A stretch of 41,284 nucleotides of DNA from positions 1-41,284 of the forward strand of contig CANNFB010000019.1 in NCBI GenBank assembly GCA_947503785.1, written 5' to 3'. The number at the start of each line of letters is the position of its first letter. Within the stretch, counting starts at the first letter, position 1. Source of the DNA: an uncultured Campylobacterales bacterium. Its GTDB lineage: Bacteria; Campylobacterota; Campylobacteria; Campylobacterales; Arcobacteraceae. A model generated the notes under the pieces. It did no database searches. It had not been told where the DNA came from and saw only the letters and a program-made list of their open reading frames with translations. Of this stretch, positions 1-41,284 are shown piece by piece. The position numbers were made by a program, and so were the translations under genes.

Positions 1-3000
1 GTAGTTCCATCTGGTTTGATTGTCACAACTGTTGTTGTTCCATCTGGGTTTGTTGTAGTTGTGGTTACATTTCCATTTGCATCTTGAGAAATCTGAACAT
101 CTCCACTTCCATTTAGAATACTAATACTACTTCCTTTTGGTGTTGTAATATTTATATCACCATTTAGGTTAATTGTAATAGTACTATCACTAGTTTCAAC
201 TGTTTTTACTCCATTTACATCTATGGTAGTTGTTATATCTCCTTCAAGATCCACGTCTATTGAATCACCATTTGGAGTTGTATTTACAAATTTTCCATCA
301 TCTACTGCTGTAACATTTATTGTAGTTGTATAAGATGATACAGAACTTACATCTCCATCATTTACTTTAAATTCAAATGTTGTATAAGGCGCTCCATTTT
401 CATTTAATACTGGTGTATATACTAAAGTTGTTATATCTGATACAGCTATACTTTGGTTTATCGCTACATCTACATTATTAAGTTTTAACGTTCCTTTCAT
501 TGGAAGGGAAGAAATAATCACAGAATCTAAGACATCACCATTATCAGCATCTGTAAAATTAAAATCATTTTCTACAAAAGTATAAAGTGTATCTTCATTT
601 GTTGTTATTGTAAAGTTAGATGCTGTTGGTGCGTCATTTGTATTTGTAACTGTTATATCAAAAGCTGCTAAAGAAGCACTAGCGTTTGGTGTTGCATCAT
701 CATTTACTGTAATTACAATATTTGAAGTTGTTCCAACATGAGTATTTGTAGGTGTTCCAGAAAGTACTCCTGTTGTTGTACTAAAGCTTGCCCAAGATGG
801 TTTATTTGTAATTGAGAATGTTAATACATCTCCTACATCTACATCATTAAATGTTGGTGTGAAAGTATATGCACTATCTTCTGCAACACTTGTATTTGGA
901 GTTCCACTGATTGTTGGTGCATCATTTACATTACTTACTGTTAAATCAAATGAACTTAAAGATGTACTTGCATTAGCTGTATCTTTTACACTTATTACTA
1001 TATTAGATGTTACACCAACATCACTATTTGTAGGTGTTCCTGAAAGTACTCCTGTTGTTGTACTAAAGCTTGCCCAAGATGGTTTATTTGTAATTGAGAA
1101 TGTTAATACATCTCCTACATCTACATCCGATGCTGTTGGTGTAAATGAGTATGCTACATTTTGGCTTGCCCCTGTTGAAGCTGATCCTATAATTGTTGGT
1201 GTATCATTTACTGACTTAACATTTATTATTACTGTTTTTGATACAGCAGTATCTACTCCATTATCTACTGTTATTGTTGCTGTTGTATTTCCAAATATAT
1301 TATCTTTTGAAGTAAGAGTTATTACTTTTGTTCCACTATCAGCAGATGTAATTGTAATAGGGGCTGGTACAGCATAGATTGAGGTATTGCTAGGAACTAT
1401 TGTTATTGTTCCTGAACTTTGAGCTCCTAAATCTATATTTGTTAATGTAATATCAAATGTATTAAAGTCTTCACTTAGATTTATCTCTTCAGAAGATATA
1501 TTTGGGAAGTCTAATACTGCTGGTACATTTACTTTAAATGTTTTTATATCATTTAAAGTTCCATCACTTACATCTATATTTACTGTTGCTATACCAAATT
1601 TATTTAATACTGAATCTATTGTTAATGTTTGAACTTGTGAGTTATTATAATTAGCTAGAGATATAGGATTAGTCCATCCTTCAGATAATGTAATAATACT
1701 ACTAGCCGTTGTTGCATTTAGAGATAAATTATCTTTATCTACATCATTTATCTCTATATCTTTTGTGAATGTTGCAAAGTCTTCTGCTTTATTTTCATCT
1801 GTAAGATTTGTAATTATTGTTGGTTTATCATTTACTGCATTTACATTTATTGATACGGTTTTTGATGATCCATTATATACTGTTCCATCATTTACTTGAA
1901 AACTAAACGATGCATATGAGTTTCCATTTTCATTTAAAGCTGGTACAAATTTAAATTTAAGATTATCTAAATTTGATTTAGAAATTGTATCATTTGCATT
2001 TAATTCTACACTATCCTTATATAACTTACCACTTACAGGTATTGTTGTAATCTGGATATGATCTAAATCATCATTATCTACATCAATATAGTTAAAGTTC
2101 GTATCTACAAAAGTATAAGGTGTATCTTCATTTGTTGTTATTGTAAAGTTAGATGCTGTTGGTGCGTCATTTGTATTTGTAACTGTTAAATCAAATGCTG
2201 ATAATGAAGTACTTAGACTTGGTGTTGCATTATCTTTTACTGTAATTACTATTCCCGTAGTTGTTCCAACATGAGTATTTGTTGGTGTTCCTGATAATTG
2301 TCCAGTTAAATTACTAAAGTTTGCCCAATCAGGTTTATTTGTAATTGAATAACTTAATGTGTCAGCATTATCTACATCATTTCCACTTGGTAAAAAATTA
2401 TATGTACCATCTTCAGCTATAGTTGTATCAGGTGTTCCTGTTATTGTTGGTGCATCATTTACTGCTGTTACATTTATAGTCATAGTGTAATACGATACTG
2501 AACTCAGAGATCCATCATTTACATAGAAAGTAAATGTTGTATAAGATGTTCCATTTTCATCTGCAACTGGGGTATATATCAAGTTTGCTAAATCTGATAC
2601 AGCTATACTTTGACTTGCTATTACGTCTATATTATTAAGTTTTAAACTCCCTTTTGATGGAGGGAAATTAATAACCACAAAATCTAAAGAATCTCCACTA
2701 TCAATATCTGTAAAGTTAAAGTCACTTGAGGCAAAAGTTTTACTACTATCTTCATTTATAGTAATACTACTATTTTCTGATGTTGGTCGTTCATTTACAT
2801 CTGTAATTGAGATACTAAAGCTTTCTTCATAAGTTTCTCCTACCCCATCTGTTACTCTAACTCTAATTGAGTATGAAGATTTTGTTTCATAGTCTGCACT
2901 AGAAGAAAGGTTTAAAGATGTTCCTGAAATATTAAAACTACTATTATCAGTATCTCCTGCTCCAGATACTAAACTAAAAGTTGCACCATCTCCACTATCT

Positions 3001-5309
3001 ACATCTGTGGCAATTAGTGTTCCTACTTGTCTATTTGAACCACCATTCTCTACTACAGAATTTGAAGATAATGATATATCTGTTGGGGATTCATTTTGAT
3101 TTGTTACAGTAATAGTAAAAGACTCTTCATAAGTAGCGTTACTTACATCTGTTACTCTAACTCTAATTGAGTATGAAGATTTTGTTTCATAATCTGCACT
3201 TGATGTTAATCTTAGACTAGTTCCTGAAATATTAAAGCTTCCATTATCTGTATCTCCAGTTCCAGATACTAAAGTATATGCTGCGATATCCCCATTATCC
3301 ACATCTGTCGAGCTTAATGTTCCAACTGTTGCATTTGCTCCTGTATTCTCTGCTACAGAGTTTGAAGATAATGATATATCTGTTGGTCCTTCATTTACAT
3401 TTGTTACAGTAACAACTACTGCTCTTGTATCACTTCCATCATTTCCAGTAGCAGTAATATTCAGATCATACACATTATTAATACCACTATCACTAGCATT
3501 CTCAAAATCAGGAGCTACTTTGAAAGTTATTTCACCTGTAGAGCTATTTATATTAAACTTATCTGCATCTGTTCCACTTATAGAAAAGCTGGAAACATTA
3601 ATTGCATCGATATCTACAACTACACTTGTATTATTTTCTGCAAAAGAGATAGCGTCTAGATTTGTATTTGTAATAGCTACAAATTCAGTTTTTATAGGTG
3701 TTTGCCCGTTAGGTTTTATAGTTCCAGTATAACTGTTTTGTGAGCGATCTATTACAGTAGTACCACTTGGTTCATTAAAGTTATAATATGCAATCAAATC
3801 TGTTTCATTTCCATCAAGTTCTTGAAGCATATTTGCTTGAATCTCTTGGGCTGTTCTTATATCACCCCAGATACGAACTTCATCTATTTTTCCATCAAAA
3901 AATTCATGAGGCGTAGCACTTGCTCCAATTCGCAGGGGAGAAGCGAGATCACCAGTACTCCCAATATAATCAGTTCCTGTTTGAACTAGCACACCATTAA
4001 TATATGCTTTTACAGTACCTGTTGCACTTTCCCTAGTTGCTGCTACATGAACCCATTGACCAGTTGGTATAACTTCTGCTGTAGTAATACTACCATCATC
4101 AACCCAGTCAGTCATATTATTACCTACATTAAGATGAAGTTTGTTACTATCAAGTAGCATAAATGTAAAACTACCATCTTTTCTTACAATATCTTTGTTA
4201 ATACCAATACTATCAACATATATCCACGATTCCAAAGAAAAATCGCTTAGATTATCAAGATTATCTCCCATATCTACATAGTCATCAGTTCCATCAAACT
4301 CTAAAGTACGGTTTGTATTATCCACAACTATACTATAAGTTTTTGTAGAACTCAAAGCATCAGCAGTAGCATTTACCTCTACACTATAAGTTGCATTTGT
4401 TTTTGAGTCATTAGGATCTGCAAAAGTTAGAACTCCACTACCACTGTCTATATTAAATTTAGCTGCATCTGTTCCACCGCTTATACTATAGCTTACTCCC
4501 CAACCATCTGTTGATGAAGTTATTTGATAAATAGTGTCATCATATTTAGTAGTAGTTATATTTGCATCATCTAAAGTAAGTGTTGTTGGAGATGAGCTCG
4601 GCCTTGGAGGAGTTGCTGGAAAGTTTGTTAAAGTTCCTGTGTAACTATTGGTTGAGCTATCGCTTGCTGTTGTTCCGCTTGTTTCATTGAGCTTATAATA
4701 AGCTACTAAATTACCTTCATTACCTGCAAGCTCATTGTTCATCTCCGCTGTTATTTCATCAGCTGTTCTTACATCCTTCCAGATACGAAACTCATCTATT
4801 TTTCCATCAAAATATCTATTTGTATCATTAAATGCCCGACCAATAGTAAATCCATTTCTAGGGTCAAATGTAGCACCAAAACTAAGCTCTCTTACCAATA
4901 CTCCATTAATATAGAGCTTGATATACTCAGCACTTTTAACAACCATCGAAACATGTGTCCAAGTGCCTGTGGGAATCGCGGAAGGATCAACATATACTCC
5001 ATAGATATTATTATCCGTCGTACCAATACCAAATCCAATAGTACCATTGTAGTGTTGTCCAAAATGAACACCCTCTACTATACCACTATTTGTACCATCA
5101 AAATAGTGTTCACCTGCGATACCTCTAAAACTATCCCAAACATCAGGATTAACCCAAGCAGATATGGTAAAGTCATCACCAAAAGCTGATTGATCTAAAC
5201 CTGTGCTTATGTAGTCATTAGACCCATCAAACTCCAGTGAATTGTTTACAGCATATAAAGATGTCCAACTCATCGTAAATAGAAATAATATACTCAAAAA
5301 CTTTTTCAT
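1..5309 (-). CDS. Giant secreted LamG/cadherin-repeat surface protein (3' end beyond window)
   Basis: The reading frame is open from the ATG at 5309 to the left edge, giving 1,769 codons without a stop; the C-terminus is missing. GAGGG lies 6 bases before the ATG. The protein begins with a signal peptide (MKKFLSILFLFTMSW, cleavage near LYA). Two concanavalin-like LamG modules follow, around residues 20-190 and 335-490, each opening with LEFDG and closing with the GKIDE(F/V)RIW signature. From about residue 520 on there are tandem cadherin-type and Ig-like repeats (SVAENTG, DADKFNI, SSADYETKSSYSIRVRVTD, SGTPTN). The visible end becomes rich in Thr/Asp/Gly (NPDGTTTVV). Such proteins are usually exported adhesins or biofilm matrix proteins, often by type I secretion; the C-terminal export signal cannot be seen. 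The neighbouring two-component pair is a plausible regulator. Confidence 0.9.
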   Translation of the reverse strand, partial: MKKFLSILFLFTMSWTSLYAVNNSLEFDGSNDYISTGLDQSAFGDDFTISAWVNPDVWDSFRGIAGEHYFDGTNSGIVEGVHFGQHYNGTIGFGIGTTDNNIYGVYVDPSAIPTGTWTHVSMVVKSAEYIKLYINGVLVRELSFGATFDPRNGFTIGRAFNDTNRYFDGKIDEFRIWKDVRTADEITAEMNNELAGNEGNLVAYYKLNETSGTTASDSSTNSYTGTLTNFPATPPRPSSSPTTLTLDDANITTTKYDDTIYQITSSTDGWGVSYSISGGTDAAKFNIDSGSGVLTFADPNDSKTNATYSVEVNATADALSSTKTYSIVVDNTNRTLEFDGTDDYVDMGDNLDNLSDFSLESWIYVDSIGINKDIVRKDGSFTFMLLDSNKLHLNVGNNMTDWVDDGSITTAEVIPTGQWVHVAATRESATGTVKAYINGVLVQTGTDYIGSTGDLASPLRIGASATPHEFFDGKIDEVRIWGDIRTAQEIQANMLQELDGNETDLIAYYNFNEPSGTTVIDRSQNSYTGTIKPNGQTPIKTEFVAITNTNLDAISFAENNTSVVVDIDAINVSSFSISGTDADKFNINSSTGEITFKVAPDFENASDSGINNVYDLNITATGNDGSDTRAVVVTVTNVNEGPTDISLSSNSVAENTGANATVGTLSSTDVDNGDIAAYTLVSGTGDTDNGSFNISGTSLRLTSSADYETKSSYSIRVRVTDVSNATYEESFTITVTNQNESPTDISLSSNSVVENGGSNRQVGTLIATDVDSGDGATFSLVSGAGDTDNSSFNISGTSLNLSSSADYETKSSYSIRVRVTDGVGETYEESFSISITDVNERPTSENSSITINEDSSKTFASSDFNFTDIDSGDSLDFVVINFPPSKGSLKLNNIDVIASQSIAVSDLANLIYTPVADENGTSYTTFTFYVNDGSLSSVSYYTMTINVTAVNDAPTITGTPDTTIAEDGTYNFLPSGNDVDNADTLSYSITNKPDWANFSNLTGQLSGTPTNTHVGTTTGIVITVKDNATPSLSTSLSAFDLTVTNTNDAPTASNFTITTNEDTPYTFVDTNFNYIDVDNDDLDHIQITTIPVSGKLYKDSVELNANDTISKSNLDNLKFKFVPALNENGNSYASFSFQVNDGTVYNGSSKTVSINVNAVNDKPTIITNLTDENKAEDFATFTKDIEINDVDKDNLSLNATTASSIITLSEGWTNPISLANYNNSQVQTLTIDSVLNKFGIATVNIDVSDGTLNDIKTFKVNVPAVLDFPNISSEEINLSEDFNTFDITLTNIDLGAQSSGTITIVPSNTSIYAVPAPITITSADSGTKVITLTSKDNIFGNTTATITVDNGVDTAVSKTVIINVKSVNDTPTIIGSASTGASQNVAYSFTPTASDVDVGDVLTFSITNKPSWASFSTTTGVLSGTPTNSDVGVTSNIVISVKDTANASTSLSSFDLTVSNVNDAPTISGTPNTSVAEDSAYTFTPTFNDVDVGDVLTFSITNKPSWASFSTTTGVLSGTPTNTHVGTTSNIVITVNDDATPNASASLAAFDITVTNTNDAPTASNFTITTNEDTLYTFVENDFNFTDADNGDVLDSVIISSLPMKGTLKLNNVDVAINQSIAVSDITTLVYTPVLNENGAPYTTFEFKVNDGDVSSVSSYTTTINVTAVDDGKFVNTTPNGDSIDVDLEGDITTTIDVNGVKTVETSDSTITINLNGDINITTPKGSSISILNGSGDVQISQDANGNVTTTTTNPDGTTTVVTIKPDGT
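571..655. repeat. 85-bp intragenic direct repeat, second copy 2104-2188
   Basis: Positions 571-655 and 2104-2188 match with a single mismatch, offset by 1,533 bp (511 codons). Both encode the end of a cadherin-like domain and the linker to the next (ASNFTITTNEDT). The offset covers several domains, so a multi-domain block may have been duplicated. Confidence 0.85.
743..845. repeat. 103-bp intragenic direct repeat, second copy 1025-1127
   Basis: Positions 743-845 and 1025-1127 are identical except for one base (759 against 1041), offset by 282 bp, exactly 94 codons. They encode the same Ig-like module twice (SITNKPSWASFSTTTGVLSG core). A diverged third copy lies near 2270-2370. Near identity at the DNA level points to recent duplication or gene conversion. 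Confidence 0.9.
2846..2900. repeat. 55-bp intragenic direct repeat, second copy 3146-3200
   Basis: Positions 2846-2900 and 3146-3200 differ at one base and are offset by 300 bp (100 codons). They encode the strand ADYETKSSYSIRVRVTD of two adjacent cadherin-type repeats in the giant surface protein. Confidence 0.85.
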
Positions 5310-5351
5310 ATTTTCCCTCATTAGAAAATTTTTTTTAATACTAACATTTCC

Positions 5352-5408
5352 AAATCAACACAAAATCAATAAAAGAGTTTTTATTCTCTGTTGATTTTGT
5401 GTTGATTT
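5352..5408. promoter_or_regulatory. Perfect 18-bp inverted repeat between divergent genes, probable operator
   Basis: Arms 5352-5369 and 5391-5408 are exact reverse complements separated by 21 bases. Each arm is itself a tandem direct repeat: the right arm holds TTGATTTTG at 5391 and again at 5402, an 11-base step. The left arm has the same layout on the other strand, with one base changed in the outer unit. OmpR-family regulators bind direct repeats about one helical turn apart, and the adjacent downstream gene encodes such a regulator. The site lies between the divergent starts at 5309 (minus) and 5429 (plus). There is no T-run, so a terminator is unlikely. Confidence 0.75.
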
Positions 5409-5416
5409 TGATACAA

Positions 5417-5422
5417 TATAAT
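5417..5422 (+). promoter_or_regulatory. Putative -10 box of the response regulator gene
   Basis: TATAAT lies just downstream of the inverted repeat and 6 bases before the ATG at 5429, with an overlapping TACAAT at 5412. If the first is used, the mRNA would be almost leaderless, which fits the lack of a Shine-Dalgarno sequence before 5429. Confidence 0.45.
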
Positions 5423-5428
5423 CCAACT

Positions 5429-6106
5429 ATGAATGATTTAAAAATATTAAAAAACTTAAATGTACTTTACGTAGATGATGATAATGAAGCTTGTGAAAGT
5501 ATTGGTACGGTATTAAAATACTATTTTGCTAATGTATATATTGCTAAAAATGGATTTGAAGCATTGGATGTATATAAGAAAAAATCATGCAATGTATTGC
5601 TAGTAGACTATGATATGCCTATAATGAATGGATATGAATTTATCAAAGAAGTTAGAAATGAAAACTCTTTGATACCAGCAGTAATAATTAGTTCCTATGA
5701 TGATAAAGATAAACTATTTAATGCAATAAAACTAGAACTAGTTGAATACCTTGTAAAACCTTTTGAGCATAATGAGTTAAAAGAATTGTTTTATAATATT
5801 TTAGAGTGGATGAAAAAGAAGTCTCTATTAGAGTATCAATTAGGAGATAATTGTATATATAGTCTTACAACAAAACAGATAAGCAATAATAATAAAAATA
5901 TTGATCTAACTTCAAGTGAATATAAAATACTTGAATATCTTCTTTTCAATGAAAATATACTCATACCTTATGATACTTTAATAGATTTAAATAGTGATGA
6001 TAGTAATCAAAACTCACTAGTAAGTCAAATCTATAAAATCAAAAAAAAGATAGGTGTAGATATAATTAAAAATGTAAAAAATGAAGGCTATATTTTAAAG
6101 AGATGA
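5429..6106 (+). CDS. OmpR-family response regulator
   Basis: The product is a 225-residue DNA-binding response regulator. The receiver domain (about 10-120) has the acidic pair D16/D17, phospho-acceptor D60 in LLVDYDMP and conserved K110 in LVKP. A winged-helix Trans_reg_C domain occupies about 145-223. An upstream in-frame GTG at 5399 would add ten residues, but it lies inside the inverted repeat, so the ATG at 5429 is preferred although no Shine-Dalgarno is seen. The stop overlaps the next gene by four bases (ATGA), so the kinase and regulator are co-translated. It probably controls its own promoter and the divergent giant surface protein; that target is inferred from position. Confidence 0.9.
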   Translation: MNDLKILKNLNVLYVDDDNEACESIGTVLKYYFANVYIAKNGFEALDVYKKKSCNVLLVDYDMPIMNGYEFIKEVRNENSLIPAVIISSYDDKDKLFNAIKLELVEYLVKPFEHNELKELFYNILEWMKKKSLLEYQLGDNCIYSLTTKQISNNNKNIDLTSSEYKILEYLLFNENILIPYDTLIDLNSDDSNQNSLVSQIYKIKKKIGVDIIKNVKNEGYILKR

Positions 6107-7959
6107 AAAAATATTTATTGATTATACTTTTATTTTATACTCATCTTTTAAGCAGTGAAATTGTAATAAAAGATAATGATAGCTCATATGAAAATTTTGA
6201 AATTGAATATTATCAAGATAAAACTAAAAAGTTAAGCCTTAAAGAGATACAAAATATTAAAGAGTTTCAAAAAATAAGCAGTAACATTGCTCTAGGGAAA
6301 CAAGAAGGCAATATTTGGTATCGCTTTTCAATAAAAAATGAAACAGAAGCTATACAAAAAAGAGTACTTTTTATAACAGAACCTACTCTTTGGGATATAG
6401 AACTATTTGTTATTGATAATAAAAATGTTTTTTCTACTCTAAATATTGGTCAAAATATTTTTAACAAGGATGGAAAGATAGCAAGTTTCTATCCAGAACT
6501 AGAAATAAATCTTAAGGCTAAGGAAAAGATAGATATATACATTAGAAACTCTTCGCCATTTCACCATACCTTCAAGGTAAATATTAGTACTGATAAAGAT
6601 TTAGTAAAATATAAAATTTTAAAAAATTCTTTATTCTCTTTGTATGTTGGTGCTGTTGGAGCATTGCTTCTTTATAACTTGTTTATATATTTTTCTATAC
6701 GAGATAAAAATTATCTACTTTATATAGGTTTTGTGTGTTTCTATCTTTTTGCACAAGTTCAGCACAATACCCCTTTTAATAGTTTATTTAACTCTTTAGA
6801 GACTACTTTTTTAATTGCAACTTCACATATATTTTGGGTAGCTTTTCACACTATATTTAGTGTAAAACTTTTAAACATAAAAGATTATTATCCAAGACTA
6901 GGTAAAAGTCTTTTATATACAGGTTATTTTTTATTAGTATTAGGTTTTTTTGGGATATATAATTTAGAAATTGCTATACAAGTAATACATCCAATCATGA
7001 TAATTTTGCCATTTGTATTAATTTTTACTGCAATAGTATTACACAAAAAGAAAAATAAAATAGCTATTTTTTATATTATTGCACAAACACTTTTTCTCAT
7101 ATCTTCTTTAATATTTGGTTTATTATTTGCAGGAGTCCTAGAGTATAATAACTTTACAAGATATATCCATCTTTTTGGATCTTTTTCTGAGATTATCCTT
7201 TTTTCATTTGCCCTTGCATATAAAACTCGTCTTGTAATGAAAGAAAATGAAAAACATAAAGAGATGATAAATGATTACTCAAAATTAAGCTATATGGGTG
7301 AAACTATGGTAAATATCTATCACCAATGGAAATCACCAGTAAATAATATCTACAACTACATAACACATATAGAGACAGCAAAAGAGTTTAAAGATAAAGA
7401 TATTGACAAAATAGTTGATAAAAACTTAGATAAAATAAAACTAAACACTCAATACCTTAAACAAACTGCATCAGAGTTTTTAAAGATGAATACAGTTAAA
7501 GATTCTTCTAAAAAGGAAGTAGAACTAAATGAAGAGATCGAATCAGTATTAAAATTAATGGAACAAGAGTTTAATGAAAATAGAATAAAAGTTACTGTCA
7601 ACTACACTCCAAATATATTTTTAAATACTCATAAAAACCAAATTAGAAATCTCTTTATGATATTAATAGAAAATGCCATTAAAACATTTAGAAATAGAGA
7701 TACTAAAAAACCTGAATTAAAGATAATTACAACTGAGAATGAAAAAAGTACAACTATAACGATTGAAGATAATGCAGGTGGAATAATTGAAAAACCTATA
7801 GATAAAATCTTTGAGAGATACCATTCTGCTAGTAACTCTAGTGGGTTAGGACTTTATTTAGCAAAATATGTTTTAATGGAAAACTTAGGAGGAGATATAA
7901 GTGTCGAAAACACTAATAGAGGAGCAAAGTTTTTAGTAACTTTAAATCATCAAAAATAA
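6103..7959 (+). CDS. 7TMR-DISM sensor histidine kinase
   Basis: This 618-residue sensor kinase is the partner of the overlapping regulator upstream. It has a signal peptide (1-18), a periplasmic 7TMR-DISMED2-like sensor domain (about 20-165) and a block of seven membrane spans (about 175-375, starting LFSLYVGAVGALLLYNLFIY). The cytoplasmic HisKA-like segment has the probable phospho-acceptor H407 in YHQWKSP. The HATPase has an N box (LIENAIKTF), a G1 box (DNAGGI) and a G2 box (GLGLYLAKY). The H box differs from the AHQWRQPLS form of the other kinases in the window. DISMED2 domains are carbohydrate-binding-like, so a sugar or surface cue is plausible. A bidirectional hairpin terminator lies 220 bp downstream. 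Confidence 0.92.
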   Translation: MKKYLLIILLFYTHLLSSEIVIKDNDSSYENFEIEYYQDKTKKLSLKEIQNIKEFQKISSNIALGKQEGNIWYRFSIKNETEAIQKRVLFITEPTLWDIELFVIDNKNVFSTLNIGQNIFNKDGKIASFYPELEINLKAKEKIDIYIRNSSPFHHTFKVNISTDKDLVKYKILKNSLFSLYVGAVGALLLYNLFIYFSIRDKNYLLYIGFVCFYLFAQVQHNTPFNSLFNSLETTFLIATSHIFWVAFHTIFSVKLLNIKDYYPRLGKSLLYTGYFLLVLGFFGIYNLEIAIQVIHPIMIILPFVLIFTAIVLHKKKNKIAIFYIIAQTLFLISSLIFGLLFAGVLEYNNFTRYIHLFGSFSEIILFSFALAYKTRLVMKENEKHKEMINDYSKLSYMGETMVNIYHQWKSPVNNIYNYITHIETAKEFKDKDIDKIVDKNLDKIKLNTQYLKQTASEFLKMNTVKDSSKKEVELNEEIESVLKLMEQEFNENRIKVTVNYTPNIFLNTHKNQIRNLFMILIENAIKTFRNRDTKKPELKIITTENEKSTTITIEDNAGGIIEKPIDKIFERYHSASNSSGLGLYLAKYVLMENLGGDISVENTNRGAKFLVTLNHQK

Positions 7960-8002
7960 ATATTTGTTACCTTATCAATAGAGTGGCATAATAGCGAGTT
8001 AA

Positions 8003-8128
8003 TTTTACTACAATTTATATGACATAGAAAATGATGGAGAAATTGTTACAAATATGAATTATAAAAAAAGTTCATTAACCTGTAGATTTTGGAGAAACAA
8101 AAAGATTATTCAAAAATTAACCTCTTAA
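8003..8128 (+). other. Open 41-codon stretch, possible gene remnant
   Basis: From the stop at 8000 to the stop at 8126 one frame is open and reads FYYNLYDIENDGEIVTN and onward with non-random-looking polar composition. It has no start codon at its beginning and no Shine-Dalgarno; the only internal ATG is late. It may be the tail of a lost gene or chance. No family was recognised. Confidence 0.2.
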
Positions 8129-8176
8129 TGAAACATTATTTATAAGTACATAATTTACTCAAATGTTTTTACATAA

Positions 8177-8208
8177 AAAAAGGTTAATTCTTTCGAACTA
8201 ACCTTTTT
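8177..8208. terminator. Bidirectional hairpin terminator
   Basis: The 10-bp arms 8177-8186 and 8199-8208 (AAAAAGGTTA and its complement) close a short loop with a further three pairs. A-runs and T-runs flank it on both sides. It sits between the convergent kinase gene (plus) and aldolase gene (minus) and can serve both. Confidence 0.85.
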
Positions 8209-8226
8209 AATTTTTGAAATAAATAT

Positions 8227-9195
8227 TTACTCAGCTAATAAGTTTCTATAAAACTCTCTATAGTTTGTATCTTTTTCATCTCTAGCTTTCATAGCTGGTC
8301 TTGGATGTTCGTTTAGTTGTCCAGTTAACATATATGGAATACTATAACCCCAATCTAATTCTTTTTCTAATGGAATTATAAACTCTTCAATGAATTTTAA
8401 TACTGGCATTAATTTATATTTTGGATTCTTTAAAAATCCAATTAAAAGTTCCATTGGACAGTTTCCAGCACCTCTTCCTAATCCTGAAATAGTAACGTCT
8501 AAGTAAGAAGTTCCATAAGTTAAAGCTTCAATAGTATTAGCGTATGCTAATTGTAAATTATTGTGAGCATGAATACCAACTTGTTTACCATTTGCTTGTG
8601 CGATTTTTAAATACTTTTCAGTTAATTTATTGATTTGCTCAGGGTAAAATGAACCAAATGAATCTGCAATATAAATTACATCAACACTAGATTTAGCAAC
8701 TGCTTCTAAAACTTCATTTAACTCATCATCAAAGGATTTTGAAATAGCCATAATATTAATAGTTGTTTCATAACCTTTTGCGTGAGCTTCTTCTACAAGT
8801 TCTATTGCTGCTGGGATTTGATGAATATATGTTGCAATTCTAATCATATCAACTACAGAGTCTTCTGCTGGAAGTAATTCTTCATTTACAGTTCTTCCAA
8901 TATCAGACATAACTGCAATTTTCATATTAGTATCGTTGTTACCAACAATTTTTCTAATATCTTCTTCTTTACAGAAATTCCAAGGTCCAAACTCTTCTTC
9001 ACTCATTATAGTTGGTGAATTGTTTTTTCCAATTTCCATATAATCAATTCCTGCGGCTACACAAGTTTCATAATGTGCTTTTACAAAATCATCTGTAAAG
9101 TGAAAATTGTTTACTAATCCACCATCTCTAATAGTACAATCAAATACTTTGATGTCTTCTCTTACTGTAAGTATTGAACCTTTTCTTTCAATCAT
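8227..9195 (-). CDS. HMGL-like (DRE-TIM) aldolase catalytic domain protein
   Basis: This 322-residue TIM-barrel protein belongs to the HMG-CoA lyase-like / DRE-TIM metallolyase superfamily. The signature FDCTIRDGG gives metal ligand D19, with R23 and D24 next to it; the second metal site is H209 and H211 in GIHAHNN. An active-site loop GLGRGAGNCP follows. These enzymes catalyse aldol-type C-C cleavage or condensation through a divalent metal (HMG-CoA lyase, 4-hydroxy-2-oxovalerate aldolase, isopropylmalate synthase). The protein is shorter than isopropylmalate or homocitrate synthases and lacks their regulatory domain, so the substrate cannot be assigned. AGGAAG precedes the ATG. It is a single-gene unit ended by the 8177-8208 hairpin. 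Confidence 0.85.
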   Translation of the reverse strand: MIERKGSILTVREDIKVFDCTIRDGGLVNNFHFTDDFVKAHYETCVAAGIDYMEIGKNNSPTIMSEEEFGPWNFCKEEDIRKIVGNNDTNMKIAVMSDIGRTVNEELLPAEDSVVDMIRIATYIHQIPAAIELVEEAHAKGYETTINIMAISKSFDDELNEVLEAVAKSSVDVIYIADSFGSFYPEQINKLTEKYLKIAQANGKQVGIHAHNNLQLAYANTIEALTYGTSYLDVTISGLGRGAGNCPMELLIGFLKNPKYKLMPVLKFIEEFIIPLEKELDWGYSIPYMLTGQLNEHPRPAMKARDEKDTNYREFYRNLLAE

Positions 9196-9371
9196 AAATA
9201 CTTCCTATTCTCTTTTAATAATAATTATTGAAATAATATCTTAACACGGCTCAATAAAACTTTAAAAATTAGTATTAATATTATAAATAGAGCTAAATCT
9301 TGATTTGTTTCAATGAATTGCATAATAGTTGCATGTATAATATAAAAAATTTATAATAAACCGGACATAAA

Positions 9372-9617
9372 ATGAAAAAAACAATATTAACAATTATAAG
9401 TACAACTTTTATTTCTACTATTTTTGTACAAGCTTCTTCAAAAGTTGAAGTGATTACTAATGACACCTCTAGTGTAAAGATAAAGCAGATGGAATCAAAA
9501 GTTACAATTGAAGAATGCAAGAAATATTTAGGAATTGAAAACTATAATTTCATAAACGAAATTTATAGTAATGAAAATACAGCACTTTTAAAATGCCAAG
9601 AAGAACTAAAAAAATAA
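9372..9617 (+). CDS. Small exported protein of unknown function
   Basis: An 81-residue protein with a clear signal peptide (MKKTILTIISTTFISTIFVQA, cleavage after VQA) and a charged mature part of about 60 residues. The two cysteines in the mature region (EECKKYLG and LLKCQEEL) could form a disulfide in the periplasm. No family was recognised. A weak GGAC lies before the ATG. It runs in the same direction as the next small exported protein, 74 bases downstream. Confidence 0.6.
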   Translation: MKKTILTIISTTFISTIFVQASSKVEVITNDTSSVKIKQMESKVTIEECKKYLGIENYNFINEIYSNENTALLKCQEELKK

Positions 9618-9691
9618 AATACTGGCGCTATATTTCTATGTTATAGTATTGGATTCTATATCTTTTTTAATAAAATATTAAAAGGACAATT

Positions 9692-10177
9692 ATGAATTTA
9701 ATACAAAAAACATCTTTAATTATAGTTTCTTTACTTTTTTTGGCATCTGTGAATAATAATGCTAATGCAAGTGATTTTAAAAGAGTAGGGCAAAGTATTT
9801 TTGATGATAATTTAAAACTACAATGGCAAGACAATGCTCTTTCACGTGATACAAAACTTTTTTTAGATGATGCAATACAACATTGTAATAACTTAGATTT
9901 TTCAAATCATAAAGATTGGAGATTACCTTCTTATGAAGAGCTTTTAAGCTTAGGAGATTATGAAGTTTATAAACCAACTATAAATGATATTTTTAAGTTT
10001 ACAGCCTCAGGACATTATTGGACTGTTTTATATAAAACTACACAATTAGGTGAGCATATTACTTTAAAAGATTATACAGAAGTTAAAAGAATCTACTTTA
10101 GTGATGGATACTCTTATGATAATGATAGAACTGGAAAAGCTTATGTTAGATGTGTACGAAGTACTTTAAAAGATTAA
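9692..10177 (+). CDS. DUF1566 (Lcl C-terminal domain) exported protein
   Basis: A 161-residue protein with a signal peptide (1-26, cleavage near NANA) followed by one DUF1566/Lcl_C module. The family pattern is visible: LKLQWQDNA at the start, the AxxxCNNLDFSNHKDWRLPSYEEL core, YWTVLYKTT, and the ending KAYVRCVRS. DUF1566 modules are C-type-lectin-like folds common in secreted proteins of Campylobacterota; binding of a surface ligand is possible but unproven. AAGGAC precedes the ATG by 5 bases. A hairpin terminator begins at the stop codon. Confidence 0.85.
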   Translation: MNLIQKTSLIIVSLLFLASVNNNANASDFKRVGQSIFDDNLKLQWQDNALSRDTKLFLDDAIQHCNNLDFSNHKDWRLPSYEELLSLGDYEVYKPTINDIFKFTASGHYWTVLYKTTQLGEHITLKDYTEVKRIYFSDGYSYDNDRTGKAYVRCVRSTLKD

Positions 10178-10200
10178 AATAGGCATTTGCCTGCCTATTT
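10177..10200. terminator. Hairpin terminator shared by convergent genes
   Basis: Arms AAATAGGCA (10177-10185) and TGCCTATTT (10192-10200) with a 6-base loop lie between the DUF1566 gene (plus) and the RNase HI gene (minus). Confidence 0.8.
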
Positions 10201-10211
10201 GAAATTCTATT

Positions 10212-11021
10212 TTAGTATGAAGTTAAACTTAATACTTCTTCTTTTTTTTCGTATGAATACATTTCATAGTTTTTAGTTTTTTCTTTTATAGCAGTTACTG
10301 CCATTCTATCTGCTAATTCATTTCCTTCAATTCCTGCATGACCTTTTACATGTTTTATTTCTATTAAATCTTTGATTCTTTCATATAATTCATGTGTTTT
10401 TTTAATAAGTTCAAGATTTTTAATCTCTCCACCTTTTTTAGTCCAACCTTTAGCTTTCCATCCATAAGCCCAAGTTGTAATACAATCAATACTATATTTT
10501 GAATCTGAAAGAATAGTAATGATATTTTCAGAGCTAGTTTGTTTTGCGATGATTAAAGCTTGATAAAGTGCATTTAATTCTGCAATATTATTAGTACCCC
10601 TTTCTACAAAATCTCCATGAAGAAGTACTGGTTTACTTTTATTTGAGTATATTGCTAAACCACTTCCTGCAAGTCCCGGATTTCCAGAACATGCTCCATC
10701 ACAATAGATTCTTATATGTTCTTCATCGTCATTTACATCTTGGCTTGTAGTTTCGGGCTTTTTTTCTATATCTTTTGATTTTATATTGTTAAATTCTAAA
10801 ACTGTAAGGTAGTTTTTTAAAATCTGTTCTTGTGCTTTGATTGCTAACTTACCTTTTAAAAGCATAAGTCTATTTGCATCATTTTTAAGAATTTCTTTAT
10901 TTAGAACTTCTTCCTTCCAGTTAGACTCTGGAGGGAAGGGCAAGTCTAGTATTTTAGCTTGTGTTTTATTTAGTGTGTTGTCATGTGATATAAGTTCTAT
11001 AAATTTTTCAGTAATTTGCAT
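10212..11021 (-). CDS. rnhA: Ribonuclease HI with N-terminal extension
   Basis: The enzyme cleaves the RNA strand of RNA-DNA hybrids. All catalytic residues are present: D108 in IYCDGACSGNPG, E148 in NNIAELNAL, D173 in LSDSKYS and D238 in GNELADRM, with H228 in KGHAG. The basic protrusion (WAYGWKAKGWTKKGG) is typical of type 1 enzymes. At 269 residues it is much longer than E. coli RNase HI (155): the first 100 residues form an added helical, acidic-ended domain that lacks a recognisable caulimovirus-type hybrid-binding motif. The gene stands alone between convergent and co-directional neighbours. Confidence 0.92.
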   Translation of the reverse strand: MQITEKFIELISHDNTLNKTQAKILDLPFPPESNWKEEVLNKEILKNDANRLMLLKGKLAIKAQEQILKNYLTVLEFNNIKSKDIEKKPETTSQDVNDDEEHIRIYCDGACSGNPGLAGSGLAIYSNKSKPVLLHGDFVERGTNNIAELNALYQALIIAKQTSSENIITILSDSKYSIDCITTWAYGWKAKGWTKKGGEIKNLELIKKTHELYERIKDLIEIKHVKGHAGIEGNELADRMAVTAIKEKTKNYEMYSYEKKEEVLSLTSY

Positions 11022-11069
11022 ATAATTTCCATATTTTTTGTGAATTATATCAAAATATGTATCTTTTTG

Positions 11070-12047
11070 CTATGCCCAATCAAGAAGTCTTTTATCTCCT
11101 TCTAGTTTCCTAATATCAGTAACATCTTGAGACATTTCAATTACACCTTTATAGTTAAGTTCTTCATCTCTTACTGCAAAATATCTAATATGAATAAACT
11201 TACCTTTAAATTGAATCCAAAACTCAGCCGTATCTTGTCGTCCTGCTTTAAACTCTTCAAGAATTTTAAGTACTTGGTCAACACTTTTTGGAGGATGACA
11301 AAACTTAACTTCACGTCCTATAATTCCAGCACTTCTTGGGAAGACTCTATCTTCTCCTCTATTATAGAAAATCACAATATCATTTTCATCAACATAAGTA
11401 ATATCTACTGGTAAAAATTTAAAGATAAAGTTTACATGCTCAGGAGTTAAATAACCTTCATCAAAGTGTGTTCTATTATCAAGACTGAAAGGAAGTTTTC
11501 TTTTCTTTTTATCCTCTCCTGGATGAATATACTCAGCTTCACTAGGTGCTGGATATTGTACGGGAGGAGTTGCGAACATCCAACCAATCTCTTTATCCCC
11601 TTCATACATCTCTTTCCAATCATCTTCATTTAATAGTTCAAGAGCACGAGGCAACAATCTTCCTTCTTCAACTTGAGTAAGATGGTCTAAGCTATTAAAT
11701 AAAGCAATTGATTCATTTAAAATATTTGTAGAATCTTTTTGTTCAACTCTTTTTCTTAAAGCTTTTATTTCTTCTCTAATTTGATCATGAAATGCCCACA
11801 TTCCTTGACTAGGACCTGTCCATCCATACTTTTCTAAATATGGGAATAATTGATTTTCTTTTCTTGCAAAATGTTTTTCAACCTCACATATTTGGTTGAA
11901 AATATTATAAAAAGTCTGATAATCTTCTTCCATATTAGTTTCAAAAAGTTCTTGGAAAAGTTTTTTTATTAAAATGTTTTCTTCAAGATAAACCCTTACT
12001 GGATGACCTTGAGGAAAGTTTTCAGTTGCATTTGATAAATTATCCAT
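11070..12047 (-). CDS. Hemerythrin-like and PAS domain protein
   Basis: A 325-residue soluble protein. The N-terminal half (15-140) is a hemerythrin-like four-helix bundle with candidate iron ligands H15, H59, E64, H87, H122 and E127/E128, spaced as in DUF438-associated hemerythrins. The C-terminal part (about 190-320) is a PAS domain (PAS_10 type: FKFLPVDITYVDENDIVIFYN, SAGIIGREVKFCHPPKS, GVIEMSQDVTDIRKLEG). In related proteins this pair senses oxygen or nitric oxide. No output domain is attached, so it must act through a partner or be a simple sensor. It has no transmembrane segment. Confidence 0.9.
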   Translation of the reverse strand: MDNLSNATENFPQGHPVRVYLEENILIKKLFQELFETNMEEDYQTFYNIFNQICEVEKHFARKENQLFPYLEKYGWTGPSQGMWAFHDQIREEIKALRKRVEQKDSTNILNESIALFNSLDHLTQVEEGRLLPRALELLNEDDWKEMYEGDKEIGWMFATPPVQYPAPSEAEYIHPGEDKKKRKLPFSLDNRTHFDEGYLTPEHVNFIFKFLPVDITYVDENDIVIFYNRGEDRVFPRSAGIIGREVKFCHPPKSVDQVLKILEEFKAGRQDTAEFWIQFKGKFIHIRYFAVRDEELNYKGVIEMSQDVTDIRKLEGDKRLLDWA

Positions 12048-12115
12048 ATTTGTTATATTCCTTAAATTATTTCTTACAAATATAACCGAATGAATTTACT
12101 TTTCCATGATATTTA

Positions 12116-13069
12116 TCAAGTTTGTGATTTATTTTGATATTTTATAAATAAGAATAAGCCCAGTAGAATAAGTACTAATCCTATAATAGAAAGAAGACTT
12201 ATAGAGATAGTTCCAAAAAGTAAAAATCCTCCAAGTATTGTAAATATAACTTCGCTAGCTTGGGTAGCATCGACTGCTGCAATTTCATTTGAATCTTTTG
12301 CTAAGCCTCTTGCATATAAAAAAATAGTAGTAGCAAATATACCAGAAAATAGAGCTACAAGCGAAGAGTTTAATACTTGAGAAGAACTAGGGGCTGAGGG
12401 TTGGATAAGTAATAATAGTATAATCCAAAAAGGAATAGAACCTAAAGATAAAAGCATCACTTTATTAAAACTATTTTTTAATAAAAAAGATTTTATATGT
12501 GGTACTTTTAGAGTTCTTGTGTTTGAAGCATTTTGACATTCCCAAATTAACTGATTTCCCAAAGGATAACAAAATGAAGCAAGAAGGACAGGAATAGCAC
12601 CATAAATAAAAGTAGAAAAGTTAAAGTTATCAATATGAGATAGATTTACTAAACAAACACCAATAAAAATTAAAAAAGAAAAAAACCAAATCTTTTTAGA
12701 AAATGATTTCCCAAAAAATAGTAAAACAAATAAAGTAGCAACAATAGTAAACTGCCAAGATGCAGCAATAACCCAAGCGGCTGAGAAATCAGCAGCAAAA
12801 CAAATAAGTGCATAGAAAAAGCCAAAGCCTATAGTTCCACTTGTTATCCAGAAGATGTAGTTTTTTAAAAAGAGTTTGAATATATCTCTAAGTCTTTTTA
12901 TTCCTCCTTGAAAGAGTAAAATTAAAGCTAGAAACAAAATCATAAAAAAGTATCTAAGTGTTGCAGAGTAAAGCCAGTGTCCACCTTGAACACTCATTAG
13001 CTCATTTAGTACAAAGGTTGTACTAAAGAAAGCTCCTGATAATATTCCTAGAACTATTAATTTAAACAT
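12116..13069 (-). CDS. DMT-superfamily membrane exporter (EmrE/EamA-like)
   Basis: A 317-residue integral membrane protein with about ten hydrophobic segments arranged as two five-helix halves, the layout of drug/metabolite transporters. The start (MFKLIVLGILSGAFFSTTF) and SAAWVIAASWQFT resemble the multidrug-resistance efflux transporter family PF13536. The second half holds the conserved DATQASEVIFTILGG stretch near helix 9. The substrate is unknown. It lies 28 bases downstream of a small membrane protein gene on the same strand and may be co-transcribed with it. Confidence 0.82.
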   Translation of the reverse strand: MFKLIVLGILSGAFFSTTFVLNELMSVQGGHWLYSATLRYFFMILFLALILLFQGGIKRLRDIFKLFLKNYIFWITSGTIGFGFFYALICFAADFSAAWVIAASWQFTIVATLFVLLFFGKSFSKKIWFFSFLIFIGVCLVNLSHIDNFNFSTFIYGAIPVLLASFCYPLGNQLIWECQNASNTRTLKVPHIKSFLLKNSFNKVMLLSLGSIPFWIILLLLIQPSAPSSSQVLNSSLVALFSGIFATTIFLYARGLAKDSNEIAAVDATQASEVIFTILGGFLLFGTISISLLSIIGLVLILLGLFLFIKYQNKSQT

Positions 13070-13097
13070 TAATTTTTTTGCTCTTAGCGTCTAAAAT

Positions 13098-13544
13098 CTA
13101 GAATCTAAAAAGAGGGCTTAAGTTCCATGGAATTGTTGCTAAGATTAAAACTAAACCAAGTGTGTAATATATCATTTGTATTTTATACTTTTTTCTTTCA
13201 TCTTCAATTCTTTTAGATTTAAATGAACCTACTGTTATAAGAATGATTGCAAGTAACATAATACTTGTATGTTCAACTGCGAAGAATCTTAACTCATAAA
13301 TAGACATAGACTCTTTTACATTTTCTAAAAATACACTTATCTTTTCACTAGTATATGCCAGGTAAAGTCCAACAACTAATTGAAGGTGTACAAAACCAAC
13401 AGTTACATGTGAAAATATTTTGTTAAATTTAGAAAAAGGCTTGTTTTTAAAAAAGCCTGTATATAAGCAGTACAGATGTACAAATAGTGTGATTAGCACT
13501 AACCATCGTAAAATTGAATGTATTATTAATTCTATTGATTCCAA
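13098..13544 (-). CDS. Small four-helix membrane protein, cytochrome b-like
   Basis: A 148-residue protein with four predicted membrane helices. Histidines lie in or near helices 1 (IIHSILRW and VHLYCLY), 2 (HVTVGFVHLQ) and 3 (VEHTSIM). The HSILRW start and paired helix histidines resemble a small group of proteins often named cytochrome B, but heme binding is inferred only. The upstream methyltransferase gene ends 31 bases before it on the same strand. Confidence 0.65.
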   Translation of the reverse strand: MESIELIIHSILRWLVLITLFVHLYCLYTGFFKNKPFSKFNKIFSHVTVGFVHLQLVVGLYLAYTSEKISVFLENVKESMSIYELRFFAVEHTSIMLLAIILITVGSFKSKRIEDERKKYKIQMIYYTLGLVLILATIPWNLSPLFRF

Positions 13545-13575
13545 TATTTTATTCCTTAATTTTTATATTTATTTT

Positions 13576-14250
13576 CTATTTTTCATTTCTTTTATATACA
13601 GCAAAGAAATGTGGAATAGAAGGTACTTGAGTGTCATTATAAGCTAAAAAGCTTATCTCTTCTAAGTTATCATCACTCACAAACTTGTTAATTTCATCAA
13701 AATCTAAAGGCAAAGGTATATCATCTTCTTGCTCGCCTTTTTTTCTACTTCTACATGAAACTAAAGCATGACCTCTTGGTTTTACAAGATTTGAAATAGC
13801 CTTTCTTGCTTGTATCCTATACTTTCCTGGAAGTACTTGTATAGTATTACACTCATAAACTACATCAAAGTTTTCAAGCCATTGTTTATCATAATCAAAT
13901 AAATCTGCAACTTGATAATTAACCTTGGAGTTTGGATATCTATTTTTACATAAGTTTATAGCTTCTTTAGATATATCAAAACCAATAACTTCATAACCCT
14001 GATTGCTTAAAGCTTCTGCATCATCACCAACACCACAGCCTACTACAATAGCTTTTTTTTGTTTTGAAAGATTTGGATTTTCTTTTAGCCATTTAAGTAA
14101 ATATGGACTAGGCTCTAAATCAGCCCAAAAAACTGCTTTATAATCGCCTTGTGCATCTGTATAAATAGAATCAAACCAAGCAGTTGGATTATCATTTTCT
14201 TGATGTTCTTTAACCATTTGTTTATATGCTATGGGATCGAACTCTTTCAT
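13576..14250 (-). CDS. Class I SAM-dependent methyltransferase
   Basis: A 224-residue Rossmann-fold methyltransferase. Motif I (AIVVGCGVGDDAEAL, near residues 67-81) binds S-adenosylmethionine, the following acidic residue sits in VIGFDIS, and motif IV is FDVVYECNTIQVL. The overall architecture matches thiopurine-methyltransferase/TehB-like enzymes. The WFDSIY and FWADLEPSP segments before motif I are typical of a group of uncharacterised family members. The substrate is unknown. The DUF302 gene stops 8 bases upstream of the start, so the two form an operon. Confidence 0.88.
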   Translation of the reverse strand: MKEFDPIAYKQMVKEHQENDNPTAWFDSIYTDAQGDYKAVFWADLEPSPYLLKWLKENPNLSKQKKAIVVGCGVGDDAEALSNQGYEVIGFDISKEAINLCKNRYPNSKVNYQVADLFDYDKQWLENFDVVYECNTIQVLPGKYRIQARKAISNLVKPRGHALVSCRSRKKGEQEDDIPLPLDFDEINKFVSDDNLEEISFLAYNDTQVPSIPHFFAVYKRNEK

Positions 14251-14258
14251 TTTATTTT

Positions 14259-14636
14259 TTATTTAGCTTCACTAATAATTTGTAATAATGTTTCTTGAGT
14301 TTCTTGCGCTAGTTCTATAAAATCAGGATTAAGGTCATCTACTAATTGTGTTAATGAATTCATCGCAATATTTGTAGTTCCATTATCCGTATATACAGAA
14401 ATCTTACATGGCATAATTACAGACATAGACATATCTTGTCCTAAAAATTCTTTTGCGATTTTTGGATTACAAACATCTAATATTTGACACTCTTTTTCAA
14501 AATCAATACCTTTTGAATTTAATGTATTTTTAACATTATGAATATGTAAAACTCCAAAACTATAATTTGATACTATTTCTTGTATTGTGTCTACTACTTC
14601 TTGTACGCTTTTTTTTGATTCTTCTATATAATGCAT
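14259..14636 (-). CDS. DUF302 domain protein
   Basis: A 125-residue protein covering one DUF302 domain. The family pattern is visible: VLHIHNVKNTLNSKGIDF, then ILDVCNPKIAKEFLGQD, then the MPCKISVYTDNGTTNIAM strand. DUF302 proteins are small alpha/beta folds of unknown function, frequently near redox or stress genes. It has no signal peptide, unlike many family members, so it should be cytoplasmic. It lies directly upstream of the methyltransferase gene. Confidence 0.88.
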   Translation of the reverse strand: MHYIEESKKSVQEVVDTIQEIVSNYSFGVLHIHNVKNTLNSKGIDFEKECQILDVCNPKIAKEFLGQDMSMSVIMPCKISVYTDNGTTNIAMNSLTQLVDDLNPDFIELAQETQETLLQIISEAK

Positions 14637-14714
14637 TTATATTTTCCTTTTGATCTTTTGTTAATTTTTAAAATTTTGTAATTATAATATCTTCTTTATG
14701 CAAAGTAGCTTTTA

Positions 14715-15206
14715 CTAAATATTCTTTGAGGGGGTTTTAATACTCTCTTCTTTTCTTTTTAAGAATGATGTAGTGAAAAATATCTCTTTTTGAAATAAAA
14801 TCAATGATACTATAAGCGCAAGCATTGCAAAGATAAATAAAGTAGCAATAATAACTGAACCATCAAACTGAAGTATTGAGCTTAAAAACATAGTAACAAT
14901 TACTAAAGCTATTAAAAGTCCTGTCATTGTACAAAGAGAAATAGAATGATTGATATTTTGCATTCTAATTGTAAGAGATAATCTTCTTATCTTTGATTTA
15001 TCTTTTGCTGTTTTTTTAGCTTCTTCAGTTTTTTTATTTTCTATTCCTGCATCGATTTTTTCTACTTTATCAATAATTCTAGCTAGTCTTCCTGTAAAAA
15101 CATTTAACAATCCTGCTACAGCTGCTAGTAAAAATACAGGTGCAACTGATAATTGAATTAAGTGTGAAACTGTATTAACTTCATCTGGGGCAAGAGGTAT
15201 TATCAT
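14715..15206 (-). CDS. DUF2721 membrane protein
   Basis: A 163-residue protein with three membrane segments (about 15-38, 85-108 and 112-138). The family signature is the first helix and the turn after it: SVAPVFLLAAVAGLLNVFTGRLARIID. A charged linker (KVEKIDAGIENKKTEE) follows, and the other two helices make a hairpin. The function of the family is unknown. The start has only a weak Shine-Dalgarno sequence. Confidence 0.85.
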   Translation of the reverse strand: MIIPLAPDEVNTVSHLIQLSVAPVFLLAAVAGLLNVFTGRLARIIDKVEKIDAGIENKKTEEAKKTAKDKSKIRRLSLTIRMQNINHSISLCTMTGLLIALVIVTMFLSSILQFDGSVIIATLFIFAMLALIVSLILFQKEIFFTTSFLKRKEESIKTPSKNI

Positions 15207-15254
15207 TATTTAATCCTATTTTCTTTGATCTTATGATTTCTTTAATTTGTTATT

Positions 15255-15323
15255 TTATAAAGATATTCCAACTATTATTACTAAAGTAAAAATGGCTAAA
15301 ACTATAAATATTATATTCTTCAT
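15255..15323 (-). CDS. Possible 22-residue membrane peptide
   Basis: ATG at 15323 opens a 22-codon frame, MKNIIFIVLAIFTLVIIVGI plus SL, ending in TAA at 15255. The peptide would be one membrane helix. No Shine-Dalgarno is visible, and a TGCTAAAAT extended -10 sits only about 10 bases before the ATG, so it would be nearly leaderless. It lies 48 bases upstream of the DUF2721 gene on the same strand. It may be chance in AT-rich DNA. Confidence 0.25.
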   Translation of the reverse strand: MKNIIFIVLAIFTLVIIVGISL

Positions 15324-15368
15324 ATGGAATTTTAGCATAATTTATATTTTCAATTATTTTTATTTAGA

Positions 15369-15374
15369 TATAAT
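15369..15374 (+). promoter_or_regulatory. -10 box of the gene at 15411
   Basis: A consensus TATAAT follows a T-rich upstream region, as in promoters of Campylobacterota, and lies 36 bases before the ATG at 15411. Confidence 0.6.
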
Positions 15375-15410
15375 GCATAAAATTAACGAATATAGCATAA
15401 GGGGCCTACA

Positions 15411-15845
15411 ATGGCAAAAGGGAAAAAGACTCTAATTAAAGAGATTAAAAAGTTAAATGATAATGAAATTTCAATTAATGGAAAAGAGTATATTATTATT
15501 GATGATACAGAAAATATAGAAACTGCTACAACTATGAAGATATCTTCAAATGGTAATAGAATTTTAAGATTTGAAGATGTTAATAAGAAAGCTAGAATTG
15601 ATGTAAAAAGAAATATAAATATCATGAAGTATACTTTTGGAAATAAAGATGCAGCTTCAAAATTTAAAAAAGGTTATGATAAAAATTTCTTAACAAAAGA
15701 TGATTCTTCAGAGGTTATAGCAAATACAACATGTCATAAAAAAGCAATGGAAATGATATATAGATTTACTGATAAAAAAAGTGATGAATATGATAAAAAA
15801 TCAGGACATACAAACTTTTATTTATTTGAGGAAATCAAAGATTAG
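15411..15845 (+). CDS. Hypothetical soluble protein
   Basis: A 144-residue, lysine-rich cytoplasmic protein with no signal peptide or membrane segment. AAGGGG precedes the ATG at a good distance and a consensus -10 lies upstream, so it is well supported as a gene. The N-terminal half forms alternating strands (ISINGKEYIIIDDTENIET, NGNRILRFEDVN); the C-terminal half is charged and mostly helical, with one cysteine in NTTCHKKAMEM. I do not recognise the family. Confidence 0.75.
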   Translation: MAKGKKTLIKEIKKLNDNEISINGKEYIIIDDTENIETATTMKISSNGNRILRFEDVNKKARIDVKRNINIMKYTFGNKDAASKFKKGYDKNFLTKDDSSEVIANTTCHKKAMEMIYRFTDKKSDEYDKKSGHTNFYLFEEIKD

Positions 15846-15933
15846 TAAATTGTATTACAATTTGAAATAAAATATAAGCTCTTCTTTAAACTTTAGTATA
15901 CTTTCCTAATCTTAACTTGAAAAAGGAAAAATT

Positions 15934-16350
15934 ATGAAAGTATGTGGAATCGAACTAAAATCTAATTACACAGTTTTAACACTTGTTGACTACTCCTCTG
16001 ATGATATTATTGATTATATTGATTTAAAAATAAAAAAAATAGTTTTAGATGATGATGAAGATAAAAATAGTGTTTTAAAATATGTTGATGAAATTAGTAC
16101 TTTTTTCTTGGGTAATAAAGTTGAAAAAATACTAATAAAAAAACGTTCAAAAAAAGGAGCGTTTTCTGGTGGTGCTGTAAGTTTTAAAATGGAAGGTTTA
16201 ATACAAATATATTCTAATGCTGAGGTCAAACTAGTAACTTCACAAAGTGTTAGTTCTTATGAAAAGAAAAATGATATTGTATTTCCTCCTGAGCTTAAAA
16301 AGTATCAAGAGCAAGCTTATTTAGCTGCAGTTTCTTATTTATTGAAATAA
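15934..16350 (+). CDS. DUF3010 family protein
   Basis: A 138-residue protein matching the DUF3010 layout end to end: the start MKVCGIELKSNYTVLTLVD, the LKIKKIVLDDDED segment, KILIKKRSKKGAFSGGAVSFKMEG in the centre, and the closing KYQEQAYLAAVSYLL. The opening strand plus the later acidic and basic motifs recall an RNase H/RuvC-like fold, but no function is established. AAAGGA lies before the ATG. It appears to be a single-gene unit, 88 bases after the hypothetical gene at 15411. Confidence 0.88.
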   Translation: MKVCGIELKSNYTVLTLVDYSSDDIIDYIDLKIKKIVLDDDEDKNSVLKYVDEISTFFLGNKVEKILIKKRSKKGAFSGGAVSFKMEGLIQIYSNAEVKLVTSQSVSSYEKKNDIVFPPELKKYQEQAYLAAVSYLLK

Positions 16351-16372
16351 TATTTACTACATTAACAATACT

Positions 16373-16741
16373 TTACGATAAAGATAGTGAAATATCATCT
16401 AGAATAATATCACTTATTCTATCAGATTTTCCAAAGTGTTCTAATAAAATAAATTCAACTGAGGGATTTTCTTCTTTTAATTGCTTCATAATATATGGTA
16501 AATCAACACTTACATGTTTTCCTGAATTTAAAAAGTATGGATAAAAATATATTTTAGATATATTACTTGTTATAAGGTTATTTGACACAGTTTCAATACT
16601 TGGCGTTGCAAGTTCTAAAAATGCAGTTTCAATTTTCGAAAAATTTTTGTCTTTATTTTTTATTTTATTACCTAAGGCTACAAACTCTTCATTTGATAAA
16701 CTTCTTTTACTTCCATGTGCAATTAAAACTAATGCATCCAT
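16373..16741 (-). CDS. CbiX/SirB-type sirohydrochlorin chelatase
   Basis: A 122-residue single-domain chelatase of the CbiX-small type. Metal-binding H9 lies in LVLIAHGSKR and the second histidine, H76, in NSGKHVSVDLP; FYPYFLNSGKH is the family signature. These enzymes insert iron or cobalt into sirohydrochlorin for siroheme or cobalamin synthesis. At 122 residues it is the half-length form that works as a dimer. No other tetrapyrrole gene is nearby, so the metal cannot be decided. Confidence 0.85.
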   Translation of the reverse strand: MDALVLIAHGSKRSLSNEEFVALGNKIKNKDKNFSKIETAFLELATPSIETVSNNLITSNISKIYFYPYFLNSGKHVSVDLPYIMKQLKEENPSVEFILLEHFGKSDRISDIILDDISLSLS

Positions 16742-16809
16742 TGTATTCCTTTTATTGTTTTACATATATTAGTATATTTTAATTAATAAAAAATAAAAAT
16801 AAAATAAGA

Positions 16810-18996
16810 CTATACTTTTATTGAAAATATTGCACCTTGCTTAGAGTTTTTTACACCTATTTCTCCATTCATTTTCTCTTCAATTATAAGTTTAGTCATA
16901 TAAAGTCCAATACCTGTTCCATAGTCATATTTTGTTGTAAAATATGGATCAAAAATTTTATCTATAATTTCTTTATCAACTCCCCTTGCATTATCTTCAA
17001 TACAAAGTTTTGTTCCTTTATCATCATCTAAATAAATTTTGATTTTAGGATTTGCTATTTTTCTATCTATTAAGATGTCTTTAGCATTTGAAATAATATT
17101 TACAATAGCTTGCGAATATTCACTTTTATATCCTATGATTTTATAATCTAAATCTATAGAAAAAGAAATCTCTATATTATAATGTTGTAGTGTTGCTTTA
17201 ACAATATTTATAGCACTAGAAACTGCATCTATTATTAAAAACTCTTCTTTTTTAGAGTTTGGATTAAAGAAATCTCTAAAATCATCTATAGTTCTTGACA
17301 TATATTCTAATAAATCATTTGCTTCATATACTCTATTTGAAAGATACTTTTTATCTAACTCTTTATAATCATAAGCTGATTCTATATCCCAAAATAAACC
17401 AGATATTTGAGAAAGTGGTTGTCTCCATTGATGTGCTATATTTCCAATCATTTCACCCATTGCAGCCATTTTAGATTTTTGTATAAGCATTTTTTCTTGT
17501 TTTATTTTTTCTTCTTTTAATAAGGTTCTTTCGCTAATATCACGTAAAGAAGCAAAAAGTAAATCTTGATTTTCATAAGAATAAATAATCATATTTAATT
17601 CTACTGTTTTTATTTCATTGTTTTTTGTAAATAGTTTTATTGTTTTAAATAAAGACCTAGATTCTAAAACTTCTTTCAACTTTAAGTCTTTAAACAATTT
17701 GAAAAAATCTTCATATAAAATCTCTTTTGATTGATATCCTGTTGTTTTAAGGGCTGTATTATTAAGGCTTAGCATATACGCTTTTTCTTCTTTTATTTCT
17801 GAGATTATATATCCATCATTGCTATAGTTGAAAAGTAGGGCGTATTTCTCTTCATTTTGTTTTACAATTTTTCTATATTGGTTAAAAAGTTTTTCAATTT
17901 TTCTTGTAAAGCCTAAAGAAAATATAAAAAATATTATCGTCATTATAGTAATTATAATAACAAGTTTAAAAATATTGTTATATAAATTGTCTAAAGAAAT
18001 TACTCTTTCTTTTTCAATAATACTATTTATATGAGATAAGTTTACTCCCATGCCTATAAAGTAACGTAAGTGCTTTACGAAGGTTCCATATAAAAGTTTA
18101 TTATGATTTTCATAATAAATATAATCATTACCTTTGTAGTTCGTTTGAATTAATAAATCTTTAATTGCCTGAAGCTCATTTTTATTTGAAATGATTTGTT
18201 TTTGAGTTATAAGATCACTATTTGTAGTTATATTATTCAAACTATTGATTTTATAAATAAGGACAAACTCTTCAATATTATAGTTTTGATTAAATATTTT
18301 TTTTATCATTCTGTTTTTTAGTTTTTTCTTTTCAACTTCTAAAAAACTTCCTGAGCCTATTATTATTCCAAGCTCTTTTATGTGCCTTGAGTATGTAATC
18401 TTTTTTGCTGTTATATTACTTTTTGGTTTATACCAAAAATATTCTATAAAATTTTGCGTGTTTTTTTTAGAATTAATCATTTCATTTATAAATTTAAAGC
18501 CATTAATATCCTCAAAATCTAAAAAAGATTGATTTTCATCTGTAGGATTTTCACTATTTAATATTAACCTACCTTTCGTATCTAAAATAAAATAGTTTAT
18601 ATCACTTTGTTTTTTTGATATTTGATTTATTGAAGTTTTTATAAAGTTAATTTGTTCTTGTTTTGATAGATTTTTTGTCTTTTGATATAAAGAACTTGCA
18701 AGATTAAAAGCAATAATAGATTGTTTTTCAATTCTTTCTTTTTTATTGTCTAAAATAGATTCTTCTTCAAACTTAATATCACTTTGCAAGTTTTGAACTT
18801 CAGTTTTTAAATAAAATTTTTCTCTTTCGATAAGTGTGTTTTTAAAATTTTTAATATGATTTTTAAAGTTGCTGTATTCTGTTTTTATAAGGGTTGAACC
18901 AATAACAGTTGCAACAATAATAATGATAATAGTAGAACTAAGTAGTGTTGTTTTCTTGACACCTTGTTCTATTTTTTTTCTATAATTAATCTTCAA
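16810..18996 (-). CDS. Cache-PAS sensor histidine kinase of the tct operon
   Basis: A 728-residue membrane sensor kinase. TM1 is at about 15-37, a large extracytoplasmic double-Cache-like sensor spans about 40-335 (YFILDTKGRLILNS, YFIGMGVNLSHI), and TM2 is at about 340-365. A PAS domain (about 385-490) follows, then HisKA with H522 in GNIAHQWRQPLS, then HATPase with N637 (NIISNAKD), EDNARG and GTGIGLYMTK. The start overlaps the response regulator gene by 11 bases. Because it follows tctCBA on the same strand it probably senses the carboxylate carried by that transporter, as TctE does in enterobacteria, although TctE is not Cache-PAS built. Confidence 0.92.
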   Translation of the reverse strand: MKINYRKKIEQGVKKTTLLSSTIIIIIVATVIGSTLIKTEYSNFKNHIKNFKNTLIEREKFYLKTEVQNLQSDIKFEEESILDNKKERIEKQSIIAFNLASSLYQKTKNLSKQEQINFIKTSINQISKKQSDINYFILDTKGRLILNSENPTDENQSFLDFEDINGFKFINEMINSKKNTQNFIEYFWYKPKSNITAKKITYSRHIKELGIIIGSGSFLEVEKKKLKNRMIKKIFNQNYNIEEFVLIYKINSLNNITTNSDLITQKQIISNKNELQAIKDLLIQTNYKGNDYIYYENHNKLLYGTFVKHLRYFIGMGVNLSHINSIIEKERVISLDNLYNNIFKLVIIITIMTIIFFIFSLGFTRKIEKLFNQYRKIVKQNEEKYALLFNYSNDGYIISEIKEEKAYMLSLNNTALKTTGYQSKEILYEDFFKLFKDLKLKEVLESRSLFKTIKLFTKNNEIKTVELNMIIYSYENQDLLFASLRDISERTLLKEEKIKQEKMLIQKSKMAAMGEMIGNIAHQWRQPLSQISGLFWDIESAYDYKELDKKYLSNRVYEANDLLEYMSRTIDDFRDFFNPNSKKEEFLIIDAVSSAINIVKATLQHYNIEISFSIDLDYKIIGYKSEYSQAIVNIISNAKDILIDRKIANPKIKIYLDDDKGTKLCIEDNARGVDKEIIDKIFDPYFTTKYDYGTGIGLYMTKLIIEEKMNGEIGVKNSKQGAIFSIKV

Positions 18997-19666
18997 TTTT
19001 TAATTTATATCCCATATTTGAAATGTTTTTTATACAATTAAAAGGAATCTTTTTTCGTAAAAAACCAATAGTAGTTCTTAAAGAGTTTAAGCTCATATAT
19101 TCATCTTCCCATACATATTGTTCAATCTCTTCATAACTTACAACTCTAGTCTTATTTGTAACTAAAAGCTTTAAAAACAATAACTCTTTTTTGTTTAATT
19201 CTAAAACATCTTCTTTGAAATAAAAAAGTGAAGTGCTATTTATAAAGTAAAAATCCTTTGCTAATACTACTTTTGCATCTTTTTCTTTTTCTATATCTTC
19301 TATGGCTTTAGTAAGTGCAGGAAGTAGGTTTCTGCTTGTAAGTGGTTTTATAATATATTTTTCTAATCTTAATTCAATAGCTTCTAATAAATAGTCCTTA
19401 TCACTAAAAGCAGTTGAGATTATAATTTTTGTAGTTTGATCTGTTTTTCTGATTTTTTTGCAAAGAGTTATTCCATCCATTTTTGGCATTTGGATATCTG
19501 TTAGAATAATATCAGGATGATATTTTTTATATAAAGCTAAACCTTCTTCTCCATCTTTAGCTTCATATAATTTACTGAACATACGATTTAGAAAACGGGA
19601 GTTAATAGTTCTTACTCCTTCGTCATCTTCTATATATAAAATAGTGTAGTTTTTAAACTTTTCCAT
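18986..19666 (-). CDS. OmpR-family response regulator of the tct operon
   Basis: A 226-residue regulator. The receiver domain has D14/D15, phospho-acceptor D57 (ILTDIQMPKMDG) and K107 (IIKP). The C-terminal winged helix is at about 150-223 (LNKKELLFLKLL, VSYEEIEQYVW, SLRTTIGFLRKK, ISNMGYKL). It starts 23 bases after the tctA stop and overlaps the kinase gene, so transporter, regulator and kinase appear co-transcribed. Likely role: induction of the upstream transporter genes in response to substrate, by analogy with TctD. Confidence 0.92.
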   Translation of the reverse strand: MEKFKNYTILYIEDDEGVRTINSRFLNRMFSKLYEAKDGEEGLALYKKYHPDIILTDIQMPKMDGITLCKKIRKTDQTTKIIISTAFSDKDYLLEAIELRLEKYIIKPLTSRNLLPALTKAIEDIEKEKDAKVVLAKDFYFINSTSLFYFKEDVLELNKKELLFLKLLVTNKTRVVSYEEIEQYVWEDEYMSLNSLRTTIGFLRKKIPFNCIKNISNMGYKLKIED

Positions 19667-19689
19667 GCTTGCCTTCTAAAGGTAAAAGC

Positions 19690-21207
19690 CTAAGCTTCTT
19701 TACCTTTTTTTATTTTAACGAAAAATTCACTAATAAGTGGCATAAGTAACATGATAATTGTAATAATTAAAATACTTAATGTTATCGGTCTCTCCCAAAG
19801 GAAAGCAAATGAACCATCGCTAATTGTTAATGCCCGTCGCAAGTTGTCTTCCATCATTCCACCTAAAATAAATCCTAAAATCATAGGAGCCATAGGATAA
19901 TCAATAATTCGTAAAAATAGTGCAACTACTGCAAATAGTGTCATCATGTAAATATCAAAGTTGTTAAATGTAACTAAATAAACTCCAATTAGTGAAAAGA
20001 ATATAATTAGTGGTAATAACATCTGTTTTGGTATTGTTAATAGTTTTGCAATATATGGAATTAATGGCAAGTTTAATACTAGAAGTACTACGTTTCCAAT
20101 ATACATTGAAATAATTACAGACCAAAATAGGGCTGGATTATCTATATACATTGTAGGACCTGGTTGAATTCCATAAGAAATTAAAGCACCTAAAATAATA
20201 GCAGTAGTTCCACTACCTGGAATTCCTAAAGTTAATAAAGGAACAAAAGAACCAGAACAAGCTGCGTTGTTTGCACTCTCAGGAGCGGCAAGGCCTTTGA
20301 TACTTCCTTTACCAAATCTTAGTTTTTCTTTAGCACTTGCAAGACTTCTCTCCATTCCATAAGCTAAAAATGAAGCAATAGTAGCACCTGCACCTGGAAG
20401 TACTCCAACAAAGAAACCTAAAACAGATGAACGTCCTACTGTTGGTGCCATCTCTTTTACTTCTGCTTTTGTAATTTTTAAAGATCCAATATCTTTTTTA
20501 AGCGCATCTAATTCTTCTTTTGATTGCTTATGATTTTCTAAAATATTCATCATAGCTTCAGATAAAGCAAATGCGGCCATTGCTAAAAGTAGAAAAGAAA
20601 TTCCATCAATTAAATCTAATCTGCCAAAAGTAAACCTAGCAATTCCAGAATCAGAATCCGTTCCAACAGTTGCTAACATAAGACCAAAAATTGTCATAAT
20701 CGCAGCTTTTAAAAACTTACCCTTTCCAGCAAATGCAGCAACTGCAGTAAGACCTAAAACCATTAAAGCAAAGTAGTCAGCCGATTGAAAACTCAAACTT
20801 ACATTTGCTAAAGCAGGTGCAGCAAATAGTAAAAAAACAGCTGCAATAGTTCCACCTGTAAAAGATGAATAAGCTGCAATTGCTAAGGCTTTTCCTGCTT
20901 GCCCATTCTTTGCCATTGGATAACCATCAAAAGAACTAGCAACCGTTCCTGCAACTCCTGGAGCGTTAATTAAAATAGAAGATGTTGAACCTCCAAAAAT
21001 TGCACCATAATAAACTCCTGCAATCAAAATAAGACCAGAAGAGGGCTCCATTCCATAAGTAATTGGAATCATCAAAGCAATTGCAGAAATTGGACCAAGT
21101 CCAGGAAGCATTCCTATAAATGTTCCAGCAAAACATCCAACTGCAACCATCATAATATTATATGTAGTAAAAGCAGTAACTACACCTGTTAAAATACCAT
21201 CCATCAT
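19690..21207 (-). CDS. tctA: Tripartite tricarboxylate transporter, large membrane subunit TctA
   Basis: A 505-residue protein with about 11-12 membrane segments. The TctA signatures are present: GTFIGMLPGLGPISAIALM near the N-terminus, YGAIFGGSTSSILINAPG, and FFVGVLPGAGATIASFLAYG and SANNAACSGSFVPLLTLGIP in the middle, the two pseudo-symmetric halves of the family. It forms the translocation channel with TctB and takes substrate from TctC, driven by the ion gradient. The start overlaps the tctB stop by four bases (ATGA). Confidence 0.96.
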   Translation of the reverse strand: MMDGILTGVVTAFTTYNIMMVAVGCFAGTFIGMLPGLGPISAIALMIPITYGMEPSSGLILIAGVYYGAIFGGSTSSILINAPGVAGTVASSFDGYPMAKNGQAGKALAIAAYSSFTGGTIAAVFLLFAAPALANVSLSFQSADYFALMVLGLTAVAAFAGKGKFLKAAIMTIFGLMLATVGTDSDSGIARFTFGRLDLIDGISFLLLAMAAFALSEAMMNILENHKQSKEELDALKKDIGSLKITKAEVKEMAPTVGRSSVLGFFVGVLPGAGATIASFLAYGMERSLASAKEKLRFGKGSIKGLAAPESANNAACSGSFVPLLTLGIPGSGTTAIILGALISYGIQPGPTMYIDNPALFWSVIISMYIGNVVLLVLNLPLIPYIAKLLTIPKQMLLPLIIFFSLIGVYLVTFNNFDIYMMTLFAVVALFLRIIDYPMAPMILGFILGGMMEDNLRRALTISDGSFAFLWERPITLSILIITIIMLLMPLISEFFVKIKKGKEA

Positions 21208-21689
21208 GAGTCAACTCCTACAAAGTATTCATATATCATTCCTGGGTCTATATATACACCTAGTACATTGTTTAGCAATAAATAAAACCCTATTGAAACA
21301 CCGCTTGAAATTAGTAATATTCTTTTTATATTTTTCTCTTTTAGTAATAAAAATCCAATTGTTAAAAAGATTATAGTTGAGATAATAAAACCTAAAGTTC
21401 TAATCGTAAAGCCATAAAAAATCATTGCTATTACAAAATATAAAGTTGTTTTAAAATCTAATTTTCTTAAATATTCCATTGTTAGAAAATCACTGTCTTT
21501 TTTTACAAAAGAAAGAACTAGTATAAGTAGTGAGATAATTATTCCACCTAATCCTAAATAAAAGGGAAAAGTAGAAGCTGTCATCACTTCAAATTGAGAA
21601 CCTGGCATTTTCTTAATACTAAAAACATTAAAAAAATAAAAGCTTGAAAAAGCTAAAAAAAATATTGAACCTATTGCATTTTTTGTCAT
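21204..21689 (-). CDS. tctB: Tripartite tricarboxylate transporter, small membrane subunit TctB
   Basis: A 161-residue protein with four membrane helices and weak sequence conservation, as usual for TctB. Its place between tctC and tctA with a four-base overlap into tctA gives the assignment. The N-terminal helix (GSIFFLAFSSFYFFNVFSI) and the KMPGSQFEVMTASTFPFYLG segment match the family start. It lies 42 bases downstream of tctC. Confidence 0.92.
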   Translation of the reverse strand: MTKNAIGSIFFLAFSSFYFFNVFSIKKMPGSQFEVMTASTFPFYLGLGGIIISLLILVLSFVKKDSDFLTMEYLRKLDFKTTLYFVIAMIFYGFTIRTLGFIISTIIFLTIGFLLLKEKNIKRILLISSGVSIGFYLLLNNVLGVYIDPGMIYEYFVGVDS

Positions 21690-21731
21690 ATTATTATCCT
21701 TATAATAAGAAGAGCTTACGCTCTACTTATT

Positions 21732-22703
21732 TTATAGAAATCCCATCTCTTTCATTAAAGAACCAATAACTTCTTCTTGTTTCTCTAAAAATGATTTGAA
21801 TTCAGCTCTTGGTTGATATAAGTTTGCCCAACCATTTCTTTTTCTAACAAGTTCCCATTCAGGTGTGTCATACATTTTTCCAATTACATCAGCAAATGCT
21901 TGTGTTTTTTCTTCTGAAAGGTTTGGAGCACCAAAGAAACCTCTCCAGTTTGCAAAAAATGCATCAGCACCCATACTTTTAAAACTTGGAATTCCATCAA
22001 TATCTTTATTTGCAGTAACTCCAATAATTTTAAGTTCACCTCTTTTATGTTTTTCTAATACTTCTCCAAGACCAGTCGATAAAACATCTACTTCCCCTGT
22101 TAATAATCCAGCTAATGCTTTTCCTCCTGCATCATAAGGTACATATCTTACACTTGTTGGGTTTCCACCAGCAGCTTTAAAAATTTGTGCAGCAACTAAG
22201 TGATCCATTGAACCTCTAGAGCTTCCACCTGCAATTTTTACTTTTCTTGGACTTTTTTCAAAAGCAGCTTTTACATCAGCCCATGATTGGTATTTTGAGT
22301 CTTTTTTCACTACTAGTACACCATAATCAGCAACAACAGAAGATACTAAAGTTAAATCTCTAAAAGATTGAGGAAATACACCTTGAAGTGATCTAATTAC
22401 AATTGGAGTTGAATTTACCATTAAAGTATTTTGTTGTTTTTTTGCAGTTTCAATAATATAAGCAATAGCTTTACCTCCACCACCTCCTGACATATTTTCA
22501 AAAGAAGTTTCTTGTACTAAGTTTGATTTTTTTAAAGCTTCACCAACACCTCTAGCCGTACCATCCCAACCACCACCAGCACCACCTGGAATTAAGAAGT
22601 GAACTTTATCAACACTTGAAGCCACTGAAGATGTAGCTAACCCTGCAACTAAACATCCTGCGAATGCAAGATTTTTGTAAACTTTTGTCATTGAATTTTT
22701 CAT
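21732..22703 (-). CDS. tctC: Tripartite tricarboxylate transporter substrate-binding protein TctC
   Basis: A 323-residue periplasmic binding protein of the Bug/TctC family with a signal peptide (about 1-28, cleavage near SVASS). The family core is visible: VHFLIPGGAGGGWDGTARG at the ligand-binding start, ENMSGGGGGKA, AGGSSRGSMDHLVAA, and RYVPYDAGGKALAGLLTGEVDVL. It delivers a carboxylate to TctAB. The particular substrate cannot be read from sequence. AAGGAC precedes the ATG; it is the first gene of the tctCBA-regulator-kinase operon. Confidence 0.95.
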   Translation of the reverse strand: MKNSMTKVYKNLAFAGCLVAGLATSSVASSVDKVHFLIPGGAGGGWDGTARGVGEALKKSNLVQETSFENMSGGGGGKAIAYIIETAKKQQNTLMVNSTPIVIRSLQGVFPQSFRDLTLVSSVVADYGVLVVKKDSKYQSWADVKAAFEKSPRKVKIAGGSSRGSMDHLVAAQIFKAAGGNPTSVRYVPYDAGGKALAGLLTGEVDVLSTGLGEVLEKHKRGELKIIGVTANKDIDGIPSFKSMGADAFFANWRGFFGAPNLSEEKTQAFADVIGKMYDTPEWELVRKRNGWANLYQPRAEFKSFLEKQEEVIGSLMKEMGFL

Positions 22704-22819
22704 AATAGTCCTTTTGTTTTTTGTTATAAGCAGTTTAAAGAAAAAAAATGTAAGAAAAATAAAATTTGATTTTATATTCTTAATTTAAAAAAAGCTCAAA
22801 ATAGAAAATAATAGAAAAC

Positions 22820-22836
22820 TAATGATAAAATCATTA
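22820..22836. promoter_or_regulatory. 17-bp palindrome upstream of the HD-GYP pseudogene
   Basis: TAATGAT and ATCATTA flank an AAA centre, a perfect 7-bp inverted repeat 28 bases before the ATG at 22864, in the divergent interval shared with tctC. It may be an operator or chance in AT-rich sequence. Confidence 0.3.
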
Positions 22837-22863
22837 TCTAATTTATTAGAGGAATATAATATT

Positions 22864-25240
22864 ATGAAAAACTTTTCGATAAAACTAAGAACTAGCATTT
22901 TAGGTTTGTTCTTTGTTGTTTCAAGCATACTTGTGTCTATAACACTTTTAGTTGAATATAATTTAAGTAAAGACATTGCTTTAAATGCAACTAAAAAACC
23001 TTTTGATAAACTATCATTAGATGTAATTGATCATTTAAATACTTTTACAAAAGAAAGTAATAGTTTTATAAATATTGTTGAAAATATTGATTCTCTATCA
23101 TTTTTACCTAAAAAAATGAATCTCATAATTTATTAGAAGTAATAACTTCAACTTTAACTCTTCGAGATTATATATCTTCAATTTATATAGGCTAGGAAGA
23201 TGGAAGATATTATGAGGTTTTAAATCTAAGCAATAATAAAAAGTTTATGAATAAAAAAAAATCTCCAAAAAATTCAAAATGGTTTATAATAAAAATTTTA
23301 TTTGAAAATGGTAAAAAAGTTCAGTATGAAGAGTTTTTAGATGAAAATCTTACTCAAATAGCATCTTTTAAAAAAGATGTTGCTTTTAATCCTAGTACTA
23401 GGACTTGGTATAAAAAAGCCATTTCTTCTTCATTGATGATAAAAACAAAACCTTATTTATTTACATACTTAGAAAAGATTGGGCTAAGTTATGCAAAAGA
23501 AATAAAAAATAAAAAAGGTATTGTTTTAGGTATTGATATTACATTAGATAGTTTGAATAATTTAATAGGGAAACAAAAACTATTAAAAAATAGTGAAGTT
23601 TTTATTTATAAAGAAAACGGAGAAATTATAACATATAAAAAAATAAGAACTTCATCTACTAAACTTAGAAAAAATATTTCTGAACATTATTCACAATTAA
23701 AATCTTTAAATAAAGAGCAATATCGTATAAAAATAGATTCACAAGAGTACTTTCATAATAAATATAAAATTACTAATAGCGAATATTTACAAATTCTTAC
23801 TCCTCTTAAAAGTATAATGAACCCATATATTGAAAAATATATCAATATATTCTTATATCAATTCTTTTATTTTTAATAATTTCTATTCCTTTGATATTTT
23901 TTAGTTCAAATTTAATTATAAAACCTTTAATGAGAATGATTGATGAAAATAAAAAAATAAAAAATAGAGAGTTTGAAAAGGTAGTAAAAGTTGATTTTTA
24001 TATTTTGGAAGTTAATGAACTTTCAGAATCATTATTTGATATGTCAAAATCCATAAAAGATTACCAATTGAGTCAAAGAGAATTAATGGATTCGTTTATA
24101 AAACTAATAGCTACAGCAATTGATGATAAATCAAAGTATACCGGAGGGCATTGTAATCGAGTTCCTAAACTAGTAATGATGATTATAGAAGAAGCGAATA
24201 TCTCGAAAGAGGGTGTTTTTAAAGAATTTAATATAAAAAATAAAGAAGAGTTAAGAGAAATAAATATTTCAGCATGGCTTCATGATTGCGGAAAAGTAAC
24301 TACTCCTGAATATGTTGTAGATAAAGCTACAAAACTTGAAACTATTTATAATAGAATCCATGAGATTAGAACAAGGTTTGAAGTTATAAATAGGGATTTA
24401 ATTATTGAATCATATAAAAAACTAAAATTAAATGAAGATGAAAATACTGTAAAAAAATGGCTTAAAAATGAACAAAAAAGCTTAAAAGAAGATTTTGAAT
24501 TTGTTGCTAGTATGAATATTGGAAATGAATTTATGAAAGATGAAGATAAAGAAAGAATTAAAAATATTGCTTCAAGAAAATGGATGAGATATTTTGATAA
24601 TACTTTAGGTTTATCAAAAGAAGAATTACTTAGATTCAAATCTAGTGATAAAAGCTTCCCTATTCTTGAGAATTTATTGTCTAATAAAAATTGGCATATC
24701 AAAGATAGAGAAGATTCAAGTTTAGAAGAAGATAAGATATATGGATTTAAAACTCCAATACCTAAAGACCTTTATAATTTTGGAGAAATATATAATTTAA
24801 CAATTTCAAGAGGAACTTTAACAGAGGAAGAGCGATATAAAATTCAAGATCATATAAAAATGACAATAAAAATGCTTGAACAATTACCTTTTCCTGATAA
24901 TCTAAAAAATGTTCCTTTATTTGCAGGAGCTCATCATGAAACATTAATAGGTACAGGATATCCTAGAAAACTTGTAAAAGAGCAAATGCCATTACCAGCA
25001 AGAATTCTTGCGCTAACAGATGTTTTCGAAGCATTAACAGCTTCTGATAGACCATATAAAGATAGTAAAACATTGTCAGAATCTATTAAAATACTAAGTT
25101 TCATGGTTAAAGATAAACATCTTGATAAAGAAGTTTTTGAACTATTTCTAAAATCTGGGGTTTATTTAAAGTATGCAGAAGCATATCTTAAAAAAGAACA
25201 AATTGATGAAGTTGATATTAGTAAGTATTTAGAAAAATAA
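22864..25240 (+). pseudogene. Cache-sensor HD-GYP phosphodiesterase, broken by two frameshifts and a stop
   Basis: Three frame segments together make one protein of about 790 residues. Segment one (ATG 22864, AGAGGA before it) has a TM helix and Cache start, and frameshifts near the A7 run 23110-23116. The shifted frame continues (ESHNLLEVITSTLTLRDYIS) to an in-frame TAG at 23193-23195, then resumes through the rest of the Cache domain (FNPSTRTWYKKA, GIVLGIDITLDSL). A second shift lies near 23830-23860, inside TM2. The last frame (to 25240) holds an intact HD-GYP domain: TGGHCNRVP, WLHDCGKVTTPEYVVDK, AGAHHETLIGTGYP, ALTDVFEALTASDRPYK. The family degrades cyclic di-GMP. The catalytic part is intact but lacks its own obvious start. 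Confidence 0.85.
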
Positions 25241-25252
25241 ATTGGATTATAA

Positions 25253-25312
25253 TGGCAGACAATATCGGATTCGAACCGATGGTAGATTACTCTACGTTAC
25301 CCTTCCAAGGTA
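25253..25312 (-). repeat. Distal attachment site: tRNA-Ser 3' fragment (60-bp direct repeat)
   Basis: This matches 31365-31424 over 60 bp with one difference, an A at 25289 where the other copy has G, in the variable-arm loop. It includes CCA, T-arm, variable arm and anticodon region. The match stops just after the anticodon stem, so it cannot encode a tRNA. It starts 12 bp after the HD-GYP stop codon. Confidence 0.92.
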
Positions 25313-25427
25313 ATTTTACAATCATAAATCTAAAATACTATTAGTCCAAGTATGCTTATATATCAACGCTGGAGACATTAAACTAGAGTTGAATAATACT
25401 ACTAGAAAACATAAAAATAACTTAACT

Positions 25428-25907
25428 CTATCTTGTATTGTGTATCGTTTTGTGTATTATTCTTAGATTAGAAGTTAGGTTCATTAATGCATATTGAACA
25501 CCTGAGCCATTTCTAGCATTTAGTAATCCATCAACAACCCATTTAAGAATTTTAACTTTGAACTGAGGGTTTAACCACATAGCAATATCTACGAAGATTT
25601 CAGGTGCAACCCAAGTTCCTTTATTCAACTTACCTCTTTTAATACTTTTGAGTAAACCTCCGTTTTCAGAGGTTTGCTTTTCGAGTAAACCCGTAGATTC
25701 CCGTGTTTGGTTTTCAAGTGCTTCTAGGAACTCATTTGTGGATTCCATTCGCCAATAATCATCAAGCCTTCTCGGAGTAAGTCCCATAGCAACTCTATTC
25801 TCATTAAAGCCATCAACTAAATCTGTTACATTGAACATCTCAGTTACATTTGATTGTCTAACAACAACGTTACCTAGAGTCCTTTCCATAAATACTTCTG
25901 TTTTCAT
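25428..25907 (-). CDS. KilA-N domain protein
   Basis: A 159-residue protein with a KilA-N DNA-binding-like domain, best seen at 97-127 (KGTWVAPEIFVDIAMWLNP followed by QFKVKILKWV). The first third (VRQSNVTEMFNVTDLVDGFN) also fits the start of that domain. KilA-N proteins are phage or plasmid proteins thought to bind nucleic acid. The ATG at 25907 is chosen because AAGGAG lies 10 bases upstream; the frame could start at 25970 but without such a site. The last codons overlap the 20-bp repeat 25439-25458. Residues 66-92 hold a short imprecise repeat (ENQTRESTGLLEKQTSENGGL). Confidence 0.85.
   Translation of the reverse strand: MKTEVFMERTLGNVVVRQSNVTEMFNVTDLVDGFNENRVAMGLTPRRLDDYWRMESTNEFLEALENQTRESTGLLEKQTSENGGLLKSIKRGKLNKGTWVAPEIFVDIAMWLNPQFKVKILKWVVDGLLNARNGSGVQYALMNLTSNLRIIHKTIHNTR
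25439..25458. repeat. Putative integrase arm-type site, left end
   Basis: This 20-bp sequence, TGTGTATCGTTTTGTGTATT, is identical and in the same orientation at 31288-31307, near the other end of the element. Each copy contains TTGTGTAT twice, 12 bases apart. It lies 126 bp inside the left attachment repeat. Tyrosine integrases bind such paired direct repeats through their N-terminal arm-binding domain. Confidence 0.7.
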
Positions 25908-25929
25908 CTTAATGTGTCTCCTTCTAACG

Positions 25930-26151
25930 CTAATGCGTTTCTTTCCAATTCGCTCCAATCTTTGCTTCACCTTCTAAAAGGATTCTAAAGTTGAAATGTT
26001 CAGTCACTTCTAGGAATGACTCTACACATATCTCAGCCACTTTCTCGGCATACTTATCTAACACTTGTATCTGTACTTCATCAAGACCACCCTTGAAGTA
26101 ACTTGACCTGCTGTAACTAAACACAGGAATTGAGTTCTTTTGTATCTTCAA
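25930..26151 (-). CDS. Hypothetical 73-residue protein
   Basis: The open frame ends at 25930, just upstream of the KilA-N gene. The only plausible start is TTG at 26151 (an in-frame stop lies nine codons upstream) and no Shine-Dalgarno precedes it. The product has a helix-rich centre (VLDKYAEKVAEICVESFLEV) and no family was recognised. It lies 22 bases from the KilA-N ATG and could be co-transcribed with it, or could be the tail of a truncated gene. Confidence 0.4.
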   Translation of the reverse strand: MKIQKNSIPVFSYSRSSYFKGGLDEVQIQVLDKYAEKVAEICVESFLEVTEHFNFRILLEGEAKIGANWKETH

Positions 26152-26175
26152 GTGATGATACAGTGTTGTTTCTTA

Positions 26176-26217
26176 TTCTGTCAGAACATATCAGAGCTAA
26201 TATATAGAAGTCTGACA
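26176..26217. promoter_or_regulatory. Inverted TGTCAGA/TCTGACA pair in a divergent promoter region
   Basis: TTCTGTCAGAA (26176-26186) is an 11-bp palindrome, and TCTGACA at 26211-26217 is the exact reverse complement of TGTCAGA at 26179-26185. The pair lies in the interval between the leftward KilA-N unit and the rightward zinc-ribbon gene, where a phage-type repressor would be expected to act. Confidence 0.45.
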
Positions 26218-26308
26218 ATAGCTTTATTGAATTGGAGGAGATGAAGGCTTCAGGATGAGGTACAGAAGAGTTATTGTATACTTGATAAAAACATTAAGGA
26301 TTAGAAAT

Positions 26309-26770
26309 ATGGATATTGCATCAGGTATAGCTTCTATACAACTAGCGTTAGATTTATCTAAAGGTATTAAAGCAAGTAAAGACCTTATGAATAATGGAGA
26401 AGTAAACTTACAGATTATTGAGTTAATGGAGGCATTAGTAGATGCAAAAGGAGGACTAGTTGAAGCTAAGAATCAAATAGTAGATAAAGATAAGCTTATT
26501 ATGGAATTACAAAAGAAACTTAAAGTAAGTAGTAATATTTTTGATAAAGATAATAGCCCTTTTGTATGGATGAAAAACAAAGAAGAAAAAGACATAGCTT
26601 ACTGCTCTAAGTGTTATGCAAAAGATGGTATTTTAGCAAAGGTTATGAATGATAGACCAATGCAGAACTTGGGAACACATCAGTGCCCTGTATGTGAATC
26701 ATGGTTTGGTAAGAAAAAGGACCCTCAATCAGAATTAGATAAAGCTTTTGGGGATGTATTTGGAAAATAA
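26309..26770 (+). CDS. Zinc-ribbon protein of phage type
   Basis: A 153-residue cytoplasmic protein. The N-terminus (MDIASGIASIQLALDLSKGI) and helical middle (about 30-75, likely coiled coil) are followed by a zinc ribbon with C99/C102 (YCSKC) and C126/C129 (HQCPVC). Uncharacterised proteins with this start and a C-terminal zinc ribbon occur in prophages. The ATG at 26309 has AAGGA 10 bases upstream; the frame opens earlier at 26255 but without a well-placed site. It is transcribed opposite to the flanking genes of the element. Confidence 0.65.
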   Translation: MDIASGIASIQLALDLSKGIKASKDLMNNGEVNLQIIELMEALVDAKGGLVEAKNQIVDKDKLIMELQKKLKVSSNIFDKDNSPFVWMKNKEEKDIAYCSKCYAKDGILAKVMNDRPMQNLGTHQCPVCESWFGKKKDPQSELDKAFGDVFGK

Positions 26771-27056
26771 ACAGATGATAAGACACACCTACGTAGTAAG
26801 TCACACTTAAAGACATCCTATACTAATCTTATGACATCAGTCTAAGTGTTTATTGATTAGGAGTTACATAAGGATGAGTATAGTAATTCTTTATCTTACC
26901 TATACTGCTACTTATGTTATTACCTATATTAATATTAGTTAAGGATTCAACAAAAGTATTCCTTTGTTATCTATTTCTATCTCACTTTAGTTTAACTAAC
27001 TAGAGTTTTTCTTCAACTATATATATACCATCCTTACCTTTTTGGTCATACTATAT
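26771..27056. other. Intergenic region with a possible 22-residue ORF (26874-26942, plus strand)
   Basis: No conventional gene is seen. An ATG at 26874 with AGGAG 10 bases upstream opens a 22-codon frame (MSIVILYLTYTATYVITYIN plus two residues) that would make one hydrophobic helix. Otherwise the sequence is AT-rich with no strong hairpin. The peptide is speculative. Confidence 0.3.
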
Positions 27057-27500
27057 TTATATAGCTATTTCATAAACACCTGTTCCTGTCTGTGTTATAG
27101 GTTCATCATCGGTATTATTAATATTATAATAGTTCAGTACCTTTTGAGAAAACTCATAATTCGACTTCTTACTTCTACCAATATCAAATCTTTCAGAATC
27201 TTTCTTTATCGCTTTTTTGCCTATATACCATTTGTACTTTGTTGACCCGACTTGAACAATTCTTAGATATCCTAACTCCGTTAACTCTTCTTTAGCTTTA
27301 AAATATGGCCTACGTGAAACTCCAAGTATTCTACAAGCTTTTTCATCTGCTAAATCTCCATCTTTTATATTCTCATAATAGATTAGACTCAATAGTTTAA
27401 ACGCATTAGCTGATAATTCAAGAACTGCCTCTTTCATTATTACTCTAGATTTTGTAACAGTAGCAACATATCTCCTTTTTGTTCTTCTTTCTTTTTCCAT
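27057..27500 (-). CDS. Winged-helix DNA-binding protein, possibly replication or regulatory
   Basis: A 147-residue basic protein. Its centre (about 25-90) reads as a helix-turn-helix of replication-initiator/RepA or phage-regulator type: LELSANAFKLLSLIYYENI, then ACRILGVSRRPYFKAKEEL as the recognition part, then a wing (YLRIVQVGSTKYKWYIG). The C-terminal 50 residues look disordered. The ATG at 27500 is preferred because AAGGAG lies 11 bases upstream; the ATG at 27509 is only 2 bases from it. It could be an initiator for a plasmid phase of the element or a transcription regulator. Confidence 0.65.
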   Translation of the reverse strand: MEKERRTKRRYVATVTKSRVIMKEAVLELSANAFKLLSLIYYENIKDGDLADEKACRILGVSRRPYFKAKEELTELGYLRIVQVGSTKYKWYIGKKAIKKDSERFDIGRSKKSNYEFSQKVLNYYNINNTDDEPITQTGTGVYEIAI

Positions 27501-27808
27501 CTCCTTCATCTCTCCTTATTTTTGTTAAGGAATTCACAGGTAAACCTTCAAAAGTTATTGAAAACTTACCTCTGATATCGTATTGTTTTATTTTGTTGAT
27601 TTTGTGGACTTCTTGTCCTATAGCGAGGGGGTTGAAGCAGAGCCCTAAAATAGGGTATTGTTAGAATTATGAAACAGGGTTAGTTTTTGGATTTAAAAGT
27701 GTTCTGTGTGAGCATCTGTGAGTCATTTATAGACCCTAGATATGAGATTATTAGTTGTAGATGTATTTAGCCTTTCAGGCATCATCTAGATGGATTAAAT
27801 CAGCTATC
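27501..27808. other. Intergenic region with short inverted repeats
   Basis: No gene is seen. The region holds CCCTAAAATAGGG (27643-27655) and the 10-bp palindrome CATCTAGATG (27783-27792). It is the likely promoter region of the winged-helix gene; the palindromes may be operator or recombinase sites, or chance. Confidence 0.35.
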
Positions 27809-27940
27809 TTACTTCTTCTTTTTCTTTCGTTTTAACTCTAGTTGATGTTTATAAAAACTCTTATCAACAATCGCAATAAGTATCAAAAATGAAATAAAAC
27901 AAATAGGAACAATGTAAACAACATCAAAAGGTAAATCCAT
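27809..27940 (-). CDS. 43-residue single-span membrane protein coupled to the recombinase
   Basis: The ATG at 27940 shares a base with the recombinase stop (TAATG), and AAAGGAG inside the recombinase tail lies 8 bases before it, so translational coupling is well supported. The peptide has a short acidic start (MDLPFDVVY), one membrane helix (about 9-25, IVPICFISFLILIAIV) and a strongly basic tail ending in KRKKKKK. The positive-inside rule puts the tail in the cytoplasm. No family was recognised. It is too short for usual gene-finding cut-offs. It could be a regulatory or toxic micro-protein of the element; this is inference. Confidence 0.65.
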   Translation of the reverse strand: MDLPFDVVYIVPICFISFLILIAIVDKSFYKHQLELKRKKKKK

Positions 27941-28623
27941 TACAGTACTCCTTTGTAATCAAGTATTCTTTTTACCTGTGTATGAGTAAAGTCTTTATCT
28001 GTTTTAGTTTTGATACCACGTTCATTCAGTCTAGTTGCAATACCACGTAAGCTCATGTCTTTCTTTTGATACCTCTTGATTGATGAGATAACTTTCTGTT
28101 CATCAGGGTTCTTCACTAGTGTCTTTGTTTTACCTTCTGTTACCACATCATAACCGTAAGGTATAGAACCTCCAAGTTTTTCACCCTTTGACTTCTTCAG
28201 ATTCATCGTTGCTTGTATTCTAGTTTTAATCATCTGTCTCTCGTAATCCGAAAATGCAGTTACAATCTGTTCCATCAGTAGAGACATTGGGTCATTTGAA
28301 TCACCATTAGTATCAACGATAATCAACTCAGCACCTTTTCGTGCTATCTCAGTCCGTATCCAACCTGTTTGCATTACATCCCTTGACAATCTATCAAGCT
28401 TCTGAACGATAACTGTGTCATCTTTCTTGATTGTGTTCAGCAGTTCCATAAGTCCTGTACGTTGTTCTAGTTTAGCTCCACTCATCGTATCACTGAACTG
28501 TTCTAGAATTGGCTCAAGGTCATTCTCTTTAGCAAAAGTGTTGATAACTTGTGTTTGTATCTCAAATGAATTAGACTGTTTGTTTTCATCTGTAGAGAGT
28601 CTTAGGTACGAATAGATAGGCAT
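27940..28623 (-). CDS. Serine recombinase (resolvase/invertase family)
   Basis: A 227-residue site-specific serine recombinase. The catalytic domain (1-145) has nucleophile S10 in YSYLRLST and the arginine motif KLDRLSRD, with the YERQMIKTR helix after it. Residues 150-225 form a short DNA-binding region in the style of the Recombinase domain (GGSIPYGYDV, SLRGIATRLNERGIKTK, THTQVKRIL). The length fits resolvases rather than large serine integrases. In an element that already has a tyrosine integrase it probably resolves multimers of a circular form or inverts a segment. It is followed by the overlapping 43-residue membrane protein gene. Confidence 0.92.
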   Translation of the reverse strand: MPIYSYLRLSTDENKQSNSFEIQTQVINTFAKENDLEPILEQFSDTMSGAKLEQRTGLMELLNTIKKDDTVIVQKLDRLSRDVMQTGWIRTEIARKGAELIIVDTNGDSNDPMSLLMEQIVTAFSDYERQMIKTRIQATMNLKKSKGEKLGGSIPYGYDVVTEGKTKTLVKNPDEQKVISSIKRYQKKDMSLRGIATRLNERGIKTKTDKDFTHTQVKRILDYKGVL

Positions 28624-29125
28624 TTGATAACTCCTTTAAGGTTGAATAGTGGTACACTTCAGTTGAACTGTTCCAAAATAGTAACAGATTTAGAGTGAAA
28701 CTGTCAAGAGCTTCGGAGAGAGAAACAACAAGAGAATACAACTCAAGAAGCCATTAAGTAGCTGAGGTAGAGAATGTAAGAATTTGTAAAGAGCGGGATA
28801 TTTGGTATCTCTTCATTTTAGGATGTAATCAATGAAAGAAGTCTCTTTTCAAGTAATCCTCCGTCTGCCTGATAGATTAGAAAGCAGATAGATATACAAT
28901 GACAAACCTAGTGATTAATAAATGCTCTCAGGGGCTTGTGTACACTTATGTATTACTTAAACAAAGAGAGATTATGGGAAGATATGAAGGAAAAAGAAAG
29001 GGCTACGGGGGGAATATTGAAGCCCTCTTCTACATATATGACCCTTCACAGATTTTTACTATTTTTTACTATTGCTTTTAGTGTTATTTTGATAGAATAA
29101 ATAAAAAAGTTATTAAGGGACCACA
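28624..29125. other. Intergenic region of the element, no convincing gene
   Basis: About 500 bases between the divergent recombinase and membrane coiled-coil genes. It should carry both promoters. CAGTTGAACTG near 28650 is a small palindrome just upstream of the recombinase gene and could be part of a res-type site. A 60-codon frame at 28899-29081 has no Shine-Dalgarno and unlikely composition. Confidence 0.4.
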
Positions 29126-30016
29126 TTGTTTATCGTTAAAATATTGTTAGTAATCATTTCAGTTGTTCTAGTTGTTAATCTCGGATTTTCACTCTTTGCT
29201 ATAGACAATACAGTAATGACTTGGATTAATGGCAAAGAATTAGATGTAACTAAGACTACAGACCTTTGGGGAATAAGAGGACAGATAGGTGATATCCTAG
29301 CAGGACATTTTTCTGCATTGGCTGTCTTTGCAATAGCCTATAGTATCATACTTCAAGTTGAAGCGAACAAACAAATGAGAGAAAGTATAGATAAACAAGA
29401 GAAAGCATTAAGACATACAGAAACTAATATTCAGCAACAAACTGAATCTAATATTGAACAAGCAACAAGTACACTTCAACAAGCAAAAGCTATAGAACTT
29501 CAAGCTAAATCTATAGAACAACAAAATGAAGCTTTAAGAATACAGTCTGAAACTCTAGAAGGACAAATAGAAGAACTTAAAGCATCTAGGGAAGAGAGTA
29601 AAAAACAAACAGAAGAATTTTTTATACAAAATATGAATGTAAAGTTAGATAGATATTACAAAATGATAGAAAGTAATGTGAATTCTATTGTTCCTCAGGA
29701 TGAAGTAGTTACATTTATGAATATTGCAGTAAAACAATTCCCTCATAGCCCAACCTTAAAAAAAGAAGAAGAAACAAAACTTGATGGATATAGGATGTTA
29801 TCCTTTAAGCTTTATCTCTTACTTGAACACATGTATTTAAATATTGAGCTTTGTAAAGAATATCAAAGTAGTCATGCAATGTTCTTAGAAGAATTTAAGT
29901 TAAAAATTCATACTGATTTTAAAATAGAAGCCATATGTATTATAGCAACAGAAGAACAAAGGGCTAAATATACTTTCTTTAAAATGCATAAGCCAAATGG
30001 AATACAAAATCCTTAA
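29126..30016 (+). CDS. Two-TM coiled-coil protein, candidate abortive-infection (PutAbiC-like) protein
   Basis: A 296-residue protein starting at TTG 29126, with AAGGGA 8 bases upstream. TM1 is at 3-26 and TM2 at about 58-76. The segment between and through TM2 (GIRGQIGDILAGHFSALAVF, then IILQVEANKQM) follows the GxxGDxxxG...Q(x)E layout of putative phage abortive infection proteins (PF16872). A long Gln/Glu-rich coiled coil spans about 77-170 with near-repeats of ATSTLQQAKAIELQAKSIEQ type. A C-terminal helical domain (about 175-290) follows. It lies next to the integrase at the end of a mobile element, the usual cargo position. The defence role is inferred; the TM/coiled-coil module also occurs in unrelated proteins. 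Confidence 0.65.
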   Translation: MFIVKILLVIISVVLVVNLGFSLFAIDNTVMTWINGKELDVTKTTDLWGIRGQIGDILAGHFSALAVFAIAYSIILQVEANKQMRESIDKQEKALRHTETNIQQQTESNIEQATSTLQQAKAIELQAKSIEQQNEALRIQSETLEGQIEELKASREESKKQTEEFFIQNMNVKLDRYYKMIESNVNSIVPQDEVVTFMNIAVKQFPHSPTLKKEEETKLDGYRMLSFKLYLLLEHMYLNIELCKEYQSSHAMFLEEFKLKIHTDFKIEAICIIATEEQRAKYTFFKMHKPNGIQNP

Positions 30017-30038
30017 CTAAAAATAAAGATGATGTATC

Positions 30039-31259
30039 CTAGTTGTAAACTAACTTATCTATCGCTTCCTTTAGAATCTCCAAAGGATAGCGACTTGCAT
30101 ACCTTCCCATCGTCATACCTTCATGTGTATGACCTAGAAGCTCTGAGATTACCAAAGGATTTACTTCCGCATACTTCAGTTGAGTAGCTAGTGTATGTCT
30201 CATGGAGTACATAACTTTTCTATCACTACAACTAACATTTGACTTTATATTACGAGAAAAGTAATGACTGATACTAGATTGTTTCACTTCAGTTAGAGCT
30301 AAGGGTAAGATTAAATGTATTCCTTTTGTTATCAAAATGTCATGAAACGGTATAATTCTATAGCTACTCCTATTTTTTAATATCTGTTTTTTATCTGTTA
30401 AATCAAAGTAATAAATATCATTTTTTGATTTTATTGAAGCTTTCCAGAGTTCAGATAATCTCATTCCTGTATAAGCAAGAGTGTAGAAAATAGCTTGTTT
30501 GTTCTCATCCTTAATACTATCAACTATTGAAAGTAAAGTCTTCATCTCTTCTTTCGTGTATGATTCTCTTTCTTCAAGTGGACTTATTGTAGATGTCATA
30601 CTTATGAACGTAGCAGGGTTATATGTTATGATTTGATGTGATTCACAATACTTAAAGAATCTCTTAATATATTTGATACAACTCTCAACGCGACCAAAGG
30701 AAAGCCTATCTTCTTTCTTTATCTTTATTTCAATAAGTTTCTTAATAGGAACACTTTTATATTGCTTTAGATTTCTAGAAGGGAGATTCTCTATTATGTT
30801 TTTTATTTTGATGAGGTCATTTAATGTTGTTTCTTTGACTTCACTCTTTTTGTTAATAAGATGAATAAATACTGATTGAAAAAAGCTAAGTACTGAATTA
30901 CGTGTAGTTAGACTGATGTCTTTTGAATTATAATACAGGCAGAAGTCATCAATAGTCTTTATATATGTATGAGTAGGCTGTAGGGGCTTATATGATGTGC
31001 TTTTATTATTCTCTAGTATATCAGTAATAAAAGTTTGACATGAAGTCTTTAGATATTCCTCTGTAGTGTTAAGTTCTGAATATAGTTTCAAAGTTAAGTA
31101 TTTGTTTAGTATGAGCGTAGCTTTTAACTTTGCTTCACTTTTATTTTTAGTCTTAAGACTTTTATTTATCTCTAATCGATTGAAGTAGGGTACTAGTTTT
31201 TTATAAACTCTTATTCTAAGTTTATAATAGCCATGTATAGTTTTTACTAAAGAATTCAT
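30039..31259 (-). CDS. int: Tyrosine integrase of the tRNA-Ser element
   Basis: A 406-residue site-specific recombinase. The N-terminal part (1-70) resembles the DUF6538/arm-binding start (IHGYYKLRIRVYKKL). A SAM-like core-binding domain is at about 95-215 and the catalytic domain at 230-400. Visible catalytic residues are R267 (AYTGMRLSEL), a lysine near 291-295, R354 and H355 (YSMRHTLAT), H377 (LLGHT) and nucleophile Y387 (GRYASRY). The usual histidine two residues before the second arginine is Y351 here minus one position (MYSMRH). It reads away from the tRNA 105 bases inside the intact attachment end, as expected for integration into a tRNA 3' half. Confidence 0.95.
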   Translation of the reverse strand: MNSLVKTIHGYYKLRIRVYKKLVPYFNRLEINKSLKTKNKSEAKLKATLILNKYLTLKLYSELNTTEEYLKTSCQTFITDILENNKSTSYKPLQPTHTYIKTIDDFCLYYNSKDISLTTRNSVLSFFQSVFIHLINKKSEVKETTLNDLIKIKNIIENLPSRNLKQYKSVPIKKLIEIKIKKEDRLSFGRVESCIKYIKRFFKYCESHQIITYNPATFISMTSTISPLEERESYTKEEMKTLLSIVDSIKDENKQAIFYTLAYTGMRLSELWKASIKSKNDIYYFDLTDKKQILKNRSSYRIIPFHDILITKGIHLILPLALTEVKQSSISHYFSRNIKSNVSCSDRKVMYSMRHTLATQLKYAEVNPLVISELLGHTHEGMTMGRYASRYPLEILKEAIDKLVYN

Positions 31260-31287
31260 TTTGTAATCTTTAAAATAAGTCTTAGTT

Positions 31288-31307
31288 TGTGTATCGTTTT
31301 GTGTATT
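31288..31307. repeat. Putative integrase arm-type site, right end
   Basis: An exact 20-bp copy of 25439-25458 in the same orientation, containing TTGTGTAT twice, 12 bases apart. It lies between the integrase start and the tRNA, 58 bp inside the right attachment repeat, so it may also overlap the integrase promoter. Confidence 0.7.
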
Positions 31308-31364
31308 GGTATGTATTTGAAACTTGAAGTAGATATTTAGATGTGTGTTGTAGAGCCTACATAG

Positions 31365-31453
31365 TGGCAGACAATATCGGATTCGAACCGATGGTAGATT
31401 GCTCTACGTTACCCTTCCAAGGTAGTGGATTAAGCCAGCTCTCCCAATTGTCT
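31365..31453 (-). tRNA. tRNA-Ser (anticodon GGA)
   Basis: Read on the minus strand, the 89-base gene has a 7-bp acceptor stem (AGACAAT with ATTGTCT), discriminator G and an encoded CCA. The anticodon loop is TTGGAAG, anticodon GGA. The long variable arm typical of serine tRNAs pairs GTAGA with TCTAC. The T-arm is ATCGG-TTCGAAT-CCGAT. Its 3' 60 bases are shared with the distal attachment site, so after integration this half is probably supplied by the element. Confidence 0.95.
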
Positions 31454-31547
31454 AATTGTAAGTTAAAATATTGTAATTTGTTTGTGTGTTTAAAATAAAA
31501 AGTTTTAAGTGTGGATAAAATGCTGTAGTAGAAATTTTGAGTAAAAA

Positions 31548-31573
31548 AAAGGATAGTATAAATACTATCCTTT
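31548..31573 (-). terminator. Terminator of the cold shock gene
   Basis: Perfect 11-bp arms (AAAGGATAGTA, 31548-31558, and its complement 31563-31573) with a TAAA loop. On the minus strand the hairpin is followed by a T-run, 10 bases after the cold shock stop codon. Confidence 0.88.
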
Positions 31574-31583
31574 AAATGAAAGA

Positions 31584-31802
31584 TTACAGTCCTGTAACGT
31601 TTTCTGCTTGAGGACCTTTTTCACCTTCAGCAACTTCAAAAGTAACTTTTTGATTTTCTTCTAAAGAAACTCTTCCGTAACCTGAGTTGTTGATTTGTCT
31701 ATAGTGTACAAATAAATCTTTACCACCATCGTCTGGTTGAATAAATCCAAAACCTTTTTCACTGTTGAACCATTTTACTGTTCCGTTTACTAAATTTGCC
31801 AT
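31584..31802 (-). CDS. Cold shock protein (CspA family)
   Basis: A 72-residue single cold shock domain, full length for the family. The RNA-binding motifs are RNP1 (KGFGFIQ) and RNP2 (LFVHYRQI), with the aromatic patch W11, F18, F20. The ending [11 protein letters not shown] is typical. The protein binds single-stranded nucleic acid and acts as an RNA chaperone. AAGGAA precedes the ATG. A long AT-rich upstream region could give the long 5' leader usual for these genes. Confidence 0.96.
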
Positions 31803-32541
31803 TGCAATTCCTTATGTGTTTAATATGCTAAATAATCTAAGATCAAATCAAAAATGCATATTAACTCTGTCAAAATTGTCTCAGTGTAACTGGCAAATAT
31901 GGCAAAATTATATAAATTTAAAGATGTATACTTCTAGATTAAAAACTTGAACCGATATTCTATCTCATCTAACCTTTAATTAATCCTTAAAGTAATGAAA
32001 AATAGATAGAAATTTGAAATTTTAGCCTCTGAGAGTGAAAATACTAGTAAAATACTATAAAAAACAACGGTTTATTTTTAAATTAAATATCTTTTTTTCC
32101 TTTCTCAAGCTTACTAATTGCATTTTAAAATGAATTTTATTCTAATATTAGTGTTTTTTAAGCTTAATTTGTCAAAGAAACTACTCCTTTTTATTTATTT
32201 AACAATGAATAAATCTACTTCTGTTCCTTCTAAATTTTGTAGTGAAGTAAAAATTCTAAAGTTTTTCTTGATTATCTTCTTTTATTATCAAGTTCATCAT
32301 ACTTATATGAAAACTTTATATCTTTATATGTGTTGATACTAAAAGTTCATTATTTATGATATATCTTTGTCATATATTTTACTAATTAATATAATTGGAA
32401 GATATTTTGTTTTCTGCAGATTTTAAATATCTCTTATATATTAAATAAATATCATGTGATAACATCATAAAAATATTATTTTATATGTTTATAATGTTTT
32501 TATGATACTATTTTTGGCTATAATTAATCAAGGGGTTTGAA
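31803..32541. other. 739-bp intergenic region between divergent regulators
   Basis: Very AT-rich. It should hold the promoter and probable long leader of the cold shock gene (minus) and the promoter of the orphan regulator (plus). A 72-codon frame at 32118-32336 is hydrophobic, has no Shine-Dalgarno and is judged chance. An imperfect inverted repeat near 32464-32506 is listed separately. Confidence 0.5.
32464..32524 (+). promoter_or_regulatory. Inverted repeat and -10 box upstream of the orphan regulator
   Basis: Arms 32464-32477 and 32493-32506 are reverse complements at 13 of 14 positions (ATCATAAAAA core) with 15 bases between. TATAAT follows at 32519-32524, so the right arm covers the expected -35 position. 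AGGGG lies just before the ATG at 32542. The layout suits self-regulation by the downstream DNA-binding protein. Confidence 0.5.
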
Positions 32542-33219
32542 ATGACTAATAAAAATAATAATATAGAGTTTTTAAATTTTAAAAAAATATTAATCCTTGG
32601 CACTAATATTGGTATAAAGGCAAGTATAAATAAATTATTAGAAAATAAAGTAAAAGAATTAAAATTTAATAATAAAATTATGAGTATTGAAGAATTAGTT
32701 TTATTTGATTTAATAATTGTTCATGTAAATTATTTTAAATTTGATAATCTAAATATATTTTATAAAGAATATGGAATTAATATTCCAATTATATGTATTA
32801 CTTCACAATTTGATGAAAATACGATGTTACTTACAAAGAATAATTCAGTTAAAAACATATTAATAGGCGAAGTTCAATTAGAACAAATTCATATGTATGT
32901 AACTATAGCTTTAAATGAAAGAAAAAAGATACAACTAGAAAATCATCATATTTATTGTTTGCAGAGTGCTAGGCTCTTTTACAAGCTTCAAGAAATAAAA
33001 CTAACTAAATACGAATCAAAGTTATTAAAACTAATGATATTAAATAAAGATTCTATTCTTACTTATAAGGAAATTGAAGATCAAGTTTGGGGTGAAAAAA
33101 AATGTTCAATATATAGCATGAGAAATATTGTAAATAAAATTAGAGATAAAAGTTTTCAGTCTATTATAAAAAATATTTCAAAAACAGGATACTTATTTAA
33201 TAATAGTGAGTTTTCCTAA
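32542..33219 (+). CDS. Orphan OmpR-type regulator with degenerate receiver domain
   Basis: A 225-residue protein. The C-terminal half (about 150-222) is a normal winged helix (LTKYESKLLKLMIL, LTYKEIEDQVWGE, SMRNIVNKIRDK, ISKTGYLF), very like the other two regulators in the window. The N-terminal half keeps the length and pattern of a receiver but has lost the acidic pair (ILILGTNIG) and the phospho-acceptor: the expected Asp falls at H61 in FDLIIVHVNYF. The conserved lysine is also absent. It should therefore work without phosphorylation, like atypical or pseudo-receiver regulators (HP1043/HsrA in Helicobacter is a known phosphorylation-independent example). No kinase gene is adjacent. Confidence 0.85.
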   Translation: MTNKNNNIEFLNFKKILILGTNIGIKASINKLLENKVKELKFNNKIMSIEELVLFDLIIVHVNYFKFDNLNIFYKEYGINIPIICITSQFDENTMLLTKNNSVKNILIGEVQLEQIHMYVTIALNERKKIQLENHHIYCLQSARLFYKLQEIKLTKYESKLLKLMILNKDSILTYKEIEDQVWGEKKCSIYSMRNIVNKIRDKSFQSIIKNISKTGYLFNNSEFS

Positions 33220-33260
33220 TATTGAATTAAGCTTTTGAAATTAAATATAGATCTGATATA

Positions 33261-34796
33261 TTATTTATAAAGCACTCTTCCTAGACCTAATAAAAATACT
33301 GCAATAGCATAGTTATCATATCCATTATCTAAAGATAGAAGGAAAAAGGAACCTAACATTATTGCAAAGCCACCAAGTTTTGGATTTATATGACTTTTTA
33401 ACTCTTTTAATATGTATTCTAACTGACCTTTAGAAATTTCAACTTCTAGATTTCCTTTACTTGCTTTTGTAATAACTGATTTCAAATCTCTAACAATAAA
33501 GGGTAAGTCTTTTACTTCATCAACTAAAGTATCCAAGATACTCTCTTTAGCACCCAAAGCTTTTGGAATATTAGTTTGCAAAATAGGTAAGATATCTTTT
33601 ACTCCATTGAAGTTTTCAATATAGGTAGTTCCCAAACCTTCAATAATAGCACTAACTCTTAAAATATAAATAGCATCACTTGGTAGCTTAAATGGGAAAT
33701 CTCTTGTAGTTTCTAAAATCTCAAAAGCTAATTTTTGCATTGATTCACTATCAAGATTGTTGTTTGAAAATATTTCAAACATTTTTGCAGTAAACTCTGC
33801 TAATTCACTAACAGGTGCTTCATAGCTAATAGTTCCTAAACGCTTATTTGCATCTATATATGCTTCGTAGTTTTGTTCATTTGCTGCTTTTATAAGCTCA
33901 ATTATTGCTACTCTTGTTTCATTTGGAACAGTTTTTACCATACCAAAATCTAAAAATACTATTTTTGAATCTTTTGTAATTAAAATATTTCCAGGATGTG
34001 GGTCTGCATGAAAATATCCATTTATTAGCATTTGTGTTGTATAAAACTCTACTAGTTTTGAAATTACTGCTTTTGCATCTATATTGTTTTTAAATATATT
34101 TTCTTTATCATCAAATCTAAAACCTTCCTCATAACTCATCACAATTGCATCGTTCGAGCAAAACTGTTCGTATTGTTTTGGGAATATTATTCCACTATCT
34201 TTATATGTATGTGAAAATTTTTTTAAATTTCCTAGTTCAGTATTAAAGTTTACTTCTTCTAAAATCATTTTTGAAAATTCACTTATAACAGCATCAATAG
34301 AATTTTTTGTATAAAAAGAAAAAAGTGGTTTAAATATAGAATTAAAAAGATTTATTATCTTTATATCAGCACTTACTTGTTCTTTAATTAGATGTCTTTT
34401 AAGTTTTACAGCAACTTTTGTATCATCATCTAAGTAAGCTATATGAACTTGACCAATAGAAGCTGAGGCAATAGGAGTAGTATCAAAAGATTTGAAAACA
34501 TCTTTTGGAAAACTATTTTTATATACTATGTCAAAATGCTCTTTTGGCATATGAGGTATTTGGTCATGAAGTTCTTTTAATTCATCAAGATATTCTTGTG
34601 AAAAAAAGTCGGCTCTAGTTGCTAAAACTTGAGCAAGTTTTATAAAACTAGCTCCCAAAGTTGTAATAGTACTTTTTAATTTCTTTGGTTTTAATGGTTT
34701 AAAAAAAAGAAAACTATCCTTTTTTTTAATAACCATAAATAAAGTAAGTAAAAAAGTAAATACTTTATAAACTCTCAAAGGTGAATAATATCTCAC
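33261..34796 (-). CDS. ABC1/UbiB-family atypical kinase (AarF-like)
   Basis: A 511-residue member of the ABC1 (UbiB/AarF/COQ8) family. The KxGQ motif is present as KLAQ (53-56), so Gly is replaced by Ala. The Ala-rich loop is IASASIGQVH (109-118), the ATP lysine is K131 (VAVKLKRH), the catalytic motif is HADPHPGN (263-270), and DFG is at 283-285. A hydrophobic C-terminal segment (about 485-507) may anchor it in the membrane. The family supports ubiquinone or other quinone synthesis or lipid transport by ATPase activity; here quinone would be menaquinone, so the exact role is open. The start overlaps the phasin-like gene by four bases. Confidence 0.9.
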   Translation of the reverse strand: MRYYSPLRVYKVFTFLLTLFMVIKKKDSFLFFKPLKPKKLKSTITTLGASFIKLAQVLATRADFFSQEYLDELKELHDQIPHMPKEHFDIVYKNSFPKDVFKSFDTTPIASASIGQVHIAYLDDDTKVAVKLKRHLIKEQVSADIKIINLFNSIFKPLFSFYTKNSIDAVISEFSKMILEEVNFNTELGNLKKFSHTYKDSGIIFPKQYEQFCSNDAIVMSYEEGFRFDDKENIFKNNIDAKAVISKLVEFYTTQMLINGYFHADPHPGNILITKDSKIVFLDFGMVKTVPNETRVAIIELIKAANEQNYEAYIDANKRLGTISYEAPVSELAEFTAKMFEIFSNNNLDSESMQKLAFEILETTRDFPFKLPSDAIYILRVSAIIEGLGTTYIENFNGVKDILPILQTNIPKALGAKESILDTLVDEVKDLPFIVRDLKSVITKASKGNLEVEISKGQLEYILKELKSHINPKLGGFAIMLGSFFLLSLDNGYDNYAIAVFLLGLGRVLYK

Positions 34797-35056
34797 TTTA
34801 ACTCTTGTTTTAACTTTTCAAGGTCATCTTTAGTAGCAAGTCCTAAATCATCAATTATTTCTTTTAATATAGATTTTAATTTCTCTTTATTTTTTTGCTC
34901 TTCTTCTTTACCTTTTTTCTCAATTGATTCTAAAAAAATTTTAGCATCGTCAGTTTTAATTTTCCCTGATTCTTCCATTTTTTTAACTTCTTCTTCAACT
35001 TTTTCTTTTAAAAGTAATCCTGCACCTATTCCTGTATGTAATAGTTCTTTTAGCAT
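34793..35056 (-). CDS. Phasin-like coiled-coil protein
   Basis: An 87-residue, highly charged helical protein. A short apolar start (MLKELLHTGIGAGLLLKEKV) is followed by long Lys/Glu heptads, the composition of the PhaF-like phasin superfamily often found beside ABC1 kinases. It has no signal peptide or cysteine. The four-base ATGA overlap with the downstream kinase gene indicates co-translation and a shared role, possibly at the membrane. Confidence 0.75.
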   Translation of the reverse strand: MLKELLHTGIGAGLLLKEKVEEEVKKMEESGKIKTDDAKIFLESIEKKGKEEEQKNKEKLKSILKEIIDDLGLATKDDLEKLKQELK

Positions 35057-35078
35057 TTTTTATCCTTTATTTAAATAT

Positions 35079-35363
35079 TTACCATGGACCTTGAAATCTA
35101 TTAGGTTTGTGGTCACATCTTTGGCTATGTTTTGTAATTCTACCGTGAACTCTTTTTCTCCATCTATCATAAGCTTTTTTTGATAGAAGTTTTCGCATTT
35201 TATTTTTAACTTGATTTTCTTTAAGTCCATATTGTAAATATATTACTTCAAATGGAACTCTATCTTGCCATGCCATTTCAATAAGTCTATTTTCATCAAA
35301 TTCTTCAAACTCTAAATCTCTTTTTTTTGGAGCCTTTGGCTTAACTTCTTTTTTATAGTTCAT
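35079..35363 (-). CDS. TIGR03643 family protein
   Basis: A 94-residue protein matching TIGR03643 (DUF2805): the MAWQDRVPFEVIYLQYGLKE core with a helix-turn-helix-like pattern, then VKNKMRKLL, YDRWRKRVHGR and TKHSQRCDHKPNRFQG. The family has no known function. The stop lies 22 bases before the phasin-like start, and the upstream gene's stop is 1 base from this start, so these genes probably form one operon. Confidence 0.88.
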   Translation of the reverse strand: MNYKKEVKPKAPKKRDLEFEEFDENRLIEMAWQDRVPFEVIYLQYGLKENQVKNKMRKLLSKKAYDRWRKRVHGRITKHSQRCDHKPNRFQGPW

Positions 35364-35364
35364 T

Positions 35365-35721
35365 TTATTGTATTAAAAAATCTTGGAGGTTTGTTTTTCC
35401 ATAAGATATGTCACTGTTGGAATCTTTTATTGTTTTTGCAATTAACCCCATAAGTGTTTTAACACCTTTTGTTTTTTCTGGATCTGTTTGAGGAAAGAGT
35501 CGTACAGTTACTGCATCACCTTTACTTGAAAGTTGGATAAAGAAACTTTGTGGCTTTCCACCTTCAACTGCTATACTTTCTATTAATGCAGAGTTTTCTT
35601 TCTCATTTATATACTTGTCTGTAATTTTGAGAATCCCTTTTTCTATTTGGTGCATCATAGGTTCTATTACATCATAACACTCTTTAACATTTTTTGCTTT
35701 TTCCAATACTATATGTGGCAT
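35365..35721 (-). CDS. Small tautomerase-like protein (CHMI-like), tentative
   Basis: A 118-residue protein starting MPHIVLEKAKN. The ATG at 35721 is chosen over the one at 35733 because GGAG lies 6 bases before it, and this leaves Pro as residue 2, the catalytic N-terminal proline of the tautomerase superfamily after Met removal. The start and the later strand-turn-strand (SFFIQLSSKGDAVTVRLFP) then TKGVKTLMGLIAKTIKD resemble 5-carboxymethyl-2-hydroxymuconate isomerases. Similarity is loose and the enzyme activity is unproven. It is the first gene of the run leading to the ABC1 kinase. Confidence 0.5.
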   Translation of the reverse strand: MPHIVLEKAKNVKECYDVIEPMMHQIEKGILKITDKYINEKENSALIESIAVEGGKPQSFFIQLSSKGDAVTVRLFPQTDPEKTKGVKTLMGLIAKTIKDSNSDISYGKTNLQDFLIQ

Positions 35722-35794
35722 ATACTTCTCCATATTTTAAACTAATGTTATTTTATATGAATTATCTATTTTTTAGTAGTCTTTTTTTGACACT

Positions 35795-37192
35795 TTATAA
35801 ACTTACCGGATTGTTCAGGGCTATTTTAATAGTGAATTTAGCTCCTTTATATTTTACATCTTCATATATATATACTTCATTTGAAGCAGTAATACTTCCC
35901 TTTAGATGGTTTGTTACAATATCATGACTCATATATAAGCCAATTCCTGTACCAATAGATTGATGTTTAGTAGTAAAATAAGGTTCAAAAATTTTGTCTA
36001 TAATCTGCTCTTTAATTCCACCTGCATTATCTAATATTTCAATACATAAGATAGACTCTTTTTTATAAGTATTTATAAAGATTAATTTATCTTCTTGTGC
36101 TTTTTCAACTAGAGCATCTTTTGCATTATTAAGGATATTTATTAAAACTTGAATAAATTCGTTTTCAATTGACTCAATACTAATATCATCTATCTTTTTA
36201 ATGATTTTTATATCATTAACTATAAATTGAGAATTAATCATATTTAATACTTTTTCAATAGTTTTAGAAATGACAATTTCTTTTATCTTTCTATTATTAG
36301 GATCAAAGAAACCTCTAAAATCTTCTATTGTTTGAGATAGATATTGTGCTGAATCATTAATAGAATCCATTGCTCTATAAAAATCTTCATCATCTAACAT
36401 TTTCATCTCTTTATGCAGTCTTGTACCAGTTGCTGCAGTTGAAATTACGCTTAAAGGCTGTCTCCACTGATGTGCAATATTGCCTAACATTTCGCCTAAA
36501 GAAGCCATTTTTGATTGTTCTGCAAAAAGCTTTGTTTTATTTTTATTATCTTTTATTTCATTATCTAATTGTCTAGTCATTTCATTTATATTGTTAGCTA
36601 AATCTTTGAACTCATCATTAGTATTTATCTGTATTGGTTTATGTAAGTTATTAAGTTTTATTTGTTGTGTGCTTTTTGAGATAAAATTTATTTTATTTAT
36701 AAGAAGATATTTAATTATTAAAATCAATACTAAAATTAATAAACTTGTAATAAAAAGTGATAGGAGAATCATATATTCAATTCTTTTATCTATAAGTTTT
36801 GAATTTTCTAAATTCGAAATCGTAACAATAACTTCTCCTAAAATCTCTTCATCAATTATAACATTTGATTTAAAAGAATTTTTTTCATCTTCTGCCACTT
36901 CTTTTCTATAAGTTTGGGATACAATTTTTTCATTCATTATTACTTGTATTAGGATTATATTTTCATACGCTTGTGAAGTGTTTTCAACAATAGTATCAAT
37001 GGCTGCATAATCATTTAATAAAACAGAATCTAAAATAGAAATAGAAATAGTATTTACTATTATTTTACCTTGCTTATTTTGTAGTGTTTCAAGAAATTTC
37101 TTTTCATCTTTAATTATAAAATATGCAAAGAAAGATAATAAAGATATAACGGCAATTAAAACCGTTGCTGTAATCTTGAATGTTAATTTCAT
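35795..37192 (-). CDS. Sensor histidine kinase coupled to a PhnD-like binding protein
   Basis: A 465-residue membrane kinase: TM1 at about 8-27, a compact extracytoplasmic domain (28-138), TM2 at about 140-165 and a HAMP-like linker (165-215). HisKA has H241 in GNIAHQWRQPLSVI, and the HATPase has NILNNAKDAL, DNAGGI and GTGIGLYMSHD. The ATG shares a base with the stop of the upstream binding-protein gene (TAATG), so the two are made together. The extracytoplasmic domain may receive the liganded binding protein. No response regulator is adjacent. Confidence 0.92.
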   Translation of the reverse strand: MKLTFKITATVLIAVISLLSFFAYFIIKDEKKFLETLQNKQGKIIVNTISISILDSVLLNDYAAIDTIVENTSQAYENIILIQVIMNEKIVSQTYRKEVAEDEKNSFKSNVIIDEEILGEVIVTISNLENSKLIDKRIEYMILLSLFITSLLILVLILIIKYLLINKINFISKSTQQIKLNNLHKPIQINTNDEFKDLANNINEMTRQLDNEIKDNKNKTKLFAEQSKMASLGEMLGNIAHQWRQPLSVISTAATGTRLHKEMKMLDDEDFYRAMDSINDSAQYLSQTIEDFRGFFDPNNRKIKEIVISKTIEKVLNMINSQFIVNDIKIIKKIDDISIESIENEFIQVLINILNNAKDALVEKAQEDKLIFINTYKKESILCIEILDNAGGIKEQIIDKIFEPYFTTKHQSIGTGIGLYMSHDIVTNHLKGSITASNEVYIYEDVKYKGAKFTIKIALNNPVSL

Positions 37193-38013
37193 TAGAATTT
37201 AGATGAATTATTCATACTTTTTTTAATAATAGTATAGTCATCATCATTTGCCTCAAGAAAACCAGTTTTTTTGATGGATTTTAATACTTTTTTATCTTTT
37301 AAATTTAATAAAGATTTTTTTAAAGTATTGTAAATTTTATCATCAAGTCCAGATCTTACTAACCATGGTTTTGTAACATTTTCAAAAGTTGAAATACTTT
37401 TTAATCCTCTATTCTTATATTTTTTAAAGGAACTTTCTTTCACTACTCCTGCATCAAAATTCCCATGAACTACTGCTAAAGCAACTTTATCATGTCTATT
37501 TAAATATTCGTAATTTTTTAAATCTTTTGAAGTTATATTTACTTTCAGTAATTCATTTTGAGCAAGATATCTTCCTATTGTTGATTTTATATCTCCAAAG
37601 GCAAAGCTTCTATTTTTTAATTCTTCTAAGGATTTAATATTAGAGTCTTTATTTACTATAAATACTCCATTAAAAACTTTTTTTCCTTTTTGTTCTTCCA
37701 TTACTAGTAGTTTGATGTGAGTATTTCTCTGCTTAGCTAAGATATAACTTGCTGGACCAAAACGTGCAAAATCATAATCTCCTCTTACCATACCTTCTAA
37801 AGCACTTTCATAAGATGGATATATTTTAATAGAAATTTTTAAATCAAGACCTTGCTTCTTAGCATCTTTTTCTAGATATTGAATAATAGGCTTAAACTGC
37901 TTGTACATAACAGAAGCTTTATCTGAAGTATAAACACCAAACTTTAAATTTGTAGCATAAGTATAAGTAGTTAAAAATATTAATAGTAAAATTATATTTT
38001 TAATATTTTTCAT
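37192..38013 (-). CDS. PhnD-like periplasmic substrate-binding protein
   Basis: A 273-residue protein with a signal peptide (about 1-20, cleavage near TYA). It matches the phosphate/phosphite/phosphonate binding protein family (PhnD-like): LKFGVYTSDKASVMYKQFKP, SYESALEGMVRGDYDFARFG, FAFGDIKSTIGRYLAQNELL and AVVHGNFDAGVV. No permease or ATPase gene is nearby; instead a histidine kinase gene follows with a one-base overlap. It is therefore more likely a sensing accessory than a transport component. Ligand unknown. Confidence 0.88.
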   Translation of the reverse strand: MKNIKNIILLLIFLTTYTYATNLKFGVYTSDKASVMYKQFKPIIQYLEKDAKKQGLDLKISIKIYPSYESALEGMVRGDYDFARFGPASYILAKQRNTHIKLLVMEEQKGKKVFNGVFIVNKDSNIKSLEELKNRSFAFGDIKSTIGRYLAQNELLKVNITSKDLKNYEYLNRHDKVALAVVHGNFDAGVVKESSFKKYKNRGLKSISTFENVTKPWLVRSGLDDKIYNTLKKSLLNLKDKKVLKSIKKTGFLEANDDDYTIIKKSMNNSSKF

Positions 38014-38081
38014 TTAACTTCCTTTTTTTAAGGATTTTTAAAATTATTTATTAAAAATTATATCATTTTATATATAAAAGT

Positions 38082-38912
38082 TTAGAGGCTTTCTACTCTA
38101 TCTTTTCCATTTGCTTTTGCTTTATATAAGTAAAAATCTGATGCTTCAATTAGTTTCTCTGCTGTGTTAATTTCATCATTTGTTTGACTAATTCCTAAAC
38201 TAACAGTGATTTTAAAATCTTTAAAATCAATGTTTTTAATTTTTTGTCTAAGTCTTTGTGCTATTTTTATAGCTGTAGATATTGTTGTATCAGGCATTAA
38301 AATTGCGAATTCTTCTCCCCCATATCTAGCAGCCATATCCATTTGTCTTATTGATAAGTTTAGAACTTCTCCAAGCTTTTTAAGTACAATATCACCTCTT
38401 TGATGTCCGAAAGTATCATTTATTACTTTAAAGTCATCTATATCCATCATAATTAGTGATACAGGAGATTTACTTCTATTTGATTCAGAAACTCTTTTTG
38501 TTATTGTTATATCAAAAATATCTCTTAAATAAAGAGTTGTAAGCTCATCAATAGTAGAGGTTTGAAGTAAAACATCACTTTTACCTTCTTCTATTATCTT
38601 TGGTTCCTCTAAAGTCTTAATTATATTTTGTAAATAATCTAAAGTTGCTACTAAAAGCCCAACATTTCTATTTAGTTTTTTATTTAAAGTATTTAAATGT
38701 AAAATAATTCTTTGGAATGTTTTTTTTGCAATATTTTCTTTTATATAAACTTCATGAGTTAATGATTTCATAATTAAGCAATAAAGTTTATTTGAGTATT
38801 TATTTTCATACATCTTCAAAATTTCTTTTTCACTAATGATTTTTTCTATTTCTGATATTTCAAGTACTTCATCTTGCATATCAATAATATCTTCAATATG
38901 TTGTGTTTTCAT
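38082..38912 (-). CDS. GGDEF diguanylate cyclase
   Basis: A 276-residue cytoplasmic protein. The first 115 residues are helical with no recognised sensor. The GGDEF domain (about 120-275) is complete: DIDDFKVINDTFGHQRGD, active-site GGEEF at 198-202, and an inhibitory RxxD site (RQMD, 189-192) the normal five residues before it. It should make cyclic di-GMP and be product-inhibited. It lies 68 bases upstream of the binding-protein/kinase pair on the same strand and may belong to that unit. Confidence 0.94.
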   Translation of the reverse strand: MKTQHIEDIIDMQDEVLEISEIEKIISEKEILKMYENKYSNKLYCLIMKSLTHEVYIKENIAKKTFQRIILHLNTLNKKLNRNVGLLVATLDYLQNIIKTLEEPKIIEEGKSDVLLQTSTIDELTTLYLRDIFDITITKRVSESNRSKSPVSLIMMDIDDFKVINDTFGHQRGDIVLKKLGEVLNLSIRQMDMAARYGGEEFAILMPDTTISTAIKIAQRLRQKIKNIDFKDFKITVSLGISQTNDEINTAEKLIEASDFYLYKAKANGKDRVESL

Positions 38913-39127
38913 TACTTACCTTATGGTACAAACTATTTAATATAAATGTATAACATAATTTGTATAAGTAATCTTTGAAGATAGTTTTAGATAGAGTATA
39001 TGCATAAACGTTTTTACGTATACACTTAAATTGTCCTTCATGGTGTTCATTAGATTTGTCACACCCATCATTTAAAAAAATTTAACTTACAATCACAAAT
39101 AGAATAACCATACATAAATTTAATTTC

Positions 39128-39149
39128 TGACGAAATAATTAATTCGTCA
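39128..39149. promoter_or_regulatory. Palindrome upstream of the carboxyethylornithine synthase gene
   Basis: TGACGAA (39128-39134) and TTCGTCA (39143-39149) form a perfect 7-bp inverted repeat with an 8-base AT spacer, 41 bases before the ATG at 39191. GC content is higher than in the surrounding DNA. It is suited to a dimeric repressor or activator. The rest of 38913-39190 shows no gene. Confidence 0.5.
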
Positions 39150-39190
39150 TTTAAACTAAGCACAATAAACATTCAATTAAAGGTATATAT

Positions 39191-40340
39191 ATGAACAACT
39201 TAAAAGTCGGAGTTATTGGAACTTCAAAAAAAGAAGATGAACAAAGATATCCAATACATCCAGCATTTATCAAGAATTCCAGAAAAACTGAGAAAACAAT
39301 TAATATTTAAAAAAGGTTATGGAATGCCATTTGGAATAACAGATGAAGAAATTGCCTCACAAACAGGTGGAATTGCTTCAAGACATGAATTATTAAGTGA
39401 AGTTGGTACAGTTATTATAAATAAACCTGTATTAGCTGATTTAGAAGAACTGCGTATTGGTGGAACATTATGGGGCTATGTACATTGTGTACAACAACAA
39501 GATATTACACAAGCAGCAATTAATCGAAAACAAACACTTATTGCATTTGAAGATATGTTTGTATGGAATAATAATAGACAAGGTCGACATACATTTTATA
39601 AAAACAATGAAATGGCTGGATACTGTGCTGTTAAACATGCCTTACAATTAAAAGGTATTGATGGACATTATGGAAATCAAAGAAAAGTTGTAATTTTTGG
39701 ATTTGGTGCCGTAAGTAGAGGAGCTATTTATGCATTAAAAGCTCATGGCTTTAGAGATATAACTATATGTATCCAACGTAAAAACTATGAAGTAAGAGAA
39801 GAAGTACTTGATTGTCATTATGTAACAATTCAGCCTGGCATCAATGATGAAGCACGAATGATAGTTGTTGAACATGATGGCTCAACTAGTGCATTATCTA
39901 CACTTATTAGTAAGACTGACATTATTATAAATGGTATATTTCAAGATACACAAGATCCTACTGATTTTATAAGAGAAGAAGAAAGTTCTTCTTTAAAACC
40001 AAATAGTCTTATTATTGATGTAAGTTGTGATGAAGGAATGGGATTCTTTTTTGCAAAGCCAACAACTTTTAAAAAACCATTAATTAAATATAAAACTATT
40101 GATTATTATGCAGTTGATCACACTCCAAGTTATCTTTGGGAAAGTGCGACACGTTCAATATCAGGAGCTCTGATTGTTTATTTATCAACAGTATTAGCAG
40201 GAAGAAATGCATGGCAAGAAAATGAAACAATTAGAAAAGCTATTAATATTGATGATGGAGTAATTCAAAATGATGCAATTTTATCATTTCAAAACCGTGA
40301 ATTACAATATCCACATGGTATTGAAGCGAAAGTAGGGTGA
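39191..40340 (+). pseudogene. ceo: N5-(carboxyethyl)ornithine synthase, frameshifted near the start
   Basis: The family start is at ATG 39191 (MNNLKVGVIGTSKKEDEQRY then PIHP), with AAAGG before it. After CCA at 39260-39262 the frame must shift: the rest of the protein reads from 39264 (HLSRIPEKLRKQLIFKKGYG) to 40340. One extra base or two lost bases (PEH expected) explain it. The body resembles NADPH-dependent Ceo of lactococci and the alanine dehydrogenase/PNT fold: LWGYVHCVQQQDITQ, FEDMF, GRHTFYKNNEMAGY, Rossmann VVIFGFGAVSRG, and DHTPSYLWESATRSIS. The reaction is reductive condensation of pyruvate with ornithine. As read, only a shortened form lacking the first strand could be made, unless the shift is a sequence error. 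Confidence 0.75.
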
Positions 40341-40442
40341 TTTAGTTAGAGTCTAAGATTTTTTGAGTTAACAAATATTTACTATTAATAAGTTACAATA
40401 GAAATGTGTTATTAGATGAAACTTTAAATAAAGTTGAGCCTT

Positions 40443-40596
40443 TTAACTAACTTTTCTTTTGTTATTTTGTATTTTCCACTCATCTATAAATTTATTTGCT
40501 AGCTCACTATAATTACAATCATTGCACTTTACGGTATCATCAATTTTTACATCTAGGACAAGCAACTTGTAACTCTTTATGATTATCAAACATCAT
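40443..40596 (-). pseudogene. Small zinc-ribbon protein gene with a one-base frameshift
   Basis: From ATG 40596 (AAGGAT upstream) the frame reads MMFDNHKELQVACPRCKN and stops. Skipping one base in the T5 run 40543-40547 (A5 on the coding strand) lets it continue IDDTVKCNDCNYSELANKF to a stop at 40443, giving a protein of about 50 residues with two CxxC pairs (CPRC and CNDC), a classic zinc ribbon. The indel is in a homopolymer, so a sequence error is a real alternative. Confidence 0.65.
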
Positions 40597-40654
40597 CTAT
40601 TATCCTTGTTTAGTTTTTTAGAAGAATAACATTTTAAATTAAAAATGAATAAAA

Positions 40655-41065
40655 TCACTCTTTATCAAAACCATCAACTATAATTGCTCCCATTGAAGCT
40701 GGCATTGAAATAATGATTATTCGTTTAATAGCTAAAATAGTATCATCGATAATTGGCAATTTATTAATAGCAAGAAGTATTAAAGAAACTACAAGAAAAG
40801 CTATAAAATAAGCTATAAAAACTCTAAATACAAAAGCTAATTTTTTATATTTTATATCTGCTTGAAAAATACTTTGATAAGTGTAAAAACTCAAAAATAT
40901 TATTGATAAAAAAAGTAATAAAAAAAGATTAAATAAAGGTAAAGTTTCACTTAATCTCCAAGCTTCTTCAGAAAATGATATTGGAATTGCTAAAGCAAAT
41001 GCACCAATAGTAATTTGGCTTGCATCTTCTAGATTAAATCTTAAACTATTAATTACTTTTTTCAT
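40655..41065 (-). CDS. DUF2391-like integral membrane protein
   Basis: A 136-residue protein with four membrane segments (about 16-32, 43-62, 75-100 and 110-128). The opening ITIGAFALAIPISFSEEAWRL and the final SMPASMGAIIVDGF agree with the DUF2391/TIGR02587 membrane family, though the protein is shorter than many members. Function unknown. It lies on the same strand as the zinc-ribbon remnant, 58 bases upstream of it. Confidence 0.65.
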   Translation of the reverse strand: MKKVINSLRFNLEDASQITIGAFALAIPISFSEEAWRLSETLPLFNLFLLLFLSIIFLSFYTYQSIFQADIKYKKLAFVFRVFIAYFIAFLVVSLILLAINKLPIIDDTILAIKRIIIISMPASMGAIIVDGFDKE

Positions 41066-41210
41066 ATATTTTCATTCTCTTTTTATTAATCTATGTGCTA
41101 ATAATTTCTTATTATTTTCTGATATTTTTAATATTGCTTTTTTACTAACTTAATTTCAAATCAAAAGTCATCTGAATTAAATTTTAAAATGATTTGATTA
41201 TTTAAAAAAA

Positions 41211-41284
41211 TGGAGGAGCTAGTCGGACTCGAACCAACGCATACCGGATTTGCAATCCGGGGCATTACCAGCTTTGCTATAGCT
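41211..41284 (-). tRNA. tRNA-Cys (anticodon GCA), 5' end cut by the window edge
   Basis: Read on the minus strand, the sequence ends TAGCTCC-T-CCA, pairing with (GG)AGCTA at the 5' side, of which the first two bases fall outside the window. The anticodon loop TTGCAAA gives GCA. T-arm GTTGG-TTCGAGT-CCGAC. CCA is encoded. Confidence 0.92.

Follow-up and report, generated by a model that had tools for sequence, protein, structure and literature searches.

The stretch of DNA analysed here (the window, 41,284 nucleotides) makes up the entire contig C19 of a genome of 2.76 Mb in 54 contigs. It carries an intact tRNA-Ser(GGA) gene (31365..31453, minus strand; ARAGORN), the integration target, together with a 64-bp direct repeat. 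One copy of this repeat lies inside the tRNA gene (31361..31424, minus strand) and the other, a duplicate of the tRNA-Ser 3' end, lies at 25249..25312 (minus strand). The repeat corresponds to the 3' 60 nt of the 89-nt tRNA gene plus 4 bp. The two att copies are identical at 62 of 64 positions (97%), are spaced by 6112 bp; no other repeat in the 8 kb examined comes near them in strength. They enclose 6.05 kb, an element of ~6.1 kb that is present as a single copy in its own genome. An earlier note on this DNA had described a repeat of the tRNA-Ser 3' half at both ends, and this was recovered, as 64 bp with two mismatches rather than 60 bp.

The att copies enclose seven intact genes, one of them encoding a 43-aa membrane peptide, together with an ORF that holds a gene fragment. 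The compact set of about eight genes announced by the earlier note is present, but consists of seven intact genes plus the fragment-bearing ORF. Nearest the far att copy, a gene at 25428..25907 (minus strand) encodes a KilA-N domain protein of the antirepressor type (PF04383, E = 1.9e−16). Its start was placed at ATG 25907 by alignment with the proteins of two related islands (L032 and L040); a start at GTG 25970 was rejected because the longer form runs, out of frame, through another ORF (25930-26151), and the 'amidase' label of its phrog_6095 match was set aside as the match spans the KilA-N domain. This other ORF (25930..26151, minus strand), absent from the earlier note's description, encodes 73 aa, the last 50 of which correspond to the C-terminal tail of a T7-type family A DNA polymerase. 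It is followed by a gene for a 171-aa protein with two CxxC pairs (26255..26770, plus strand; phrog_1244, E = 3.5e−12) and by a conserved, mostly non-coding stretch (26764..27057, plus strand) that is kept in three related islands (L032, L033 and L035) and is a candidate origin. No clear iterons were found in this stretch, and a structured RNA was rejected, as an alignment of four sequences gave just 14 weak pairs, four of them with two-sided changes.

A 150-aa winged-helix protein is encoded at 27057..27509 (minus strand), with homologues in L032 and L036. It gave weak matches to phrog_186, phrog_7882 and phrog_270, and its low-confidence structural model (mean pLDDT 53) gave weak MarR/TubR-type matches. 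On the weak profile matches it is a candidate replication protein, or a candidate control protein. The 43-aa predicted membrane peptide (27809..27940, minus strand), which has no family match, precedes a 227-aa serine recombinase of the resolvase/invertase type (27940..28623, minus strand; PF00239, E = 1.5e−33). A conserved 73-bp sequence (29000..29072, plus strand) lies upstream of a 296-aa membrane coiled-coil gene (29126..30016, plus strand), described from its structural model and with homologues at L034 and L039. Finally, an intact tyrosine integrase of 406 aa (30039..31259, minus strand; PF00589, E = 1.6e−09; PF20172) ends the set, its start ~100 bp from the 3' end of the tRNA. In the profile scans, nothing between the att copies matched a capsid, terminase, portal, relaxase or secretion gene, and the tRNA was the only Rfam match in the window at the gathering threshold. 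The mixture of tyrosine integrase, serine recombinase, winged-helix and KilA-N proteins reported in the earlier note, the position of the integrase beside the intact tRNA and the lack of structural phage or transfer genes were all borne out.

Occupied and empty sites

Empty sites in relatives, which the earlier note had proposed looking for, do occur. A congener (G094) has no element at its intact tRNA-Ser gene, and ~30 bp separate this gene from sequence matching window position 22774. The left flank in G094 is also without the 2.4 kb between the 22774 region and the far att copy, and thus differs by more than the element. No third att copy was present in the sequence read around 22700-23260. 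Another genome, G098, has the tRNA-Ser gene without the element, but its left neighbour differs. Two further observations concern the flanks. The part of the window adjoining the far att copy (22860-25240) contains an HD-GYP-type sensor gene broken by a frameshift or stop, which is absent at the G094 site. At L077 (G093:C9) the flanks of the tRNA-Ser site are joined and the match starts exactly at the tRNA 5' end; the tRNA-Ser gene itself was not found there.

With an intact tRNA at one end, a displaced tRNA fragment at the other, a tyrosine integrase within and an empty site in a relative, the element is a tRNA-targeted integrative island by the general definition. On sequence grounds, it is an insertion and not a fixed locus, and is real, mobile-looking and of a known general kind. 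Two outcomes that the earlier note had held to speak against an island, related strains all carrying the same genes without att repeats and a larger prophage extending past the repeats, were not encountered: relatives have their own att repeats elsewhere, and the island's repeats enclose all shared modules.

Related islands across the Arcobacteraceae

Relatives were sought in 104 genomes of the family, with DNA and with the integrase as queries, and their att sites were located by self-comparison. This gave at least nine att-bounded islands in Arcobacteraceae, this element included, which range from 5.4 to 15.6 kb and mostly occupy different tRNA genes. Direct repeats bound the other islands at tRNA-Thr (L032, 8.3 kb), tRNA-Arg (L033, 6.6 kb; L035, 8.1 kb), tRNA-Leu (L034, 12.5 kb), tRNA-Val (L038, 5.4 kb), tRNA-Cys (L040, 6.5 kb) and the 3' part of a gene read as trpC (L037, 10.6 kb), and likewise bound L036 (15.5 kb), where no tRNA was found. 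The earlier note had proposed a search of related genomes for the same gene set at tRNA-Ser; att-bounded islands with common modules do occur in several genera, mostly at other tRNA genes.

Sequence identities of individual modules varied among the islands. The closest relative of the integrase, 60% identical, comes from a different genus (L031, G078:C40), and that of a congener is just 40% identical. The serine recombinase is 70–73% identical in three other islands from three genera, and the KilA-N protein is 69% identical to that of L040 and 53% to that of L032. This element, L032, L034, L036 and L038 have a KilA-N, Rha or AntA gene close to the integrase-distal att end; L035 has Rha-like fragments there, and the KilA-N gene of L040 is interior. 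The content is mosaic, with module identities that ignore genus. All gene pairs compared showed nonsynonymous divergence well below synonymous divergence, a pattern that speaks against long decay. The L031 integrase gene adjoins a second tyrosine recombinase gene, perhaps reflecting tandem islands, and L035 and L036 share nearly the same two-gene transposase/ATP-binding pair, which in L035 sits between two pieces of a serine recombinase.

The ends of the islands are marked by a paired TGTGTAT motif. In the window, TGTGTATCGTTTTGTGTAT occurs just inside each att site in the same orientation (25439..25457 at the far end and 31288..31306 at the tRNA end, both plus strand), and the pattern TGTGTAY-N5/6-TGTGTAY has only these two copies in the 2.76-Mb genome. 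The islands of five other genomes (G006, G069, G089, G091 and G093) carry the motif at both ends, 33–117 bp inside the repeats, and L032, L036 and L040 have variant motifs at the same places. Across the 104 genomes the pattern matched 30 times, 15 of these in islands of this group, and a reversed control pattern matched 17 times. Given their position just inside att, the paired motifs are probably integrase arm sites.

Strong matches to a 73-bp query, built from an alignment of the sequence at window 29000-29072, were confined to these islands and contig G089:C421, where part of a related integrase lies ~2.8 kb from the match. L034 contains two copies (4762-4836 and 8384-8532) in the same orientation flanking a block of cargo genes, a pairing that may hint at a cargo-exchange site. 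Beside the integrase, this element and L034 have the coiled-coil gene in a slot that in L033 is taken by a 3'-5' exonuclease; restriction-type genes were found in L034 and L037 and a type I R-M gene in L036. As this slot is occupied by other genes in sister elements, the coiled-coil gene is cargo-like, in line with the earlier reading of it as cargo. Its product is modelled (mean pLDDT 78, fair) as N-terminal hydrophobic helices followed by a long helix. Family searches returned only chance coiled-coil matches, comparison with phages and plasmids gave no match, and a resemblance to a putative abortive-infection family gained no support from Pfam scans. The gene probably confers a benefit on the host, possibly against phages. 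A homologue at L039 (9171-9935 in G068; 42%) stands alone among ordinary genes, adjoining an apparent transposase gene, and spread of the cargo gene may therefore not be limited to islands.

Phage and plasmid relatives of the island genes

The tail in the 73-aa ORF matched phrog_15971 (E = 5.4e−12) up to the very end of the profile (376/376), and matches to its 50 residues include gene 5 of T7 and T3. Polymerase tails also occur in three related loci with differing 5' breakpoints: in L032 the stop codon of the tail overlaps the KilA-N start, in L034 the tail is fused to an AntA-type antirepressor, and in L041 it is longer but broken. Over 50 aa, the tail in the 73-aa ORF and its L032 counterpart share 86% identity, with saturated synonymous sites; either the fragment may be under selection, or each island may recently have taken its tail from constrained phage genes. 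Intact relatives of the polymerase were found in the T7-like podophage sequences L060 and G447:C41 (70–72% over 50 residues), and in the T7-like podophage of G214 the polymerase gene is split into two pieces. L060 (70% over 50 aa) also carries genes for a T7-type RNA polymerase, helicase-primase, portal, capsid and nozzle. L071-L074 (G214:C1 and G447:C41) represent T7-like podophage genomes inside Campylobacterota genome records. In the 104 family genomes, the search for a T7-like polymerase returned nothing beyond fragments.

The KilA-N protein has relatives in phages, the integrase has distant phage matches only, the serine recombinase has one weak relative (27%) in viral contigs, and the winged-helix and phrog_1244 proteins gave no phage matches. 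Exact-pattern searches of a viral collection retrieved no island genes, and pattern searches likewise turned up no viral contig that has the island's integrase, KilA-N or winged-helix gene. A weak phrog_2 (terminase) match in the island's own genome is uninformative, since 11 of 14 control genomes match too, and the search for a packaging signal found none. Among plasmids, resolvase relatives include those on ~5 kb Campylobacter plasmids (41–42% identity), and the winged-helix protein had no match in 72,556 plasmids. At E ≤ 1e−40, the serine recombinase was found in its own genome only among 397 sampled Campylobacterota, a sample without the family's other island carriers.

Candidate explanations and comparison with known systems

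We consider it reasonably probable (roughly 60%) that the element is an integrated, small, non-autonomous integrative 'hitcher', one of a family spread over several Arcobacteraceae genera, excised by its integrase and reliant on a helper that is probably a phage. The integrase would recombine the att sites, aided by the paired TGTGTAT arm motifs, and release a circle; the winged-helix protein might start replication, perhaps at 26764-27057; the serine recombinase would resolve multimers or exchange cargo; the KilA-N/Rha/AntA gene would sense or counter a phage repressor; and an outside agent, most likely phage packaging, would bring about transfer to new cells. This reading draws on the att repeats and intact tRNA, the element-free site in G094, the eight further att-bounded islands, the arm-like motif confined to the two island ends in 2.76 Mb and present at both ends in five other genomes, and the mosaic identities across genera with nonsynonymous well below synonymous divergence. 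It also draws on the regulator genes of phage type that most islands carry close to their far end, the polymerase tails of T7-like phage origin and the lack of particle, relaxase or secretion genes. Counted against it are the failure to find any T7-like polymerase beyond fragments in the 104 family genomes, which bears on the helper, the absence of island genes from the viral collection (exact patterns) and of a packaging signal, and the weakness of the profile matches on which a replication role of the winged-helix protein is based. The helper-dependent satellite or integrated plasmid suggested in the earlier note is at this point a hypothesis; the direct link to phages consists of the captured polymerase tail and the antirepressor-type genes only. 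We regard as quite unlikely the more specific proposal of a distinct family of T7-like podophage satellites in Campylobacterota that would sense or exploit the helper through an antirepressor-type gene and keep the C-terminus of the helper polymerase as a working part or an exchange scar.

The arrangement at four loci, where a polymerase tail immediately precedes an antirepressor gene close to att, together with the phage relatives of KilA-N, would also be expected of a decayed prophage, in which deletions would have reduced a temperate phage that encoded a T7-type polymerase to its now immobile left end. This is unlikely, as selection appears to act on the integrase, recombinase, winged-helix and KilA-N genes, the same module set recurs with fresh cargo at many sites and genera, and the T7-like phages found share only the tail and short weak matches. 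Those same tails and antirepressor genes, in pointing to phages, count against an integrated small plasmid or mobilizable element moved by conjugation helpers via an unrecognised oriT or relaxase, as do the lack of a relaxase in profile scans and of a winged-helix match in 72,556 plasmids; such an origin is similarly improbable, even with resolvase relatives on plasmids, including the ~5 kb Campylobacter plasmids at 41–42% identity, and weak replication-protein matches. A defence or cargo island without a dedicated helper, moved by general transduction or natural uptake and then inserted by the integrase, would suit the restriction-type genes of sister islands and the absence, in profile scans, of any hijacking gene known from other satellites. 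Nevertheless, the conservation of modules that look like replication and antirepressor functions suggests a life cycle with more to it than passive carriage, and we consider this explanation very unlikely.

For the Arcobacteraceae, this defines a family of small islands that swap cargo and can be recognised by their ends; some members carry restriction and other defence-like genes. Further islands could be found by motif (paired TGTGTAT inside the att repeat) instead of gene content, and the T7-type polymerase tails captured in these islands suggest a concrete candidate for the helper. Open-licence papers on this group yielded no described phage satellite in Arcobacteraceae and, among those on satellites and islands, no description of this island family, which is weak evidence given that scope. 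The family appears undescribed, as the earlier note had supposed for a class of small island in Campylobacterota.

The defining genes of the described satellite families (PICMI, PICI and P4) were absent in profile scans. No AlpA or primase match was found and the site is tRNA-Ser, in contrast to the int, alpA and prim at fis that define PICMI; terS, capsid-remodelling (sid-type) and P4-type primase genes, expected of PICI or P4-like elements, were absent from the same scans, as were the structural, terminase or lysis genes of a prophage and the relaxase of an IME or integrated mobilizable plasmid. T7-like podophages of Campylobacterota (L060, G447:C41 and G214) represent the source type of the polymerase tail, but they have genes for a T7-type RNA polymerase, portal and capsid, and otherwise share nothing substantial with the island. 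Tycheposons, described with a tRNA border, a tyrosine recombinase, cargo and a size of 4–200 kb (PMC10872708), fit in all four respects, a likeness by description only and not decisive because many islands have the same features; serine recombinase and KilA-N genes do not belong to that description. PICMI satellites of Vibrionaceae average 6.7 kb, require int, alpA and prim and sit at fis (PMC10803314); the element is alike in size, in having few genes, an integrase and cargo, and unlike in being without alpA, prim and the fis site. The tmRNA islands I23, I44 and I55 of Pseudomonas, of which I55 is transduced by a jumbo phage, share a tmRNA/tRNA site, direct repeats, a tyrosine integrase, varied cargo with defence genes and no genes for their own transfer, but have alpA and a shared 18-kb region (PMC12595487). 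The islands described here, of 5.4–15.6 kb and known from sequence, have instead KilA-N/Rha/AntA genes, a serine recombinase, a winged-helix protein and a polymerase tail. By analogy, the Pseudomonas tmRNA islands and the PICMI satellites are the nearest functional parallels.
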